A stretch of DNA of 64,000 bases. It comes from Bryobacteraceae bacterium. Its GTDB lineage: Bacteria; Acidobacteriota; Terriglobia; Bryobacterales; Bryobacteraceae. Made by a program: the position numbers and the translations under genes. The notes under the pieces were generated by a model that was not told where the DNA came from, ran no database searches, and saw only the letters and a list, made by a program, of their open reading frames with translations. This document shows, one piece after another, positions 1 to 64,000 of this stretch; the first letter of the stretch is position 1, and every line of letters starts with the position of its first letter. The stretch is taken from positions 1 through 64,000 of the forward strand of contig JAHCHE010000037.1 of NCBI GenBank assembly GCA_026129905.1, read 5' to 3'.

Positions 1-303
<303 letters not shown>

Positions 304-594
304 TTATTTCACGAGTACCCCGAGAACTTCGTCTTCCCGCAGGATCAGATATTCTTCCCCGTCGAGCTTGATGTCGTTGCCCGAGTACTTGCCGAACAGA
401 ATGCGGTCGCCGACCTGCACATCGAGTGGAACGAGCTTGCCGTCCTCCAGACGCTTGCCCTTTCCGGCCGCCACAACTTCCCCTTCCTGCGGCTTCTCTT
501 TCGCCGAATCCGGTATGATGATGCCACCCTTGACCGTCTCTTTCTCTTCGATCCTCTTGATGACAAGACGATCGTATAGCGGACGCAACTGCAT
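304..594 (-). CDS. groES: Co-chaperonin GroES (Hsp10)
   Basis: This 96-residue co-chaperonin caps the GroEL ring. It begins [19 protein letters not shown], has the flexible mobile loop [18 protein letters not shown], and ends in [16 protein letters not shown], all typical GroES. An upstream in-frame start at 657 would add 21 unconserved residues. I chose the ATG at 594 because AGGAGG sits about 10 nt before it and the protein then has the normal family length. It is the first gene of the groESL operon, transcribed from the CIRCE promoter 70 bp upstream. Confidence 0.97.
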
Positions 595-661
595 CGCTGG
601 TAGTCCTCCTGACTTGAATTTGCGGTTGTATTTCTCTCCCGAACGGGGAGCCTTCAAGACT

Positions 662-691
662 CTTTTAGCACTCCAGGTGGTGGAGTGTCAA
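662..691 (-). promoter_or_regulatory. groESL promoter with embedded CIRCE operator (HrcA site)
   Basis: The inverted repeat TTAGCACTC-N9-GAGTGTCAA occupies 665-691 and matches the CIRCE consensus (TTAGCACTC-N9-GAGTGCTAA), with two mismatches in one arm. Read on the minus strand, TTGACA (691-686) and TAAAAG (667-662) are 18 bp apart, so the operator fills the spacer and overlaps both promoter boxes. HrcA bound here would exclude RNA polymerase. CIRCE/HrcA control of groESL is established in many phyla. No hrcA gene is in the window. Confidence 0.88.
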
Positions 692-806
692 GCGCAAGCC
701 TGTAAATGATTCATAACAAAAGCTAAAAAGTTTCGCCAGGGCGGCCGTCGCCAATTCCTGGAACGGGCCTCGCCAGCCGCCTCGCGCTTTCCCGTCCGGT
801 CGCCGG

Positions 807-3089
807 TTATTGCGCCCGTCCGTCCGCCAGCGGCGACTTTCTGCCGCTCTGCGCGAGGTTGCCGCCGTAAACGCGCCGGTAAATGTGCGCGTTGCGCAGC
901 ACGATCTGCACGTAGTTGCGCGTCTCGGTGAAGGGAATCGTCTCGACGAACTCCGCCGGTTCCTGGAAGTCGCCCCAAGTGAGCCATTCCTTCGCGCGCG
1001 ACAAGCCGGCGTTGTACGACGCGAGAGCGGCTTCAACATGGCCGTCCAGTTCTTCCACCTGCCGCCGGAAATAGTAGCTGCCCATGTTGATGTTGACATC
1101 GGGCTTGTGAAGCATCGACAGGTGGAAGCGCCTGTAGCCGAGCTTGGCCGAAAGACTCTTTCCCGTCGAGGGCATGATCTGGGTGAGACCGCGGGCTGAG
1201 GCGCGCGATACGGCCTGGATGTCGAACTCCGACTCCTGGCGGATCAGCGCCGCCATGAAGTAGGGATCCAGATCGCGCAGCTTCGAGTAGCGCTCCAGGT
1301 ATTCGCGATAGCGGAGCGGATACGCAAGCTGCCAGAATTCCTCCGGCGCCTCTTCGATGGGTATGGACAGGTACCCTGGGGAAATGCCCTTGATGTAGCG
1401 AATACTCTTTCCGTAGTCGCCTCGCGCGGCGGCTAATCGGGACAATTCCATTGCCAGCAAAGGCGCCTGCGCGCCGTTTTTGACCGCAAAACGCAATTCG
1501 TTTTCCGCCCAGTCGTCCCGCCCGGCGGCCAGCAGAAGGCGTGCGCGAACCAGCCGCTCGCTGGTTAGCTTGCTCGGCTCAAAATCGTCCGCCCGGTTCT
1601 TGTCGGGCAACTTCAGGCCGGCGATGAACTCCTTTACGAATGCCGAGGCCTGCACGCGGGCGATGGCGCCGTCGTCCAACCGGTCTTCGGCCAGCGTCGC
1701 GTGGTAGTAGTTGGGAAACCGGGACTTGAGTTCTTCGTAATAGCCGCGCGCCGTCTCCAACTGCCGCTCCCGCTCGGCCAGCCGCCCCAGGAAATACAAC
1801 GCCGCGGGCGCGTTCGCCGACGATGGGAACAACTGGAGATGCTGGCGCATCAGCGTCGAGGCCTGCGGCGAGCGCTTCATGTAGGCGTTCCAGCTTATCT
1901 TCCAGTGGCAGTAGATCGACTCGCTTTCGATCGGGAACGATTCGGCGCATTGCCGGAACAGCGGCTCATAACGCGCGGTGTCGTTGCGCAGCAGGTAGTG
2001 ATTGCCGACCGCCACCAGGCCCTGAAGCCGCCACGGCGACGTCTTGTGAGCCTTGTTCAGGTTGTCGAGCGCGGCGAGCATTCCCGCGATGTTTCCTGCG
2101 CGGCGGGAACTGGCCAGCACGTAGTAAAGCCGTTCCGCCTCCACCGCCGGCGTCGCCGACTTGAAGCCGTTCAGCCATTTCAGCGCGATGGCGTCGTGCC
2201 TCCGCAGATAGCGGACCCGCCCCAGCCAGACGCGTGCGCGGTCCCGGTTCGCTCCGGCCAGCTTCACCGTCATGTCCTGGAGTTCCTGCCGCGCCGCGTC
2301 GTAGGCGCCGGCGGCGATCAGCCGGTCCACCCGCGTGAACATCGCGTCAGGCATCAGCGGGGGGTACGAGCCGCCCATCCGGGCCCGCAGCCGGACAAAG
2401 GCCGACTCCGCGCGCTTGGAGACGGGCAAGGCGGCGTAATCCGAATAGAGGGACTGCCAGAGCGGGACCGCTTCCGACAGCGCTCCGGATTCCTCCAGGT
2501 TGAGCGCCAGCAGTTCCAAACCCTCCGGCTGGGGCAGTTCATCCGCGTACTTGCGAAGAAGGGCCATCGCCTCGGCCCGCCGCCCTGTCTCCCGGTAGAT
2601 GGTCCCGATCGTCAGGATCGCCCGGGGCCGCAGGGGTGAAACGGGCGAGTTGCGGATCACCGCTTCCATCGCCTCGATCGCCTTTGGGTAATTCAGATTG
2701 CGGTAGTGAGCCCGGCCCGCGTAAAAAGCCGCATAATCCCGCAGCTTCGGAAGCCGGTCCTTGGCGGTGTCCAGGTGCTTCAACGCCGAAGCCGGCTGCC
2801 CCGACTCGGCCTTGCCTGCGCCGACCACCAGGTACGCAAGCCCGCCGGAATCCTGTCGCGCATACTTCGAGGCATACCGGAGCAGGGCATCCTCGTTCGC
2901 CGCCGTCGGCGACTTCGAATAGGCGCGCGAAAGGCTCTCCAGCGTCGGTGGAGGAGACGCGACGGCGAATACGCCCGCGGCAAGGAGGAAAAGACCGGCC
3001 GCGCCTTTCGCCGCGCGGCTCTTAGTGTTTTGGTCCCAGCGAAGGTTCATCATCGTCAGCCAGCCTGCAAACGAACTCGAACGTAACAT
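807..3089 (-). CDS. slt: Soluble lytic murein transglycosylase with TPR-like superhelix
   Basis: This exported 760-residue enzyme should cleave the MurNAc-GlcNAc bond of peptidoglycan with 1,6-anhydro ring formation. A hydrophobic segment (LFLLAAGVFAVAS) near residue 35 is a signal peptide. Residues about 50-580 are alpha-helical repeats like the U/L superhelix of Slt70. The catalytic domain starts near 612 with ALIRQESEFD (general-acid Glu near 619), then ARGLTQIMPST and ASYNAGLSRAKEW, the family-1 LT signature. The start is uncertain: two ATGs at 3053/3050 would shorten the leader by 12-13 residues, and none has a good ribosome-binding site. It is the last gene of the xdhC-asmA run, 21 bp after the GAF-like gene. 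Confidence 0.92.
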   Translation of the reverse strand: MLRSSSFAGWLTMMNLRWDQNTKSRAAKGAAGLFLLAAGVFAVASPPPTLESLSRAYSKSPTAANEDALLRYASKYARQDSGGLAYLVVGAGKAESGQPASALKHLDTAKDRLPKLRDYAAFYAGRAHYRNLNYPKAIEAMEAVIRNSPVSPLRPRAILTIGTIYRETGRRAEAMALLRKYADELPQPEGLELLALNLEESGALSEAVPLWQSLYSDYAALPVSKRAESAFVRLRARMGGSYPPLMPDAMFTRVDRLIAAGAYDAARQELQDMTVKLAGANRDRARVWLGRVRYLRRHDAIALKWLNGFKSATPAVEAERLYYVLASSRRAGNIAGMLAALDNLNKAHKTSPWRLQGLVAVGNHYLLRNDTARYEPLFRQCAESFPIESESIYCHWKISWNAYMKRSPQASTLMRQHLQLFPSSANAPAALYFLGRLAERERQLETARGYYEELKSRFPNYYHATLAEDRLDDGAIARVQASAFVKEFIAGLKLPDKNRADDFEPSKLTSERLVRARLLLAAGRDDWAENELRFAVKNGAQAPLLAMELSRLAAARGDYGKSIRYIKGISPGYLSIPIEEAPEEFWQLAYPLRYREYLERYSKLRDLDPYFMAALIRQESEFDIQAVSRASARGLTQIMPSTGKSLSAKLGYRRFHLSMLHKPDVNINMGSYYFRRQVEELDGHVEAALASYNAGLSRAKEWLTWGDFQEPAEFVETIPFTETRNYVQIVLRNAHIYRRVYGGNLAQSGRKSPLADGRAQ

Positions 3090-3110
3090 CGTCCATTGCC
3101 GGGCCGTCGA

Positions 3111-3653
3111 TCAGGGCTCGGCGCCGCCAATAGAGATCAGACCAGACGCTCCTGTGGGCGCCAGAGCCTCCAGCGCCGCGCCCCCGAGCGTCGCCACCAG
3201 TTCAAGGCCGCTCAAGATCCCGGCCTCGTTTCCCTCGGCGAGCAGAATCGCCGCAACCTTTCCATGCGCCACCAGCGGCGCCAGAAGCACGGTCCGTCCT
3301 GCGCCAGGCAGGAGTCCAATCAGGCTTCCGGAGATCTCGCTCGCCTCTGCCAGCGCGACCACCGAGTCCCGCGAATCGACGACTGTCCGAAACGCGCCCG
3401 CAAGGGGTATACCGACGTCCCGCGGGCGCTCGCTCTCGCGGCCGCGAACGCCAAACGCTTCCAAATGCAGCGTTTCACGATTCACGCGCAATAAAGCGGC
3501 AACGCCGGAGAACACCAGCGCCGCCTCGACAACCGCCGTCGCCCATGCCGGTTGGCCGGCCAGCGAACGCATCGTTCGCGTGGCGCGGTTCAGGCGTTCC
3601 AGCAACCGCGAATCCGCGGCGAGACCGGCCTCAACCCGCTGTTCCGCGACCAA
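3111..3653 (-). CDS. GAF-like domain protein of unknown function
   Basis: This 180-residue protein has no signal peptide. The first 40 residues look helical. The rest has the alternating pattern of a GAF domain, with a segment GRTVLLAPLVAHGKVAAILLAEG near residues 118-140 that resembles the central GAF strands. No catalytic or output domain is visible, so it may be a stand-alone sensor or scaffold. The start is TTG with AGGGGC just upstream. It begins 9 bp after asmA ends and ends 21 bp before slt, so it is co-transcribed. The fold assignment is by pattern only. Confidence 0.6.
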   Translation of the reverse strand: MVAEQRVEAGLAADSRLLERLNRATRTMRSLAGQPAWATAVVEAALVFSGVAALLRVNRETLHLEAFGVRGRESERPRDVGIPLAGAFRTVVDSRDSVVALAEASEISGSLIGLLPGAGRTVLLAPLVAHGKVAAILLAEGNEAGILSGLELVATLGGAALEALAPTGASGLISIGGAEP

Positions 3654-3662
3654 GCCCCTATT

Positions 3663-6029
3663 TTAACGTATTCCCTTACTTCTTGGCTGTAATCGTAGAG
3701 GAATTAATGTGCCTGTCATTCCTAGCTGTTCGTTATCGTTGGAAAGCACTAGCTCCAGGTTGCCGCCCGCCGTACGCCCCGTTCCGGAGTAGGTGTCGGC
3801 TCCCCGCGCCACCTCGAGCGATTTCAATGCCAGGACGGGCAGCCCCCCAGCCGTCGTTAACTCAAAGGAACCAAAGGCCGAATCCCACATATTGGGTGGC
3901 GCGGGTGACGGCCAGTGGCCCGAGAACGAACCATCCGCGCGTAGCCCTGCCAGAACCTGATCGCCCAGCCCGGAAGCCTCCAGTATCCCCGCCACGTTTA
4001 GAACGCCGCTCTCCCACGCCACGCCCTTCAAATCCAATTCGGCCTTGTACCGTGGGGTTGCGTTCCGCAGATCCACCGTGATGTGGCCCGAAAGGAGGCC
4101 CTCATGGCACTCCGACGTGAGGTTCTCGAATTCCGCGCTAAGGCCGCGCCAGCGCAGTTTCGCTCCGGCGCCCCGGAGACGCACCGGTCCGGCCGTAAGC
4201 TCATCGACGTGAACCGCGCCTTCGGCGAAGCGGTTGCGCAGCCATTTCGGCGCCGTCGGCGGCGGAAACCGGAGCGTCCGGGCGATGAAACCTTGCCGCG
4301 GCCGAACCAGCGACGGTTGGAGAAGACGTTCCAGTTCCACGGCATCCGCCCTTGGGATGTGCAGATCGATCCGGTGCGGTTGCGCCGGCTGCGTCGCGGC
4401 CCTATAGTTTCCCGAAAAGCCGATGTCGCCCGCGGATGCCCGGATCAGCCGAATCTGCGTGGACGTCGGCCTTAGCGTCGCTGCCGCGGAGGCAATCGAC
4501 ACCGGCTTATTCAACCCCTCCACCGGGATTACCGCCTCCTTGATCGTGAACTTGCCGCTCCACGCGCCGCTTCCCGAGCCGGTCCGATAGCGAAGCTGGC
4601 CCTGAACGACGCCCGACAGGAACGACGAGAACAACGGCGCCGGCGGCGCGCTGGCGAGCCTCTGCCAGAACGCGACGAAAGCCGGGATGGACACGCGCTC
4701 CGCGTCGAGGCTGACGTCAAGCTCGCCCGTGGGAGGCGCGTACGACACCTCCACCCGCGCGGCGTCCTCTTCCCCGGCGCGCACCGCGGCCGGCTTCAGT
4801 CGCACCATGCGGTCGTCCAGGAAGAGAGAAGCCTCCTGAACGGAAAGCCGCCCGGCGTCGGGAACGGAGATGTTCGCGTCCTGAATCGCAAGCTGCCCGC
4901 GAAGCCGCCCTTGCGAGGAGAGGCTGAATGCCCCCGACATGCTGCCTCCCAGCGCCAGCCCCGGCGGCACGGCGGTCCCGGTTTCGCGCGCCAGTTCCGG
5001 CAGGGAATCCAGCGGCAGTTCCCGCAACGCGACGGCCAGCGCCCACCTCACCTGGGTAAGGTAGTCGGAAGCGTGAAAGCGGATCGAGACGGGAAGCTGC
5101 CCGGTCCCGCTCTCCAGCGTCAGTCGCTGCGCCTGGAGGTCAAGAAGCCCGCGATAGTCGATGGACGACGTGCTTGCCTGGTCTCGCAGCAGCAGCCGCT
5201 GATCGAACTCCACCATTTGCAGCGAACCCGTGATGCGAATGGCCGACATCTCGCCCTCCAGCCGCGCGGTGGACGCGATGAACCCGGCCAGCCCCATGCC
5301 CCGTCCGTGCAGCAGCCGTAGCACTTCGGATAAAGGGCTCCGCTCCAGGTGCAGGCTCACCGCGATCCGGTTTCCGCCGTCGGGAGGAAACGTCAGCAGC
5401 CCGGCGCCGGTCAGCGTGCTGAACCGTCCGCCGGGGCGGTCCGTGCGAGCCGGTTCGCCGGAGAACCGCAGTTGCACGCCCGTCGGCTCGGCGCGCGACG
5501 GCGAGACGTCCAGGTCCGTGTTCGCGAAGTAGAAGATGGACTTCGTGAGGCCGAACTTGAAGTTCAGACGGCCCGAGCGCACCCGGATTTCCGGCAGGCG
5601 CGCCCGTCCGCGGCGCGATACGTCGAATGCGCGGTCCAGCAGCGGCGGGTAGTTCCAGGCGCCTTCGTCGCTTTTCACCAGGTTGACCTTGGGATCGTTG
5701 AGGCTGAGGCGTGAGAACTCCAGTCGCCGTTGGAACAGGCTGCTCAAACGCACGCCGATGTCGAGCGTAGGAACGTACGCCAGCGGTTCCAGGCCGAACG
5801 ACGGGTCGTCGTGGATAATTACCCGGCTGATCGACAGACCAGGCTGAGGAAACAGCTTCAAACGAACCGCGCCGCTGATCTCCACCTTCCGGTCCAGAGC
5901 CTGCTGGAGGGCGCGGCGGATGCGGTCCCGGTAGCGGTCCGCGCGTACCAGCGGCGCCGCCAGGCAGATGGCAACCACCGCGGGCGCGAGAACTTTAATG
6001 CGCCGGCGGAGGGCGCCTCGCGGTTTCAT
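3663..6029 (-). CDS. AsmA-family large envelope protein
   Basis: This 788-residue protein has an N-terminal membrane anchor (VLAPAVVAICLAAPLV) followed by a long periplasmic beta-rich region. The start of the mature part (ALQQALDRKVEISGAVRL, LFPQPGLSISRVIIHDDP, LEFSRLSLNDPKVNLVKSDEGAWN) is characteristic of AsmA. AsmA/TamB-like proteins form hydrophobic grooves spanning the periplasm and are implicated in phospholipid transport to the outer membrane. The C-terminal third (VARGADTYSGTGRTAGG, LGMTGTL) repeats the same style. It overlaps the mobA-like gene by 4 bp, so it is translationally coupled to it. That pairing is unusual for asmA. Confidence 0.85.
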   Translation of the reverse strand: MKPRGALRRRIKVLAPAVVAICLAAPLVRADRYRDRIRRALQQALDRKVEISGAVRLKLFPQPGLSISRVIIHDDPSFGLEPLAYVPTLDIGVRLSSLFQRRLEFSRLSLNDPKVNLVKSDEGAWNYPPLLDRAFDVSRRGRARLPEIRVRSGRLNFKFGLTKSIFYFANTDLDVSPSRAEPTGVQLRFSGEPARTDRPGGRFSTLTGAGLLTFPPDGGNRIAVSLHLERSPLSEVLRLLHGRGMGLAGFIASTARLEGEMSAIRITGSLQMVEFDQRLLLRDQASTSSIDYRGLLDLQAQRLTLESGTGQLPVSIRFHASDYLTQVRWALAVALRELPLDSLPELARETGTAVPPGLALGGSMSGAFSLSSQGRLRGQLAIQDANISVPDAGRLSVQEASLFLDDRMVRLKPAAVRAGEEDAARVEVSYAPPTGELDVSLDAERVSIPAFVAFWQRLASAPPAPLFSSFLSGVVQGQLRYRTGSGSGAWSGKFTIKEAVIPVEGLNKPVSIASAAATLRPTSTQIRLIRASAGDIGFSGNYRAATQPAQPHRIDLHIPRADAVELERLLQPSLVRPRQGFIARTLRFPPPTAPKWLRNRFAEGAVHVDELTAGPVRLRGAGAKLRWRGLSAEFENLTSECHEGLLSGHITVDLRNATPRYKAELDLKGVAWESGVLNVAGILEASGLGDQVLAGLRADGSFSGHWPSPAPPNMWDSAFGSFELTTAGGLPVLALKSLEVARGADTYSGTGRTAGGNLELVLSNDNEQLGMTGTLIPLRLQPRSKGIR

Positions 6030-6628
6030 GAACGGATTGCCCCGCCAACCAGCGCCCGGTACGCTTCCGGGTCGTCAATGTCGCGCAATATTCCCGGATC
6101 GTTCACCTCGATCCGGAGCGTCCGGTCCTCGTTCGCGCGAATGACGTCGCGGGCCGTGGCCTCGGGCGGCAGCGCAAGCAGCGCTGCGATCAGCTCGCGG
6201 CGGACGCACACCGGATGGCCGCGCTTCCCATCGTGAACGGGCACGATAACCGATGCGTGGGGAGACGCGTCGTCGAGCGCCCGCGCCAGCGCCGCGATCG
6301 TTGAGGGGAGCACCAAAGGATAGTCCACCGGCGTAAACATCACCGCTTCCGCGTCCGGCGGAGCGGCTGTCAGACCGCATTGCAGCGAACTGAGTTGGCC
6401 ACGCTCCGGATCCGGATTGGCGACGAACTGAACCTCGGTGGCCCGCGCGGCGCCCCGCCGAATCGCGTCCACGTGTGCGCCGACCACGACGATCACCGGC
6501 GCGCAGTGAGGAAGCAGCGCTCCGATCAGCCGGTCCAGGAACGTCTCTTCGCCGATCGGCAGCAAGGCTTTGGGCGATCCCATCCGCCGCGAGGCGCCCC
6601 CCGCAAGGATGATGCCCGTCAGGGTCAT
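6026..6628 (-). CDS. MobA/MocA-type molybdenum-cofactor nucleotidyltransferase-like protein
   Basis: This 200-residue NTP-transferase-fold protein begins with the nucleotide-binding signature LAGGASRRMGSPKALLP (residues 8-24). It then has VVGAH, the metal/nucleotide segment FTPVDYPLV, and HGKRGHPV near the C-terminus. These features resemble MocA, which attaches CMP to molybdopterin for xanthine-dehydrogenase-class enzymes, or related NTP transferases. Lying directly after xdhC with a 4-bp overlap strongly favours a role in molybdenum cofactor maturation. No molybdoenzyme structural gene is in the window. Specificity for CTP versus GTP cannot be told from the sequence. Confidence 0.85.
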   Translation of the reverse strand: MTLTGIILAGGASRRMGSPKALLPIGEETFLDRLIGALLPHCAPVIVVVGAHVDAIRRGAARATEVQFVANPDPERGQLSSLQCGLTAAPPDAEAVMFTPVDYPLVLPSTIAALARALDDASPHASVIVPVHDGKRGHPVCVRRELIAALLALPPEATARDVIRANEDRTLRIEVNDPGILRDIDDPEAYRALVGGAIRS

Positions 6629-7461
6629 TTGAGTACAGGCCGCAGAGCCGGGTTGGTGAAGATGGATTTCGAGAGTTCCCGCCAGCTTGAATTGGGGTTG
6701 CGCCGCGCCGCGATCATCTCCGCCACCACCGACACGGCGATTTCCTCCGGCGTCACGGCGCCGATTTCCAGCCCCATGGGCGCTGAAAGCCTGTCGAAAA
6801 CCTCCCGCGGGGCGCCCTCTTTTTCCAGCTCTTTCACCAGTGAAATCACTTTCCGTTTGCTGCCGATCATCGAGATGTAGCGCGCGCCCGTGGTGATGGC
6901 CCAGCGCAGCACCCGTAGGTCGTCGCGATGTCCCCGCGTAACGATGATGAGATACGCCGAATCGGTGATTCCGAGCTTTGGAAAGATCTCCTCGTAGATG
7001 CCGGCATGGATCTCGTCGGCTTCCGGAAAGCGGTCCCGGTTCGCGAACTGTTCCCGGTCGTCAATCACGACGGTAGCGAAGCCGGCCAGGTTCGCCACTT
7101 TCGACAGGCTTTTCGATACGTGCCCGGCGCCGAAGATGAACGCCCGCGGCTGAGGAATCACCGGCTCGACGTACACGTGAAGCTGCCCGCCGCAGATGAG
7201 CCCGCTCTCGTAGGCCGCGTCCTGTCCCAGGTTGAAATCCAGGTACTGGGGCTTTTCCGTCTCGATAACCTCCCGCGCCGCGTTCCAGACTTCCGCCTCC
7301 ACGCAGCCGCCGCCGATGGTTCCCGTCATCGAGCCGTCGTCGCGCACCAGCAGTTTCGCGCTCTGATAGCTCGGTATGGAGCCGTTCACCTCCACGATTG
7401 TGGCGAGCGCGCACTTGCGGCCCGCGCGCCGCAGGCGCACCAGCTCCTCGAACACATCCAT
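6625..7461 (-). CDS. xdhC: XdhC/CoxI-family molybdoenzyme maturation factor
   Basis: XdhC proteins bind molybdenum cofactor and help insert its sulfurated form into xanthine-dehydrogenase or CO-dehydrogenase-type enzymes. The 278-residue sequence has the N-terminal XdhC/CoxI domain (ATIVEVNGSIP, TGTIGGGCVEAEVW with its conserved Cys, GLICGGQLHVYVEP). A Rossmann-type domain follows, starting AFIFGAGHVSKSLS near residue 108 and including VTRGHRDDLRVLRWA. It is the first gene of the operon. A perfect TATAAT hexamer (7475-7470) ends 8 nt before the ATG and no Shine-Dalgarno is present, suggesting leaderless translation. Confidence 0.92.
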   Translation of the reverse strand: MDVFEELVRLRRAGRKCALATIVEVNGSIPSYQSAKLLVRDDGSMTGTIGGGCVEAEVWNAAREVIETEKPQYLDFNLGQDAAYESGLICGGQLHVYVEPVIPQPRAFIFGAGHVSKSLSKVANLAGFATVVIDDREQFANRDRFPEADEIHAGIYEEIFPKLGITDSAYLIIVTRGHRDDLRVLRWAITTGARYISMIGSKRKVISLVKELEKEGAPREVFDRLSAPMGLEIGAVTPEEIAVSVVAEMIAARRNPNSSWRELSKSIFTNPALRPVLK

Positions 7462-7469
7462 CGACGAAA

Positions 7470-7475
7470 ATTATA
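7470..7475 (-). promoter_or_regulatory. -10 hexamer (TATAAT) directly upstream of xdhC
   Basis: The minus-strand TATAAT ends 8 nt before the xdhC start codon, so transcription should begin at or within about 3 nt of the ATG. No convincing -35 box sits at 16-18 bp spacing. Confidence 0.6.
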
Positions 7476-7605
7476 CCGCGCCGGCAGAATTCCAAATATT
7501 CAAGGGGTTGATGATCGCTGCGAGTCGGCCTCACTTTGGCGCGGCTTTACACACGCGCCGCGGACGCCGTTCCATCGCAAAGCAGGCGCCTCGCAGCGGC
7601 GCCGC

Positions 7606-8784
7606 TTAGCTCGACTCCAGAACGTCCTCCCAACGCGTTTCGCGCCGGCTGTAGATCGCCATCCTCGCCATAATGGCGGTGCGCATCGCGTCCACCGCGC
7701 TGAAAGCGGCGTTCTCCACGTTCCCCGTGCGCGCTCCCTCGATGAATTCGTCCACCGCGTCCTCGGTGATGTCGTAGGTCGTCGCAACCTCCGCCGGCGC
7801 CTCCGAGGGACTCGGATCCTTGTAGCCCTTGGCCGGAAGCCGCTCGTCGACCACCTTGTCGTACCACCGGTAACCCTGCCGCGACGTGCTGATGGCGCCC
7901 TTTTGTCCGATGAACGTCTCGCCGATGTCGTTAAACCCCTGCGTGGAAAACTGGTTGGCGCTGTAGCTGAAGACCACGCCGTTCGGATACTCGAAGCTGA
8001 CCGAGAGGTTGTCCAGAATGTCGCCGTACGTGCGCTCGCGGCGCCCGCCATATCCGCAAGCCTTCATCGGGTGAGCGTCCATGAACCAGTTGGCGACGTC
8101 GATGTTATGACAATCCTGCTCGACGACGATATCGCCGGAGTAGTCGCGATAGAACAGCCAGTTGCGCATCTTCTCCTCGCCCGCCGGATGCCCGGCGCGA
8201 AGGGGCAGGTCCCCCGCCATCCAGGCCCCGCGGATCATCCGGATCTCGCCCAGCGCGCCGGACCGCACGATGCGGCAGGCCTCGCGATAGTCCTTGCCGT
8301 AGCGTTGCTGGAAATCCACCGAGATCCGCTTCCGTTCGTCCGCCTTGCGCGCGGCGGCCAGCAGGCGGCGGCATCCCGGCTCGTCCACCGCCACCGGTTT
8401 CTCCATGAAGATGTGCTTCCGCGCTTGCACGGCGGCCTCAAACTGCTCCGGCCGCAGGTGCGGAGGCGTCGCCAGCAGCACGGCGTCCACGTCGCTCTTC
8501 AGCAGTTCCTCATAGCTGCTGTAGGCCGCCGCGCCCGGAAACTGCTTCTTCGCCGCCGCGAGCATGTCCTCGTAGATGTCGCACACCCCCGCGATCCGGG
8601 CGTTCGGGTTCTGAGCGAAGTAGTTCGCGTCGTATGTTCCCCGCCGGCCGCAACCCACCAGGCCAACCGTAAGAGCGGAGTTGGCGCTGGTTCCTCGCGT
8701 CGCCCGCGGATTCGCAATTAGAAAGCCCGCGCCGGCGGTGGCGGATGTCTGTATGAAGTTCCTTCGGGAAGTGGTCGGATGCAT
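7606..8784 (-). CDS. Tat-exported Gfo/Idh/MocA-family oxidoreductase
   Basis: This 392-residue NAD(P)-dependent sugar or cyclitol dehydrogenase-like protein begins with a twin-arginine leader (TSRRNFIQTSATAGAGFLIA). The Rossmann motif VGLVGCGRRGTYD lies near residues 40-52. Next come VCDIYEDML and the family signature EKPVAVDEPGCRRLL near 150. The GFO_IDH_MocA C-terminal domain follows and includes VVEQDCHNIDVANWFMD. The substrate is unknown. Family members with Tat leaders in Acidobacteria and Planctomycetes are usually assigned to periplasmic glycan-derived substrates. Pairing in the periplasm implies a tightly bound cofactor exported in folded form. Confidence 0.9.
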   Translation of the reverse strand: MHPTTSRRNFIQTSATAGAGFLIANPRATRGTSANSALTVGLVGCGRRGTYDANYFAQNPNARIAGVCDIYEDMLAAAKKQFPGAAAYSSYEELLKSDVDAVLLATPPHLRPEQFEAAVQARKHIFMEKPVAVDEPGCRRLLAAARKADERKRISVDFQQRYGKDYREACRIVRSGALGEIRMIRGAWMAGDLPLRAGHPAGEEKMRNWLFYRDYSGDIVVEQDCHNIDVANWFMDAHPMKACGYGGRRERTYGDILDNLSVSFEYPNGVVFSYSANQFSTQGFNDIGETFIGQKGAISTSRQGYRWYDKVVDERLPAKGYKDPSPSEAPAEVATTYDITEDAVDEFIEGARTGNVENAAFSAVDAMRTAIMARMAIYSRRETRWEDVLESS

Positions 8785-8957
8785 GATCGGCTCCTTCGCC
8801 GTTTATCATCTCTCCGGCGGCGCGCGCCGGCAAGAGAAATTCGGGGGCGCAAATTTCCGCAGCTTATCCACGGATCGTCCACATGCGGCCGCCTCCGATC
8901 CAAAACCGCGCCGCCGCAACCCTGAACACTGCGCCATTTGCCCCTGCCAAATCAAAC

Positions 8958-8963
8958 TATAAG
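8958..8963 (+). promoter_or_regulatory. Possible -10 (TATAAG) for the nifJ operon
   Basis: TATAAG matches TATAAT at five positions and lies about 90 bp before the nifJ start within the only non-coding stretch (8785-9052). A -35-like TTTGCC is spaced only 15 bp away, so the assignment is weak. Apart from this I see no structured element in the 268-bp gap. Confidence 0.3.
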
Positions 8964-9052
8964 CTCCGAAAACCGCGAAGAATGCCCCACGGCGCCGCCT
9001 TCGGCGGATCGCTAAGCGCTTCATAACACGGCGCGAACCGCTACTTCACCCC

Positions 9053-12000
9053 ATGGAAGCAAAAATGCACTTTGTCCGATGGAACCCGCAAATGAACAAT
9101 CACAGGCAAAAAGTGACCATTGACGGCAATGAGGCTGCGGCGTACGTAGCCCATAAGATCAACGAGGTCATCGCCATCTACCCGATCACGCCGTCCTCGG
9201 GCATGGGCGAGTGGGCCGACCAGTGGTCTTCGGAAGGCAAACGCAACATCTGGGGCACAATCCCCACCGTCATCGAAATGCAGAGCGAGGGCGGCGCTTC
9301 CGCGGCCCTGCACGGCGCCGTGCAGGCCGGAGCCCTCTCCACCACGTTCACCTCATCGCAGGGTCTGCTGCTGATGATCCCCACCATGTACAAACTGGCG
9401 GGCGAGTTGACGCCGACGGTTTTCCACGTCGCGGCGCGAACCGTGGCCACCCACGCTCTGTCGATCTTCGGCGACCACTCCGACGTCATGGCCGTCCGCC
9501 AGACCGGCTTCGGCCTGCTTGCCGCCGCCGGCGTCCAGGAGGTGATGGACATGGCGCTGATCGCCTCGGCGGCCTCGCTCGAAGCCCGCATCCCCTTCGT
9601 CCACTTCTTCGACGGCTTCCGCACCACGCACGAGGTCGGCAAGATCGAGCAGCTTACCGACGACGATTTGCAGGCGATGATGGACGACGCGCTCATCCGG
9701 AGCCACCGCGAACGCGCCATGACCCCGGATCGGCCCGTGCTGCGCGGCACCGCGCAGAACCCGGACCACTTCTTCCAGGCCCGCGAAACCATCAATCCCT
9801 TTTACCTGGCCTGCCCTACCATCGTGCAGAACGCGATGGACAAGTTCGCCGGCCTCACCGGCCGCCAGTATCACCTCTTCGACTACGTAGGCGCGCCCGA
9901 CGCCGAGCGCATCGTCGTGATGATGGGCTCCGGCGCCGAGACGGCCGAGGAAACCGTGAGCTACCTCGCCGGCCAGGGCGACAAGGTGGGCCTGCTGAAG
10001 GTGCGGCTGTTCCGGCCCTTCTCCGTCGAGCATTTCATCGCCGCCATTCCGCCCTCGGTGAAGCGCATCGCCGTCCTGGACCGGACCAAGGAACCCGGCG
10101 CCGTGGGCGAGCCGCTGTACAGCGACGTGATCACCGCCCTCACCGAGGCGCTTGACGAACGGCCCATGCCCAAAGTCATCGGCGGCCGCTACGGTCTCTC
10201 GTCCAAGGAATTCACCCCCGCCATGGTCAAGACCGTCTACGACGAACTGGCCAAGCCCGCTCCAAAGAACCACTTCACGGTCGGCATCGTCGACGACGTC
10301 ACCCACACCAGCCTGGCCTTCGATCCCGAGTTCTCCACCGAGGACCCCAGCACCGTCCGCTGCCTGTTCTACGGCCTCGGCGCCGACGGTACCGTGGGCG
10401 CAAACAAGAACTCGATCAAGATCATCGGCGAGGAGACCGACAACTTCGCCCAGGGCTACTTCGTCTACGATTCGAAGAAGGCCGGCGCGGTCACCGTGTC
10501 GCACCTGCGCTTCGGTCCCAAGCCACTCCATTCCACCTACCTGATCACCAAAGCGAACTTCATCGCCTGCCACCAGTTTGTCTTCCTGGAGCGGTTCGAC
10601 GTCCTGAAGGCCGCCGTCCCCGGCGCGGTGTTCCTGCTGAACAGCCCCTATCCGGCCGACCAGGTCTGGAACCACCTCTCCCGCAAGGTCCAGGAGCAGA
10701 TCGTCGCCAAGAAGCTGAAGTTCTATGTCATCGACGGCTACGAGGTGGCCAGGCAGGCCGGCATGGGGTCACGCATCAACACCATCATGCAAACCTGCTT
10801 CTTCGCCATCAGCGGCGTCCTGCCGCGCGAAGAGGCCATCGCCAAGATCAAGGACGCAATCAAGAAGACCTACGGCAAGCGCGGCGAAGCGGTCGTCCAG
10901 AAGAACTTCGCTGCCGTCGACGCGGCCCTCGACCATCTGCACCAGGTTCAAGTCCCCGAGCAGGCGACCAGCGACATCATGGTTCCGCCCACGGTCTCCC
11001 CGCGCGCGCCGGAATTCGTCCAGAAGGTGGTGGCGCCCATCATCCGGGGCGAGGGCGACCTGCTTCCGGTAAGCGCCATGCCCAAGGACGGCACGTTCCC
11101 CACTGCCACCGCGGCCTGGGAGAAGCGCAACATCGCGCTCGAGGTTCCCGTCTGGGACGAAAAGATCTGCATCCAGTGCGGCAAGTGCGTCCTGGTCTGC
11201 CCCCACGCGACGATCCGCGCCAAGGTGTACGATAAAGCCGCCCTGGAAGGCGCGCCGCCGACGTTCAAGTACACCGCCGCGCGCTGGAAGGAGTTCAAGG
11301 ACCAGACCTACACGCTGCAAGTGGCGGTGGAAGACTGCACCGGCTGCTCGCTCTGCGTCGAGGTCTGCCCCGTGAAGGACAAGTCCGACGTTAAACGCAA
11401 GGCCGTCAACATGGCCCCGCAGATCCCACTGCGCGAACCCGAGCGGGTTAACTGGGACTTCTTCCTGGGCCTGCCCGAAATGGACAAGCAGCAGATCAAG
11501 CCCCACATCGTTAAGGACACCCAGTTGTTCCAGCCGCTGTTCGAGTTCTCCGGCGCCTGCGCCGGCTGCGGCGAAACCCCGTACATCAAGCTGATGACCC
11601 AGTTGTTCGGCGACCGCGCCATCATCGGCAACGCCACCGGCTGTTCGTCCATCTACGGCGGCAACCTGCCCACCACGCCCTACACCGTCGATGCCGAGGG
11701 CCGCGGACCCACCTGGAACAACTCGCTGTTTGAAGACTGCGCCGAGTTCACCCTGGGCCTCAGGCTCGCCGTCGACCAGCACACGCTGTTCGCCCGCGAT
11801 CTGCTCGAGAAACTCCGCGAACAGGTGAGCGGCGTCCTGGTGGACGAAATCCTCGCCGCCGATCAATCCGCCGACGCCGGCGTCCAGGCCCAGCGCGAGC
11901 GCGTGAAGTTGTTGCGCGAGCGCCTGGCCGGCATCGATTCACCCCACGCCCGCCGGCTGGAAGCCATCGCCGATTACCTGGTGAAGAAGAGCGTATGGGC

Positions 12001-12664
12001 CATCGGCGGCGACGGCTGGGCCTACGATATCGGCTACGGCGGCCTGGACCACGTGCTGTCCACCGGTCGCAACGTCAACATCCTCGTCCTCGATACCGAG
12101 GTCTACTCCAACACCGGCGGCCAGATGTCCAAGGCCACGCCCCGCGGAGCGGTCGCCAAGTTCGCCGCCGGCGGCAAGCCCATGGGCAAGAAGGACCTCT
12201 CAATGATGGCCATGCAGTACGGCAACGTCTATGTCGGCCGGGTAGCCATGGGCGCCAACGACGTCCATACCGTGAAAACCTTCCTCGAGGCCGAGGCCCA
12301 CAACGGTCCCTCGATCATCATCGCTTACTCCCACTGCATCGCTCACGGTTTTGACATGGTCCATGGCCTGGAGCAGCAGAAAGCGGCGGTGGCTAGCGGC
12401 CACTTCCCGCTCATCCGTTACAATCCGGCGCTGGCGGCCGAAGGGAAGAACCCCTTCCAACTCGACTCCAAAGCGCCGTCCATACCGATCGAGAAGTACG
12501 CCTACAACGAGACGCGCTACACCATGCTTGTGCGCAGCGATCCAGAAGCCGCCAAGAAGCTGCTCGAACTGGCGCAACACGACGCGCAAGTGCGCTTCAA
12601 GCTCTATGAACACATGGCCGCGATGCCCGGCAACGGCGCCGGCAAGGAGGTGAAGAATGGCTAA
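9053..12664 (+). CDS. nifJ: Pyruvate:ferredoxin (flavodoxin) oxidoreductase, single-chain
   Basis: This enzyme interconverts pyruvate + CoA and acetyl-CoA + CO2 with ferredoxin or flavodoxin as electron partner. The single 1203-residue chain has the expected domain order. The N-terminal pyrimidine-binding domain contains [14 protein letters not shown]. Domain II and the EKR region follow. Two 4Fe-4S ferredoxin motifs come next: [12 protein letters not shown] near residue 705 and [12 protein letters not shown] near 763. The C-terminal TPP domain contains [31 protein letters not shown] and [15 protein letters not shown]. The outer ATG at 9053 has no ribosome-binding site. The ATG at 9092 ([15 protein letters not shown]) fits the family N-terminus better. 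It overlaps the next gene by 8 bp. Confidence 0.96.
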
Positions 12665-13670
12665 CCTGTCTACCAGCTATCTCGGACTCACGCTGAAAAG
12701 CCCCATTGTGGCCTCATCCGGCCCGCTCTGCAAGGACATCGGCCATATCCTGCACATGGAAGACGCCGGCGTGGCGGCGGTGGTGCTCCACTCGCTGTTC
12801 GAGGAACAGATCACCATCGAGAGCCAGGCGCTCGACCGCCATCTCAGCGAGCAAAGCGAAAGCTACGCCGAGTCGCTCTCCTACTTCCCGGACCTGGCCA
12901 ACTACAACATCGGCCCCGACGGTTACGTCGAGCACCTCCGCAAAGCCAAGCAGGCCGTCGACATTCCGATCGTCGGGAGCCTCAACGGCGTCTCCACCGG
13001 CGGCTGGATCCGCTACGCCAAGCTCATTGAGGATGCCGGCGCCGACGCTCTCGAACTCAACATCTACTACATGCCCGCCGATCCCGCCGTCGACGGCGCC
13101 CGGATCGAACAGATGTACACGGAACTGGTCAGCCACGTCAAGGCCAGCATCAACATCCCGGTAGCGGTCAAACTCGGACCGTACTTCAGCTCGATTCCCA
13201 ACATGGCCCGGAAGCTCGACAAGGCCGGCGCCGACGGCCTGGTTCTGTTCAACCGCTTCTACCAGCCCGACCTCGACCTTGAAGCTCTGGAAGTGGCGCC
13301 GAACCTCGTGCTCAGCAACTCCAGCGAACTGCTGATGCGGCTCCACTGGGTCGGCCTCCTCTACGGCCACGTCGGCGCCGACATGGCCATCACCGGCGGC
13401 GTCCACACCGCCCTCGACGTCCTCAAGTCGATGATGGTGGGCGGCCGCGTCGCCATGATGACCTCCGCCCTGCTCCGCCACGGCATCGACTACGTCGCCC
13501 GCCTGGAAGCCGACGTCCTGGAATGGATGGAAGCCCACGAGTACGAATCCATCGAGCAGATGCAGGGCAGCATGAGCGCCCGCAACGTCGCCGAACCGGC
13601 CGCCTTCCAGCGCGCCAACTACATGAAAGTCCTCTCCAGCTACGACGTCCGCACGTCATACTTGCACTAA
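12657..13670 (+). CDS. Dihydroorotate dehydrogenase-like flavoprotein
   Basis: This 337-residue TIM-barrel flavoprotein resembles DHODH class 1. It contains [16 protein letters not shown] at the N-terminus, [36 protein letters not shown] and the phosphate-binding [20 protein letters not shown]. Its start overlaps the end of nifJ, with AAGGAGGTGAAG as the ribosome-binding site inside nifJ. DHOD-like genes behind nifJ recur in other genomes, and this one need not act in pyrimidine synthesis. Sequence conservation of the FMN site is good, but the catalytic loop identity cannot be assigned with certainty. It could be an accessory reductase using ferredoxin. Confidence 0.88.
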
Positions 13671-13695
13671 GCTCAACGCCCCCTCCGCACTCCCT

Positions 13696-13731
13696 GGGCG
13701 CGCCGCCTGTCCCCAACCAGCCGGCGCGCCC
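13696..13731 (+). terminator. Strong GC hairpin after the nifJ operon
   Basis: GGGCGCGCCG (13696-13705) pairs perfectly with CGGCGCGCCC (13722-13731) around a 16-nt loop, 25 bp after the DHOD-like stop codon. It has no T-tract, so it may be a factor-dependent terminator or mRNA-stabilising hairpin. Confidence 0.45.
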
Positions 13732-13839
13732 GGCGTTCTCAGGAACGCGCGGGACTATGCGGGCCCGGAAAATGAACGCTACGCCGTTGACCGCGGGTAA
13801 CCGCAACCTGTCGCCGCCCAAGTTCCAGCGAGTGCCGCT

Positions 13840-14378
13840 TCATTTCAGGTTCCACGGCACTATGCCGGGACCGAGCCGCGACTTCAGGACTTCGCACTTG
13901 TCCTTCGCGAGCAACCGCTTGACCATGGAATATGGAATGCCGGAGAACCCGAAGGCGTCAATGAGGGCGAACGTCGAGGCGATGTTCCCTTTCTCCGTGT
14001 CAAGCTCATCCAGGACACCCGTGAGCTTCTCCGCAAACGTACCGTGCTCAACGCGAAGCTTGAAGTGGGCGGGGAGTTGCAAGGCGCCGATCCGCCCGTT
14101 AAGGTGTGCCACGCGGTCCGGTCGCTCCTCGATGAACCGAACACGAGCTCGCCATCGAGCTTGGCGCGATGAGAGATTGCCGCATCCAGCGCAATAATAG
14201 GCGACCCGGGCTCCCCTCCAGCGTACTCGCCGGGGCCGGAGAACCCGTCGATGTACACGATCCGCTTATTGTACGTCCCGAGGATCGGGAGCCACGCGTC
14301 CAGGTACTTGCGAAGAATTTGGTGCTTCGCGGAGGTGTGCGGTTCTATCGGCCAGAGCGTGTCCCTCGGGATGGCCAC
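13840..14378 (-). pseudogene. tcmP: tcmP (three-Cys-motif partner protein), frameshifted and C-terminally truncated
   Basis: The N-terminus from the GTG at 14378 (TLWPIEPHTSAKHQILRKYLDAWLPILG, then VYIDGFSGPGEYAGGEPGSP) matches the TcmP family. The frame breaks after ELVF at about 14137-14138. Homology resumes in another frame as FIEERPDRVAHLNGRIGALQLPAHF and runs through FALIDAFGFSGIPYSMVKRLLA to a stop at 13840. Family members are normally about 350 residues, so more than half of the C-terminal part is missing. TcmP is usually encoded beside a DUF5131/Gp37-Gp68 gene, as here (14407, divergent). Its biochemical role is not established. This copy is almost certainly dead. Confidence 0.82.
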
Positions 14379-14406
14379 GTGACCATTAAGACACTACGCG
14401 AAGCGC

Positions 14407-15033
14407 ATGGCGCGCCGATTGCGAGCCATGGGCAACAGGAACTACCGGCATGGGTTCGACGTCACGCTCCACCCCCACATGCTCCACCATCCCCTCGCGT
14501 GGAAGTCGCCGAAGCGGATCTTCGTGAACTCCATGAGCGACTTATTCCAGGACGAGGCGCCACTCTCATACATCCAGCGCGTGTTCACGGTGATGAACCA
14601 AGCCGACTGGCACCAGTACCAGATCCTCACGAAGCGTGCTGAGCGACTGGAAGAGGTGAGCGACGAGATCGAGTGGTCACCGCACATCTGGATGGGCGTG
14701 AGCGTCGAGACCGAGAAGTATCTCTCCCGCATCGACCACCTCGTCCGCACCAAGGCCCACCTCAAGTTCGTGTCCATCGAGCCACTCCTGGGGTCGCTCG
14801 GCAAGCTGAAGCTGCGCGGGATCGATTGGGTGATCGTTGGCGGAGAATCCGGGCCGGGAGCGCGCCCAATGAACGCCGATTGGGTGACGGACATTCGCGA
14901 CCAGTGCCGCAAAGCACGCGTATCGTTCTTCTTCAAGCAGTGGGGCGGTGTCCAGAAGAGCAGGACCGGCCGCAGCCTCGAGGGACGGACGTGGGACGAA
15001 ATGCCAGCGCCCGGGCAACTGGCGGCACACTAG
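14407..15033 (+). pseudogene. DUF5131 (phage Gp37/Gp68) family protein lacking its three-Cys N-terminus
   Basis: The 208 residues from ATG 14407 (MARRLRAMGNRNYRHGF, SPKRIFVNSMSDLF, YQILTKRAERL, WMGVSVET, FVSIEPLLGSL, WVIVGGESGPGARPM, SFFFKQWGG, GRTWDEMP) are a good match to the DUF5131 body and intact C-terminus. Family members normally start some 30-40 residues earlier with a segment carrying three conserved cysteines (ending about HCYAERMA). Here the upstream frame reads only RHYAKRM before a stop codon, so this Cys-rich segment is gone. Only 28 bp separate it from the divergent tcmP remnant, so the original intergenic promoter region was probably deleted too. Confidence 0.8.
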
Positions 15034-15120
15034 CCCTGCCTCTCGCGGCCGGAAATGGGCCATCTCCTGGCTCCGCTCTACGCAACACGGACGCTTCCCG
15101 GCGAAGGAACGCCGGTAATG

Positions 15121-15126
15121 TACAAT
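15121..15126 (+). promoter_or_regulatory. -10 hexamer (TACAAT) before the amidohydrolase
   Basis: TACAAT ends 8 nt before the GTG at 15135. The same TGTACAATGC string precedes the gene at 18713. No good -35 box and no Shine-Dalgarno are seen. Confidence 0.5.
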
Positions 15127-15134
15127 GCGTCGTT

Positions 15135-16226
15135 GTGTCCAAACACCACCCCTCTACAAGTTTGATCGTCCTCTTATCTTTGTCCCCGCTGGCGGCGGAG
15201 GACATGCGCGATCTCAAGCTGGCCGACTGGGCGCCGCAGGCCCAACTCGTCGCCAAAACGACCGACATTAAGAAACCGAAATTCCCGGTTATCGACATCC
15301 ACAATCATCTCGGCGACCTCGAAAAAACGAACCATTACCTGGAGGAAATGAACAACGCCGGAGTCTGGCGCTGCGTGAGTCTTGACGCCAACTCGGCGGG
15401 CGACTTCTACAAAGAGCACATTCGCGTCTCGCACGGCGCGGCAAAAGACCGGTTCCTGCTGTTTTTCCGGCCGGATTTCAGCCGCATCGATGAGCCCAAC
15501 TTCGGCGAAAACGAAGCCAGGCGCCTGGAGGAAGCGGTCCGCATGGGCTGCCGCGGACTGAAGATCGCCAAAACGCTGGGCCTCAATCACCGGGACAAGA
15601 GCGGGCGCCTGATCGCGGTGGACGACCGGCGGCTGGACCCGATCTGGGCCAAGTGCGGCGAACTCGGTATCCCGGTGATGATCCACGTTTCCGATCCGAA
15701 AGCGTTCTTCACGCCGCTCGACCGCCGCAACGAACGGGTCGATGCGCTGATGCTGCAACCCACGTGGTCGTTCCACGGCGACCCGTATCCTCCGAAGGAG
15801 GAGATCATCGAGGCCCGCAACCGCGTTATCGCGCGGCACCCGGGAACGGTCTTCATCGGCGCGCATTTCGGCAATCTGCCCGAGGAACTGCACCGGGTGG
15901 CGATGTGGCTGGACGTCTACCCGAACTTCTACGTCGATATCGACGCCCGCATGGGAGAGTTGGGCCGGCAGCCGTATACCACGCGACGGTTCATGATCAA
16001 ATACCAGGACCGCATCCTCTTCGGAACCGACACGCCGCCGAGCGCCGAGTCCTACCGGGTCTACTACCGTTTCCTGGAGACCGACGACGAGTACTTCGAT
16101 CCGAACCCCGCCCACCCCTACCAAGGCCGGTGGATGGTCTACGGCTTGTATCTCCCCGACGATGTCCTGGAAAAGATCTACAACAAAAACGCTCTAAAGA
16201 TCTTGGGGATGTTCAAAGGGCGGTGA
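15135..16226 (+). CDS. Secreted amidohydrolase-2 family metal-dependent hydrolase
   Basis: This 363-residue protein starts with a signal peptide (STSLIVLLSLSPLAAED). The amidohydrolase_2 TIM barrel follows, with the metal-site start VIDIHNHLGDLE, then GCRGLKIAKTLG, MIHVSDPKAFF, FIGAHFGNLPEEL and the C-terminal strand RILFGTDTPPSAESY. These members hydrolyse or decarboxylate carboxylated substrates in the family, and the substrate here is unknown. The frame is open far upstream through the DUF5131 gene, but that part is unrelated. I chose GTG 15135 because it gives the signal peptide and sits 8 nt after a TACAAT box. Confidence 0.87.
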   Translation: MSKHHPSTSLIVLLSLSPLAAEDMRDLKLADWAPQAQLVAKTTDIKKPKFPVIDIHNHLGDLEKTNHYLEEMNNAGVWRCVSLDANSAGDFYKEHIRVSHGAAKDRFLLFFRPDFSRIDEPNFGENEARRLEEAVRMGCRGLKIAKTLGLNHRDKSGRLIAVDDRRLDPIWAKCGELGIPVMIHVSDPKAFFTPLDRRNERVDALMLQPTWSFHGDPYPPKEEIIEARNRVIARHPGTVFIGAHFGNLPEELHRVAMWLDVYPNFYVDIDARMGELGRQPYTTRRFMIKYQDRILFGTDTPPSAESYRVYYRFLETDDEYFDPNPAHPYQGRWMVYGLYLPDDVLEKIYNKNALKILGMFKGR

Positions 16227-16269
16227 CGGTCAGCCGGCCGGTCACCTCACCTGTAGGTTAGGACCACCA

Positions 16270-16503
16270 TTGCCGAGTCCGTCTGACGGCGATCCCCTCC
16301 CCGGCGCCATTCAATCCCTGATGACCTCCCGCGGCTCCTGGACCGGCTCCGCCACCGACCTCGTCTCCGCGCCAGGCCTCTCGCTTGCCCCCAAAGCCCT
16401 CTCCCAGCGCCTCCGCCGTCTTCAACCCGCTCTTGCGGCCCTTGGCCTCTCTCTCGCCTCCCCCCGCACCGGCAAAGCCCGCCGCATCGAGATCACCCAC
16501 CTG
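16270..16503 (+). pseudogene. C-terminal relic of a mobile-element primase/helicase (DUF3987-type tail)
   Basis: In the plus frame, residues read GDPLPGAIQSLMTSRGSWTG, then SATDLVSAPG, APKALSQRLRRLQPALAALG and ARRIEITHL. This resembles the winged-helix-like tail found at the C-terminus of phage/ICE bifunctional primase-helicase proteins (pattern W-T-G-T-A-x-E-L-L ... P-x-A-L-S-x-R-L-R-R-x-A-P-x-L ... G-R-x-R-R-I-x-I). No helicase domain precedes it. The fragment occupies most of the 361-bp gap 16227-16587 and sits 1.2 kb from the tcmP/DUF5131 debris. The family assignment is from memory of the motif only. Confidence 0.5.
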
Positions 16504-16587
16504 GCCCTCTCGCCTCTCTCCTCCTCTTCTCTGCGTCCTCCGCGGCTCTGCGGTGAAGTCTCCAACTCCTCTCTCACACCCGCTCTC
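16504..16587. repeat. Low-complexity CT-rich tract with a CTCTGCG/GCTCTGCGGTGAA motif
   Basis: The tract after the primase relic is CT-rich on the plus strand and contains TCTCTGCGTCCTCCGCGG followed by CTCTGCGGTGAA. Similar strings are commonly seen as dispersed intergenic repeats in soil and planctomycete-like genomes. Only one copy is in this window, so repeat status is unproven. Confidence 0.3.
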
Positions 16588-18684
<2,097 letters not shown>

Positions 18685-18696
18685 CGGAGACCCCTA

Positions 18697-18705
18697 GTGT
18701 ACAAT
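18697..18705. promoter_or_regulatory. Symmetric, overlapping divergent -10 elements (recG / dehydrogenase)
   Basis: AGTGTACAAT contains TACAAT on the plus strand (18700-18705), ending 7 nt before the ATG at 18713. It also contains TACACT on the minus strand (18702-18697), ending 12 nt before the recG GTG at 18684. The shared palindrome is TGTACA. Both genes could be transcribed divergently from one melted region with nearly leaderless mRNAs. Confidence 0.5.
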
Positions 18706-18712
18706 GCCCGTC

Positions 18713-19660
18713 ATGAAGGCTCTTCTATTCCTCGCGCCGCTCGCCGCGGCCGCTTTCGCCGCGGACGTGCGCCTCGGCATGATCGGCACGGACACGTCGC
18801 ACGTCATCGCGTTTACGCAGGCGTTCAACGGACCGCCGGGTCCGGATCATGTGGACGGCGCCAAGGTGGTGGCCGCCTATAAAGGCGGAAGCCCCGACGT
18901 CGAGTCCAGTCACACCCGCGTCGACAAGTACGCCGAAGAGCTGCAGTCCAAGTGGAACATCGAAATCGTCCCCCGGATCGGCGACCTCTGCTCGAAGGTG
19001 GACGCGATTCTGCTCGAAAGCGTGGACGGGCGCGCCCACCTGCCGCAGTTCCGGGAAGCCGTCAAATGCGGCAAGCCGGTCTTCATCGACAAGCCGCTGG
19101 CGGCGACGCTGGAAGACGCCCGCGAAATCGCCGCCATCGCCAAAAAGGCCAACGTGAAGTGGTTCAGCGCCTCGTCCCTGCGCTGGAGCGAAATCGCGAC
19201 GTCGCTGAAGCCGAAAGCGGACGCGGGAGACGCGACCGCCATCACCACCTGGGGTCCTGGTCCCTTCGAGCCGCATCACTACCTGGATCTCTCCTGGTAC
19301 GCCATTCACCCCGTCGAGCTGCTCTACACGCTGATGGGGCCGGGGTGCGTAGAGGTGAGCAGGATCTCCGGCGCCGACGCCGACGTCGTGGTCGGGAAGT
19401 GGAAGGACGGGCGCATCGGCACGGTGCACGCGCTGCGCAAGGGCTACTCCTACGGGGCGGCGGTGTTCAAAGCGAAGGAGACGGCCATCAGCCCGCCCGA
19501 CGCCAAGTCCAGCTACACGCCGATGCTCCGCGAGCTGATCCCGTTTCTCAAGGGCGGCCCGCCGCCGGTCCCGAACGACGAGACCCTGGAGATCTTCGCC
19601 TTCATGGACGCGGCGCAGAAGAGCAAGGAGCAAGGCGGCAAGCCCACGCGCCTGCGATAG
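18713..19660 (+). CDS. Secreted Gfo/Idh/MocA-family oxidoreductase (Sec signal)
   Basis: This 315-residue protein starts with a signal peptide (ALLFLAPLAAAAFAAD). The Rossmann start VRLGMIGTDTSHVIAFTQAF follows, then ILLESVDGRAHLPQF and the signature VFIDKPLAATLEDAREI near residue 130. The motif HPVELLYTLMGPG in the substrate domain is typical of the family. The glycine motif GMIGTDTS is atypical (no GxGxxG), so cofactor binding is uncertain. ATG 18704 is an alternative start, but it overlaps the TACAAT promoter box, so 18713 is preferred. The gene precedes a Tat-type relative by 20 bp and is likely co-transcribed with it. Confidence 0.85.
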   Translation: MKALLFLAPLAAAAFAADVRLGMIGTDTSHVIAFTQAFNGPPGPDHVDGAKVVAAYKGGSPDVESSHTRVDKYAEELQSKWNIEIVPRIGDLCSKVDAILLESVDGRAHLPQFREAVKCGKPVFIDKPLAATLEDAREIAAIAKKANVKWFSASSLRWSEIATSLKPKADAGDATAITTWGPGPFEPHHYLDLSWYAIHPVELLYTLMGPGCVEVSRISGADADVVVGKWKDGRIGTVHALRKGYSYGAAVFKAKETAISPPDAKSSYTPMLRELIPFLKGGPPPVPNDETLEIFAFMDAAQKSKEQGGKPTRLR

Positions 19661-19680
19661 AATCGGGCGGCAGGAAAGCC

Positions 19681-20991
19681 ATGGACCAGAGCAGAACCCG
19701 ACGGACCTTTCTTCAGGCGGCCGCCGCGATCGGGACCAGCCGGTTCCCCATCCGCGGCGCCAGCGACCGCGTCAACCTCGCCGTGATCGGCATCGGAGGC
19801 CGCGGACGCAACCACATCGACGAGTTCTCCACGCTTCCGGAATGCCAGGTAGCCGGCGTCTGCGACGTCAACCAGGCGGCCCGCGAACGCGCCGCGGCGC
19901 AGGTCCAGAAGCTCCGCGGAGCGCAGCCGAAGACCTATTCCGACCTGCGGAAGGCTTACGAGGACAAGGACATCGACGCGGTCTCCATCGCCACGCCGAA
20001 TCACTGGCACGCGCTGGCCGCCATCTGGGCCTGCCAGGCAGGCAAGGACGTCTACGTCGAGAAGCCGGCCAGCCACAACATTTTCGAAGGCCGCCAGATG
20101 GTGGCGGCGGCGAGGAAGTACAACCGCATGGTGCAGGTCGGCTCGCAGGGGCGCACCGTGCAGCACAAGCAGCGCGCGATGAAGCTGCTGCGCGAAGGCG
20201 CCGTCGGGCAGGTGTACATGGCCCGGGGTCTCTGCTACCGCCTGCGCAAGTCGATCGGCCACACGCCCGACGAACCCGCGCCGCCGGGCGTCGACTGGGA
20301 CACGTTCCTCGGTCCCGCGCCGATGAAGCCGTACAGCAAGAACAAGTTCGCCTACAACTGGCATTGGTTCTGGGACACCGGCAACGGGGACATCGGCAAC
20401 CAGGGCGTCCACGAGATGGACCAGAACCTCTGGGGCATCAACCGCTACAAGCTGCCCCGGTACGTATCCTCGATGGGCGGCAAGTACGTCTGGCGCGACG
20501 ACCAGGAGACCCCGAACACGCAGCAGGCCGAGTTCGATTTCGGCGACGCGGAAGTCGTCTTCGACGTCCGCAACATGACCAGCCCGCCCGAAGGCTCCAG
20601 CCCCCTCACCGGCTCCAACTACACCGGCAACATCTTCTTCGGCTCGGAGGGCTACATGGTCGTCGACCCGGAGGGCTTCCGCCTTTACAAGGGCGACAAG
20701 CGCGAGCTTGCCCTGGAGGAAAAGGTGGCGGAAAAGACCCAATGGGCCACCGCCCCGCACATGCGTAACTTCCTCGAGGCGGTGCGGGCGCGCGATCACA
20801 AGCGCTTGAACGCGGACATCGAAATCGGCGCCGCGGCGGCCGCCTTTTGCCACCTGGCGAACATCAGCTACCGCCTCAAGCGCCGGCTCGAAATCGACCC
20901 CGCGACGGAGAAGTTCATCGGCGACGACGAGGCCAACGCCATGCTCACGCGCCCGTACCGCGCGCCCTTCGTCGTGCCGGAAAAGGTCTGA
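19681..20991 (+). CDS. Tat-exported Gfo/Idh/MocA-family oxidoreductase
   Basis: This 436-residue dehydrogenase-like protein carries a twin-arginine leader (RTRRTFLQAAAAIG). The Rossmann motif VIGIGGRGRNHIDEF lies near residues 38-52. After it come VCDVNQAARERA, the family signature DVYVEKPASHNIFEGRQMV near 125, and a long C-terminal domain with WHWFWDTGNGDIGNQGVHEMD, the pattern of planctomycete/acidobacterial periplasmic members. The ATG at 19681 follows AGGAAAG. The frame is open for a further 243 codons upstream, but that is the shadow of the previous gene. It probably acts on a periplasmic sugar derivative together with its neighbour. Confidence 0.92.
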   Translation: MDQSRTRRTFLQAAAAIGTSRFPIRGASDRVNLAVIGIGGRGRNHIDEFSTLPECQVAGVCDVNQAARERAAAQVQKLRGAQPKTYSDLRKAYEDKDIDAVSIATPNHWHALAAIWACQAGKDVYVEKPASHNIFEGRQMVAAARKYNRMVQVGSQGRTVQHKQRAMKLLREGAVGQVYMARGLCYRLRKSIGHTPDEPAPPGVDWDTFLGPAPMKPYSKNKFAYNWHWFWDTGNGDIGNQGVHEMDQNLWGINRYKLPRYVSSMGGKYVWRDDQETPNTQQAEFDFGDAEVVFDVRNMTSPPEGSSPLTGSNYTGNIFFGSEGYMVVDPEGFRLYKGDKRELALEEKVAEKTQWATAPHMRNFLEAVRARDHKRLNADIEIGAAAAAFCHLANISYRLKRRLEIDPATEKFIGDDEANAMLTRPYRAPFVVPEKV

Positions 20992-21003
20992 CGGCCGGGC
21001 GTC

Positions 21004-21897
21004 TCAATCCGGGTCGAACAGGTGCGAGATGAACGGGAACCCGTTCATCGCCAGCCGGCATGACGGGCCTTCTCCGTGCCAGCGCGGCGCGTGAAAGGTG
21101 TGCTTCGGCACGTAAACGACGTCGCCCTCGCTGGCAATCACCAGGCCCACGCCCTCGATCGGATAGCGGATCTGGCCGGCCATGATCAGCCAGTACTCGG
21201 CGCCCTCGGGATGGTAGTGGCCCCGCGCTTTCGGATCGATCGGCGGCAACTGCTTTTCGTAGCCGTAGATGAAATTGGCCGTGCCGCGGTCGTCCTGCAC
21301 GATGCGCTGGGTACCTTTCACCTCGCCGCTCTCCAGCTTCTTGGCGATCTCGTCGAAGGTGACGTGCGGCTTGTTGTCGTACTCCCAGTCGCCGATCCGC
21401 CGGGTCATTTTGACGGGAACCCACTCGACGCCGGGGCTCTTCGGAGCATCGCCCTGGTTGACGTACAGCGTCCGCGCGCCGGCGACGTTAGTCTCGAAGA
21501 TCAGCGCCGGCCGGTCGCCGGTGACTTCCCAGGAGAACAGCGTCTGCATCGGGACCTGCACCATGGAACCTTTCCTGGCGACGAACGAATCCTTGGTCTC
21601 GATGTCGAAGCGGACCTCGCCGTCCATCACCACCCACCAGGCCCGCGTATCCGGATGCAGCCCGCGCGGCTGCTTCGTCCCCGGGGGAACGAAGAGGTAT
21701 TCGCTGCGCAGGTGCTCGTCGTCCACCACCACCTCCCGCCACGATTTCTCCCCCTGGTGCTTCTGCTTCAAATCGGAAAGCTTCGTGTGCGGCTTGTGCG
21801 GCGGGGTGTAGCCTGTCTTCTCCTTGGGCGCCCAGAGCGTCTGGCCCGCCGCCAGCCCGGAACCCAGTAACAGCGCGATAACCCAGTTGCGTCTCAT
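21004..21897 (-). CDS. Secreted two-domain cupin protein
   Basis: This 297-residue protein starts at ATG 21897 with a signal peptide (NWVIALLLGSGLAAGQ). Two cupin barrels follow. The first contains YLFVPPGTKQPRGLHPDTRAWWVVMDGEVRFD and the second GHYHPEGAEYWLIMAGQIRYPIEG with YVPKHTFHAPRWHG. In the second, the metal-binding pattern H-x-H-(x3)-E ... H is intact. In the first only one His of the pair is evident. Enzymatic activity cannot be assigned. A minus-strand TACAAT ends 8 nt before the ATG and there is no Shine-Dalgarno. The gene is convergent with the Gfo/Idh/MocA gene. Confidence 0.82.
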   Translation of the reverse strand: MRRNWVIALLLGSGLAAGQTLWAPKEKTGYTPPHKPHTKLSDLKQKHQGEKSWREVVVDDEHLRSEYLFVPPGTKQPRGLHPDTRAWWVVMDGEVRFDIETKDSFVARKGSMVQVPMQTLFSWEVTGDRPALIFETNVAGARTLYVNQGDAPKSPGVEWVPVKMTRRIGDWEYDNKPHVTFDEIAKKLESGEVKGTQRIVQDDRGTANFIYGYEKQLPPIDPKARGHYHPEGAEYWLIMAGQIRYPIEGVGLVIASEGDVVYVPKHTFHAPRWHGEGPSCRLAMNGFPFISHLFDPD

Positions 21898-21905
21898 TTC
21901 GATGG

Positions 21906-21911
21906 ATTGTA
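21906..21911 (-). promoter_or_regulatory. -10 hexamer (TACAAT) before the cupin gene
   Basis: Minus-strand TACAAT ends 8 nt before the start codon at 21897, with no ribosome-binding site between them. This is the same geometry as at xdhC and 15135. Confidence 0.5.
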
Positions 21912-22002
21912 CCAGTTCACGGCCGGGCGACACGCGCCGCGATCGCCGGCTGCCGGTGTATCATTCTGTGAAACGCGCCGCAGGAGTTCCGTCATCACGT
22001 CA

Positions 22003-23190
22003 ATGAGCGCCGCCATCGCCAACCGTTGCTCCCAACTGCAACCGACCGCTGTCAACGCGATCCTGGCCGAGGTCCGCCGGTTGCAGGGCGAGGGCGCCGC
22101 GCCGGTTTCCCTCATGCGCGGCGAGCCGGATTTCCGCACGCCGCCTCACATCGCCGAGGCCGCCGCCGCGGCGTTGCGCGACGGCCGCACCGCGTATCCC
22201 GACAACCGGGGCGAGCCGAAGCTGCGCCGGGCCGTAGCGGAGAAGCTCGCGCGGGACAACGGCCTCCGATTCGATTCCGGCGCGGAGATCCTGATCACCT
22301 CGGGCGCCACGTTCGGCATCTACGCCGCGCTGGCCGCGATGGTCAACGATGGCGATGAGGTGCTGGTCCCCGACCCGATCTACGACGCGTACCTGTCGCC
22401 GATCCGGCTGGCGGGCGGCCTTCCCAGGCCCGTTCGCGCGACCCTCGCTGACGGCCGCTTCCGGCTGGACCCCGGCGCGGTGGAAGCGGCCTGTACGCCC
22501 GCTTCGAAGGTCCTCCTGCTCAACACGCCCTGGAACCCCACCGGAACCGTGCTGCGCGAATCGGAATTGCGCGAGATCGGCGCGGTGATCGAGCGGCGCG
22601 GCCTGCTGCTGATCAGCGACGAGATCTACGAGGCCATCACGTACGAGCCGAGCCGCCATGTCTCGCCCGCCTCGCTTTCCGAAACCCTGCGCGCCCGCGC
22701 CATCCTGGTGAACAGCTTGTCGAAGACCTACGCCATGACCGGCTGGCGCGTGGGCTACTGCGCAGGTCCCAAAGAGCTGATCGCCGCGATGTTCCTGGTG
22801 CTGCAGCAGTCGAGCCGCGGACCCTCCACCTTCGTCCAGGACGCGGCCGCCGCGGCGCTGACGGGACCGCAGGACTGCGTGATGGAAATGCGCGCCGAGT
22901 ACGCCCGCCGCCGGGCCCGCGTGATCGAGAGCCTGAAGGGACTGCCCGGCGTCCGCGCGCTCGAGCCCGAAGGCGGCTTCTTTGCGATGGTGGACGTGCG
23001 CAGCCTCGGATTGCCTTCGGACGAGGTGCGCCGGCGCCTGCTCCACGACAGCGGCGTCGTGGTCGTGCACGGCGCCGCCTACGGCCCCGGAGGCGAAGGC
23101 GCCTTGCGGGTCTCGTTCGCCGCGGGCGGCGAGAATCTCGAGCGCGGCCTCGCGCGTCTCCGCGCGGGTTTGGAGCGGATCGCCGGATGA
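22003..23190 (+). CDS. PLP-dependent class I/II aminotransferase
   Basis: This 395-residue fold-type I aminotransferase (AspC/PatA-like) contains MRGEPDFRTPPHI, the N-terminal hallmark AYPDNRGEPKLRRAVA, the cofactor loop SGATFGIYAAL, NTPWNPTG, ISDEIYEAITY and the Schiff-base lysine in NSLSKTYAMTGWRVGY (K241). The amino-acid donor is not identifiable from the sequence. ATG 22003 was chosen over an open extension to 21907 because the family N-terminus begins here. The stop codon overlaps the next start by 4 bp, which couples it to the FAD/Fe-S dehydrogenase and carrier. Together these could convert a 2-hydroxy acid to the keto acid and then the amino acid. Confidence 0.9.
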   Translation: MSAAIANRCSQLQPTAVNAILAEVRRLQGEGAAPVSLMRGEPDFRTPPHIAEAAAAALRDGRTAYPDNRGEPKLRRAVAEKLARDNGLRFDSGAEILITSGATFGIYAALAAMVNDGDEVLVPDPIYDAYLSPIRLAGGLPRPVRATLADGRFRLDPGAVEAACTPASKVLLLNTPWNPTGTVLRESELREIGAVIERRGLLLISDEIYEAITYEPSRHVSPASLSETLRARAILVNSLSKTYAMTGWRVGYCAGPKELIAAMFLVLQQSSRGPSTFVQDAAAAALTGPQDCVMEMRAEYARRRARVIESLKGLPGVRALEPEGGFFAMVDVRSLGLPSDEVRRRLLHDSGVVVVHGAAYGPGGEGALRVSFAAGGENLERGLARLRAGLERIAG

Positions 23191-26087
23191 GCGCCGTTCC
23201 CCAGGCCGACGCGCGGGCCGTGGACGCCGCGGCGCTGGAGCGCGAACTCCGCGCGCAACTGGAAGGCGAAGTCCGCTTCGACAAGGTCTCGCGGGCGCTG
23301 TATTCCACCGACGCCAGCGTGTACCAGATCGAGCCGCTGGGCGTCGTCGCGCCGAAATCCCGCGAAGACATTGTCCGCGCCGTGCGCCTGTGCGCGCGCT
23401 ACCGCTGCCCGCTGACCATGCGCGGGGGAGGCACATCACAAGCGGGACAGGCAATCGGGGCCGGCATTCAGATCGATGCGTCCAAGTACGTCAACCGGCT
23501 GGTGGAAGTGAACCCCGACCAGCGGTGGGCGCGCGTCGAACCGGGGATCGTGCTGGCGGAACTGAACGCGCAACTCCGGCCGTACGGACTGGCTTTCCCG
23601 ATCGATATCACCACGGCGAACCGCGCAACCCTCGGCGGGATGATCGCCAACAACTCCAGCGGGGCGCGCTCGGTCCTGTTCGGCAAGACGATCGACCACG
23701 TCCTGGCGATGGAGGTGGCGCTGTCGGACGGCTCGCCGGCGCGCTTCCTGCCGCTCGCGGCGGCGGAACTCGAAGCGGCCTGCGGCGGCGATACGCTGGA
23801 AAGCGCCTGCTACCGGACGCTCCGCCGCCTCGGCGCCGAATGCGCCGCGGAAGTCGATCGCCGCTATCCGAAGATCCTGCGCCGGGTCGGCGGCTACAAC
23901 CTCGACGCCTTCACCGATCCGGCTCGGCCGTTCAACCTGTCGAAGCTGGTGGTCGGCTCGGAAGGTACGCTCGCCGTCGTGCTCGAGGCCAAGCTGAACC
24001 TCGAGCCGCTGCCCAAGGCCAAGGCCGTCCTGGCCATCCACTTCACGGAGTTGCTGGACGCGCTGGCCGCGACGCCCTTGATACTCCGGCACGGTCCCTC
24101 GGCCGTCGAGGTGATGGACAGGTTCATCCTCGATCACACAAAGGAGAGCCCCGCCATCCAGCGCCTGAGGGAGACCTTCATCGCCGGCGACCCCGGCGCG
24201 CTGCTGTGCGTGGAGTTCTATGCGGACCGCGCCGAGGACCTGCCGCCGCGCCTCCAGGCGCTCGAGCGCGACCTGGCGTCGAGGAACCTCGCCTATCACT
24301 ACCATCACGCCTACGAAGCGGCGGCGCAACAGCGGATCTGGAGCGTGCGCGAGGCCGCGCTGGGCCTTTCCATGTCGATGAAGGAGGATGCGAAATCCGT
24401 CTCCTTCGTCGAGGACACGGCGGTGGCGCCGGAGAAATTGCGGGACTACATCGAGCGCTTCCTGGCGATCCTCCGCCGCCACGACACGACAGCGGGCATC
24501 TACGCCCACGCCTCCGTCGGCTGCCTGCACGTCCGACCGGTGGTCAACATGAAAACCGAGGCCGGCGTGCGGCAGTTCGAATCGATCGCCAACGCCGTGG
24601 CGGACCTGGTGCTGGAATACGGCGGGGCGCTTTCGGCCGAGCACGGCGACGGCCTCGTCCGCAGCCCCTTCCTCGAAAAGATGTTCGGCCCGGCGCTTTA
24701 CGAAGCGTTCCGCGAAGTGAAGCGGACGTTCGACCCGCACGGGATCCTCAATCCTGGTAAGATCTGCGATCCGCCTCCTTTAACTTCCAACCTCCGGTTC
24801 GGCCCTGGCTATAAGACCGCGAATCCACCGACATTTTTCGATTTTTCGGACTACGGCGGCCTGCCCGGCGCGGTGGAAATGTGCAGCGGATTGGGCGTAT
24901 GCCGGAAGAGCCTTGAGGGGACCATGTGCCCGTCCTACATGGCGACCCGCGAGGAGATGCACTCGACGCGCGGGCGCGCCAATGTCCTCCGCCTGGCGAT
25001 GGCGGGGCGGCTCGGCGAATCGGGCCTCGGCGAAGAGGGCGTCAAGGAGGCGCTCGACCTCTGCCTGGAGTGCCGCGCCTGCAAGGCGGAGTGCCCCGTC
25101 AGCGTGGACGTGGCGCGGTTCAAGAGCGAGTTTCTGGCCGATTACTGGCGGCGGCGCGGAACGCCGCTGCGCGCCCGGGCGCTGGGCAACATCGACGCGC
25201 TCTCGAAATGGGGCAGCCGGCTGGCGCCGCTCGCCAACGCAGTGGCCGGAGCGGGCCTGCTGAACGAGAAACTCCTGGGCATCGACCGCCGGCGCAAGCT
25301 GCCGCGGTGGAGACGGCGCACGCTCGAACGGCAGGTTGCGAACGGGAAGGCGGCTTCGGTCCTCCTGTTCAAGGACACGTTCACCAATCACTTCCATCCC
25401 GAGACCGGACTGGCGTCTCTCGCGGTGCTGAAATCGGCCGGAATTTCCTGCGCGCTGGCGTCGAATTCCTGCTGCGGACGCCCTTTAATTTCCCAGGGAT
25501 TGCTCGAAAACGCTCGGCGCCATGCGGAGGAAAACGCGGAGCGCCTGCACGAAATCGCCGGGCGAGGAGTGACGATCCTGTTCCTTGAGCCGAGTTGCCT
25601 GTCGGCGATGCGGGAAGACAACCCGTCGCTTTTGCGGGGCGAGAGCCGGCGCAAAGCCGAGACGGTGGCCGGCGCCTGCATGTTGTTCGAGGAGTTTCTC
25701 GAGCGCGAATGCCGGTCGGGCCGGGCCTGTCTGAACCTCCGGCCGGGACCAAAGAAGGTCCTCTTGCATGGCCATTGCCACCAGAAGGCGATGGGGCTGC
25801 TGGCGCCGGCGCAGGCGCTGCTGTCGCGCATCCCGGGCGCGTCGGTGGTGGACCTCGACGCCGGCTGCTGCGGCATGGCCGGCTCGTTCGGCTACGCCCG
25901 TGAGCACTACGACATATCGCGACGCATTGCCGAGCGGCGCCTGCTGCCGGCCGTTCGCGCGATGGAAGAGGGAACCGCGCTGGCCGCCTCGGGCGTATCC
26001 TGCCGCCACCAGGTTGAGGAGTTCACGGGCGTCGCGGCCCTGCATCCGGCGGCGCTGCTGGAATCGCTGCTGGCGGCCAAAGCATGA
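23187..26087 (+). CDS. FAD-linked dehydrogenase fused to Fe-S / CCG domains (D-2-hydroxyacid type)
   Basis: This 966-residue fusion couples a GlcD/D-lactate-dehydrogenase-type flavoprotein to a GlcF-like iron-sulfur subunit. The FAD_binding_4 part (residues about 40-260) has MRGGGTSQAGQAIG and TLGGMIANNSSGARS. The FAD-oxidase C-terminal domain includes SAEHGDGLVRSPFLEKMFG. The Fe-S part has CLECRACKAECP near 630. Two CCG repeats follow, with SNSCCGRPL, HGHCHQKAM and DAGCCGMAGSFGY. Such enzymes oxidise D-lactate, glycolate or D-2-hydroxyglutarate and feed electrons to quinone or flavoprotein acceptors. The substrate is undetermined. It overlaps both neighbours by 4 bp. Confidence 0.92.
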   Translation: MSAVPQADARAVDAAALERELRAQLEGEVRFDKVSRALYSTDASVYQIEPLGVVAPKSREDIVRAVRLCARYRCPLTMRGGGTSQAGQAIGAGIQIDASKYVNRLVEVNPDQRWARVEPGIVLAELNAQLRPYGLAFPIDITTANRATLGGMIANNSSGARSVLFGKTIDHVLAMEVALSDGSPARFLPLAAAELEAACGGDTLESACYRTLRRLGAECAAEVDRRYPKILRRVGGYNLDAFTDPARPFNLSKLVVGSEGTLAVVLEAKLNLEPLPKAKAVLAIHFTELLDALAATPLILRHGPSAVEVMDRFILDHTKESPAIQRLRETFIAGDPGALLCVEFYADRAEDLPPRLQALERDLASRNLAYHYHHAYEAAAQQRIWSVREAALGLSMSMKEDAKSVSFVEDTAVAPEKLRDYIERFLAILRRHDTTAGIYAHASVGCLHVRPVVNMKTEAGVRQFESIANAVADLVLEYGGALSAEHGDGLVRSPFLEKMFGPALYEAFREVKRTFDPHGILNPGKICDPPPLTSNLRFGPGYKTANPPTFFDFSDYGGLPGAVEMCSGLGVCRKSLEGTMCPSYMATREEMHSTRGRANVLRLAMAGRLGESGLGEEGVKEALDLCLECRACKAECPVSVDVARFKSEFLADYWRRRGTPLRARALGNIDALSKWGSRLAPLANAVAGAGLLNEKLLGIDRRRKLPRWRRRTLERQVANGKAASVLLFKDTFTNHFHPETGLASLAVLKSAGISCALASNSCCGRPLISQGLLENARRHAEENAERLHEIAGRGVTILFLEPSCLSAMREDNPSLLRGESRRKAETVAGACMLFEEFLERECRSGRACLNLRPGPKKVLLHGHCHQKAMGLLAPAQALLSRIPGASVVDLDAGCCGMAGSFGYAREHYDISRRIAERRLLPAVRAMEEGTALAASGVSCRHQVEEFTGVAALHPAALLESLLAAKA

Positions 26088-27334
26088 ACCTGGCCTGGAT
26101 CTCGCTCGGCGCCCTGGTAGTGGTCATCGTCGCCAGTTGCACAATTCGCCTTAACGTCGGACTGCTGTCCATCGTGCTGGCGTGGATTGTCGGCGTCTAC
26201 CTGGGCGGGATGAAAACCGGCGACGTCATGGCCGGCTTCCCGTCGTCGCTGTTTCTAACGCTGACCGGCGTGACGCTGCTGTTTACCCAGGCCTATCTCA
26301 ACGGGACGCTCGACAAGGTGGCGCGCTGGGCGGTATCTGGCTGCCGCGGCAACGTGGGGCTGATCCCCGTTGTGTTTTTCGCGCTCGCGGCGGGCCTGTC
26401 GTCGATGGGCCCCGGCAACATCGCCACGGCGGCGCTGCTGGCGCCGATGGCGATGGCGGTGGCGGGGCGCGCCGGCATTCCGGCGTTCCTGATGGCCATC
26501 ATGGTGGGCAACGGCGCCAACGCCGGTTCACTGTCGCCGTTCGCTCCCACCGGCATCATCGTGAACGGAATCATGGGCCGCATCGGCATGGCCGGCTTTG
26601 AGTGGCAAACCTACGTTAACAACCTCATCGCTCACGTGGCCGTGGCTTTTGCCGGGTATTTCCTGTTCGGCGGATGGCGCCTGTTCCGCAAAACCTATCC
26701 TGGCCGGGGCCTGCCCGGCGAGAGCGGCGCGGAGCCGTTCGGCCGCCGCCACTGGGTCACGCTCGCCATCATCGCTTCGCTTCTGGGCGCGGTGGTTTTT
26801 CTGGACGTCAACATCGGCATGGCGGCCTTTGCCGGCGGCGTGTTGCTGATTGTGCTGCGGCTGGGTAACGAGACCGAAGCCATCGCCAAAATGCCGTGGG
26901 GCGTCATCCTGATGGTGAGCGGCGTAACGGTACTGATTGCGCTGCTTGAAAAGACGCAGGGCATGGACCTGTTCACCAGCCTGCTGGCGCGCTTTTCCAC
27001 GCGGGAATCCGTCACCGGGGTAATCGCCTTCGTCACCGGGTTGGTATCGGTCTACAGCAGCACCTCGGGCGTCGTGCTGCCGGCCTTCCTGCCGACGATA
27101 CCGGGCCTGGTGGAACGGCTCGGCGGCGGCGACCCGCTGGCCATCGCCTCCTCGATGAACGTCGGCTCGCATTTGGTCGACGTGTCGCCGCTATCCACCA
27201 TCGGGGCGCTCTGCCTCGCCTCTGCCCCGCTGACCGAAGACAGCCGCGCGCTGTTCAACAAGCTGCTCGCCTGGGGCCTGTCGATGTCGGTGGTCGGCGC
27301 TATCGCCTGTTACATCTTTTTCGGCCGGTTTTGA
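26084..27334 (+). CDS. MatC/DASS-like dicarboxylate or organic-acid carrier
   Basis: This 416-residue integral membrane protein has about 11-12 hydrophobic helices. Its N-terminal part (GLLSIVLAWIVGVYLGG, FPSSLFLTLTGVTLLFTQA) resembles the dicarboxylate carrier MatC N-terminal family. The repeated re-entrant-like motifs GLSSMGPGNIATAALLAPMAM, NGANAGSLSPFAPTG and YSSTSGVVLPAFLPTIPG fit the DASS/ion-transporter superfamily. It probably imports the organic acid used by the upstream dehydrogenase and aminotransferase, to which it is translationally coupled by a 4-bp overlap. Substrate specificity is inferred only from that context. Confidence 0.85.
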   Translation: MNLAWISLGALVVVIVASCTIRLNVGLLSIVLAWIVGVYLGGMKTGDVMAGFPSSLFLTLTGVTLLFTQAYLNGTLDKVARWAVSGCRGNVGLIPVVFFALAAGLSSMGPGNIATAALLAPMAMAVAGRAGIPAFLMAIMVGNGANAGSLSPFAPTGIIVNGIMGRIGMAGFEWQTYVNNLIAHVAVAFAGYFLFGGWRLFRKTYPGRGLPGESGAEPFGRRHWVTLAIIASLLGAVVFLDVNIGMAAFAGGVLLIVLRLGNETEAIAKMPWGVILMVSGVTVLIALLEKTQGMDLFTSLLARFSTRESVTGVIAFVTGLVSVYSSTSGVVLPAFLPTIPGLVERLGGGDPLAIASSMNVGSHLVDVSPLSTIGALCLASAPLTEDSRALFNKLLAWGLSMSVVGAIACYIFFGRF

Positions 27335-27407
27335 GCCGGAGAAGGTCCGGAGCGTCGCCGGCCCCTTGCATGAAACGCCCTCTCCCGTAAAGGCCTCATA
27401 CAAGGGG

Positions 27408-29033
27408 GTGGCCTTGGGAGAGACCGTCCGTGGTTGGTTGTGCGCGATGCTGTTGGCGGCATGCGCGGCGACATTGGCGCGAGCCGAACCGTCAAGGGAG
27501 ATCATCGGGTTACAGACACCGAGGCCGCTGAGCTTTGAGGAGTTGGTCTCCCTATCCGAACAGGAACAGGTTTCGGCGGCGACCAGCGCGCGGCTGGACC
27601 GGATTCTTTCGCAGCCGGCGATCTCCAATGAAGCGTGGTTCCGTGGATCGCGTCCCCGCCGCCCCGAATCCGATGCGTTCGGTCCCGTGCTGCGGGCCGC
27701 GATGTGGAATATCAACCAGGGCCTGAGACAGGACATGATTCAGCTCGCGCTCAGCGACCCGGCGGGCTTCGAAAAAGCAGTCCTTCGGCAGCGCCCGCTC
27801 AGTCCCGCAAAACTCCACCGGGTTCGCGAGCAATTACAAGCGCTCCAAGGGATCGACCTCCTCGTCCTCAACGAGGCGGATTGGGGCATGGAGCGAACCG
27901 ATTACCGCAACATCACCCGCGAACTGGCAAACTCGCTGCGGATGAACTACGCCTTCGGGGTCGAGTTCCTCGAGCTGAATCTCTACCCACGGACGCCAAC
28001 CGAACCGGACGAGCCGGACGCGGCGCCGGATATCGAGGCCGACGTCGATCCCCGGCGCTATCTCGGCCTCACCGGGACGGCAATCCTGAGCCGCTACCCG
28101 ATCCGGAACGCCCGCATCGTCCGGCTGCCGGATTGCTACGACTGGTTCTCCGAGGAGACCAAGGACATCGCGCCGCTGGAGCGCGCCAGGCGATGGTCGG
28201 CCAAGCGGGTGTTCGAGCAGGAGGTACGCCAGCAGGTGCGCCGCGGCGGCCGGATGGCGCTGATCGCCGATATCGATGTGCCGGATCTGCCGGAAGGGAA
28301 GGCGACGGTGGTTGCCACCCATCTTGAAGACCGGTCCCCTCCGGCGTGCCGCCGCCAGCAGATGGCAGCCCTGCTGAGCGCCATCGGCGGCGTCGAAAAT
28401 CCTATCATCCTGGCGGGCGACTTGAATACGTCCGGCGGGGACCAGACGCCCACGTCGGTACGGCGGGAGCTATGGAAGTGCTTCACCGGCGCCCGATGGG
28501 CCGGGTTTGTCATCCGCGTTCTGAATCCGACCAGCATCCCCTTGTCGCTGTTGATGCCGGTGAATTCCTTCAAGAACTTCCGCGACCCGACCGCGAAGCA
28601 CATTCCTCTCCTGCTGCCCAATCCCGAAAGAGGTCTGTTCGACGACGTGCGCCGGTTTGGGTTCGAGGACGCGAGCGGCTTCGATTTCCAAGGCAATCCG
28701 GAACGCTCCGTCAAAGGAAGGCGCGGCACGCTAGCCAATAGCAATGCTCGCGGCCCGAAGGGATTTGAGCCGACCTTCCGTTTGCCGCGCACCTTTCGGA
28801 ACGTGGTCGGCGTCTACAAGCTCGACTGGTTCATGATCAAGCCGGCGGGCCAGGACGGGGATACGGGCCGGCAATTCACGCCCCACAACGCGCGGACGTT
28901 GCGCCGTGTAAACGAAGCCGCGAAGCCTCACCTTTCCGACCACCACCCGATCATGGTGGATTTACCGCTGCGGGAACCCGCTCCGCGCTTCAGGTATGCC
29001 ACTTGTGGACGTTGTGAAGCATCCTCGGAATAA
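27408..29033 (+). CDS. Secreted endonuclease/exonuclease/phosphatase-fold hydrolase
   Basis: This 541-residue EEP-fold phosphodiesterase has a predicted signal peptide (GWLCAMLLAACAATLARA). The metal-site motifs appear in order: AAMWNINQG, LLVLNEADWGM (catalytic Glu), GTAILSRYPI, VVATHLEDRSPP, LAGDLNTSGGD, and the C-terminal SDHHPIMVDL. The substrate could be nucleic acid, phospholipid or inositol phosphate. The start is uncertain: an upstream TTG at 27366 is also open, but GTG 27408 gives a compact signal peptide after AAGGG. The gene runs 73 bp after the carrier and is probably separately controlled. Confidence 0.83.
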   Translation: MALGETVRGWLCAMLLAACAATLARAEPSREIIGLQTPRPLSFEELVSLSEQEQVSAATSARLDRILSQPAISNEAWFRGSRPRRPESDAFGPVLRAAMWNINQGLRQDMIQLALSDPAGFEKAVLRQRPLSPAKLHRVREQLQALQGIDLLVLNEADWGMERTDYRNITRELANSLRMNYAFGVEFLELNLYPRTPTEPDEPDAAPDIEADVDPRRYLGLTGTAILSRYPIRNARIVRLPDCYDWFSEETKDIAPLERARRWSAKRVFEQEVRQQVRRGGRMALIADIDVPDLPEGKATVVATHLEDRSPPACRRQQMAALLSAIGGVENPIILAGDLNTSGGDQTPTSVRRELWKCFTGARWAGFVIRVLNPTSIPLSLLMPVNSFKNFRDPTAKHIPLLLPNPERGLFDDVRRFGFEDASGFDFQGNPERSVKGRRGTLANSNARGPKGFEPTFRLPRTFRNVVGVYKLDWFMIKPAGQDGDTGRQFTPHNARTLRRVNEAAKPHLSDHHPIMVDLPLREPAPRFRYATCGRCEASSE

Positions 29034-29041
29034 ATTGCTGT

Positions 29042-29058
29042 TTGGCACGTCGAGTGCT
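29042..29058 (+). promoter_or_regulatory. Sigma-54-like promoter (-24/-12) of the NarL-type regulator
   Basis: TTGGCACG-N4-GTGCT matches the sigma-54 consensus YTGGCACG-N4-TTGCW at all but one core position, with GG (29044-29045) and GC (29056-29057) correctly spaced. The expected transcription start is near 29068, giving a leader of about 40 nt. An overlapping sigma-70 alternative (TTGCTG at 29035, 17-bp spacer, TAGAAT at 29058) cannot be excluded. Confidence 0.5.
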
Positions 29059-29107
29059 AGAATAAATTGTCGCCAAGTATCCACTTTCCTGGGAGAAGGA
29101 GGGATTG

Positions 29108-29755
29108 ATGATGGCTGACCGTCCGCGTTTGCTTCTGGCAGACGATCATATGCTTGTGCTGGAAGGCATTCGCGCGTTACTTGAGACCAAATACGCCGTT
29201 GTCGGCGCCGCGCAAGATGGCCAGGCGTTAGTGCGCGCCGTCGAACAATTACAGCCGGACATCGTGCTGATGGACATTTCGCTGCCGATTCTAAACGGAA
29301 TCGAGGCGACCCGGCGTATCCGCCAGATTACCTTCAAGACAAAGGTGATTTTCGTTACGATGCACAGCGACGCCACCTTCGTGCACGAAGCTATACGGGC
29401 AGGGGCGTCGGGATACGTTCTTAAAAGGGGGGCCGCAGCCGAACTAACTGCTGCCATCGACGACGTCTGTAAGGGAAGAATCTACATCACCCCACTGGTA
29501 ACTGAGAATTTTGTGCGCTCCATGGCGACCCGCAACACGGAGTCCGGGGAGAACTTTGGCCGCCTCACGACTCGCCAGCGGGAGGTGCTGCAACTGGTGG
29601 CCGAGGGTAAGGCGGTAAAGGAAATCGCCTCCTCGCTCGGAATCGCGCCCAAAACGGTGGAGTTTCATAAAACCGCAATCATGCGATCGCTGTCGCTGTT
29701 CACCACCGCGGACCTGACTAAGTACGCCGTCAAGCACGGCATGGTGGCGCTATAA
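29108..29755 (+). CDS. NarL/FixJ-family response regulator (LuxR-type HTH)
   Basis: This 215-residue two-component regulator has a receiver domain with acidic pocket LLLADDHM (D12, D13), phospho-acceptor D56 in DIVLMDISLP and K106 in GYVLKRG. It ends with a LuxR-type helix-turn-helix (LTTRQREVLQLVAEGK, KEIASSLGIAPKTVEFHKTAI). No histidine kinase is encoded nearby, so it is an orphan. ATG 29108 follows GGAGAAGGAGGG, a strong ribosome-binding site. The TTG three bases upstream is unlikely. A sigma-54-like promoter lies just upstream. Confidence 0.94.
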   Translation: MMADRPRLLLADDHMLVLEGIRALLETKYAVVGAAQDGQALVRAVEQLQPDIVLMDISLPILNGIEATRRIRQITFKTKVIFVTMHSDATFVHEAIRAGASGYVLKRGAAAELTAAIDDVCKGRIYITPLVTENFVRSMATRNTESGENFGRLTTRQREVLQLVAEGKAVKEIASSLGIAPKTVEFHKTAIMRSLSLFTTADLTKYAVKHGMVAL

Positions 29756-29902
29756 CTGCACGCCGTCTCCTTATGGAGAACGGGCAGCGCAACCCCAACT
29801 CGACGAACGAGGCGAAAGGAGCGTTGGCAGGAGCGTTTGCCGGTGTGGCGGGCTCCGCCGCCATGAGCGTTGTGAATTGGACTCGTGTGACTCTTGCGCC
29901 GG

Positions 29903-30787
29903 CTACCGCCGCTTCTCGCCCAACACCCGGTCCATAAACTCGAACAGCGCTTTCGTCGCCGGGTCCCCGGCGAGGCCAAGGTCCCGGTCCAGTTTCACGT
30001 GGTCGGTCCCTTCGGCGCCGAACAGCGTGGCTGGAATGCCCGCCTGGTCGAGCGCCGCCCACAGCCGGTAGGCCTGCGCCGTGGTGTCCGTGTGGTCGGC
30101 CACGTGAAGTAGCAGGAACGGCGGAATGCCCCGGTTCGGCGCAACGTGATTCACAGCCGAATACTCGCGTTGCCGCGCGAGGTCGCCGAATTTCTCCGGA
30201 TGCCCCATCTTCGGAGGCGGCTGTTGAAGGCTTTTGCGGCGGGCGGTTGCCGTGGCCACCTGCAGCGGCACGTCGTACGTGTCTCCATCCACCGGAACGC
30301 ATCCCTTGATGCGGGTCCGCGGAACGCCCACGGCCTCGACGTAGCGGCTGTCCGCGCACAGCAGCGCGGCAAGCTGCGCCCCGGCCGAGTGCCCCATCAG
30401 AAGGATCCGGCTCGGATCGCCACCGTAACGCCCGATGTTCGCATGCACCCAACCCACCGCCTTGGCGACGTCGCGCACAATGTCGCCCATTTTCACATCG
30501 GGGACAAAACGGTAGTTCACGGGGACGAAAACGAAACCCTTCTCGACGAACGCCGCCGGCTTGTGTTCCATTTCGTTCTTGCTGCCCCGCATCCAGCCGC
30601 CGCCATGCACCCACACCACGACGGGCCGGTTCTTTCCGTCTGTCGGCGCGTACACATCCAGCAGGTGACGTTCGTTCTTCGGCTCGGCGTACGCAATGTC
30701 ACGCTCCACGCGCGGCGCCGTCTGGGCCGGCGCATTGGCGGCTGTGATGGCGGTCCAGGAGACGAGTAGGAGAGAGAGACGGTTCAT
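29903..30787 (-). CDS. Secreted alpha/beta-hydrolase (esterase/lipase, BD-FAE-like)
   Basis: This 294-residue hydrolase has a short signal peptide (LSLLLVSWTAITAANA). Its oxyanion motif is VVVWVHGGGWMRG (residues 56-68) and the nucleophile elbow is LMGHSAGAQLA (S134). GTDHVKLDRDLG near the C-terminus supplies the likely catalytic His. The LLDVYAP start of the fold and HGGGW are typical of the carboxylesterase/arylformamidase-like group. ATG 30787 is preferred over an upstream start at 30823 because AAGGGGC precedes it and the signal peptide then begins correctly. A -10-like TATGAT lies about 30 bp upstream. The gene is convergent with the response-regulator gene. Confidence 0.88.
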   Translation of the reverse strand: MNRLSLLLVSWTAITAANAPAQTAPRVERDIAYAEPKNERHLLDVYAPTDGKNRPVVVWVHGGGWMRGSKNEMEHKPAAFVEKGFVFVPVNYRFVPDVKMGDIVRDVAKAVGWVHANIGRYGGDPSRILLMGHSAGAQLAALLCADSRYVEAVGVPRTRIKGCVPVDGDTYDVPLQVATATARRKSLQQPPPKMGHPEKFGDLARQREYSAVNHVAPNRGIPPFLLLHVADHTDTTAQAYRLWAALDQAGIPATLFGAEGTDHVKLDRDLGLAGDPATKALFEFMDRVLGEKRR

Positions 30788-30857
30788 TCGATCAGCCCCT
30801 TTGCGATGCTGTTCATCATACAAGAGTCGGAGGACGCGTAAGCGCCCCGGCGCCGCC

Positions 30858-31736
30858 TCATCCGATCTTCATCACGCGCGTCGCATTCGCGAAGAGGATT
30901 TTACGGCGCGCCGCGGGATCGTCCACCAGCTTTCGCACCAGCGCCAGTTGTTGCGAGCCGCTGCATTTGTCGCCTTCCCCCACGCGATCGTCGCAGTCGC
31001 TGCCGTAGAGGAGCTTGTCCTGGTGGCGGTAGAGGAACGCGCGGGCGTGCTCCTCGTCGCGGCGCATGGCGTTGAGGCCGGAGCCCGCCGACAAGTCGCC
31101 GTATATGTTCGGATAGTCGGCCAGCAAACGGTCGGTGATTCCGCCCGGCGTCACCTTTCCCTTCGGGTACAGCTCGGCTTGATCGAGCTTCTTGTCGATG
31201 TTGCCCCACCAGGTTTGCGCATGGCCGATGAAGTTCACCCGCGGGTATTTCTCCAGCATCTTGTGGAACCGCTCGATGCGCGTGTTGTACGTCTCGTGCT
31301 GAAAGTGCATCAGCACCGGAACGCCGTACTCGGCCGCCAGCGCGAACAGCGCCTGCATCTCGCGCGAATCGCAATCCACCCGGAACTTCTGCTCGCCGAT
31401 GCCGATGGCGCCGCGCTTCAGGTACGACTCGATGACCCGTCGCGTTTCCGGCAAATCCGGCAACTCGTTGGCGAACCAGGCGAACTCGCCGGGATAGCGC
31501 CGCGACAACGCCATCACCGTATCGTTGCCGCCGGCCTTCGCGTCCAGTCCGTACTTCGATCCCGCCGGCAGCAGGACCGTCTTGGCGATGCCCATCCGCC
31601 GTTGATGCGCCACAAGGTCTTCGTCGCTCCGGCCTGCGTAGTTGGTGTGCTGGTGGATGTCGATGACTGCCTCGTCGGCCCCAAGCGCGCTCGTGGCGGC
31701 CGCCGCCAGGAAACCGCGCCGGCTGATTTCTCGCAT
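30858..31736 (-). CDS. Tat-exported amidohydrolase-2 family protein
   Basis: This 292-residue metal-dependent hydrolase carries a twin-arginine leader (ISRRGFLAAAATSALG). The TIM-barrel start VIDIHQHTNYAGRSDEDLV follows, then FHYETYN-like MHFQHETYNTRIERF, NFIGHAQTWWGN and KLLYGSDCDDR (metal-binding Asp). It resembles the protein at 15135 in fold but is not a close paralogue. AAGGAG lies 6 nt before the ATG, and a GC-rich hairpin (31747-31766) abuts that ribosome-binding site. It may be co-transcribed with the MFS gene 79 bp upstream. The substrate is unknown. Confidence 0.9.
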   Translation of the reverse strand: MREISRRGFLAAAATSALGADEAVIDIHQHTNYAGRSDEDLVAHQRRMGIAKTVLLPAGSKYGLDAKAGGNDTVMALSRRYPGEFAWFANELPDLPETRRVIESYLKRGAIGIGEQKFRVDCDSREMQALFALAAEYGVPVLMHFQHETYNTRIERFHKMLEKYPRVNFIGHAQTWWGNIDKKLDQAELYPKGKVTPGGITDRLLADYPNIYGDLSAGSGLNAMRRDEEHARAFLYRHQDKLLYGSDCDDRVGEGDKCSGSQQLALVRKLVDDPAARRKILFANATRVMKIG

Positions 31737-31746
31737 GTTGCTCCTT

Positions 31747-31766
31747 CGCGGGATTTCGAACCCGCG
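31747..31766 (-). other. GC hairpin adjoining the ribosome-binding site of the amidohydrolase
   Basis: CGCGGG and CCCGCG pair around an 8-nt loop immediately 5' of the AAGGAG ribosome-binding site, between the MFS stop and the amidohydrolase start. It could terminate MFS transcription or modulate translation. The loop (TTCGAAAT on the minus strand) looks like a tRNA T-arm by chance. Confidence 0.35.
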
Positions 31767-31814
31767 CGTTTTCCTCGCATTCTACACGGACGCCGGGGCG
31801 CAGGGGCGGCGCTG

Positions 31815-33128
31815 TCAGTTCTGCGGCGGCTGTTGTAGCGAGGAGGCGTTGTGTACGCCCTGCAACTCGGGAAGGATTCCCAGCTCCGCGTATCGAGGCC
31901 TGACCGCGGCGCGGATCGCCGGCAACCGCCGCGCGAACCAGATGGCTCCACCGATGCAGGCCGCGCCGCCGATCACCAGCGTCCGCGGAGCGCCGATGCG
32001 AGCCGTCAACCCTCCGGCGAACAGGCTTCCGAACGGGACCATGCCCTGAAAGGCCATTGCATAGTAGGCCATCACGCGCCCGCGTTTCTCGTCGTCGACG
32101 ATGGTCTGGAGAATCGTGTTGCCGGAGGCCATCTGCTGCATCATGCCGAAGCCGGCGAATGGAAGCAGCAGCAGCGCCAGCCAGAGCCACTGCGACAGCG
32201 CGAAACAGATCAGCGCCGTCCCGAACATCGCCGTCGCCACCACGATACGCCGGCCCAGCCCCACCACGGAGCGGCGCATCGCCAATGAAAGCGCCCCCAC
32301 GAGCGCCCCCGCGCCGGAAGCCGACATCAGGAAGCCGAGCGTGTACGGCCCGCCTCCAAAGACTTCGGAAGCGAAGATGGGCATCAGTACCGTGTACGGC
32401 ATGCCCACCAGGCTCACTAGCGCCAGCAGTAGCAAGATCGAGTGGATCGCCTTCGAGCCCGCGACGTAGCGCCACCCCTCGCCCAATTCCTGGAGCGCCT
32501 TCCGCCGCGTCGCGCGAGCCGGTCTCGAAACCACCCGCATCGCCAGCAACGACCCAATCACCGCTACATAACTGAAGCCGTCGAGCAAAAAGCACATCCC
32601 TTCGCCGAACGCGGCGATGATCACCCCGGCGATCGCCGGCCCGATCAACCGCGCGGCATTGACCATCGACGAGTTCAGCGCGATGGCGTTGCCGAGGTCC
32701 TCGCGGCGCTCCACCATCTGCACGACGAACGCCTGCCGCGCGGGCATGTCGAAGGCGTTGATCGCTCCCTGCGCCAGCGACAGCGCGACGATGTGCCCGA
32801 TGCGGATCGTCCCGCTCAACGCCAGCGCCGCCAGCGCGAACGACTGGAGCATCGAGAGCGCCTGCGTCGCCACCAGCGCGCGATGACGATCCCAGCGGTC
32901 CACCCAGACGCCGGACAGGGGGCCGAGAAAAAACGCCGGCGCCTGTCCGCAGAAGCCGACGATGCCCAGCAACGCCGCGGACCCGGTCAGCCGGTACACC
33001 AGCCAGCCCGTGGCGACGCGCGTGATCCACGTGCCTGTCAGCGAGATGCTTTGCCCCCCGAAAAAGAGCCGGTAGTTGCGGGAGCGCAGGGCGCGCGCGG
33101 CTAACCCTATGCTGACCATACCTTTCAT
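31815..33128 (-). CDS. MFS transporter (MFS_3 / enterobactin-exporter-like)
   Basis: This 437-residue, 12-helix major-facilitator protein begins GMVSIGLAARALRSRNYRLFFGGQSISLTGTW, the hallmark N-terminus of the MFS_3 group. The loop 2-3 signature is SGVWVDRWDRHRALV, and NAFDMPARQAFVVQMV follows helix 4. Members export small molecules or drugs, and the substrate here is not inferable. The track start at 33137 is TTG. ATG 33128 or 33119 is more likely, but neither has a clear ribosome-binding site. The terminal repeat of a decayed IS begins 40 bp upstream, so the original promoter may have been displaced. Confidence 0.88.
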   Translation of the reverse strand: MKGMVSIGLAARALRSRNYRLFFGGQSISLTGTWITRVATGWLVYRLTGSAALLGIVGFCGQAPAFFLGPLSGVWVDRWDRHRALVATQALSMLQSFALAALALSGTIRIGHIVALSLAQGAINAFDMPARQAFVVQMVERREDLGNAIALNSSMVNAARLIGPAIAGVIIAAFGEGMCFLLDGFSYVAVIGSLLAMRVVSRPARATRRKALQELGEGWRYVAGSKAIHSILLLLALVSLVGMPYTVLMPIFASEVFGGGPYTLGFLMSASGAGALVGALSLAMRRSVVGLGRRIVVATAMFGTALICFALSQWLWLALLLLPFAGFGMMQQMASGNTILQTIVDDEKRGRVMAYYAMAFQGMVPFGSLFAGGLTARIGAPRTLVIGGAACIGGAIWFARRLPAIRAAVRPRYAELGILPELQGVHNASSLQQPPQN

Positions 33129-33167
33129 TTTGCCCAATGCGCCGGTTTCCCCCGAGCGTGCGCCTCA

Positions 33168-33188
33168 GGGTGCGCGACATGAAAGTGG
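33168..33188 (+). repeat. IS left terminal inverted repeat
   Basis: This 21-bp sequence starts GGGTGCGCGACATG and is the exact reverse complement of 34264-34284. Confidence 0.85.
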
Positions 33189-33191
33189 AAG

Positions 33192-34201
33192 TCATGCTGC
33201 CCGGCGACTCTCCCAGTAGGTCTCGAAGCGACGATTGAGATGGCAGCACCGCAGAGCGATGATAGCGTTTGCTCCGCGAACCGTCCGGAACATGCCAGAT
33301 TGCTTTAAGCGGGAACCGATTACGGTTTTGCAGCCGGCTTCGATCACGCCGGAGCCAATGAACAGGTGCTGACGGCGGAACTTCGGATAGCGCATACGCT
33401 CGGCGTTGCGCTCGAAGTAATCCGCCTCGGTGCGAGTCTTTTGCAGAACGTCGGGATTGGTGGATTGGGTGGAACGCAAGGAGAGGACCAGCTTCTCGAT
33501 CTTGCCCTTGTCAAGGAGCCGTTTCTGGTGGACGATGATCCAGGCTCGCTGCCCGGCTGGATCGTTGGGGTACAGTCTTGGGGCCAGGTCCCAGAGGTGC
33601 TGGCGAGCGCGATACAGATCGACGATCTGCACTGCGCCGGGAACGTGCTGGTCGGCCAGGTTCCAAATCCAGTCGGCGCCGTCGCCCATGACAACCTTCT
33701 TCTGCGCGCGACTCCAGCCCCGGTTCCAAGCTTCCAGATAGATGCGCCGGCCGAACTCTTCGGCCGTTTCGATGGCTCCGGTAGGCCCCGGTATAGGTCG
33801 TGGAATCCGGATCGCGAATGGCATAACCTTCCTCGTCCCACCCGGTCTGGGTGAACACGCATCCCAGCTTGACTTCGCGCGTGTGGGCCGGCTGGCCGTC
33901 GGCCTTGCCTTTGCGCCCCTCCGTCTCTTTCTTCACTACCGGCACTCCAGTCCCATCCATTTGCACATACCGAAACGGAATCGGCTCATCCACAATGACA
34001 GGCAGGTCCAGTTGGACGGCTTTGCGGATTTCCCCTTGTTCGCGGGCGCCTCGGTCAGCTCCGATGGCCTCCGCCGTGCGCTCCACTGATTTGGCGGTCA
34101 CCTCCAATCCGGCCAGAACCTTCATCTGCTCTCGACCGCGATCAAACGGCCCTGAGCAGATCGCTCTTTTGGGCTTGCAACTGAGGTAAAGAGCCTTTCA
34201 T
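33192..34201 (-). pseudogene. ISKra4-family transposase, internally deleted and frameshifted
   Basis: The gene starts at ATG 34201 after GGAGG with MKGSLPQLQAQKSDLLRAV and then hits a stop. Homology resumes in another frame with CSGPFDRGREQMKVLAGLEV, FRYVQMDGTGVPVVKKETEGR, HTREVKLGCVFTQTGWDEEGY and DSTTYTGA. It then breaks again at a 10-bp imperfect tandem duplication (33774-33783 / 33784-33793). The last frame encodes IETAEEFGRRIYLEAWNRGW, VMGDGADWIWNLADQHVPGA, IVDLYRARQHLW and IGSGVIEAGCKTVIGSRLKQ. The order and motifs match ISKra4-type DDE transposases. About 130 N-terminal residues are missing. It is non-functional. Confidence 0.85.
33774..33793. repeat. 10-bp imperfect tandem duplication breaking the transposase
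   Basis: Two adjacent copies (GGCTCCGGTA, GGCCCCGGTA) differ at one base. Removing either copy restores the reading frame through the conserved TYTGAIETAEEFGRR segment, so the duplication is the inactivating lesion. Confidence 0.75.
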
Positions 34202-34216
34202 CGTGGGGCCTCCTGC

Positions 34217-34230
34217 CTTAGCGTGCTAAG
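34217..34230. repeat. Palindrome CTTAGCGTGCTAAG at the transposase 5' end
   Basis: A perfect 6-bp-arm palindrome lies inside the IS just upstream of the transposase ribosome-binding site. It could be a binding site for the transposase or a leader hairpin. Confidence 0.4.
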
Positions 34231-34263
34231 ATCTGCGCCGCAAAAAAGAAATCGACGGCCACC

Positions 34264-34284
34264 CCACTTTCATGTCGCGCACCC
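34264..34284 (-). repeat. IS right terminal inverted repeat
   Basis: This is the exact reverse complement of 33168-33188. It ends 55 bp before the PfpI-like gene, so that gene's promoter is partly supplied by the IS junction. Confidence 0.85.
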
Positions 34285-34323
34285 CCTGCCGTTCCCGTAC
34301 GGCGGCGTCCGGACGCGGGTTGA

Positions 34324-34329
34324 TATGCT
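34324..34329 (+). promoter_or_regulatory. Possible -10 (TATGCT) before the PfpI-like gene
   Basis: TATGCT ends 9 nt before the ATG at 34339. No Shine-Dalgarno lies between them. The -35 region is GC-rich with no match. Confidence 0.35.
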
Positions 34330-34338
34330 GTCCCTCAT

Positions 34339-34890
34339 ATGGGGAAGAGGATTCTCGTTGTTACGGGGGACGGCGGCGAGGGGTACGAGGCTCTCTACGC
34401 GGTTCATCGCTTTCGCGAAGCGAAATGGGACGCGGTGGTGGCCGCGCCTGCCAGGCGGCGCCTCCACCTGGTGATGCACGATTTCGAGCCGGGCTGGGAC
34501 ACGTATATCGAACGGACCGGCTACGGACTGGAAGCCGATGCCGCCATTTCGGACGTATCGGCGGCCGATTTCGATGCCGTTCTCATACTCGGCGGCCGCG
34601 CGCCGGAATACCTCCGCCACGACGAGCGGCTACTCGTTCTCGTCCGTGAGTTTCACGCCGCCGGCAAGTGGGTTTTCGCGATCTGCCACGGCATTCAGGT
34701 TCTGGTGGCCGCCGGGCTTGTCAAGGGTCGCTCGGTGACCTGCTACGAGCACGTGCGCAGTGAGGTGACGCTGGCCGGCGGCAGTTACCGGACCGAACAG
34801 GCCGTGCGCGACGGCCGGATCGTCACCGCGCAGACCTGGCAGTCCCACCCCGAGTTCTACCGCGAGATCTTCAACTGCCTCCGCGATTGA
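34339..34890 (+). CDS. DJ-1/PfpI-family glutamine-amidotransferase-like protein
   Basis: This 183-residue cytoplasmic class-I GATase-fold protein has the nucleophile elbow FAICHGIQVL with C116-H117. Near the N-terminus, DGGEGYEALY supplies the conserved Glu that lowers the Cys pKa. VLILGGRAPEYLRHD matches the PfpI group. Relatives act as deglycases, glyoxalase III-like enzymes, chaperones or proteases. The C-terminus AQTWQSHPEFYREIFNCL is conserved in the PfpI-like subgroup. The gene lies 55 bp after the IS end and has a possible leaderless start. Confidence 0.88.
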   Translation: MGKRILVVTGDGGEGYEALYAVHRFREAKWDAVVAAPARRRLHLVMHDFEPGWDTYIERTGYGLEADAAISDVSAADFDAVLILGGRAPEYLRHDERLLVLVREFHAAGKWVFAICHGIQVLVAAGLVKGRSVTCYEHVRSEVTLAGGSYRTEQAVRDGRIVTAQTWQSHPEFYREIFNCLRD

Positions 34891-34898
34891 GCGTCCAT

Positions 34899-34926
34899 CG
34901 GCCTGCAGCCGTTCGGCCGCAGGCCG
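34899..34926. terminator. Inverted repeat between convergent genes (candidate bidirectional terminator)
   Basis: CGGCCTGC (34899-34906) pairs with GCAGGCCG (34919-34926) around a 12-nt loop. It sits midway between the PfpI-like stop and the stop of the convergent proline-rich gene. No T-tract follows on either side. Confidence 0.45.
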
Positions 34927-34944
34927 GCTGCCGCACGTTGGCGG

Positions 34945-36342
34945 TCAGAATTTCACCGCGGACTCGGCGGTGAACTTACGGTAATTGCGGAATTCGAGGA
35001 CGTTGCGCGTGCAGGCTACGGAATTGCTCGCGCAGCCGATATTCTCCCCGCGCGAAGGCAGTAAATAGACCTTGCCGTCGATCCGCACATAGGCGTATTC
35101 CAGAATGGACTCGGTTCTCCCGACCGGAAAATCCGGCGGCATCGCCCCCGTGCGCTGCTCGATGCGAAGCACGCAGCCCGTTTGCCGGTCGATCCACAAC
35201 GCGCCGTGGTACGCGGGGTTGTACGTGCGCTTGTCGGGCGCGACTACCACCCAGTTCGAACTCGCCTGGTCGACATTGAAATCGTAAACCAGCGCCTGGC
35301 GGGCGCCGATTGCCTCTTCACCCCGGCGCTTGAAAACCGCGGAAGTCGCTTCCGAGAGCAAGTCCTCGAGCGTGTAGGCGAAATCGCCTGTCGACCACGC
35401 CCCGCTCTGTTCCGGCCGGCTCGATGGCCTCCCTCCGACCTCGACGTTGCGGTATTCCTCCTTGCCGTCCACGTAGGCAAGTTCGGCGTTGACGATGTCC
35501 ATCAGCCGCCATTGTTTTGGACCGGACGTGCTGTAGTAACGGGAAGTGGCTTGTTGGACAATGAAATTCGGGAGCGAGGCGACGTAAGCGGCGGCGGCCT
35601 CGCGGGCCCGATCCAACACCTGGTCGTCGGAAACGGGATTCGCATCCTGGCCCGCACGCGGCGCGGGCGCGGCAGGTTCGGGCGCCGTCGGTTCCGCCAC
35701 CTCCGGTCCAGGTTCCATCGGCCCCGGTTCGGGTTCCGCCTCCTGCGCCGCCGGACCTTCCAGCGAGACGGATCGGGGTTTGCCGAGATCCTCCGGCGCA
35801 GGCGCCCGAATTTCCATGTCCCCGATGGGTCGTTCGCACGCTGCCCGCTCGGAAGGGTTGCCGCGGCGGAGCAAGACCACGCGGATGGCCGTCTCTTCGT
35901 CGTCGGGGCTGACCTGCACGGAGATCTGATCTCCGGGCCGCAGCAGCGAATCGCGAATCGGATTGCCCGGCCGATCGCGGAATTGCGTCTTCGCCAGCAG
36001 CCGGAAGCGCAGAACGTCCCGAGACCGTTGTAGCAGAAGCTCCTTTTCCCCCAATTTACGGAGGCCGCCCTCGATGGAAGCGAGCGTGATTTTCGCGGCT
36101 CCGGGCTTGTCTTTCGGCTGCCGTTTGGGGAGCTTGATCTCCGGCAGAGGGATGCCGCCCGGGAGCCGGTTTGGATAGTTGCCGGGATACTGTCCCGGTG
36201 GATATGGCGCCTGGTTCGGTGGATACTGCCCGGAAGGCGTCTGGTCCGGAGGCTGTTGCGCGGGCGCCGCCCAGGTCCAGACGAAGCCGCCGAACCAGAG
36301 CCCGGCGACCGCCGGCAGACGCCAACCGCGCGGGAATCGCAT
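34945..36342 (-). CDS. Secreted proline-rich protein of unknown function
   Basis: This 465-residue protein starts at ATG 36342, 10 nt after GGGGGAGG. The upstream in-frame TTG at 36351 is too close to that site. The signal peptide is LPAVAGLWFGGFVWTWAAPAQ. A low-complexity Pro/Gln/Tyr-rich region follows (residues about 25-70, with repeats of QYPP/QAPYPP). Next come an SH3-like stretch with RPGDQISVQVSPDDEETAI and an acidic Pro/Glu linker. The globular C-terminal half (FIVQQATSRYYSTSGP, WVVVAPDKRTYNPAYHGALWID, ILEYAYVRIDGKVYLLPSRG) is typical of acidobacterial secreted hypotheticals and resembles a LolA/outer-membrane-lipoprotein-sorting-like half-barrel. No enzyme motif was found. Confidence 0.72.
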   Translation of the reverse strand: MRFPRGWRLPAVAGLWFGGFVWTWAAPAQQPPDQTPSGQYPPNQAPYPPGQYPGNYPNRLPGGIPLPEIKLPKRQPKDKPGAAKITLASIEGGLRKLGEKELLLQRSRDVLRFRLLAKTQFRDRPGNPIRDSLLRPGDQISVQVSPDDEETAIRVVLLRRGNPSERAACERPIGDMEIRAPAPEDLGKPRSVSLEGPAAQEAEPEPGPMEPGPEVAEPTAPEPAAPAPRAGQDANPVSDDQVLDRAREAAAAYVASLPNFIVQQATSRYYSTSGPKQWRLMDIVNAELAYVDGKEEYRNVEVGGRPSSRPEQSGAWSTGDFAYTLEDLLSEATSAVFKRRGEEAIGARQALVYDFNVDQASSNWVVVAPDKRTYNPAYHGALWIDRQTGCVLRIEQRTGAMPPDFPVGRTESILEYAYVRIDGKVYLLPSRGENIGCASNSVACTRNVLEFRNYRKFTAESAVKF

Positions 36343-36474
36343 CACGGGCAAGCCTCCCCCTCAAATCAAGTATAGGGGTTCCGCCTTTGGCGAATTCGGC
36401 GAAGTGAAGCGCGCCGCCACACTGGCAACGCCATGGTTTAGAGTCAATATAGCCAAGAGGAACAGGAGCGGCGA

Positions 36475-38127
36475 ATGAGTACAAGCCCGGTGGCCGGCAA
36501 GCCGGCCGATACGTCCATGCTGGTGGACATTCCCAAACTCATCGCGGCGTATTACGTCGAACGCCCCGATCCGGCGGCGCGGGAACAGCGGGTGTCGTTC
36601 GGGACGTCCGGCCATCGTGGGTCCTCGTGGGAACGGTCGTTCAATGAGGCGCATATTCTGGCGGTAACGCAGGCCATTTGCGACTACCGCAAGCGCGAGG
36701 GCGTGGATGGTCCGCTCTTCATCGGATTCGACACGCACGCCCTGTCGTGGCCGGCGTTCGCCACCGCGCTCGAGACTCTGGCCGCCAACGGCGTCGAGAC
36801 GATGATCTCCAAACGCCATGAGCCGACGCCGACTCCGGCAATCTCTCACGCCATCCTTACGTATAACCGGACCCGGGATCGAGGACTGGCGGACGGCATC
36901 GTGATCACGCCGTCCCACAATCCTCCTTCCGACGGCGGCTTCAAGTACAATCCTCCGACCGGCGGCCCGGCCGCCTCCGAGATCACGCGGGCGATCGAGG
37001 AGCGCGCGAACGCTCTGTTGGAAACGGGGCTGCGCGAAGTGCGCCGTTCGCCCTTCACGCAGGCTCTCCGCGCTTCGACGACGCATGCCCACGACTATGT
37101 GAACGGCTACGTCGCCGACCTTGGCAACGTACTCGACATGGACGCTGTCCGCGCCGCCGGTCTGAAACTCGGCGTGGATCCGCTGGGCGGGGCAGGCGTC
37201 CACTACTGGAGTCCCATTGCGGACCGCTACGGCCTGAACCTGACGCTCGTGAATTCCGAGATCGACTACACGTTCCGGTTCATGACCGTGGACTGGGACG
37301 GCAAGATACGCATGGATCCTTCCTCCTCGTACGCGATGCAAAGCCTGATCGGCTTGAAGGACCGGTTCGACGTCGCGTTCGCTTGCGATACCGATCACGA
37401 CCGGCACGGGATCGTCACCAGGAGCGGCGGGTTGATGCAGCCCAACCATTACCTGGCGGTTTGCATCCACTACCTGTACTCGCGCCGGCGGAACTGGAGC
37501 GAGAGCGCGGCCGTCGGAAAGACGGTGGTCAGCAGCGGCATGATCGATCGCGTCGCGGCGGACCTGGGCCGCCGCCTGCACGAAGTGCCGGTGGGATTCA
37601 AGTTCTTTGTCGAAGGCCTGATCGACGGCAGGCTCGGATTCGTTGGCGAAGAGAGCGCGGGAGCATCCTTCCTGCGGCGCGACGGCGCCGTATGGACCAC
37701 CGACAAGGATGGCGTGATCGCCGCTCTCCTGGCGGCGGAGATCACGGCGGTAACCGGCAAGGACCCCAGCGAAACCTATGTCGCGCTGACGCGGAAGTTC
37801 GGCGATCCCGCGTATGAACGTACAGACGCGCCGGCGACCCCGGAGCAGAAGAAAGCTCTCCAAAGCCTCTCGCCGGAAAGCGTCCGCTCTTCCGACCTCG
37901 CCGGCGAACCGATCCGGACCGTGCTGACGCGCGCTCCCGGCGACGGGAATCCGATCGGCGGCGTGAAGGTGATCGCGGAAAACGGCTGGTTCGCCGCCCG
38001 CCCCTCCGGCACCGAGGACATTTACAAGATCTACGCCGAAAGCTTTCGCGGCCGGGAGCACCTGCGCCGCATCCAGGAAGAAGCCCGAAGCATCGTCACG
38101 GCAGCGTTGAACGCCGTCCGGGCTTGA
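36475..38127 (+). CDS. pgm: Phosphoglucomutase (alpha-D-glucose-phosphate type)
   Basis: This 550-residue enzyme interconverts glucose 1-phosphate and glucose 6-phosphate. It has the bacterial Pgm start [20 protein letters not shown], the active-site serine loop [20 protein letters not shown], the metal-binding loop [13 protein letters not shown] (DxDxD), the sugar-binding loop [13 protein letters not shown] and the phosphate-binding C-terminal [16 protein letters not shown]. Length is normal (about 546 in relatives). ATG 36475 follows AGGAG. The gene is monocistronic, between two minus-strand genes for secreted proteins, and supplies precursors for glycogen or cell-wall glycans. Confidence 0.96.
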
Positions 38128-38176
38128 CGGGCGCGCCGCTCGGCGCAGGGTCCTCGAGGCTGCAAAACGCCGGGCG

Positions 38177-38569
38177 TTAGTGCCGTTTCGCCGTGAAGGG
38201 GATGGGGCCGAAGTTGCTCCCTTCGCGGATCTGCTTGCCCTTCAGGACGTCGCCTTCCACGACGCCTTCCCACGTGATCTGGACTTCGCCGCCGCGTCCA
38301 CGGCCCATCGTGTTGAACGAGAACTTGTCTCCGTCGAGCTTCCCGTTCTGGATTTCGGAAGTCCGTTCGCCGCGCGGGGTCTCCGTCGTCACGGAGCCGG
38401 TGACTCGATCGCCCGAGCTGCGCAGATCGAAGGTCACCTTCATCGTGAACTCCTGGCCTCCTCGGTCGACCTTGAGTTCCGACAACCACTTGCCGTCAAT
38501 TCCGGCGCCGGTGGCGGATATCGCTGCCGCGGCGGCCAGCGCGATTAGAATGAAACAGGTTCTCACCAT
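38177..38569 (-). CDS. Small secreted protein, beta-rich, unknown function
   Basis: This 130-residue protein has a signal peptide (TCFILIALAAAAAISATGA). The mature part is a single repetitive beta-domain (IDGKWLSELKVDRGGQEFTM, TFDLRSSGDRVTGSVTTETP, IQNGKLDGDKFSFNTMGRGRGGE, ITWEGVVEGDVLKGKQIREG). This alternating G-D/K pattern is common in small acidobacterial periplasmic proteins. AGAGGATC precedes the ATG. No catalytic residues are evident. The gene is convergent with pgm. Confidence 0.75.
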   Translation of the reverse strand: MVRTCFILIALAAAAAISATGAGIDGKWLSELKVDRGGQEFTMKVTFDLRSSGDRVTGSVTTETPRGERTSEIQNGKLDGDKFSFNTMGRGRGGEVQITWEGVVEGDVLKGKQIREGSNFGPIPFTAKRH

Positions 38570-38622
38570 GCTGATCCTCTGCTCGTAGCTATGACGGCGG
38601 CAGGCAGTCGGCGGGTTACTCC

Positions 38623-41046
38623 ATGGAATTGCGCCAGTACGAATATTGCGACGTCAGCCTGCCGGTCCCGCTCGACCGGCCGTTTACCTACCGCCTGCCC
38701 CTGACGCTGCGTCACCGGGTTCGCCCGGGCTGCCGGCTCACCGTGCCCTTCGGCGCGCGGAAACTAACCGGGGTTGTCCTGGCGTGTCACAACGCGCCGC
38801 CGCCGGTGGAGATCCGGCAGGCGCTGCGCCTGCTGGATGAAGAACCGGTGTTGGACGACGCCTTGCTGGCGCTCGCGCGTTGGGTGGCCACCTACTATTC
38901 CGCGCCTCTGGGCGAAGTGCTCCGGGCGATGACGCCGCTCGCCGGCGAAATGCATCGCAGCAAGGTGTACTCGCTGACCGATGCCGGCCGGGACGCCGCG
39001 CGGCAACTGCTGCTCGGCGCCTCCAGCGAGGAACCGGCCGTCGAGCTGATGCGGATGCTGGAGGCGCGTCCGCTGACGGAAAGCTGGCTCAAGAGCCGCG
39101 TGCCCGGCGCTCAGACCGCTTTGAAATCCCTGCTTCGGAAGGGATTCATCGAGATGGACGACGTCGAAGCCGAGCGCGATCCTTTGCGCGCCGCGTCCGC
39201 CAGGCTGCGGGTCGAGTTCTCCGGCCGCCCCGCCGATGTCAAGCTGAAAAAGGCCGAGCGCGAACTGGCGGCTTACCTGGAACTCCATCCCGGCGCCCAT
39301 AACCTCGGCGAACTGGAAACCAAGGTCGCCAACGCGGGCGTTGCGGCGCGGGCCATGGCCCGGCGCGGCCTGCTGGCTTTGCGCCCGGAAGGCCCGGCGT
39401 ACCGCCAGGAGCACGTCCGGCCCCCGCACGTCCTCAACGCCGACCAGCAGAAGGCCCTCGAGGAACTCGAGAGCGCGATCCGGGCGTCGCGCTTTCAAAC
39501 CTTCCTCCTGCAAGGCGTCACCGGTTCGGGAAAGACGGAAGTGTACCTCCGGGCCATCGAGGCGGCGCTGGCGTTGGAACGAAGCGCCCTGTTGCTGGTT
39601 CCCGAGATCGCGCTCACGCCTGCCGTCGCGGGGCAGTTCTACCACCGGTTCGGCGACCGCGTGGCCATCCTGCATTCGGCCTTCAGCGACCGCGAGCGCG
39701 CCGAACAGTGGCGCAGGATCCGCTCCGGAGGGGCCTGGGTCGTCGTCGGCACACGGTCCGGCGTCTTCGCGCCGGTACGCAATCTCGGGTTGATCGTCGT
39801 CGACGAGGAGCACGACCAGAGCTATAAGCAGGAGGAGACGCCCCGCTACAACGGCCGGGACGTGGCCATCGTGCGGGCGCAGCAGGCGGGGGCGTGCGTC
39901 GTGCTCGGGTCCGCGACGCCCAGCATGGAGAGCCGGCATAACGCGGAGAAGAGCCGCTACAAGCTGCTCTCGCTGCCCGAGCGAATCGAGAAGCGCCCCT
40001 TGCCCCAGGTCGAGTTGATCGACATGCGGCAGGAGTTCCTCGAGACGCGGCGCCAGTCCACCTTCTCGCGCCGTATGCTGGAGGCTATCGCCGCCCGCCT
40101 GGAAAGCGGCGAGCAGACCATGCTCCTGCTCAACCGGCGGGGATTTTCGAGCTTCGTCGCCTGCCGGACGTGCGGCGAGCGGATCGAGTGCCGGAACTGC
40201 GCCGTGACGCTCACCCATCACCGCCGCGACCGGCGCATGCTGTGCCACTACTGCAACTACGCCGAGCGCGTCCCCTCCAAGTGCCCCAAGTGCGATTCCG
40301 AATACATCTACTTCATCGGCCAGGGTTCGGAAAAGGTGGAGGAAGAACTGCATCGCGCCTTTCCCGAGGCGCGGGTGGCGCGCATGGACCGCGACACGGT
40401 CACCAGCAAGCGCCACTATGAATCGATCCTGTTCGGCTTTCGCGCCCGCGAGTACGACATCCTGGTGGGAACGCAGATGATCGCCAAGGGGCACGACATC
40501 CCGAACGTGACGCTGGTGGGCGTGGTGTCGGCCGACGTGGGTTTGGGGATGCCGGACTTTCGCGCCGCCGAGCGCACCTTCCAGTTGCTGACCCAGGCGG
40601 CCGGCCGCGCGGGCCGCGGCGAGCGCCCGGGGATCGTCCTTGTACAAACCATAAATCCCGATCACTACGCCGTCCGTTTCTCGGCCGCGCAAAATTACGA
40701 AGGTTTTTACGCAAAAGAACTCCATTTCCGACGAATGATGCGCTATCCGCCGTTCAGCGCGCTGGCGAATGTGCTGGTCCAGGCGGAAAACCGGGAGGAA
40801 GCGCTGCGCATGAGCGCCGATCTCGAGCGGCGGCTGAATCCGGCCCCGGCGGAGCTGAAAGTGATAGGGCCTGCCGAGGCTCCCGTGCCGCGCCTGAAGC
40901 GCGAGTACCGCTACCAGATGCTGATCAAGTCGGCCAGCCGCAAGGCGCTGCGGGAGACGCTCGAGGACTTGCGGCGGTACGCGCTCGATCAGAAGTGGAA
41001 CGCGACGGCGTTGGTGATCGACGTGGATCCGTTGAGCCTGATGTAG
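38623..41046 (+). CDS. priA: Primosomal protein N' (replication-restart helicase PriA)
   Basis: This 807-residue 3'-5' helicase reloads the replisome at stalled forks. The N-terminal 3'-OH-binding domain (CDVSLPVPLDRPFTYRLP) is followed by a winged helix. The helicase core has Walker A LLQGVTGSGKTEVYLRAIE, DEEH box IVVDEEHDQSYKQEETPRYNGRD and GSATPSMESR. The zinc-binding region carries eight cysteines (CRTCGERIECRNC ... CHYCNYAERVPSKCPKC). Lobe 2 contains VGTQMIAKGHDIPNVTLVGV and AAGRAGRGERPG. It lies 77 bp before dnaE2. Start 38623 has no clear ribosome-binding site. Confidence 0.96.
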   Translation: MELRQYEYCDVSLPVPLDRPFTYRLPLTLRHRVRPGCRLTVPFGARKLTGVVLACHNAPPPVEIRQALRLLDEEPVLDDALLALARWVATYYSAPLGEVLRAMTPLAGEMHRSKVYSLTDAGRDAARQLLLGASSEEPAVELMRMLEARPLTESWLKSRVPGAQTALKSLLRKGFIEMDDVEAERDPLRAASARLRVEFSGRPADVKLKKAERELAAYLELHPGAHNLGELETKVANAGVAARAMARRGLLALRPEGPAYRQEHVRPPHVLNADQQKALEELESAIRASRFQTFLLQGVTGSGKTEVYLRAIEAALALERSALLLVPEIALTPAVAGQFYHRFGDRVAILHSAFSDRERAEQWRRIRSGGAWVVVGTRSGVFAPVRNLGLIVVDEEHDQSYKQEETPRYNGRDVAIVRAQQAGACVVLGSATPSMESRHNAEKSRYKLLSLPERIEKRPLPQVELIDMRQEFLETRRQSTFSRRMLEAIAARLESGEQTMLLLNRRGFSSFVACRTCGERIECRNCAVTLTHHRRDRRMLCHYCNYAERVPSKCPKCDSEYIYFIGQGSEKVEEELHRAFPEARVARMDRDTVTSKRHYESILFGFRAREYDILVGTQMIAKGHDIPNVTLVGVVSADVGLGMPDFRAAERTFQLLTQAAGRAGRGERPGIVLVQTINPDHYAVRFSAAQNYEGFYAKELHFRRMMRYPPFSALANVLVQAENREEALRMSADLERRLNPAPAELKVIGPAEAPVPRLKREYRYQMLIKSASRKALRETLEDLRRYALDQKWNATALVIDVDPLSLM

Positions 41047-41068
41047 CGCCTTCCTCCGCCCGCTCGGG

Positions 41069-41121
41069 TTGACAACGCCGGTAGCAGCCGGGAAAATGAG
41101 ATAGGCGAACAAAAGGCGAAA
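41069..41121 (+). promoter_or_regulatory. dnaE2 promoter with a candidate SOS-type operator
   Basis: TTGACA (41069-41074) and GAAAAT (41092-41097) are 17 bp apart. Just downstream of the predicted transcription start lies GAAC-N7-GAAA (41107-41121), one base short of the GAAC-N7-GAAC direct repeat that LexA recognises in Alphaproteobacteria. The LexA motif of this phylum is not known to me, so the operator is speculative. The promoter itself is good. Confidence 0.45.
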
Positions 41122-41123
41122 CT

Positions 41124-44100
41124 ATGCCTGCTCCCTGGGTCGAACTTCATGCCCGCTCCGCGTTCAGCTTCCTGGAAGGCGCTTCCTTGCCGGAGGAACT
41201 GGCCGCCGCCGCCGCTGAACTCGATTTGCCCGCCATCGCCCTGCTCGACCGCGATGCGATGGCCGGCGCCCCGCGGTTCCACATGGCGGCCAAAAAGCTG
41301 GGTGTCCGCGCGCTGATCGGCGCCGAGGTCACCGCAGTGGACGGCTGCCGTTATTCACTGCTGGCCGCTAACCGGACCGGTTATCAGAACATCTGCCGCC
41401 TGATCACCCGAACCAAGCTGCGCGCCAAAAAAGGTGAAGCGGCGGCGGCGCCGGAGGACCTCGCCGATTACGCCGATGGCGTCGTTTGCCTGACGGGCGG
41501 CGCGGAAGGCCCGCTCGCGCTGGCGCTTCGAAAAGGACAGCGGGAGGCGCAAGCTGCCCTGGCGACGCTGGCGGCGATTTACGGGCGCGGCAACGTGTAC
41601 GCGGAGATCCAGCGGCACTTCGACCGCCGCGAAGAGGCTCGCAACCAGGCCGTCGTGGACCTGGCCCGCGGCCTCTCGATTCCGCTGCTGGCCACCAATG
41701 GGGTCAATCACGCCCGGCCGGCCCAGCGCGAATTGCAGGACGCGCTCACCTGCGTTCGCCACAAAACCACGATTGAAGAAGCGGGGCGGCTGCTGACGAG
41801 AAATGCGGAACACCACCTGAAATCCGCGGCGGAGATGGAGCGGCTGTTTTCCGACCTGCCGGAGGCCACCGGCAACGCGCGGGAGCTGGCCGCGCGCATC
41901 GGGTTCACCCTGGCGGATCTCGGCTACAAATTTCCCGACTACCCGACGCCGCCGGGCGAGACGATGAATTCGTTCCTGCGCAAGCTGACCGGCGAAGGCG
42001 CGCGCAACCGGTACCGGCCGTATTACGAACGGGCGCGGCAGCAAATCGAACGGGAACTGGCGCTGATCGAAAAGCTGAACCTGGCGGGCTATTTTCTCAT
42101 CGTCTGGGACATCGTCCGCTTCTGCCGCGAACAGAACATCCTGGTCCAGGGGCGGGGCTCGGCCGCCAACAGCGCGGTCTGTTACGCGCTGGGCATCACG
42201 GCGGTCGACCCGGTGGGCATGGACCTGCTGTTCGAGCGGTTCCTTTCCGAAGAGCGCGGCGAGTGGCCCGATATCGATCTCGACCTGCCGAGCGGCGATC
42301 AGCGCGAACGCGCCATCCAGTACGTCTACCAGCGCTACGGCCGGCTTGGAGCGGCCATGACGGCCAACGTCATCACCTACCGCGAGCGCTCCGCCGCGCG
42401 CGACATCGGTAAAGCGCTGGGGTTCGATACGCCGTCGCTCGACCGGCTTTCGAAACTCGTGCATCGCTACGCCTGGGACGACCCGGACGCCGACGTCGAG
42501 CGGTATTTCCGCGAGGCGGGTCTCGACCTGGAGAAGCCGGCGGTCCGGAAATTCTATGAACTGTACGCGGCGGCGCAGGACCTGCCGCGGCACCTGGGGC
42601 AGCACTCCGGGGGCCTGGTGGTGTGCCAGGGACAGCTCGATTCGATCGTTCCGCTCGAGCCGGCCACCATGCCCGGGCGCGTGGTCGTCCAGTGGGACAA
42701 GGACGATTGCGCGGACATGGGCATCATCAAGGTGGATCTGCTCGGCTTGGGCATGATGGCGGCGCTGGAGGAATCGCTGGAGCGGATCCGCCAAGCGTAC
42801 GGCGAGGAGGTGGACCTGGCGCGCCTGCCGCAGGACGACCCCGCCGTCTACAAAGCCCTGCAAAAGGCGGATACGATCGGCATGTTTCAGGTGGAAAGCC
42901 GCGCGCAGATGTCGTGCCTGCCGCGCCTAAAGCCGCGCCGATTTTACGACATCGTGGTGCAGGTGGCGATCATCCGGCCTGGACCGATCGTCGGCAAGAT
43001 GGTGCATCCTTATCTGCGCCGCCGGCAGGGACTGGAGCCGGTGACGTATCCTCACCCCTCGCTGGAGCCGATTCTGAAGCGCACGCTGGGCGTGCCGCTG
43101 TTCCAGGAGCAGTTGCTGCGCATGGCGATGACGGTGGCCGGCTTTTCCGGCGGCGAGGCGGAGGAGTTGCGGCGCGCCTTCGGGTTCAAGCGCTCCGAGC
43201 GGCGGATGAAGGAAGTGGAAACGAAGCTGAGGGAAGGCATGGCGCGCAACGGGATCGCCGGCGAGGCGCAGGAGACCATCGTCCACTCGATCACGTCGTT
43301 CGCGCTGTACGGATTTCCGGAGTCGCACGCGGCCAGTTTCGCCCTGATCGCTTACGCCAGCGCCTATTTAAAATGTCATTACCCGGCCGCTTTTACCGCG
43401 GCGATGCTGAATAATCAGCCGATGGGCTTTTATCATCCGGCGACGCTGGTGAAAGACGCGCAGCGGCACGGGTTGCATTTCCGGCCGGCTGACGTCTCGA
43501 TTTCCGGCATTTCCTGCTCCGTGGAAGACGCCGGCGGGCAAAAATGCGTGCGGCTGGGCTTGAATTATGTGAAGGGATTGCGCGCCGGTTCCGCCGCGGC
43601 CATCGAGCGGGAGCGGCGTAAGCGGCCCTTCCGGAGCATCCAGGACCTGGTGAACCGCGTCCCGGAGCTTCGTAAGGACGAGCTGGCGGCGCTGGCGCAG
43701 GCCGGGGCATTGAACTCGCTCGAACCCGGGGAGAACGCGCACCGGCGGGCGGCGTTGTGGGATGTGCAATTGGCCTTGCGGCCCGCGGGTGAATTGCTGG
43801 AGGAGTTGGAACCGGCGGGCGTCCCGTCTCCGCTGGCCGCCATGACGCCGGAAGAGCGCCTGCTCGCCGACTTCCATACCACGCGGCTGACGATCGGGCC
43901 GCACCCGATGAGCTATCACCGGGCCGCGATGCAAGCGCTGGGAGTTCAGCCGGCGGCGAAACTGGCGCATTTGCGGGACGGGCAGCGGGTGCGCATCGGA
44001 GGCGGCGTCATCACCCGGCAGCGGCCGTCAACGGCGAAAGGCTTCGTATTTCTCAGCCTCGAGGATGAAACGGGGATCGCCAACGTCATCGTGATGCCGG

Positions 44101-44258
44101 ACGTGTTCGAGCAAAATCGCGTGACGGTGGTCAGCGAGCCATTTCTCCTCGTCGACGGCGTACTTCAGAATCAGCAGGGGGCGATTTCCGTGCGCGCCAA
44201 CCGCATCGCCTCGCTGCCGCTGGCTACGGCGGAACTGGAGTCGCACGACTTTCATTGA
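41124..44258 (+). CDS. dnaE2: Error-prone DNA polymerase III alpha subunit (DnaE2/ImuC)
   Basis: This 1044-residue C-family polymerase is of the translesion type. The N-terminal PHP domain starts WVELHARSAFSFLEGAS. Its usual H-x-H and T-D-H-D metal ligands read HAR and LDRDAM, so PHP metal binding looks lost, as is common in DnaE2. The palm contains GRGSAANSAVCYALGIT and the catalytic aspartates in WPDIDLDLPSGDQRERAIQY, with the third in IIKVDLLGLGMMAAL. FQVESRAQMSCLPRLKPR and the HhH region (LVNRVPELRKDELAALAQAGALNSL) follow, and the OB fold ends the chain. No imuA or imuB is in the window. It follows priA. Confidence 0.94.
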   Translation: MPAPWVELHARSAFSFLEGASLPEELAAAAAELDLPAIALLDRDAMAGAPRFHMAAKKLGVRALIGAEVTAVDGCRYSLLAANRTGYQNICRLITRTKLRAKKGEAAAAPEDLADYADGVVCLTGGAEGPLALALRKGQREAQAALATLAAIYGRGNVYAEIQRHFDRREEARNQAVVDLARGLSIPLLATNGVNHARPAQRELQDALTCVRHKTTIEEAGRLLTRNAEHHLKSAAEMERLFSDLPEATGNARELAARIGFTLADLGYKFPDYPTPPGETMNSFLRKLTGEGARNRYRPYYERARQQIERELALIEKLNLAGYFLIVWDIVRFCREQNILVQGRGSAANSAVCYALGITAVDPVGMDLLFERFLSEERGEWPDIDLDLPSGDQRERAIQYVYQRYGRLGAAMTANVITYRERSAARDIGKALGFDTPSLDRLSKLVHRYAWDDPDADVERYFREAGLDLEKPAVRKFYELYAAAQDLPRHLGQHSGGLVVCQGQLDSIVPLEPATMPGRVVVQWDKDDCADMGIIKVDLLGLGMMAALEESLERIRQAYGEEVDLARLPQDDPAVYKALQKADTIGMFQVESRAQMSCLPRLKPRRFYDIVVQVAIIRPGPIVGKMVHPYLRRRQGLEPVTYPHPSLEPILKRTLGVPLFQEQLLRMAMTVAGFSGGEAEELRRAFGFKRSERRMKEVETKLREGMARNGIAGEAQETIVHSITSFALYGFPESHAASFALIAYASAYLKCHYPAAFTAAMLNNQPMGFYHPATLVKDAQRHGLHFRPADVSISGISCSVEDAGGQKCVRLGLNYVKGLRAGSAAAIERERRKRPFRSIQDLVNRVPELRKDELAALAQAGALNSLEPGENAHRRAALWDVQLALRPAGELLEELEPAGVPSPLAAMTPEERLLADFHTTRLTIGPHPMSYHRAAMQALGVQPAAKLAHLRDGQRVRIGGGVITRQRPSTAKGFVFLSLEDETGIANVIVMPDVFEQNRVTVVSEPFLLVDGVLQNQQGAISVRANRIASLPLATAELESHDFH

Positions 44259-44300
44259 GCCGGCGCGGCCGACGATGGCCTCCTTATCGCGATACGCGAT

Positions 44301-44314
44301 GCGGGCTAGCCCGC
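44301..44314. repeat. Palindrome GCGGGCTAGCCCGC between convergent genes
   Basis: This perfect 14-bp palindrome lies between the dnaE2 stop and the sodC stop. It may act in termination of both, although no T-tract is present. Confidence 0.35.
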
Positions 44315-44326
44315 CGGCCAGCCCGT

Positions 44327-44854
44327 CTATTGCGTGATCACGCCGCAGGCTATGCGCCCGCCCGCGTCGCCCGCGGGATCGGTTTTGTAATCGTCGGCGT
44401 GATGGTGAATCATCAGCGACGTGCCGCCCGAATGGAACAGGGAGTTCTTGGCGCCCTTTTCCAACGTGACGGCGTGGTTGAACACCGTCAACTTCAGCTT
44501 GCCCGAGTCGGGGACTTCAAAGTTGGGCATGTCGCCCGCGTGAAAGCCGTCGGGGTTGAGAAAGCCGTGCTTCTTGCCGCCGGGGTTGAAGTGGCCCTTG
44601 GCGGTGGTGAAGTCGGGCGGATCGCAAGCGCCCACCTCGTGAATATGGAAGGCGTGCTGTCCGGCGGTCAGGCCGCTGAGATCGGCTTCAATCAGCACGC
44701 CGCCCCCGGCCGCTTCGCGGAGCGTTACGTTGCCTAAGACCTTGCCCTCCGCGTTCTTGAGCTGGGTCTTCGCCGTGCGCATCTGCGCTTCGGCAGGAAT
44801 CAAAGAGCCGGCGACGAACAGCGCGGCAGCCGCCAGAACGAACGTGTATCGCAT
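44327..44854 (-). CDS. sodC: Periplasmic Cu,Zn superoxide dismutase
   Basis: This 175-residue enzyme dismutates superoxide in the periplasm. The signal peptide is FVLAAAALFVAGSLIPAEAQ. The copper/zinc site is intact: HAFHIHEVGAC (two Cu ligands and the disulfide Cys), GHFNPGGKKHGF, HAGDMPN, MIHHHADDYKTDPAG, and the C-terminal GGRIACGVI, which holds the second disulfide Cys. AAGGAGGAG lies 8-9 nt before the ATG. It is transcribed as a single gene, divergent from the hydrolase at 44947. Confidence 0.95.
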   Translation of the reverse strand: MRYTFVLAAAALFVAGSLIPAEAQMRTAKTQLKNAEGKVLGNVTLREAAGGGVLIEADLSGLTAGQHAFHIHEVGACDPPDFTTAKGHFNPGGKKHGFLNPDGFHAGDMPNFEVPDSGKLKLTVFNHAVTLEKGAKNSLFHSGGTSLMIHHHADDYKTDPAGDAGGRIACGVITQ

Positions 44855-44946
44855 CGGTGGAACTCCTCCTTTTCCAGAATTGCCGTTGTGTCTCCAATGA
44901 GTTGCAGTCGGTAGCCCCGTAGTGTCATTGTAGCATCTGCACGGAA

Positions 44947-47226
44947 ATGGAACCGCCTACGATCGATAACGCACAGCGGGAGGGAAGGCCAAGGGCGGCG
45001 CGAGCGGCGCTGGCGGCGTGCGGCCTGCTGGTTGGAGCCTGGACCGTTTTCGGTCAGCCGCTGCCGGGCACGGCGCCTCTGGAGGAGCAGGGCGATCTCG
45101 CCGTCCGGATGGTGGAGGGCATCGACCGCTACCTGATGCGAGGGCTTGGCGGCGCGCGGGCGCGGCGGGACGCGTACTGGCGGACGGCTTCGGCGGCCGA
45201 ACACCGCCGCACGCTGGCGCGAATCATAGGCGCTGTGGATTCGCGAATCCCGTTCGAGGCGCCGTGGCCGGCCGCGACCGTCAACCGGCCGGCGGTGGTG
45301 GCATCCGGCGACGGCTACGAGGTCCAGGCGATTCGCTGGCCGGTCTTCGAGGGGGTGGAAGGCGACGGGCTTCTACTGAAGCCGCGCGGCGAGGTGAAAG
45401 CGCGCGTGATCGCGCTGCCCGACGCGGATGTGACGCCGGAGATGCTGGCCGGGCTCGCGCCGGGCATCGCGCCGGAGCGGCAGGTCGCGCGCCGGTTGGC
45501 CGAAAGCGGCTGCCTGGTGGTGGTTCCCGCGTTGATCGACCGCTCCGACGAATTTTCCGGCAAAGAAGGCGTGCGGTTCACCAACCAGCCGCACCGCGAG
45601 TTCATCTATCGCATGGCCTATGAAATGGGCCGCCACGTGATTGGCTATGAGGCGCAGAAGGCGCTGGCGCTGGTGGACTGGTTCGCGCGCGAGCAGGCGG
45701 AAGCGCCGATCGGCGTGGCCGGATACGGGGAGGGCGGGCTGCTGGCTCTCTACAGCGCGGCGCTGGACGAGCGAATCGGCGCTGCGATGGTGAGCGGCTA
45801 CCTTGGGCCGCGCGAGGGCGTCTGGCGGGAGCCGATTTACCGCGGCGTGTGGTCTCAGCTCGAGACCTTCGGCGACGCGGAACTGGCGAGACTTGTTGCG
45901 CCGCGGACGCTCGTGGTGGATACGGCGGCGGCTCCGGCCATCAGCGGTCCTCCAGCCGAGCGCGAAGGCCGGCGCGGGGCGGCTCCCGGAGCGATTACCA
46001 CGCACGGCGCGGCGGACGTACGCGAGGAGGCGGACCGGGCGCGGCCCTCGTTCCCGAGCGGAGCGCTGACGGTTACCGAAGGCTCCGCATCGCTCGAAGC
46101 CTTTATGCGCGCCCTGAAAGTCCAACCGGCGCCGTCCGCGGCCCCGCTCAAAGATCAGCGTCCGGGGTTCGACCCGCGGGACCGGTTACGGCGCCAGTTC
46201 CAGCAGTTGATCGATCACACGCAGAAGCTGGTGCGGCAGTCGGAATTCACGCGCGCCGCGTTCACTTCCAAGCTCGACACGTCCAGCCCCGAAGCGTGGG
46301 ACCGGAGCGCGGAGCAGTACCGCCGCGCGCTTTGGGAAGAGGTGATCGGCAAGATGCCGCCCGCCGATCGGCCGCTGTCGCCGAAGAGCCGGAGGATCTA
46401 CGACACGCCCGCCTACTCCGGTTATGAAGTGACTCTCGACGTGTGGCCGGACGTTTTCGCCTACGGCATTTTGCTTGTGCCGAAAGATTTGAAGCCCGGC
46501 GAGCGGAGGCCGGTGGTGGTGTGCCAGCACGGATTGGAAGGGCGGCCGCAACACCTGATCGACCCGCCGGATGAGCGCCTCGGGCGGATCTACGCCCGGT
46601 ACGCGGCCGCGCTGGCCGAGCAGGGCTTCGTCGTGTACGCTCCGCAGAACCCCTACATCGGCGAAGAGAAGTTCCGCGTGCTGCTCCGGAAGGCGCACCC
46701 GCAGAAGCTGTCGCTGTTCTCGTTCATCCTCGGCCAGCACGAGCGCACGCTGGAATGGCTGGGCTCGCTGCCGTTCGTCGATCCGGAGCGCATCGGTTTC
46801 TACGGCCTTTCCTACGGCGGCAAGACCGCGATGCGGGTTCCGTCGCTGCTGAAGCGGTACGCGCTGTCGATCTGCTCGGCCGATTTCAACGAGTGGATCC
46901 GCAAGATCACCGACGTCGATCACGCCTTCAGCTACATGTACACGGTGGAATACGACATGCTCGAGTTCAATCTCGGCAACACGTTCAACTACGCGGAAAT
47001 GGCCGCGCTCATCGCGCCTCGGCCCTTCATGGTGGAGCGGGGCCATCGCGACGGCGTGGGGATCGACGAATGGGTGGCGTATGAATACGCCCGGGTACGG
47101 CGGCTCTATGCAGACCTGAAGATTCCCGAGCGCACCGAAATCGAGTTCTTCGACGGGCCGCACGAGATCCACGGCGTGGGGACGTTCGAGTTTCTGCGGC
47201 GCCACCTGCGGTGGCCTGCACGTTGA
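44947..47226 (+). CDS. Secreted two-domain alpha/beta-hydrolase, acetyl-xylan-esterase-like
   Basis: This 759-residue protein has a membrane-spanning signal peptide (AALAACGLLVGAWTVFGQ). It contains two alpha/beta-hydrolase-like regions. In the first (residues about 90-330) the expected nucleophile elbow reads GVAGYGEGGLLAL, with Glu in place of Ser. In the second (about 420-750) the elbow GFYGLSYGGKTAM is intact, with VVVCQHGLEGRPQHL as oxyanion region and FFDGPHEIHG supplying the His. The C-terminal domain resembles acetyl-xylan-esterase/dienelactone-hydrolase families. A TAGCAT hexamer ends 10 nt before the ATG and no ribosome-binding site is seen. The nitrilase-like gene follows 68 bp downstream. 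Confidence 0.82.
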   Translation: MEPPTIDNAQREGRPRAARAALAACGLLVGAWTVFGQPLPGTAPLEEQGDLAVRMVEGIDRYLMRGLGGARARRDAYWRTASAAEHRRTLARIIGAVDSRIPFEAPWPAATVNRPAVVASGDGYEVQAIRWPVFEGVEGDGLLLKPRGEVKARVIALPDADVTPEMLAGLAPGIAPERQVARRLAESGCLVVVPALIDRSDEFSGKEGVRFTNQPHREFIYRMAYEMGRHVIGYEAQKALALVDWFAREQAEAPIGVAGYGEGGLLALYSAALDERIGAAMVSGYLGPREGVWREPIYRGVWSQLETFGDAELARLVAPRTLVVDTAAAPAISGPPAEREGRRGAAPGAITTHGAADVREEADRARPSFPSGALTVTEGSASLEAFMRALKVQPAPSAAPLKDQRPGFDPRDRLRRQFQQLIDHTQKLVRQSEFTRAAFTSKLDTSSPEAWDRSAEQYRRALWEEVIGKMPPADRPLSPKSRRIYDTPAYSGYEVTLDVWPDVFAYGILLVPKDLKPGERRPVVVCQHGLEGRPQHLIDPPDERLGRIYARYAAALAEQGFVVYAPQNPYIGEEKFRVLLRKAHPQKLSLFSFILGQHERTLEWLGSLPFVDPERIGFYGLSYGGKTAMRVPSLLKRYALSICSADFNEWIRKITDVDHAFSYMYTVEYDMLEFNLGNTFNYAEMAALIAPRPFMVERGHRDGVGIDEWVAYEYARVRRLYADLKIPERTEIEFFDGPHEIHGVGTFEFLRRHLRWPAR

Positions 47227-47279
47227 CGGCGCGAAAAGCGACGCCCGTTTTCGCCGTGGTGGCAGCCGGAACGCTGTGA

Positions 47280-47285
47280 CATAAT
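47280..47285 (+). promoter_or_regulatory. -10 hexamer (CATAAT) before the nitrilase-family gene
   Basis: CATAAT ends 9 nt before the GTG start at 47295. No ribosome-binding site intervenes. Confidence 0.45.
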
Positions 47286-47294
47286 GAAAACGCC

Positions 47295-48659
47295 GTGAAA
47301 ATCGAGATAATTGCGACTGTTTTCCTTGTATGCGGCGCGCTGCCCGCAAGCCTGTCCGCTATCGACCCGCAGGCGCCGGACGGCTGGCACACCGCCTCGC
47401 CGCGGCCCGAGATCAGTCCCCGCTTTTCCTATCAGCCGCAAGGCGGTTACCGGGATGGCGCGGCCTTTGTCATCGAGGCGGACGCGCGCGAGGGACTGGA
47501 CGGCTATTGGCGCAAAGCGTTTCCCGTCGAAGGGGGCAAGCACTATGCGTTCAAGGCGTACCGGCGCGCCGCCAACGTCGCGCTGGCCCGGCAGAGCGCT
47601 CTGGTCCGCATCAAGTGGCAGGATGCGGAGGGAAAGGACGTCGTGGACGATCGCCGGCTGGTGGAACGTTACCTGAACGGCTTCACGGCGTGGGCGCCGC
47701 CGGAATTTCCGACCGATAAAGCGACGGATGCCAAGGGCTGGACAGAAGTGTCCGATACCCACCAGGCGCCCGGCACAGCCACGCAGGCGGTGGTGGAACT
47801 CCACCTCCAATGGGCGCCAAAGGGGCGCATCGCCTGGAGCGGCGTCTCGTTCCAGCAGGCGCCGGCGCCGGCGCCGCGCAAGGTGAAGCTCGCGGCCGTT
47901 CACTTTCAGCCGCGAGGCGGGAAGAGTCCGGAGGGCAACCGCCTGCTGTTCGCCCCATTAATCGAAGAAGCGGGGCGGCAGAAAGCGGACCTGGTGGTTC
48001 TGCCGGAGACGCTGACGTACTACGGAACGGGTATGGAGCCCGCCGACATCGCCGAGCCGATTCCAGGGCCGTCAACCGAGTATTTCGGCAAGCTCGCGCG
48101 GAAGCACAACCTGTACATCGTGGCCGGTCTGCACGAGCGCGTGGGACATCTGGTGTACAACACGGCCGTCCTGATCGGGCCGGACGGCGAGGTGGCGGGC
48201 AAGTATCACAAAGTGACGCTGCCGGACGGGGAAGTGGAACAGGGGTTGGCGCCGGGGCATGAATACCCGGTATTCCAGACGCGATTCGGCAAGCTCGGCA
48301 TGATGATCTGCTACGACGGCTTCTTCCCGGAGGTGGCGCGCGAATTGACCAGGCGCGGCGCGGAAGTGATCGCCTGGCCGGTGTGGGGCTGCAATCCGGA
48401 ACTGGCGCGGGCGCGGGCCGCGGAGAACCACGTTTACCTGGTGAGCAGCACCTACGAGGACATCTCGCGCAACTGGATGCTGACGGCGGTGTGGGACCAC
48501 GCGGGCAGCACGATCGGATTGGCGAAGGAGTTCGGGACGCTCGCCGTCGCCGAAGTCGACTTGAACGAGCGCACGCGGTGGCGCAGCCTGGGCGACTTCC
48601 GGTCGAAGCTGCCGCGCCATATGCCGGAAGCGCAACCGGAGCCGGCGCTCAGCCACTGA
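47295..48659 (+). CDS. Secreted carbon-nitrogen hydrolase (nitrilase superfamily) with N-terminal beta domain
   Basis: This 454-residue protein has a signal peptide ([17 protein letters not shown]). A roughly 165-residue beta-sandwich-like domain follows ([21 protein letters not shown] ... [21 protein letters not shown]) that resembles carbohydrate-binding modules. The CN-hydrolase domain starts near residue 197 and has a complete Glu-Lys-Cys triad: E238 in VVLPETL, K306 in [11 protein letters not shown] and C339 in [11 protein letters not shown]. It should hydrolyse an amide in the periplasm. The start is GTG 47295 after a CATAAT box. Its end overlaps the convergent asnB stop by 11 bp. Confidence 0.88.
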
Positions 48660-50514
48660 CGGGTGGGCGGTTGGCGATGAACTCGTTCCACCACAACTGG
48701 AGGAACATCGAGGCGAGGAGTTTTCGCCGGTCGCCGCGCATACCGGTCCAGGCAGGCAGATTGCGCTCGACATAGCGGCGGTTCAAGGGACCGTTGGAGT
48801 CAAGCAGAAGCTGACGGACGAAGCTGGCCAGCGGTTCGCGGCTCCAGGAGCGGTTCGGGTAGCCCAGACCGCGTTTTCGCCGAACGGCAATTTCCCGGGG
48901 CAGATGACGTTGGGCAAGGATCGCCAGGACGCGCTTCTCCCGGCCGCGGTGAACCTTCAGCCGGGATGGGAGCCGCATCGCAAAGTCCACCACGCCGCGG
49001 TCGAGAAACGGCATCCGCACTTCGAGCGAGTGCGCCATGCTGACCTTGTCGGTCACCAGTAGGGTTCCCTCGGCCTGGCGGGCGGTGAAATCGATGGCGA
49101 GCCGCCGCTGCAAGCTGTCGGAACAGGACCTCAGGGTTTCCTCGGGAATCAGGACGGGCGCGACGTCGGGACCGCCGGCGCAGTATTCGGGTTTGAGCAG
49201 GTGGCGTTTCTCCTCGGGAGCACAGGGGCGGCGCCACTCGGCGTCGGCCAGACGGCCGTCGGCGGCGGCCAGAAGGCGCAGGGCGCGCCGCAACTTGACC
49301 GGAAAGCCCAAGACGGCGGCCCGGCGGAAGGGCCAGCGGGGAGTCACCTTTCGGATGAGATACGGGCTCTCCAGGCGCACCCATTCGTATCCGCCGAACA
49401 GTTCGTCCGCTCCATCGCCGCTGAGGACAGTCTTCACGTGACGGGCGGCCAGCGATGCCAGTTGGTACTCGACGCCGGACGGGGACGTGCTGCACGGCTC
49501 CTCGACGCTCCGGGCGACGGACGGGAGGAGCGCCGGCATATCTTGCGTGCGGTACTCGATCTCCTGGTGGTCCGTGCCCAGTTCGCGAGCCACGAGACGC
49601 GAGAAACGGCTTTCGTCCGCTTGCGCGTATTCCGGAAACACGATGGAGAAGGTCTTGAGGCGGTTTCCCGCCTGCTGCGCGGCGAACGTGGCGACCAGCG
49701 AAGAGTCCCACCCGCCGCTGAGGAACGATCCGACCGGCACATCGGCCGCCAGGTGCGACCGGACGGCGGCGCTAAGCCGGACCTCGAGCCGGTCCGCGTA
49801 ATCCCGGTCGTCTGTAGGCGCGGGATCCCGGCTGTAGCGCAGCCGCCAGAACACCCCCTCGCGCACGCCGCCGGCGCGCGCCACCAGGTAGTTTCCGGCA
49901 TGAAGCTTCCGCGTGCCGCGGAATATGCTCAACGGAGCGGGCACGTACCCGGCGGCGAGATAAGCGTCGATGGCAGCCGGGTCGGGCTCGGGCGCAATCA
50001 GTCCGGTGGCGAACATCGCCTTCGCCTCAGAGGCGAACAGTAACCCGTGTTTTGTTTGGGCCCAGTAGAGGGGCTTCATGCCCGGCCCGTCGCGGCCCAG
50101 CAGCAGGGTTCCGTTGCGCGTGTCCAGTACGGCGAGGGCGAACATGCCCTCCAGCCGGTCGAACAGCCGCTCGCCCTCCTCTTCGTAGAGGTGGACGATC
50201 ACCTCCGTGTCGCAGCGGCTGCGGAAACGGTGGCCCTTGCCTTCGAGTTCGTGGCGCAGCGCGGCGTGATTGTAGATCTCGCCGTTCAGGACCGCCTGGA
50301 TAGAGCCGTCCTCGTTCGGCATCGGCTGATCGCCGTGCTCGAGATCGACGATGGAGAGGCGGCGGCACGCGAGTCCGGCGCCTTGGGCCGGGCAGACAAA
50401 CGTCCCGCCCTGATCCGGACCCCGATGCCGCTGCGCGGCGTTCATCGCTTCCAGGGCGCGGTTCAGAGCGTCGGGAGAGAGACGGCCGGAGAAGATTCCA
50501 GCTATTCCGCACAT
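48649..50514 (-). CDS. asnB: Asparagine synthetase (glutamine-hydrolysing)
   Basis: This 621-residue class-II amidotransferase transfers glutamine-derived ammonia to an aspartyl carboxylate via an AMP ester. The N-terminal Ntn domain begins [10 protein letters not shown] (catalytic Cys2) and has [23 protein letters not shown] and LNGEIYNH. The synthetase domain has the PP-loop [17 protein letters not shown], where Trp replaces the usual Leu of SGGLDSS. It continues with [21 protein letters not shown] and [18 protein letters not shown]. Relatives also amidate other carboxylates in antibiotic or exopolysaccharide pathways. The gene starts 33 bp after the Mur-ligase-like gene, suggesting a shared role. 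Confidence 0.93.
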
Positions 50515-50547
50515 ACCAACGTCGCTCCGTCTTGTGGGCAGACCGGT

Positions 50548-51816
50548 TTACGCCACATGCTGCGGTTCCGGCGCCTCGGCAAAAGGACGAAAGCCCAATT
50601 CGGGGCAACGATCGCAAGAGTGCTTCGAGCACGCCACTTTGCGACAGGCGACATCGCCGTTAAGCGCGTAGTACAAGCGGGTAATGTGATCGGACATCCG
50701 CCCGCGCAGCAGAGCGAGATCGCCGGGGCGGAGTTCCGTCCGCAGGAAGCCGGCTGCTTCCTGGAAATCGACAAAGGCATGAACGCTGTCCGGCGGCATA
50801 CCGGAGCGGATGGCGTACTCGCGGCCGAACTGGCCACGTTCGTTGACGAAGACGAGGCACTCGGCGCACCCTTGCGCCTGCCGGACGAAGCCCTTTAGGC
50901 GGTCGCGCGGGGTGCGTTTGGAGTCGGAACAGTCGCTGATGATGAGGATCCGACGCCGCGCGCGCGCCCGCCGTAACACCTCCATCGCCGCGTCGAAGGA
51001 ATCGACGCAGCCGTTGAAGTCGTCCCGCAGCATAACGGCGCCGTTCGGCAGGATCACCGGCTGCATCCGCGCCTGGTACGGGTGGACCTCCGCGATCGCA
51101 TCGGCGGCTTGCTCGAGCGTGGCGCCCAGGGCGATGGCGGCCGCCATGGCGCCAACCAGGGAGTTGACAAAGTGCGCGCCGACGAAGTTTGTCGTCACCA
51201 AACGGCTCTCCTGACCGCGCCGCGCGACAAAGCGGAGCCGCTCCGGCCAGTCGGAGACGGCGTCGGAGGCCGACACGTGGGAATCGGGCGAGTCGCCGAA
51301 CCAGACCACGCGGTCCCGCGCCGCCGGAGCCATGGCCGCGACGTGCGGATCGTCAGCGTTCAGCACGGCAATCCCGTTTCGGCGCATGAAGCGCAGCATG
51401 TGCGCCTTCTCATGCGCAACGGCTTCCAGTGTCTTTAGATAGTTGCTATGCACCCTCGCCACCTTCAGGATCAGCACGACGTCCGGCCGAATCAGCAGCG
51501 AGGCCCGGTACAGATTTCCCGGCTGGGCGGTGCCGGCTTCGATGACGGCGAAACGATGCCATGGGCGCACCTTGAGAATGGTCGAGGGAACTCCTCTTCG
51601 CCCGTTGGTATTGCCCTCGGTCTTGAGGGTTGGCCCAACGCGGCTCAAAATTGCCGCGAGCGAGTCCTTCGCCGTGGTTTTGCCCAGGCTTCCCGTCACG
51701 GCGATGAAGGTGGTTCGAAACATGAGGGTTCGCCAGACGAACGCGAGGGCGACGACGGGCAGATGGGTAATGATCGGCCGCGCTGCACGCAGCTTGCGTA
51801 ACAGTCCTGCACCCAT
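50548..51816 (-). CDS. PgsB/CapB-like Mur ligase paralogue A with C-terminal four-Cys motif
   Basis: This 422-residue ATP-dependent amide ligase has the Mur-ligase central fold. The P-loop is AVTGSLGKTTAKDSL (residues 40-54). GNTNGRRGVPSTIL, FAVIEAGTAQPGNL, DVVLILKVARVHSNYLKTLEAVAHEKAHML and IAVLNADDPHV follow. Instead of a UDP-MurNAc-binding domain it has about 35 residues with one hydrophobic helix (HLPVVALAFVWRTLMF), an architecture like PgsB/CapB. The C-terminus carries C391-x4-C-x4-C-x2-C404, likely metal-binding, absent from known MurC-F as far as I recall. The start ATG 51816 gives exactly the same length as paralogue B. CATAAT ends 12 nt upstream. Confidence 0.82.
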   Translation of the reverse strand: MGAGLLRKLRAARPIITHLPVVALAFVWRTLMFRTTFIAVTGSLGKTTAKDSLAAILSRVGPTLKTEGNTNGRRGVPSTILKVRPWHRFAVIEAGTAQPGNLYRASLLIRPDVVLILKVARVHSNYLKTLEAVAHEKAHMLRFMRRNGIAVLNADDPHVAAMAPAARDRVVWFGDSPDSHVSASDAVSDWPERLRFVARRGQESRLVTTNFVGAHFVNSLVGAMAAAIALGATLEQAADAIAEVHPYQARMQPVILPNGAVMLRDDFNGCVDSFDAAMEVLRRARARRRILIISDCSDSKRTPRDRLKGFVRQAQGCAECLVFVNERGQFGREYAIRSGMPPDSVHAFVDFQEAAGFLRTELRPGDLALLRGRMSDHITRLYYALNGDVACRKVACSKHSCDRCPELGFRPFAEAPEPQHVA

Positions 51817-51828
51817 GGTCGAACACCT

Positions 51829-51834
51829 ATTATG
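51829..51834 (-). promoter_or_regulatory. -10-like CATAAT upstream of Mur-ligase paralogue A
   Basis: Minus-strand CATAAT ends 12 nt before the start. The same hexamer lies 13 nt before paralogue B, so the promoter was duplicated with the gene. Confidence 0.4.
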
Positions 51835-51933
51835 GCAATGCGGGCAAGGCCGCCGCCCTCCTCGCCTCGCCGGTGATCGACAAAGCTGCGATATTCCGGC
51901 GCGCGCGGACGGCACTGCGGCAGCATATTACCT

Positions 51934-53202
51934 TTAAGGCTGCGGTTCCACCGTCTCGCGCGGGAATGGACGAAAGCCAAGCTGCGGACAACTGTCGCAG
52001 GAGTTCCTCGAGCAGACTACTTTGCGACAGGCGACGTTGCCGAGGAGCGCGTAGTATAGGCGGGTCATGTGATCGGCCATTCGGCTTCGGAGCAGCGCCA
52101 GGTCGCCGGCGCGCAGCTCGGTCCGCAGGAAATCCGCGGCCTTCTCGTAATCCACGAATGCGTGAACGCTATCAGGAGACATGCCGCACCGGATGGCGTA
52201 TTCGCGGCCGAACTGGCCGCGTTCATTGACGAACACGAGGTACTCAACGCACCCTTGCGCTCGCCGGACAAAGCCTTTCAGCCGCTCGCGCGGCGAGCGC
52301 GAAGAGTCCGAGCAGTCGCTGACGATGAGGATCCGGCGCCGCGCGCGCGCCCGGCGCAACACCTCGATCGCCGCATCGAACGAATCCACGCTGCCGTTGT
52401 AGTCGTCGCGGAGCATCACCGCGCCGCCGGGCAGAATCACCGGCTGCACCCGCGCCTGGTGGGGCTGAACTTCGGCGATCGCACCACCGGCCTGATCGAG
52501 AGTCGCACCCAGCACGTCGGCGGCCGCGATCGCTCCCAGCAGCGAGTTCACGAAGTGCGTCCCCACAAAGCTCGTCGTCAGTTCGCGGGTTTCCCGGCCG
52601 AGCCGGACGACAAACCGGAGGCGATCTGGCCAGTCGCAGACGGCGGCCCGGGCCGACACGTCGAAAGTGGGGGAGGAGCCGAACCATACGACGCGGCCGC
52701 GCGCCGCCTTTGCCATGGCGGCGACGTGCGGATCGTCCCCGTTCAACGCGGCAATGCCATTTCCGCGCATGAAGCGCAGGATGTGCGCCTTCTCGCGGGC
52801 CACGGCTTCCAGCGTCTTGAAATTGTTGCTGTGCACCCGCGCCACCTTCAGGATCAGCACGACGTCGGGCCGGATCAGTAGCGACGACCAGTAGAGATTT
52901 CCCGGCTCCGCGGTTCCGGCCTCGACGACGGCGAAGCGGTGCCATGGCCTCACTTTCAAAATGGCGCGAGGGATTCCGTTTCGCCGATTCGAGTTGCCCC
53001 ACCGGGTTTCGACGGTGGGTCCAACGCGGCTCAAAATGGCTGCGAGCGCGTCCTTCGCCGTGGTTTTGCCCAGGCTTCCGGTCACGGCGATGAAGGTGGT
53101 CCGGAACATGAGGGTGCGCCAGAAGAACGCGAGGGCGGCGGCGGGCAAATGGGGAATGATCGGAAACGCGCCACGCAGCTTCCGGAGCCACCCCGCGCCC
53201 AT
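51934..53202 (-). CDS. PgsB/CapB-like Mur ligase paralogue B with C-terminal four-Cys motif
   Basis: This 422-residue ligase is highly similar to paralogue A along its whole length, including at DNA level, so it arose by tandem duplication. It has the P-loop AVTGSLGKTTAKDAL, the hydrophobic helix HLPAAALAFFWRTLMF, AVVEAGTAEPGNLYWSSLLI, VARVHSNNFKTLEAVAREKAH and the C-terminal CRKVVCSRNSCDSCPQLGF. The two copies differ mainly around residues 60-70 and 190-220, and the four cysteines are invariant. An in-frame ATG at 53217 overlaps the CATAAT box shared with copy A, so ATG 53202 is preferred. It is divergent from tatA and 117 bp before copy A. Confidence 0.82.
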   Translation of the reverse strand: MGAGWLRKLRGAFPIIPHLPAAALAFFWRTLMFRTTFIAVTGSLGKTTAKDALAAILSRVGPTVETRWGNSNRRNGIPRAILKVRPWHRFAVVEAGTAEPGNLYWSSLLIRPDVVLILKVARVHSNNFKTLEAVAREKAHILRFMRGNGIAALNGDDPHVAAMAKAARGRVVWFGSSPTFDVSARAAVCDWPDRLRFVVRLGRETRELTTSFVGTHFVNSLLGAIAAADVLGATLDQAGGAIAEVQPHQARVQPVILPGGAVMLRDDYNGSVDSFDAAIEVLRRARARRRILIVSDCSDSSRSPRERLKGFVRRAQGCVEYLVFVNERGQFGREYAIRCGMSPDSVHAFVDYEKAADFLRTELRAGDLALLRSRMADHMTRLYYALLGNVACRKVVCSRNSCDSCPQLGFRPFPRETVEPQP

Positions 53203-53215
53203 AGCAGAAACAGCC

Positions 53216-53221
53216 ATTATG
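53216..53221 (-). promoter_or_regulatory. -10-like CATAAT upstream of Mur-ligase paralogue B
   Basis: Minus-strand CATAAT ends 13 nt before ATG 53202 and overlaps the alternative ATG at 53217. Confidence 0.4.
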
Positions 53222-53292
53222 ACAATATGGGAGAGCCGGCGCCCGGTTGCAGGCGGCGCTCCGGAACGCGCCCAATCGCCCAGGATAGCAGC

Positions 53293-53322
53293 TTGACGCG
53301 GGTCCGACGCGGTCCATACAAT
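53293..53322 (+). promoter_or_regulatory. Sigma-70-type promoter of tatA
   Basis: TTGACG (53293-53298) and TACAAT (53317-53322) are separated by 18 bp. The predicted start is near 53330, followed by a CTAGGAG ribosome-binding site 6-7 nt before the ATG. This is one of the best conventional promoters in the window. Confidence 0.65.
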
Positions 53323-53348
53323 AAAAGAGTCACACCTAGGAGACCGGC

Positions 53349-53513
53349 ATGAGAAATATCGGCATCACGGAACTCCTTGTCATTTTGGGAATCGCGGTCC
53401 TGCTGTTCGGCGGGCGGAAGATCCCTGAAGTAGCCAAGGGTTTGGGCGAAGGCATCCGCAACTTCAAGAATGCGTTGAAGAGCGAGGAGAAGGAAGAGAA
53501 GAAGCAGGCGTAG
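53349..53513 (+). CDS. tatA: Twin-arginine translocase subunit TatA
   Basis: This 54-residue protein oligomerises to form the pore of the Tat export pathway. It reads [20 protein letters not shown] (transmembrane helix), then [20 protein letters not shown] (the F-G-x-x-K-L/I-P hinge and amphipathic helix) and a highly charged tail [11 protein letters not shown]. The short length fits TatA/TatE rather than TatB. The gene stands alone between its own promoter and a strong terminator. The Tat substrates it would help export include the proteins encoded at 7606, 19681 and 30858. tatC is not in the window. Confidence 0.94.
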
Positions 53514-53568
53514 GCTTCTGGAAGCTGCCCGCAACTTGGGCAGAAGACCGCCCGGGATTCAGGAACGG

Positions 53569-53608
53569 GAAGCCCCGCGGAAGGCGCTCCGCGGGGCTTC
53601 TTGCGTTT
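53569..53608 (+). terminator. Rho-independent terminator of tatA
   Basis: A perfect 13-bp stem (GAAGCCCCGCGGA / TCCGCGGGGCTTC, 53569-53581 with 53588-53600) with a 6-nt loop is followed by TTGCGTTT. It is 56 bp after the tatA stop. Confidence 0.85.
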
Positions 53609-53772
53609 ACGCTGCAGGTTTGCGCGATGGTCCGTGCGCAAGTCGCTTCAACCACATGACGCGGCAACTTTAGAACCACAGCCTGTGCGCGCCACGAAAT
53701 TCCAACTGTAGTAGCGGGAATATCTCTCAACTCCTGAAAGACATACGCCACGTACGCCGCCGCCCCGCGCTG

Positions 53773-53806
53773 CTTACCGTAAGTTCCAGGTTTTTCTTAC
53801 CGTTAG
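53773..53806 (+). promoter_or_regulatory. Two-copy direct repeat (CTTACCGTAAG / CTTACCGTTAG), candidate operator
   Basis: The two 11-bp copies at 53773-53783 and 53796-53806 differ at one base and lie 23 bp apart, roughly two helical turns. They sit in the 355-bp leader of the Oar-like receptor gene. The first copy is itself palindromic (CTTAC-C-GTAAG). A tandem binding site for a dimeric regulator is plausible. Confidence 0.4.
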
Positions 53807-53890
53807 ATTGCTTTCGCGCCTTGGCATGAGAGATGCTTAAGAGAGCATAAGCGGGAGAGTGACAGCCCTTCAAAGGCGTCATTCTCGATT

Positions 53891-53923
53891 CTGGGGGCAC
53901 GCTCCCAGGGATGCGATCCCCCA
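53891..53923 (+). other. Overlapping alternative hairpins in the leader of the TonB-type receptor
   Basis: CTGGG/CCCAG (53891-53908), GGGAT/ATCCC (53908-53920) and TGGGGG/CCCCCA (53892-53923) are mutually exclusive stems about 40-70 nt before the start codon. The rest of the leader (53609-53772, 53807-53890) holds only a weak GCTTA/TAAGC repeat at 53835-53852. Confidence 0.35.
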
Positions 53924-53963
53924 TTTCCTGCGACTTGCTCCATGAACCGGGAGGAGAATAGCG

Positions 53964-56900
53964 ATGCAAATTGCTGGAGTTGATTGCGGCATGCCCTTCG
54001 CGAGCTGGAGAGGGGCATATCGAATTCTGATTTTATTGACGATGGCGATCTGTGCTTTCGGTCAGGCGACCGATGGCAACATCACGGGAAATGTTACCGA
54101 TGCGACCGGCGCCGTGATCCCCGACGTGGCGATCGAACTCGAGAACGTGGCGACGGCTGTGAAGCGGGCGACGACCTCGGACCAGGACGGAATCTATCGG
54201 TTCAATAACGTTCCGGTCGGCCGGTACCGGATTACGGCGAGGGCCCCAAGCTTCACCACCTCGACGCTGGAAAACATCAATGTGACGCTGAACCGGACCA
54301 CCACGGCGAACTTCGAGCTGGCGGTCGGCACGGTGGCGACGCAGGTGGAAGTCGTCGAAGCGGCGGCGCAGATCGACACGACCACGGCGACCGTGGGGTC
54401 GGCGTTCAGCCAGCAGGAGGCCATCTATAACCCGCTGAGCGCGCTGCCGCTGGGCATCTACAACCTGGCGCTGATGGGCGCCGGCGTCGCTTCCAGCGGC
54501 GGCGTCGGGCTCGGCGAAGGTCCTTCGGTGGGCGGGCAGCGGCCCCGGCAGAACAGCTTCATGATCGAGGGCGTCGACAACAACCGAACCGACGTCACCG
54601 GGGCGAATGTCCGCGTACCGAACGAGGCCGTGGCCGAGTTCTCGATGTTGCAGAACCAGTTCAGCGCCGAGTTCGGCCACTCCAACGGCGGCCAGTTCAA
54701 CGTCGCCATCCGCAGCGGCACGAATGACATCCACGGCGCCCTGTTCTGGTACCTGCGCAACCGCAACCTGAACGCCGTCGACGAAGCCGACGCGCGCCAG
54801 GGCATCCGCGAGAACCCCCGCTTCGACGAGAACCGGGTCGGCGGCTCTGTAGGAGGCCCCATCGTGAAGAACAGGTTGTTCTACTACGGGCTGTTCGAAT
54901 ACAATCCCTACGGCGCGGCCACCTCGCCGTCCTCGGCCACCTACAGTCCGACGGCGGAGGGTTACCGTCTTCTCGACGGCATCGGAGGTCTCAGCCGGAC
55001 CAACTACGACATCCTCAAGCAGTACCTTGCGCCCGCTCCCTCGGCCTCCGAGACCACCACCGTGCGCGGCGTGTCGATTCCGATCGGGATCCTTCCCATC
55101 TCCTTCCCCAACTACTCGAACACCTACAACTGGCTGGGCAGCGTCGACTTCAACGCGTCGTCCGCCGACCAGCTCCGGTTCCGCTACGTGGCCAGCAAGT
55201 TCGATGGGATCGACATCGACACGTCGCCGAACCTGCCGGCGTTCGCGGGCCCGCGACAAATTCGGCAGCGCATCCTCACCTTCTCCGAGTTCCACACCTT
55301 CAGTCCCACGCTGCTGAACGAATTGCGGCTGAACAACAGCTACTTCGCGGATTCGATCCCGGCGGGCGACTTCAGCTTCCCGGGTCTGGACGTGTTCCCG
55401 AACATTATCATCGAGCAGGACCTGAACGCCCAGCTCGGACCCCTTCCCGAGGCGCCCCAGAGCGGTTCGCAGAACATCTACCAGTTGGTGAACAACCTGA
55501 CGTGGAACAAAGGACTTCACACCGTGAAAGCCGGCGTGGACGTACGCCGGATGATCAAGCCGACCACGTTCATCCAGCGTTCGCGCGGCGACTACAATTA
55601 CTCCACGCTGGAGCAGTACCTGCTCGACCTGACGCCGGATGTGCTGGCCGAGCGCAACGTCGGAGGGCGGCCCTACTGGGGCAACCAGTGGAACATGTAC
55701 TGGTTCATCCAGGACGAAATGAAACTGCGGCGAAACGTGACCCTCACGCTCGGCCTGCGCCATGAGTACAAAGGCATCCCCTCTGACGACAGGCTCCAGG
55801 AGTTGAACTCGGTTTCCAGCGTCCCCGGGCTGATCGAATTCCGGGCGCCGAGGGCGCAGAAGGACGCGTTCGCTCCCCGCGTCGGCTTGACCTGGTCGCC
55901 CGGCACGAGCGGCAAGACCGTCGTCCGAATGGGCGGAGGTATGGCCTACGATAACTATTTCGACAACCTGGGCACGCTGTCGAAACCGCCGCAGTTGGAG
56001 TCGACGGCGCGCGTTGAACCCAACGACCTGCCGAACTTCCTGGCCAACGGCGGGATTCCTGGTACCGCGCCGGGCGAGACGCTCGATCCGGCGGAGGCGC
56101 GGCTGGTCACCGGCACCTGGATCCCCGATCAGCGGCTGCCCGTTTCCTACCAGTGGACGTTCGGCGTCGAGCGCGTGATCGCCAGAGACTACACCTTCAA
56201 CATCCGGTATCTCGGCACGCGCGGCAGCCGCCTGTTCGTCCAGCAGCGTCTGAACTCGCGGGCGGTGGTCACTCCGACCCGCAGTCTGCCGACGTATCTC
56301 CAGCAGCCATCGCAATCCGAGTTGGATTCCCTCGGGCTCACGCTCGATGAGCTCACGGCGGAGTTCAACGCCGGCGGCTTCTATGTCCCCCGGTACCTCG
56401 ATGCCGGCTTCGAGAATCTCATCACCGCGTTCCAGAACATCGGCAACTCTACCTATCACGGGCTGGCCACCGAGTTTCAGCGGCGCTTCGCGCGCGGGTT
56501 GCTCTTCAAAACCGCCTACACCTGGAGCAAAGCCATCGACGACTCGACGGCGGACCTGTTCTCGACCCTGCTTTCGCCGCGGCGCGCCCAGGACTTCGAA
56601 AACCTTCGGGCCGAGCGCTCCCGCTCGTTCCTCGACAGGACGCATCGTTTTTCGTTTACCTGGGTCTATGACGCGCCGTGGTTCAGGGAGAACTCGAACT
56701 GGTTGGCCAAGAACCTGGTGGGTAACTGGGTCATCAGCGGCACGTATATCGCCGAGTCGCCCCAGTACGCTACTGTCCAGAGCGGCATCGATTCAAACAT
56801 GAACATCGACGCGGCTTCGGACCGCGCCATCATCAACCCGCAAGGCCAGGACCGGACCGGCAGCGACGTTCGGGCTCTCACCAACAGTGCGGGCCAGACG

Positions 56901-57251
56901 GTTGCCTATCTTGCGCTCAATCCGAACGCCCGCTACATCCGCGCGGGACGCGGCGCCTATCCCAATGGCGGCCGCCAGACGCTTCCGCTCGAGGGGATCA
57001 ACAATTGGGACCTCGGCCTGGCGAAGAAGTTCAGCATCGATGAATTCAAGGCTGTCGAGCTTCGGGCGAACTTCGTCAACGCCTTAAATCACCCGCAGTA
57101 CATTCCCGGCAGTCTGAACACGGTCCAGGCTGTCTCGAGCAATGTGACCCGGAACCTCCTGATCCCGGGCAACCCGCTGTTCAACGACCCAACCCGGACC
57201 TTCGCCTCCAACGCGCGCCAGATCTACCTGGCATTGCGCGTGACATTCTAG
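53964..57251 (+). CDS. Oar-like TonB-dependent receptor with carboxypeptidase-regulatory domain
   Basis: This 1095-residue outer-membrane protein has a signal peptide (ILILLTMAICAFGQ). A carboxypeptidase-D regulatory-like beta-sandwich follows (NITGNVTDATGAVIPDVAIE ... GIYRFNNVPVGRYRITARAPSF). The plug comes next (GGQRPRQNSFMIEGVDNNRTDVTG, NQFSAEFGHSNGGQFNVAIRSGTN), and then a long beta-barrel ending in the aromatic LRVTF. This architecture is hugely expanded in Acidobacteria, where such proteins are thought to take up oligosaccharides or other large nutrients. ATG 53964 follows GGGAGGAGAATAG. It is transcribed alone, between the tatA terminator and its own. Confidence 0.93.
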   Translation: MQIAGVDCGMPFASWRGAYRILILLTMAICAFGQATDGNITGNVTDATGAVIPDVAIELENVATAVKRATTSDQDGIYRFNNVPVGRYRITARAPSFTTSTLENINVTLNRTTTANFELAVGTVATQVEVVEAAAQIDTTTATVGSAFSQQEAIYNPLSALPLGIYNLALMGAGVASSGGVGLGEGPSVGGQRPRQNSFMIEGVDNNRTDVTGANVRVPNEAVAEFSMLQNQFSAEFGHSNGGQFNVAIRSGTNDIHGALFWYLRNRNLNAVDEADARQGIRENPRFDENRVGGSVGGPIVKNRLFYYGLFEYNPYGAATSPSSATYSPTAEGYRLLDGIGGLSRTNYDILKQYLAPAPSASETTTVRGVSIPIGILPISFPNYSNTYNWLGSVDFNASSADQLRFRYVASKFDGIDIDTSPNLPAFAGPRQIRQRILTFSEFHTFSPTLLNELRLNNSYFADSIPAGDFSFPGLDVFPNIIIEQDLNAQLGPLPEAPQSGSQNIYQLVNNLTWNKGLHTVKAGVDVRRMIKPTTFIQRSRGDYNYSTLEQYLLDLTPDVLAERNVGGRPYWGNQWNMYWFIQDEMKLRRNVTLTLGLRHEYKGIPSDDRLQELNSVSSVPGLIEFRAPRAQKDAFAPRVGLTWSPGTSGKTVVRMGGGMAYDNYFDNLGTLSKPPQLESTARVEPNDLPNFLANGGIPGTAPGETLDPAEARLVTGTWIPDQRLPVSYQWTFGVERVIARDYTFNIRYLGTRGSRLFVQQRLNSRAVVTPTRSLPTYLQQPSQSELDSLGLTLDELTAEFNAGGFYVPRYLDAGFENLITAFQNIGNSTYHGLATEFQRRFARGLLFKTAYTWSKAIDDSTADLFSTLLSPRRAQDFENLRAERSRSFLDRTHRFSFTWVYDAPWFRENSNWLAKNLVGNWVISGTYIAESPQYATVQSGIDSNMNIDAASDRAIINPQGQDRTGSDVRALTNSAGQTVAYLALNPNARYIRAGRGAYPNGGRQTLPLEGINNWDLGLAKKFSIDEFKAVELRANFVNALNHPQYIPGSLNTVQAVSSNVTRNLLIPGNPLFNDPTRTFASNARQIYLALRVTF

Positions 57252-57284
57252 TCGGCGGGCCGCGGCTCCGCCGGCTTCACAGGC

Positions 57285-57318
57285 AGGCGTCGTCACCAAT
57301 GGCGACGCCTGAATTTTC
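57285..57318 (+). terminator. Rho-independent terminator of the Oar-like receptor gene
   Basis: AGGCGTCG / CGACGCCT (57285-57292 with 57303-57310) form an 8-bp stem with a 10-nt loop, followed by GAATTTTCT, 34 bp after the stop codon. Confidence 0.7.
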
Positions 57319-57381
57319 TACACTTGCCACGAGCGTGGGGCGAGTGTCCACACTTAGCCGGCTTGTCCGCAACGCGCCGTA

Positions 57382-57400
57382 AGCCGGTTGGAGACCGGCT
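57382..57400. repeat. REP-like hairpin AGCCGGT-tggag-ACCGGCT
   Basis: This perfect 7-bp-arm hairpin lies in the non-coding interval 57319-57531. A second hairpin (GCGTC ... GACGC, 57466-57487) shares GGCGTCACCA and GGCGACGC with the terminator at 57285, so this interval holds at least two related inverted repeats and no gene that I can support. Confidence 0.45.
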
Positions 57401-57531
57401 CGCAACCCTGGAGGTTTGCCCCACTTCTGAGACCCACAACGCCCCGCGAAACGTACAAACTCCAGGCGTCACCACGAGTGGCGACGCGGCAAACACGAGT
57501 GTTCGCGCCACGGCGATTCTAGCGCAAGGCG

Positions 57532-60500
57532 TTAGTCCGCGCCGATGGTTCCCACCAGCTCCTTCAGGTAAGCCGGCGAGCCGGCCCGCGCAAAATTGCG
57601 ACGCGCGGCGGACAGCCGGGCGGCGAGATCCAGTTCCGGCGACGGTTCAACCGACGAGTCGCGGTAACGCTCCAGAGCGTCGATGTGGCGCTGCCAGAGC
57701 GCGACGTCCTTGCGCTGCTTCGCCCGCAGCCGGGCGGCATACCAGTCGCTGGCAAGCACGGTCTCGCGCGTGAATTGCAGGCGCAGAAGCGGATCCCGGA
57801 TCGACATCCCCTCATAACTGCCGCGGGCCATCACATGCAGCAGGATGCGCACGGGCGGGCACGCGGCGTCGACGCTGCCGTCGGCGAAGTAGTTCTCCGC
57901 CACGCGGCGCTGGGTGGCCACAATCGCCTCGACGCCCGCGGCGAACATCGCCGGGTCCTGCTTCTCGGGCCGCAGCAGTTCCTCGGGAAAGACCGCGTCG
58001 GGCGTCTCGAAGATGCGGCCCAGGAAATGGTCGGCGAACTTGGCCGTGATGCGGTACCCCAGCCGGCTGGCGAGGATCGTCCGTCCTTCCACCTCGAAGT
58101 CCTCGAGCGGTTCCAGGTAACCCTGCTCGATGAGGAATCGAGGGTCCCGCTCGTGGACCTCCATCCGGCACCAGATCTCCGGCACGAGCATGCTGATGTC
58201 GTGATCCACGCGGTAGCGCGGGCCGATGTGACCGGCCGAGGTGGTGAAGGCGGCGTCCCCAGTGATCGCCATGGCCACCAGCGCGTTGTTTAGATCGATC
58301 ACCGGCGAGAGGGCGTTGAACGGCCCTTTGGTGAGGGCGCCTTCGCTGCCGAAACCGGTGGTGGACGGCGATTTTCCCGTGAGGCTGGAGATGAACTCCA
58401 TGAACAGCTCCGGCAGTTCCTGATAGTGAATCGGGTTGTACACCGCCAGAGGGGCCAGCCCGAGCGCGGGATCGGGCGGGTTGTTGCGCCGGCCCGGCAG
58501 GATCGCGTTGACGGGAAAGAAGACCTCCTGCTCCGCGGGAACGCTGCGGTCCAGCCGGGCGGCGACGGTGGCGGCATAAGTCTCGAGATCCCGGACGCGA
58601 TCGGGCCGGCGCTGGAGGTAGCGCGGATTCTTCGACGGCTTGCCGTCCACCATGCGCGGATGCGCCGAGGAGACGACGAACTCCCCGCTCCCGGCGTCGG
58701 CGAAACCTGCAAGCAGCTTCTTCATCGGTTCGCTGTAAAGGTCGAAATCCACGATGCGGTCGACGATCGCCTGGGCCTGTCCCCGGTCCAGCGGCTCCCA
58801 GTTTGAAAGAAAGACCTCGGGGCCCGCGATATCGGCTTCGGCCTGCTTGTCGACGCCGCGGTGAATCGCGTCGTCGGGACGCTGGAAGAGCATCGCCTCG
58901 CAATTGGCCACCAGCTTGACGCTGGGATTGCGGTACGCGGGATCGAGACCCGGCAGCGCTTCGCGAGGCAGAACGACCGAGGCGGTAATGTCGTCCTCCA
59001 TCTGCACTTTGTCCGCCGGGTGAAAGTCGGGCCGGAGCTTGTAGATACGCCAGGAGCCGTCGGGGTCGTAGCCCACCCGCAGGTAATTGCTCACCAGCGG
59101 CTGGCCGTCGAACTTCAGCTCGTGTCCCTGGTAGCCGTTGATGCGATCGACGGTGAAGTGCTCGCGCCAGTTCTTACCCCATTCGTGTCGGTAGTAACGC
59201 TTGACGGTGAAGACGAGCTGCCGGATGGTTTGCGGGATGTCGCGCAGCCACTGGTTGTAATCCGGGCTGTAGTCTTCCGACGGCGTCAGGAGCTTAATCA
59301 CCGAGCCGAGAGAGCGCTCCGGGCTGAGCAGCGGCCGGATGGTGCGGCGGTCCGGGCGCCGGTTCCGGTAAATCTCCGAAAAATCGGTATCGAGGATCGC
59401 CGCCACCTGGTCCATATCCGAGCGATAATCCTTGACGAATACGGGACCTTTCAAGAGCACGTCGGCGATCGATTTCGAGATTTCGCTCTTTCCGCCGCCG
59501 GAAACGGTGCAGGGCTTGTGGCAGACCACGCCGTCGGCCCGTATGCCGACCAGGCGCCAGGCGGTTCCGGCAAGCTGCTTCTGGAGGCGGACCCGGTAGC
59601 CGGAGGGGAGGATGTAGGTTTCCCCCGCGCGGAGGGGAATCTCGGTCCTGGCGCCGTCGCGCTTCCACCGTATCAGGCCTTCGCGGACGCTGAACTCGGC
59701 ATTGTCCGGGATATAGAGGATGCCGGGATAGCGCCGGTCCACGGCGTAGCCGCCATCCTTGGGCTCCGCGCGGCCGCCGAGTAGGCGGAGCGCGTCCTCC
59801 AGCGAGGCGGGCTTCAGCTTCACCGAGCGGTCGGCGAAGAAATCGCGGCCGAGCACGTAAGCGGCGAACGCGATGGCGCCGCCGGCGTGCTCCTCCTCGC
59901 ACATGCCGTAAAGATTCGCGGTGAAGCTGATCTGCGTTTTTACTTCTTTCTTCGAATAACCGAAATAATTATCGGCGATAATCGTAACGATTACGCCCCG
60001 CTCGTCGCGGCAGGTGATCTTGAACGCGTTGCCGCCGTTGTACGGCTCGGCCTCGTCGGTCCAGTACATGCCGTCGCGCTTCTGGCGCTCGGTGGCGTCC
60101 GCGAAACGCGGAAGGCCAAGGTCTTTCTTCTTCAGGCCCGCGATGTGCGGCGCCAGGATGACGCAGCCGGTGTGGCCGGTCCAGTGAAGCGCATCGAGCG
60201 CGGCGTCGTTTTCCGGCAGGTACGGGTCGCCGGCGTTGCCGAAGATGCTCTCGACGAAATCCAGGTTGCTGACCAGGGTTCCGGGCGCGAAGAAGCGGAT
60301 CTCCATTCGCTTCTCCGGGTCCCGCGCCGACGCCGGACAAACCAACGGGCGGAGCAGCAGCGAAACAAAGAGCCGCGAGACCGGCGTATGGTTTGCCATG
60401 TAAGGCAGCGTCAATACGTCGCCGGGTGGGCGCAGCGCGATTTCCAGCAGGGCGGCGAACGTCCGCTTCGGAACGGCGATCTTGTCGGCCGGAATCGGGA

Positions 60501-60918
60501 GGCCGCCCTCGGCGACATGGAAGACCCCTTCCGTTGTCCGGCGGTCGCTCCGGGGATTGTGCAGGACGCCTTGCGCCACGCGGTAGGAATCCAGGTAGGG
60601 CGAGTGAAAGCTGTCGCTGCCGGGCGGAAACGACAGCGTGCGCGCCATGCCGGGCCGGTCGACGGCGAAGGTGAGCGCCGGAAGCCGGGGCGCCGCGGCA
60701 GGGCGGACGTCGGCTAGGAAGGCGTCGAGGAACTCCTGGATGCGGGCGTCGGCGGGGCAGAGCCGGTCGCGGAGCAGGAGATCCTTCTGATGGAAGTTTC
60801 GGAGCAAAGGGCCGGCCAGCTCCTGGAAGTACGCGTCGGCCGTAGCCGGATTCGTCGGCTGGCCGAGCGCCGCCAGTTTCAGGTTGATGTAGCGGTCCAG
60901 TTCGTGCGGATTGCTCAT
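57532..60918 (-). CDS. Very large protein, probable PPi-type phosphoenolpyruvate carboxykinase
   Basis: This 1128-residue cytoplasmic protein has no signal peptide or membrane segment. Its size and motifs suggest the PPi-dependent PEPCK family, which interconverts oxaloacetate + PPi and PEP + phosphate + CO2. DEAEPYNGGNAFKITCRDE near residue 300 resembles the substrate-binding YGGN segment of GTP-PEPCK. Near residue 475, CHKPCTVSGGGKSEISKSI resembles a kinase-type P-loop. SSLTGKSPSTTGFGSEGALTKGPFNAL in the C-terminal half is also strongly conserved-looking. The family call is from recalled length and motif pattern and is not proven. ATG 60918 was chosen; the open extension to 61002 overlaps the divergent gene. 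No good ribosome-binding site precedes it. Confidence 0.6.
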   Translation of the reverse strand: MSNPHELDRYINLKLAALGQPTNPATADAYFQELAGPLLRNFHQKDLLLRDRLCPADARIQEFLDAFLADVRPAAAPRLPALTFAVDRPGMARTLSFPPGSDSFHSPYLDSYRVAQGVLHNPRSDRRTTEGVFHVAEGGLPIPADKIAVPKRTFAALLEIALRPPGDVLTLPYMANHTPVSRLFVSLLLRPLVCPASARDPEKRMEIRFFAPGTLVSNLDFVESIFGNAGDPYLPENDAALDALHWTGHTGCVILAPHIAGLKKKDLGLPRFADATERQKRDGMYWTDEAEPYNGGNAFKITCRDERGVIVTIIADNYFGYSKKEVKTQISFTANLYGMCEEEHAGGAIAFAAYVLGRDFFADRSVKLKPASLEDALRLLGGRAEPKDGGYAVDRRYPGILYIPDNAEFSVREGLIRWKRDGARTEIPLRAGETYILPSGYRVRLQKQLAGTAWRLVGIRADGVVCHKPCTVSGGGKSEISKSIADVLLKGPVFVKDYRSDMDQVAAILDTDFSEIYRNRRPDRRTIRPLLSPERSLGSVIKLLTPSEDYSPDYNQWLRDIPQTIRQLVFTVKRYYRHEWGKNWREHFTVDRINGYQGHELKFDGQPLVSNYLRVGYDPDGSWRIYKLRPDFHPADKVQMEDDITASVVLPREALPGLDPAYRNPSVKLVANCEAMLFQRPDDAIHRGVDKQAEADIAGPEVFLSNWEPLDRGQAQAIVDRIVDFDLYSEPMKKLLAGFADAGSGEFVVSSAHPRMVDGKPSKNPRYLQRRPDRVRDLETYAATVAARLDRSVPAEQEVFFPVNAILPGRRNNPPDPALGLAPLAVYNPIHYQELPELFMEFISSLTGKSPSTTGFGSEGALTKGPFNALSPVIDLNNALVAMAITGDAAFTTSAGHIGPRYRVDHDISMLVPEIWCRMEVHERDPRFLIEQGYLEPLEDFEVEGRTILASRLGYRITAKFADHFLGRIFETPDAVFPEELLRPEKQDPAMFAAGVEAIVATQRRVAENYFADGSVDAACPPVRILLHVMARGSYEGMSIRDPLLRLQFTRETVLASDWYAARLRAKQRKDVALWQRHIDALERYRDSSVEPSPELDLAARLSAARRNFARAGSPAYLKELVGTIGAD

Positions 60919-60934
60919 GCTTGCATGTCCCGAG

Positions 60935-60964
60935 TTGACTCTTGCCTGGATTATGCAATAAAAA
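60935..60964 (+). promoter_or_regulatory. Possible promoter of the class V aminotransferase gene
   Basis: TTGACT (60935-60940) and TAAAAA (60959-60964) are separated by 18 bp, and the -10-like box ends 9 nt before the ATG at 60974. The 55-bp divergent region also has to serve the large minus-strand gene. Confidence 0.4.
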
Positions 60965-60973
60965 ACAGACACT

Positions 60974-62164
60974 ATGGAACATTCGCTCCTCCAACCACCC
61001 AAGCGGCTCCTGATGGGACCTGGGCCGAGCCCTGTCGAACCGCGCGTTTACCAGGCCCTCGCCAAGCCGATCGTCGGGCACCTCGACCCCTACTTCTTTG
61101 AAGTAGCGGGCGATATTCGCCGCCTGTTACAGCCGGTCTTCGGAACGGCGAACGAGTACACGCTGGCCATATCCGGCACAGGCACGGCCGGCATGGAAAC
61201 GGCGGTGTCGAATTTCGTCGAAGCGGGCATGACGGCGGCGGTCTTCTCCAACGGTTATTTCTGCGAACGCATCGCGGAAATGATCCGCCGCCAGGGCGCC
61301 TCGCTGAAACGGCTGGCGAAGCCCTGGGGAGAGGCTTTCTCCGATGGGGAGGCGCGCGACTTCATCGCCGCGGAAAAACCTCACGTCGTCGCCTTCGTGC
61401 ACGGAGAAACCTCGACCGGCGTCTTGCAGAACGGCAAGGCAATCTGCGAAGCCGCCCACCAGGCGGGCGCGCTGGTCATCGCCGACGTGGTCACTTCTCT
61501 CGGCAACGTCCCCGTCAACGTCGACGAAACCGGAATCGACATCGCCTACAGTTGCTCTCAGAAAGGGCTGGCCTGTCCGCCGGGGCTGGCGCCGCTGACC
61601 GTTTCCCCGCGTGCGCTGGAGGCGCTGCGCGCGCGCAAGTCGTCCAATCGCAGCTTCTATCTCGATCTGACGCTTCTGAACGACTATCTGAGCGGGCGGC
61701 GCTATCATCACACCGCTCCCATTTCGATGTGCTACGCGCTGCGCGAGGCGCTATCCATCATCGAAGAAGAAGGCTTGGAGAATCGCTTTCGCCGCATTCA
61801 TACGAATCATCGCGCATTTGTCGCCGGAATCGAGGCGATGGGCCTGAGCATGCTTGTTCCGGAAGCTCTCCGGCTGCGCCCGCTGAACACTCCTTGCGTT
61901 CCCGCGGGAATCGACGACGCGAAGGTGAGGCAACGGCTGCTCAACGAGCGTGGCATTGAGATCCTCGGCGGCTTCGGACCGCTAGCCGGCAAGGTCTTTC
62001 GCATTGGCATCATGGGCGCCGGCTCTACCGAGGAGAACGTGCTGCTGCTGCTGGACGCCCTCGATGACGCCCTGCGCAAGGAAGGGTGGCGGCCGCGCGC
62101 CGACGCTCGCGGCGCCGCCGAAGCGTTCTACGGAAAAGCCGCTCAGGCAGCCGTTAACGGTTAG
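60974..62164 (+). CDS. Class V aminotransferase (alanine/serine-glyoxylate type)
   Basis: This 396-residue PLP enzyme transfers amino groups between alanine or serine and glyoxylate/pyruvate. The N-terminal RLLMGPGPSPVEPRVYQAL is the AGXT signature. Next come ISGTGTAGMETAVSNFV, FVHGETSTGVLQNGKAI, VIADVVTSLGNVPVNVD and the Schiff-base region AYSCSQKGLACPPGLA (K197), then YHHTAPISMCYALREAL. The C-terminal IMGAGSTEENVLLLL is typical. It is divergent from the putative PPi-PEPCK gene across only 55 bp, so the two may be co-regulated around glyoxylate/PEP metabolism. Its stop overlaps that of the convergent orphan gene by 4 bp. Confidence 0.93.
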   Translation: MEHSLLQPPKRLLMGPGPSPVEPRVYQALAKPIVGHLDPYFFEVAGDIRRLLQPVFGTANEYTLAISGTGTAGMETAVSNFVEAGMTAAVFSNGYFCERIAEMIRRQGASLKRLAKPWGEAFSDGEARDFIAAEKPHVVAFVHGETSTGVLQNGKAICEAAHQAGALVIADVVTSLGNVPVNVDETGIDIAYSCSQKGLACPPGLAPLTVSPRALEALRARKSSNRSFYLDLTLLNDYLSGRRYHHTAPISMCYALREALSIIEEEGLENRFRRIHTNHRAFVAGIEAMGLSMLVPEALRLRPLNTPCVPAGIDDAKVRQRLLNERGIEILGGFGPLAGKVFRIGIMGAGSTEENVLLLLDALDDALRKEGWRPRADARGAAEAFYGKAAQAAVNG

Positions 62165-62904
62165 CGGCTCGATCGGGGCCCCGCTACGTTCTCCCGAGGC
62201 CTTGCCGGACCCGTCTGCAGCATGTGTTCCCGCAACTTCTGCACGGTGGGCGGCTGGATGCTGGTCCGGAAGCAACTGAGGCCCCACCCGACGCTCATGC
62301 GCGGAACCCGGTCTGTGCTTGGCACGTATTTCTGCGTCCACTGCAACTTCTCGCAGGCTACGCGGTCCAGCCAGCCTTTCGGGTCGTGGGGCCGTTTCTG
62401 GCCCTCTAGCGTGCGAATCCCCAGCAACTGGAAGATTGCGGAATCGTAATAGACCTGGTGCTTGAACGCGCTGTTCTGGTCCTGGGTGGCGAAGCACATC
62501 TTCACCTGGAAGCGGTTGCGCGGAATCACGATGCGCGCCACCAAATTGCCGTCCAGGTAGAACTCCGACATGCGCTGCTCGTCCACGACAATCTTCAGGT
62601 GGTACTTCTGCTTGAGCCCCTGAAGCGCGAAGTTATGATCCTTGTCCTTATAGCTGTAGGAAAAAGTGCGCCAAACCGGGTCCAGGTCCGGACTGTAGGT
62701 CTCTTTTCGGCTGTGCGAGATGCCGGCCTCCAACTCGTCGGAGAAACCGAGGTAGAAGTTGAAGTAGTGGGTGTAACTGGAAGCCTTTGTAACCGGTCCG
62801 ATTGAGTACTTCGACGGCAGCGTTAATGTCGCCTGAATTCCGGTGTAGCTCTCATCGACCGTTCGCATTACGGCGGCTTCATCGTAGGGTTCGAGATTGG
62901 CCAT
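62161..62904 (-). CDS. Hypothetical protein, jelly-roll-like pattern
   Basis: I do not recognise this 247-residue protein. It has no signal peptide or membrane helix. Residues about 15-180 alternate short strands rich in aromatic and charged residues (YTGIQATLTLPSKY, YTHYFNFYLGFSDEL, WRTFSYSYKDKDHNFALQG, YHLKIVVDEQRMSEFYLDG, VARIVIPRNRFQVKMCFATQD). This suggests a concanavalin-like beta-sandwich with a sentence-like strand-turn pattern. The C-terminal 60 residues are basic and Pro-rich. GGAGG lies 8 nt before the ATG. It stands alone between the aminotransferase and blaI, with no evident partner. Confidence 0.65.
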   Translation of the reverse strand: MANLEPYDEAAVMRTVDESYTGIQATLTLPSKYSIGPVTKASSYTHYFNFYLGFSDELEAGISHSRKETYSPDLDPVWRTFSYSYKDKDHNFALQGLKQKYHLKIVVDEQRMSEFYLDGNLVARIVIPRNRFQVKMCFATQDQNSAFKHQVYYDSAIFQLLGIRTLEGQKRPHDPKGWLDRVACEKLQWTQKYVPSTDRVPRMSVGWGLSCFRTSIQPPTVQKLREHMLQTGPARPRENVAGPRSSR

Positions 62905-63001
62905 GAACGTCCTCCATCCGCGCCGCTTACCGCGAGCTTGAGATCTTATTATTCTAATCGCCGGCCAAAGTTGTGGGGGGGCCGGCGCGCTAGGCTGGAC
63001 C

Positions 63002-63038
63002 TTGACATACGAATTTCTTCGTAGTAAGATCTTCGTAT
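63002..63038 (+). promoter_or_regulatory. blaI promoter with embedded palindromic operator
   Basis: TTGACA (63002-63007) and TAAGAT (63025-63030) are exactly 17 bp apart. Between them lies the palindrome TACGAA-N4-TTCGTA (63008-63023). A third half-site TTCGTAT (63032-63038) covers the predicted start point and mirrors ATACGAA at 63007-63013. BlaI-family repressors bind such dyads, so autoregulation is likely. The -10 ends 8 nt before the ATG. Confidence 0.75.
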
Positions 63039-63425
63039 ATGCCGCGCGACCCGTCTCGCCCGACCGACGCCGAGTTGGAAATCCTGACCGCGCTCTGGAG
63101 CTTTGGGCCCTCCACCGTGCGCGACGTGCACCAGGCCATCAGCCGCCGGAAACCCGTGCAGTACAGTACCGTCCTCAAGTTCATGCAGATCATGGCCGAA
63201 AAAGGCCTGGTTCGCCGCGATGAACGGCAGCGAGCCCACGTCTACGAAGCCGCGCGGTCCCGTGAATGGACGCAGCGGCAACTGGCCGGCGATCTGCTGG
63301 AACGGGCATTCGGCGGCTCCGCCGCGAACCTCGTGATGGGCGCTCTGGGCGCGCGCAAAACATCGAAGCGGGAACTGGCCGAAATTCGAAAGCTTCTTGA
63401 CGACTACGAAAAGGAGGCGCGATGA
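63039..63425 (+). CDS. blaI: BlaI/MecI-family transcriptional repressor
   Basis: This 128-residue winged-helix repressor begins PTDAELEILTALWSFGPSTVRDVHQAIS. Its recognition helix region is VQYSTVLKFMQIMAEKGLVRRDE, followed by the wing RAHVYEAARS and a helical dimerisation tail (LLERAFGGSAANLVMGALG, ELAEIRKLLDDYEKEAR). Such repressors are released by proteolysis triggered by the cognate BlaR1/M56 sensor, which is encoded immediately downstream with a 4-bp overlap. There is no Shine-Dalgarno and the -10 box ends 8 nt upstream, so the mRNA is probably leaderless. Confidence 0.93.
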   Translation: MPRDPSRPTDAELEILTALWSFGPSTVRDVHQAISRRKPVQYSTVLKFMQIMAEKGLVRRDERQRAHVYEAARSREWTQRQLAGDLLERAFGGSAANLVMGALGARKTSKRELAEIRKLLDDYEKEAR

Positions 63426-64000
63426 CGCTATTGGAACAGTGGGCGCAAACGCCGGCCGCGAAGACGCTCGGCTGGACCCTGGTCCACACGCTCTGGCAGG
63501 GGGCGGCGATCGCGCTGGCCCTGGCGGCCGCGCTTTGGCTGCTGAAATCCTCGCGGGCGCGATACGCGGCGGCGTGCGCCACCCTCCTGGCGGTGCTGGC
63601 GGGCTTCGGTCTCACCTTCGCGCTTCTGCTGCCGCCGGCGCCCCTTTCGGGCGTAACCATCCGGACTCCGTTCTTCGACCCGCTTGCCGAGTCCTACCAG
63701 ACAACTCACCCCGCCGCATGGGAAGGCTCCGCAGGGAAGGTCGCCGACGCCGTCCTGCCGTGGCTCGGGCCATGCTGGTTGCTCGGCATCGCCGTGTTTC
63801 ACCTGCGCATGCTCGCCGGCTGGCGACAGGCGCGCCGCCTGCGCGACGCGGGAGTGTGCGGCGCTCCGGCCGGCTGGCAGCGCCGGCTGGACGGCCTACG
63901 TGAGCGCATCCGGCTCGCGCGTCCTGTTGCGCTCCTCGAATCGTGCCTGGCGGAAACGCCGGTCGTGATCGGCCACCTGCGTCCGGTGATCCTGACGCCG
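63422..64000 (+). CDS. BlaR1/M56-family sensor metallopeptidase, N-terminal part (runs off the window)
   Basis: The start ATG at 63422 overlaps the blaI stop (ATGA) and follows GGAGGCG. The 193 visible residues read MTLLEQWAQTPAAKTLGWTL, then a transmembrane helix (GAAIALALAAALWLL), a second (ATLLAVLAGFGLTFALLL), a periplasmic loop and a third helix (VLPWLGPCWLLGIAVFHLRM). RIRLARPVALLESCLAETPVVIGHLRPVILTP follows. The last segment matches the region just before the HExxH zinc motif in M56 peptidases, which lies beyond the window. In this pair the peptidase would cleave BlaI on sensing an envelope signal. Confidence 0.88.
   Translation, partial: MTLLEQWAQTPAAKTLGWTLVHTLWQGAAIALALAAALWLLKSSRARYAAACATLLAVLAGFGLTFALLLPPAPLSGVTIRTPFFDPLAESYQTTHPAAWEGSAGKVADAVLPWLGPCWLLGIAVFHLRMLAGWRQARRLRDAGVCGAPAGWQRRLDGLRERIRLARPVALLESCLAETPVVIGHLRPVILTP

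Follow-up and report, generated by a model that had tools for sequence, protein, structure and literature searches.

MurF-derived ligases with a four-cysteine tail and a neighboring AsnB-type amidotransferase: a candidate route to amide-linked, amidated products

The 64,000-nucleotide stretch of Bryobacteraceae DNA analyzed here (hereafter the window) encodes two tandem ligases, Mur 1 (P0001) and Mur 2 (P0002), and an AsnB-type amidotransferase (P0003; Table 1). The two ligases belong to a clade of MurF-type enzymes that lack the UDP-MurNAc-binding domain and end in a four-cysteine (Cys4) tail, and the assignment of their chemistry and family is well supported. We tentatively propose that this previously undescribed family of MurF-derived amide ligases, present in at least six phyla, acts in concert with AsnB, PaaK-like adenylating enzymes and methyltransferases, and that the products are surface glycoconjugates or peptides that are both amide-linked and amidated.

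Table 1. Positions of the two ligases, their Cys4 tails and the amidotransferase in the window
Feature	Position	Strand	Description
Mur 1 (P0001)	51934..53202	-	MurF-type central and C-terminal domains, Cys4 tail, no domain 1; 422 aa from conserved ATG
Mur 2 (P0002)	50548..51816	-	Paralogue in tandem with Mur 1; 422 aa
Cys4 tail of Mur 2	50599..50646	-	Residues 391-404 plus margin; C-x4-C-x4-C-x2-C; read directly from sequence
Cys4 tail of Mur 1	near 51983-52030	-	Equivalent of the Mur 2 tail
AsnB-type class-II glutamine amidotransferase (P0003)	48649..50514	-	621 aa

Fold, active site and tail of the ligases

Rereading of the sequence confirmed the coordinates, strand and motifs given in the original prediction. 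Mur 1 begins at the start common to both paralogues; translation from the in-frame ATG at 53217 would lengthen it by five residues (427 aa). The two ligases are 79% identical, with dS, dN and omega (dN/dS) values of 0.68, 0.13 and 0.19, respectively; hence, based on omega, both copies are kept by purifying selection. They scored 90–104 bits for Mur_ligase_M and 40–44 bits for Mur_ligase_C, exceeding the Pfam cut-offs of 24 and 28.4. The best profile for the two ligases was MurF, with 187.5 and 191.3 bits, below the curated NCBIfam murF cut-off of 288.6 bits. The AlphaFold model of the Cys4 ligase (pLDDT 93) showed the MurF fold across residues 4–388 in a structure comparison (Z 37.5 to 4qf5). 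Based on the profiles and this confident model, the ligase core groups with MurF. The kinship with PgsB/CapB that had been suggested is not supported, no PgsB/CapB model being among the 22–23 NCBIfam families matched at E ≤ 1.

Both ligases lack the UDP-MurNAc-binding domain 1, as predicted, with ~41 residues ahead of the P-loop and a profile alignment that begins at MurF position 63–67. The P-loop GSxGKT and residues E93, H123, K137 and D156 are retained relative to MurF, K137 being aligned with the conserved MurF lysine that precedes GEI, and G42, S43, G45, K46, E93, H123 and K137 were invariant in an alignment of 36 rows. The MurF amine-site signatures SYNAN (YNAN) and KGSR are altered to D[FY]NG and LR[GS]R, respectively, in P0001 and P0002. 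The ordinary MurF of the same genome (L058) retains YNAN and KGSR, and a separate ordinary MurF was likewise present besides the Cys4 ligase in other genomes. The predicted N-terminal hydrophobic helix is present but does not take the place of the UDP domain, as it corresponds in the alignment to MurF's own linker helix, immediately ahead of the P-loop. A transmembrane anchor was rejected on the basis of this alignment and of the 19-residue hydropathy maxima, which were mostly 0.2–1.8 over the family. Few family members reached the hydropathy of a transmembrane helix. The inner-membrane location that had been proposed is weakly supported.

The C-x4-C-x4-C-x2-C motif expected near the C-terminus was found in both paralogues (C391, C396, C401 and C404 in Mur 2) and was kept in homologues. 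The four cysteines were invariant in 14 homologues. Of 39 clade members, 37 had them, and the two exceptions were one copy that ends early and one at a contig end. The tail was predicted with confidence (mean pLDDT 87–97 for blocks at residues 381–410). It is a probable metal (putatively Zn) knuckle. Clade members were defined by the tail pattern C-x4-C-x4,5,6-C-x2-C together with a place in the core-only clade, and the window ligases have both. In the tree built from the core only, with the tail excluded, the tail-bearing proteins formed a single branch with support of 100/100, divided into three subclades. Hence, the Cys4 tail marks a real clade, and the distinct four-Cys family without domain 1 envisaged in the original prediction was recovered.

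The clade spans at least six named phyla and was found in ~1.5% of sampled Acidobacteriota. Eight copies were present in this genome, with AsnB at a single site. The host is a soil-type acidobacterium. A viral or mobile-element origin was rejected, as no relatives were found in viral contigs and one plasmid member was recognized, in Gemmobacter.

AsnB and other recurring neighbors

The P0003 gene follows Mur 2 after 33 bp. The protein has the Cys2 nucleophile (MCGIAG) and the PP-loop SGGWDSS; the latter had been singled out and is indeed present, but corresponds to the normal AsnB SGGxDS motif. Tabulation of the neighbors of four-Cys ligase loci placed AsnB near the ligase in 7 of 45 loci, whether within 4 kb or 10 kb, compared with 0 of 55 MurF-like control loci (Fisher p = 0.003). 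The distance was 0–123 bp in six loci (the window, L059, L068, L071, L075 and L215) and 1.4 kb in L072. Among 61 relatives, window-type AsnB (>500 bits) was found in only G000, G031 and G049, all of which carry Cys4 ligases (p = 0.0016). In the phylum-wide sample, where scoring covered three candidates per genome, its sole carrier was the window's own genome, and co-occurrence at that scale is therefore uninformative. The co-conservation of asnB that had been anticipated thus holds as a recurrent pairing across phyla, but not as an obligatory one.

Several other gene families recurred beside Cys4 ligases, including class-I methyltransferases (10/45 loci), PaaK-like adenylating genes (8/45 loci), and ATP-grasp and GNAT genes. 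In the own-genome copy L057, a PaaK-like gene lies 31 bp from the ligase and a glycosyltransferase is also present. A Wzy_C gene was found in L078, and the Gemmobacter plasmid copy is surrounded by glycosyltransferases and a pyruvyltransferase; Gemmobacter aquarius HYN0069 is a culturable carrier whose Cys4 ligase sits amid glycosyltransferase genes. In L066, two large adjoining genes, at least one of them an NRPS module (C-A-T-TE), immediately precede a tandem Cys4 pair. Taken together, the neighbors are more suggestive of decoration of a glycan or peptide than of a polymer product. Other PaaK-like copies had ABC transporter, sulfatase and TonB genes nearby, which were set aside as seemingly unrelated uptake loci. 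The flanks of the window trio contain a nitrilase family gene, TatA and a TonB receptor, and no GatD was recognized in the window neighborhood.

Proposed reaction and alternative explanations

With moderate confidence, we interpret the Mur pair as MurF-derived amide ligases that act on a non-nucleotide acceptor, with AsnB amidating the same product, which is probably an amide-linked surface glycan or peptide. The pathway that we infer, including its substrate, step order, metal and membrane or glycan location, starts from MurF-derived ligases that are devoid of the UDP-MurNAc-binding domain and have an altered amine-binding site. ATP at the P-loop would phosphorylate an acceptor carboxylate. 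The acceptor would not be a UDP-muramyl peptide; the most likely candidates are a small peptide and a glycan, lipid- or polymer-linked, that bears a uronic or amino acid. An amino acid or amine would then displace the phosphate to give an amide. Since there are two ligases, two successive additions or a heterodimer would be expected. The Cys4 tail, as a small and probably Zn-binding knuckle, may steady the C-terminal domain or dock a partner in the manner proposed for the cysteine-rich insertion of MurT. AsnB would use glutamine-derived ammonia to turn the remaining carboxylate of the ligase product into a carboxamide. Against this interpretation, the flanks of the window trio contain no glycan, lipid or NRPS gene, AsnB occurs at only one site among the eight own-genome copies and is lacking at most loci, and P0003 scored above the general asparagine synthase cut-off TIGR01536 (446 vs 267 bits).

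A peptide natural-product route, in which the ligases would lengthen or modify a small non-ribosomal peptide and AsnB would cap it as an amide, like Ngg and AsnO, appears unlikely but has several points in its favor: the NRPS module in L066, the combination of GNAT and AsnB genes next to the L071 ligase and in the vicinity of L215, the 351 bits of P0003 with the NAGGN amidotransferase model (below the cut-off of 570), and the NAGGN precedent itself. However, an NRPS adjoining the ligase was recognized in one locus only, and several loci have glycan genes instead. Because P0003 passes the curated asparagine synthase cut-off, it could simply make asparagine, its position being incidental. This is rather less probable given the three further AsnB-like genes in the genome, the six loci in which AsnB adjoins the ligase, and the restriction of the window-type lineage to Cys4-bearing relatives.

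A single MurT/GatD-like heteromer, with the Cys4 Mur activating the carboxylate and the AsnB glutaminase domain supplying ammonia, would fit the structural match to MurT (Z 27.9) and the Cys-rich, probably zinc-binding element that MurT, also without domain 1, has at the GatD interface. We consider it improbable, as AsnB has a complete synthetase domain of its own and is absent near most Cys4 ligases, GatD is a class-I amidotransferase, and the Cys element lies elsewhere in the MurT chain. An accessory MurF role, with peptidoglycan precursors or recycled muropeptides as substrates, has a still lower probability: MurF ancestry, the full ATPase site and the amidation of mDAP in Listeria peptidoglycan by AsnB homologues would suit it, but the UDP-MurNAc domain and the D-Ala-D-Ala-site signatures SYNAN and KGSR are lost, and, among sampled Acidobacteriota, the ligases were present in the small fraction given above. 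The amino-acid polymerase of the original prediction, resembling PgsB/CapB or cyanophycin synthetase, is very improbable, since the loss of domain 1 and weak cyanophycin synthetase profile matches (E 1e-8 to 1e-10) are outweighed by the far better MurF matches, the absence of a PgsB/CapB model from the matches at E ≤ 1, and the lack, beside the window trio, of any gene for an exporter, a primer site or a further polymerase domain.

Relation to known systems

In the open-access literature searched, neither a described Mur ligase/AsnB pathway nor a Mur ligase within gene clusters for polysaccharides or natural products was found, in line with the earlier claim that no described system has the ligase pair plus AsnB. 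The clade represents a MurF scaffold moved outside peptidoglycan synthesis, with a nucleotide-sugar domain lost, a probable metal knuckle gained and a recurring set of amide-forming neighbors. A surface glycan substrate would provide a genetic handle on amino-acid-decorated polysaccharides, and a small peptide substrate would imply a new non-ribosomal amide route. Owing to its sequence signature, the clade is easy to find and test elsewhere.

The closest known relative is MurF, the UDP-MurNAc-tripeptide:D-Ala-D-Ala ligase, which was the best profile and structure match and shares the central and C-terminal fold, the P-loop and the catalytic E/H/K/D residues. The Cys4 ligases differ from it in lacking domain 1, in their altered amine-site motifs and in the added tail, and they coexist with the ordinary MurF of this genome. 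MurT, of the MurT/GatD lipid II amidotransferase, likewise lacks domain 1, has a four-Cys probable zinc element and works with a glutaminase partner. However, its Cys-rich insertion is located elsewhere in the chain, its partner is the class-I GatD and not AsnB, its identity to the Cys4 ligase was 12–16% in structure alignments, and the score with the staphylococcal MurT model was 10.6 bits (cut-off 800). Cyanophycin synthetase and PgsB/CapB also use a Mur ligase module outside peptidoglycan synthesis, but similarity to them is weak and the Cys4 ligases lack the ATP-grasp half of CphA.

On the amidotransferase side, LtsA-type AsnBs that amidate mDAP and the XrtA/PEP-CTERM EPS amidotransferases (TIGR03108) are comparable, since in both groups the AsnB fold serves for the amidation of an envelope-molecule carboxylate. 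TIGR03108 was the first or second model for the ligase-linked AsnBs, but these scored 406–515 bits against an equivalog cut-off of 817 (P0003: 416 bits, cut-off 816.9). The NAGGN pathway, in which Ngg and AsnO make N-acetylglutaminylglutamine amide, similarly joins GNAT and amide ligase activities to an AsnB-family amidotransferase and yields an amidated dipeptide; it differs in that its ligase is an ATP-grasp enzyme and not a Mur ligase, and P0003 falls below the NAGGN model cut-off.

MurF descent of the tandem ligases

As originally predicted, the window carries two tandem Mur ligases with a four-cysteine tail, followed by asnB; coordinates, minus strand and motif spacing all agreed. The intergenic distances were 117 bp between Mur 1 and Mur 2 and 33 bp between Mur 2 and asnB. 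The two ligases were 79% identical, and the cysteine spacing of the C-terminal tail (Cys4 tail, C-x4-C-x4-C-x2-C) was the same in both. The high dS of the gene pair (0.68), together with a dN/dS of 0.19, indicates that the duplicate is neither fresh nor decaying, and that function was kept in both copies. Elsewhere in the window, positions 57532-60972 (minus strand) encode a predicted protein of ~1146 aa without a Pfam match at E ≤ 0.001.

Positions of the ligase and amidotransferase genes in the window
Gene	Positions	Strand	Transcription order
Mur 1	51934-53202	minus	first
Mur 2	50548-51816	minus	second
asnB	48649-50514	minus	third

The Mur middle and C-terminal domains were the only Pfam domains above cut-off in both proteins. 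Their top NCBIfam models were MurF or a MurE/MurF fusion (185-192 bits), with scores far below the curated cut-offs because both proteins lack domain 1 and match MurF only from position 63-67 onward; this lack of domain 1 bears out the predicted absence of a UDP-substrate domain. The cyanophycin synthetase model reached 33-40 bits, and no PgsB/CapB model was among the NCBIfam matches at E ≤ 1, which leaves the proposed PgsB/CapB kinship unsupported and favors descent from MurF. An AlphaFold model of the ligase, built with 36 relatives (mean pLDDT 92.9, pTM 0.91), had MurF proteins as its closest structures, with a Z of 37.5 to 4qf5 across residues 4-388. The N-terminal hydrophobic helix, thought to replace the UDP-substrate domain, was present, but it matches the MurF helix preceding the P-loop. 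The P-loop, E93, H123, K137 and D156 aligned with MurF, giving a complete catalytic scaffold, whereas the MurF motifs YNAN and KGSR, retained in the ordinary MurF of the same genome (L058), were substituted in the window ligases. Hence, the ATP chemistry was kept and the amine site altered.

Spread and phylogeny of the Cys4 ligases

Scanning species genomes of bacteria and archaea, together with searching relatives, revealed tail-bearing proteins in Acidobacteriota, Verrucomicrobiota, Gemmatimonadota, Pseudomonadota (beta- and alphaproteobacteria), Bipolaricaulota, Sumerlaeota and further lineages. They form a clade with a conserved tail: when 82 sequences were placed in a maximum-likelihood tree restricted to core residues 33-388, and hence blind to the tail, 39 grouped in a single branch (support 100/100), of which 37 had the tail. 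The other two were a copy that ends early (L180) and one at a contig end (L042). The branch comprises three subclades: the window pair belongs to an acidobacterial one, a second spans several phyla, and the third, which is small, includes the Gemmobacter plasmid copy.

The window's own genome holds eight Cys4 copies, two of them in the window, plus one ordinary MurF. Two or more copies were also present in genomes G461, G463, G465 and G466, and tandem or paired copies occurred in the window, at L066 and L070, and in G235. Among 396 evenly sampled Acidobacteriota (four candidates scored per genome), ~6 genomes had a Cys4 ligase. Stop codons, frame breaks or truncation disrupt the copies at L043 (G049:C286), L047 (G033:C45) and L049 (G031:C25). 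This rarity and the several broken copies in relatives suggest a rare family with fast turnover. Loci L062 (VFZE01000035.1) and L073 are titled Acidimicrobiia; their contigs match G031, from the family of the window genome, and the title is seemingly misassigned.

Several MurF-like proteins fell outside the clade. A SAR324 bacterium encodes a full-length MurF with domain 1 (L123:9695-11128), adjoining an FtsW-type gene and the sole strong match in its genome; it also ends in a C-x4-C-x5-C-x2-C tail, yet lies outside the clade, reflecting either convergence or tail exchange. Patescibacterial proteins (L083, L090, L103) have only ~30 residues ahead of the P-loop and no Cys tail, and constitute a separate domain-1-less group. 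Proteins of ~500 aa from Bacteroidota, Planctomycetota and Nitrospirota (L085, L088, L097, L104) have a long, apparently hydrophobic N-terminal region ahead of the P-loop and lie inside a separate supported tree group.

Recurrent neighbors and co-occurrence

Neighbors were compared between 45 tail-clade loci and 55 tail-less MurF-like loci. Most of these controls are ordinary murF loci, so that they reveal a contrast but do not give the rate for random genes. AsnB was found within 4 kb of 7/45 tail-clade loci and 0/55 controls (Fisher p 0.003), PaaK-like adenylating enzymes near eight tail-clade loci (p 0.001) and a class-I methyltransferase family near ten (p 0.0002), p-values that overstate the evidence because the query set was picked from these loci, which moreover share ancestry. 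The expected proximity of asnB to Cys4 ligases in relatives does recur: AsnB was the adjacent gene, 0-123 bp off, at six loci (window, L059, L068, L071, L075, L215). By our own estimate, from ~4 AsnB-like genes in the genome, random adjacency over 45 loci would be well under one.

Other recurring neighbors were ATP-grasp (3 loci), GNAT (3) and beta-keto acid cleavage enzymes (2). At L057, in the window's own genome, the gene order was glycosyltransferase, PaaK-like, Cys4 ligase; an NRPS module precedes the tandem pair at L066, an O-antigen ligase domain protein adjoins the ligase at L078, and glycosyltransferases and a pyruvyltransferase surround the Gemmobacter copy. Many acidobacterial copies are surrounded by unrelated genes.

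Beyond linkage, window-type AsnB (over 500 bits) occurred in only 3/61 relatives, all with Cys4 ligases (p 0.0016), and the L057 PaaK-like family in 7/8 Cys4-bearing relatives vs 7/53 others (p 6e-5), both values uncorrected for genome size and kinship. This AsnB does not adjoin a ligase in either G031 or G049; its surroundings in G031 include a PaaK-like gene. The L057 gene (L057:7747-9375) and seven more copies in the same genome belong to a diverged PaaK-like adenylate-forming family missed by Pfam.

Putative function and precedents

Making amide-decorated glycans or small peptides calls for adenylating enzymes, ligases, methyltransferases and amidotransferases. The ligases would be ATP-dependent amide ligases acting on a non-nucleotide acceptor, and AsnB would add a carboxamide, a scheme in which we infer the substrate, order of steps, metal and location. 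AsnB relatives in Listeria amidate the diaminopimelate of peptidoglycan (PMC8554201), as AsnO does with the dipeptide NAGG (PMC8070244), which makes it plausible that the window AsnB amidates a product rather than makes asparagine. The amidotransferase nevertheless passes the general asparagine synthase model, and ordinary asparagine synthesis is possible. MurT has a cysteine-rich, probably zinc-binding insertion that contributes to the GatD interface (PMC6085368). The Cys4 tail is alike in principle but differs in position, and by analogy it may bind zinc.
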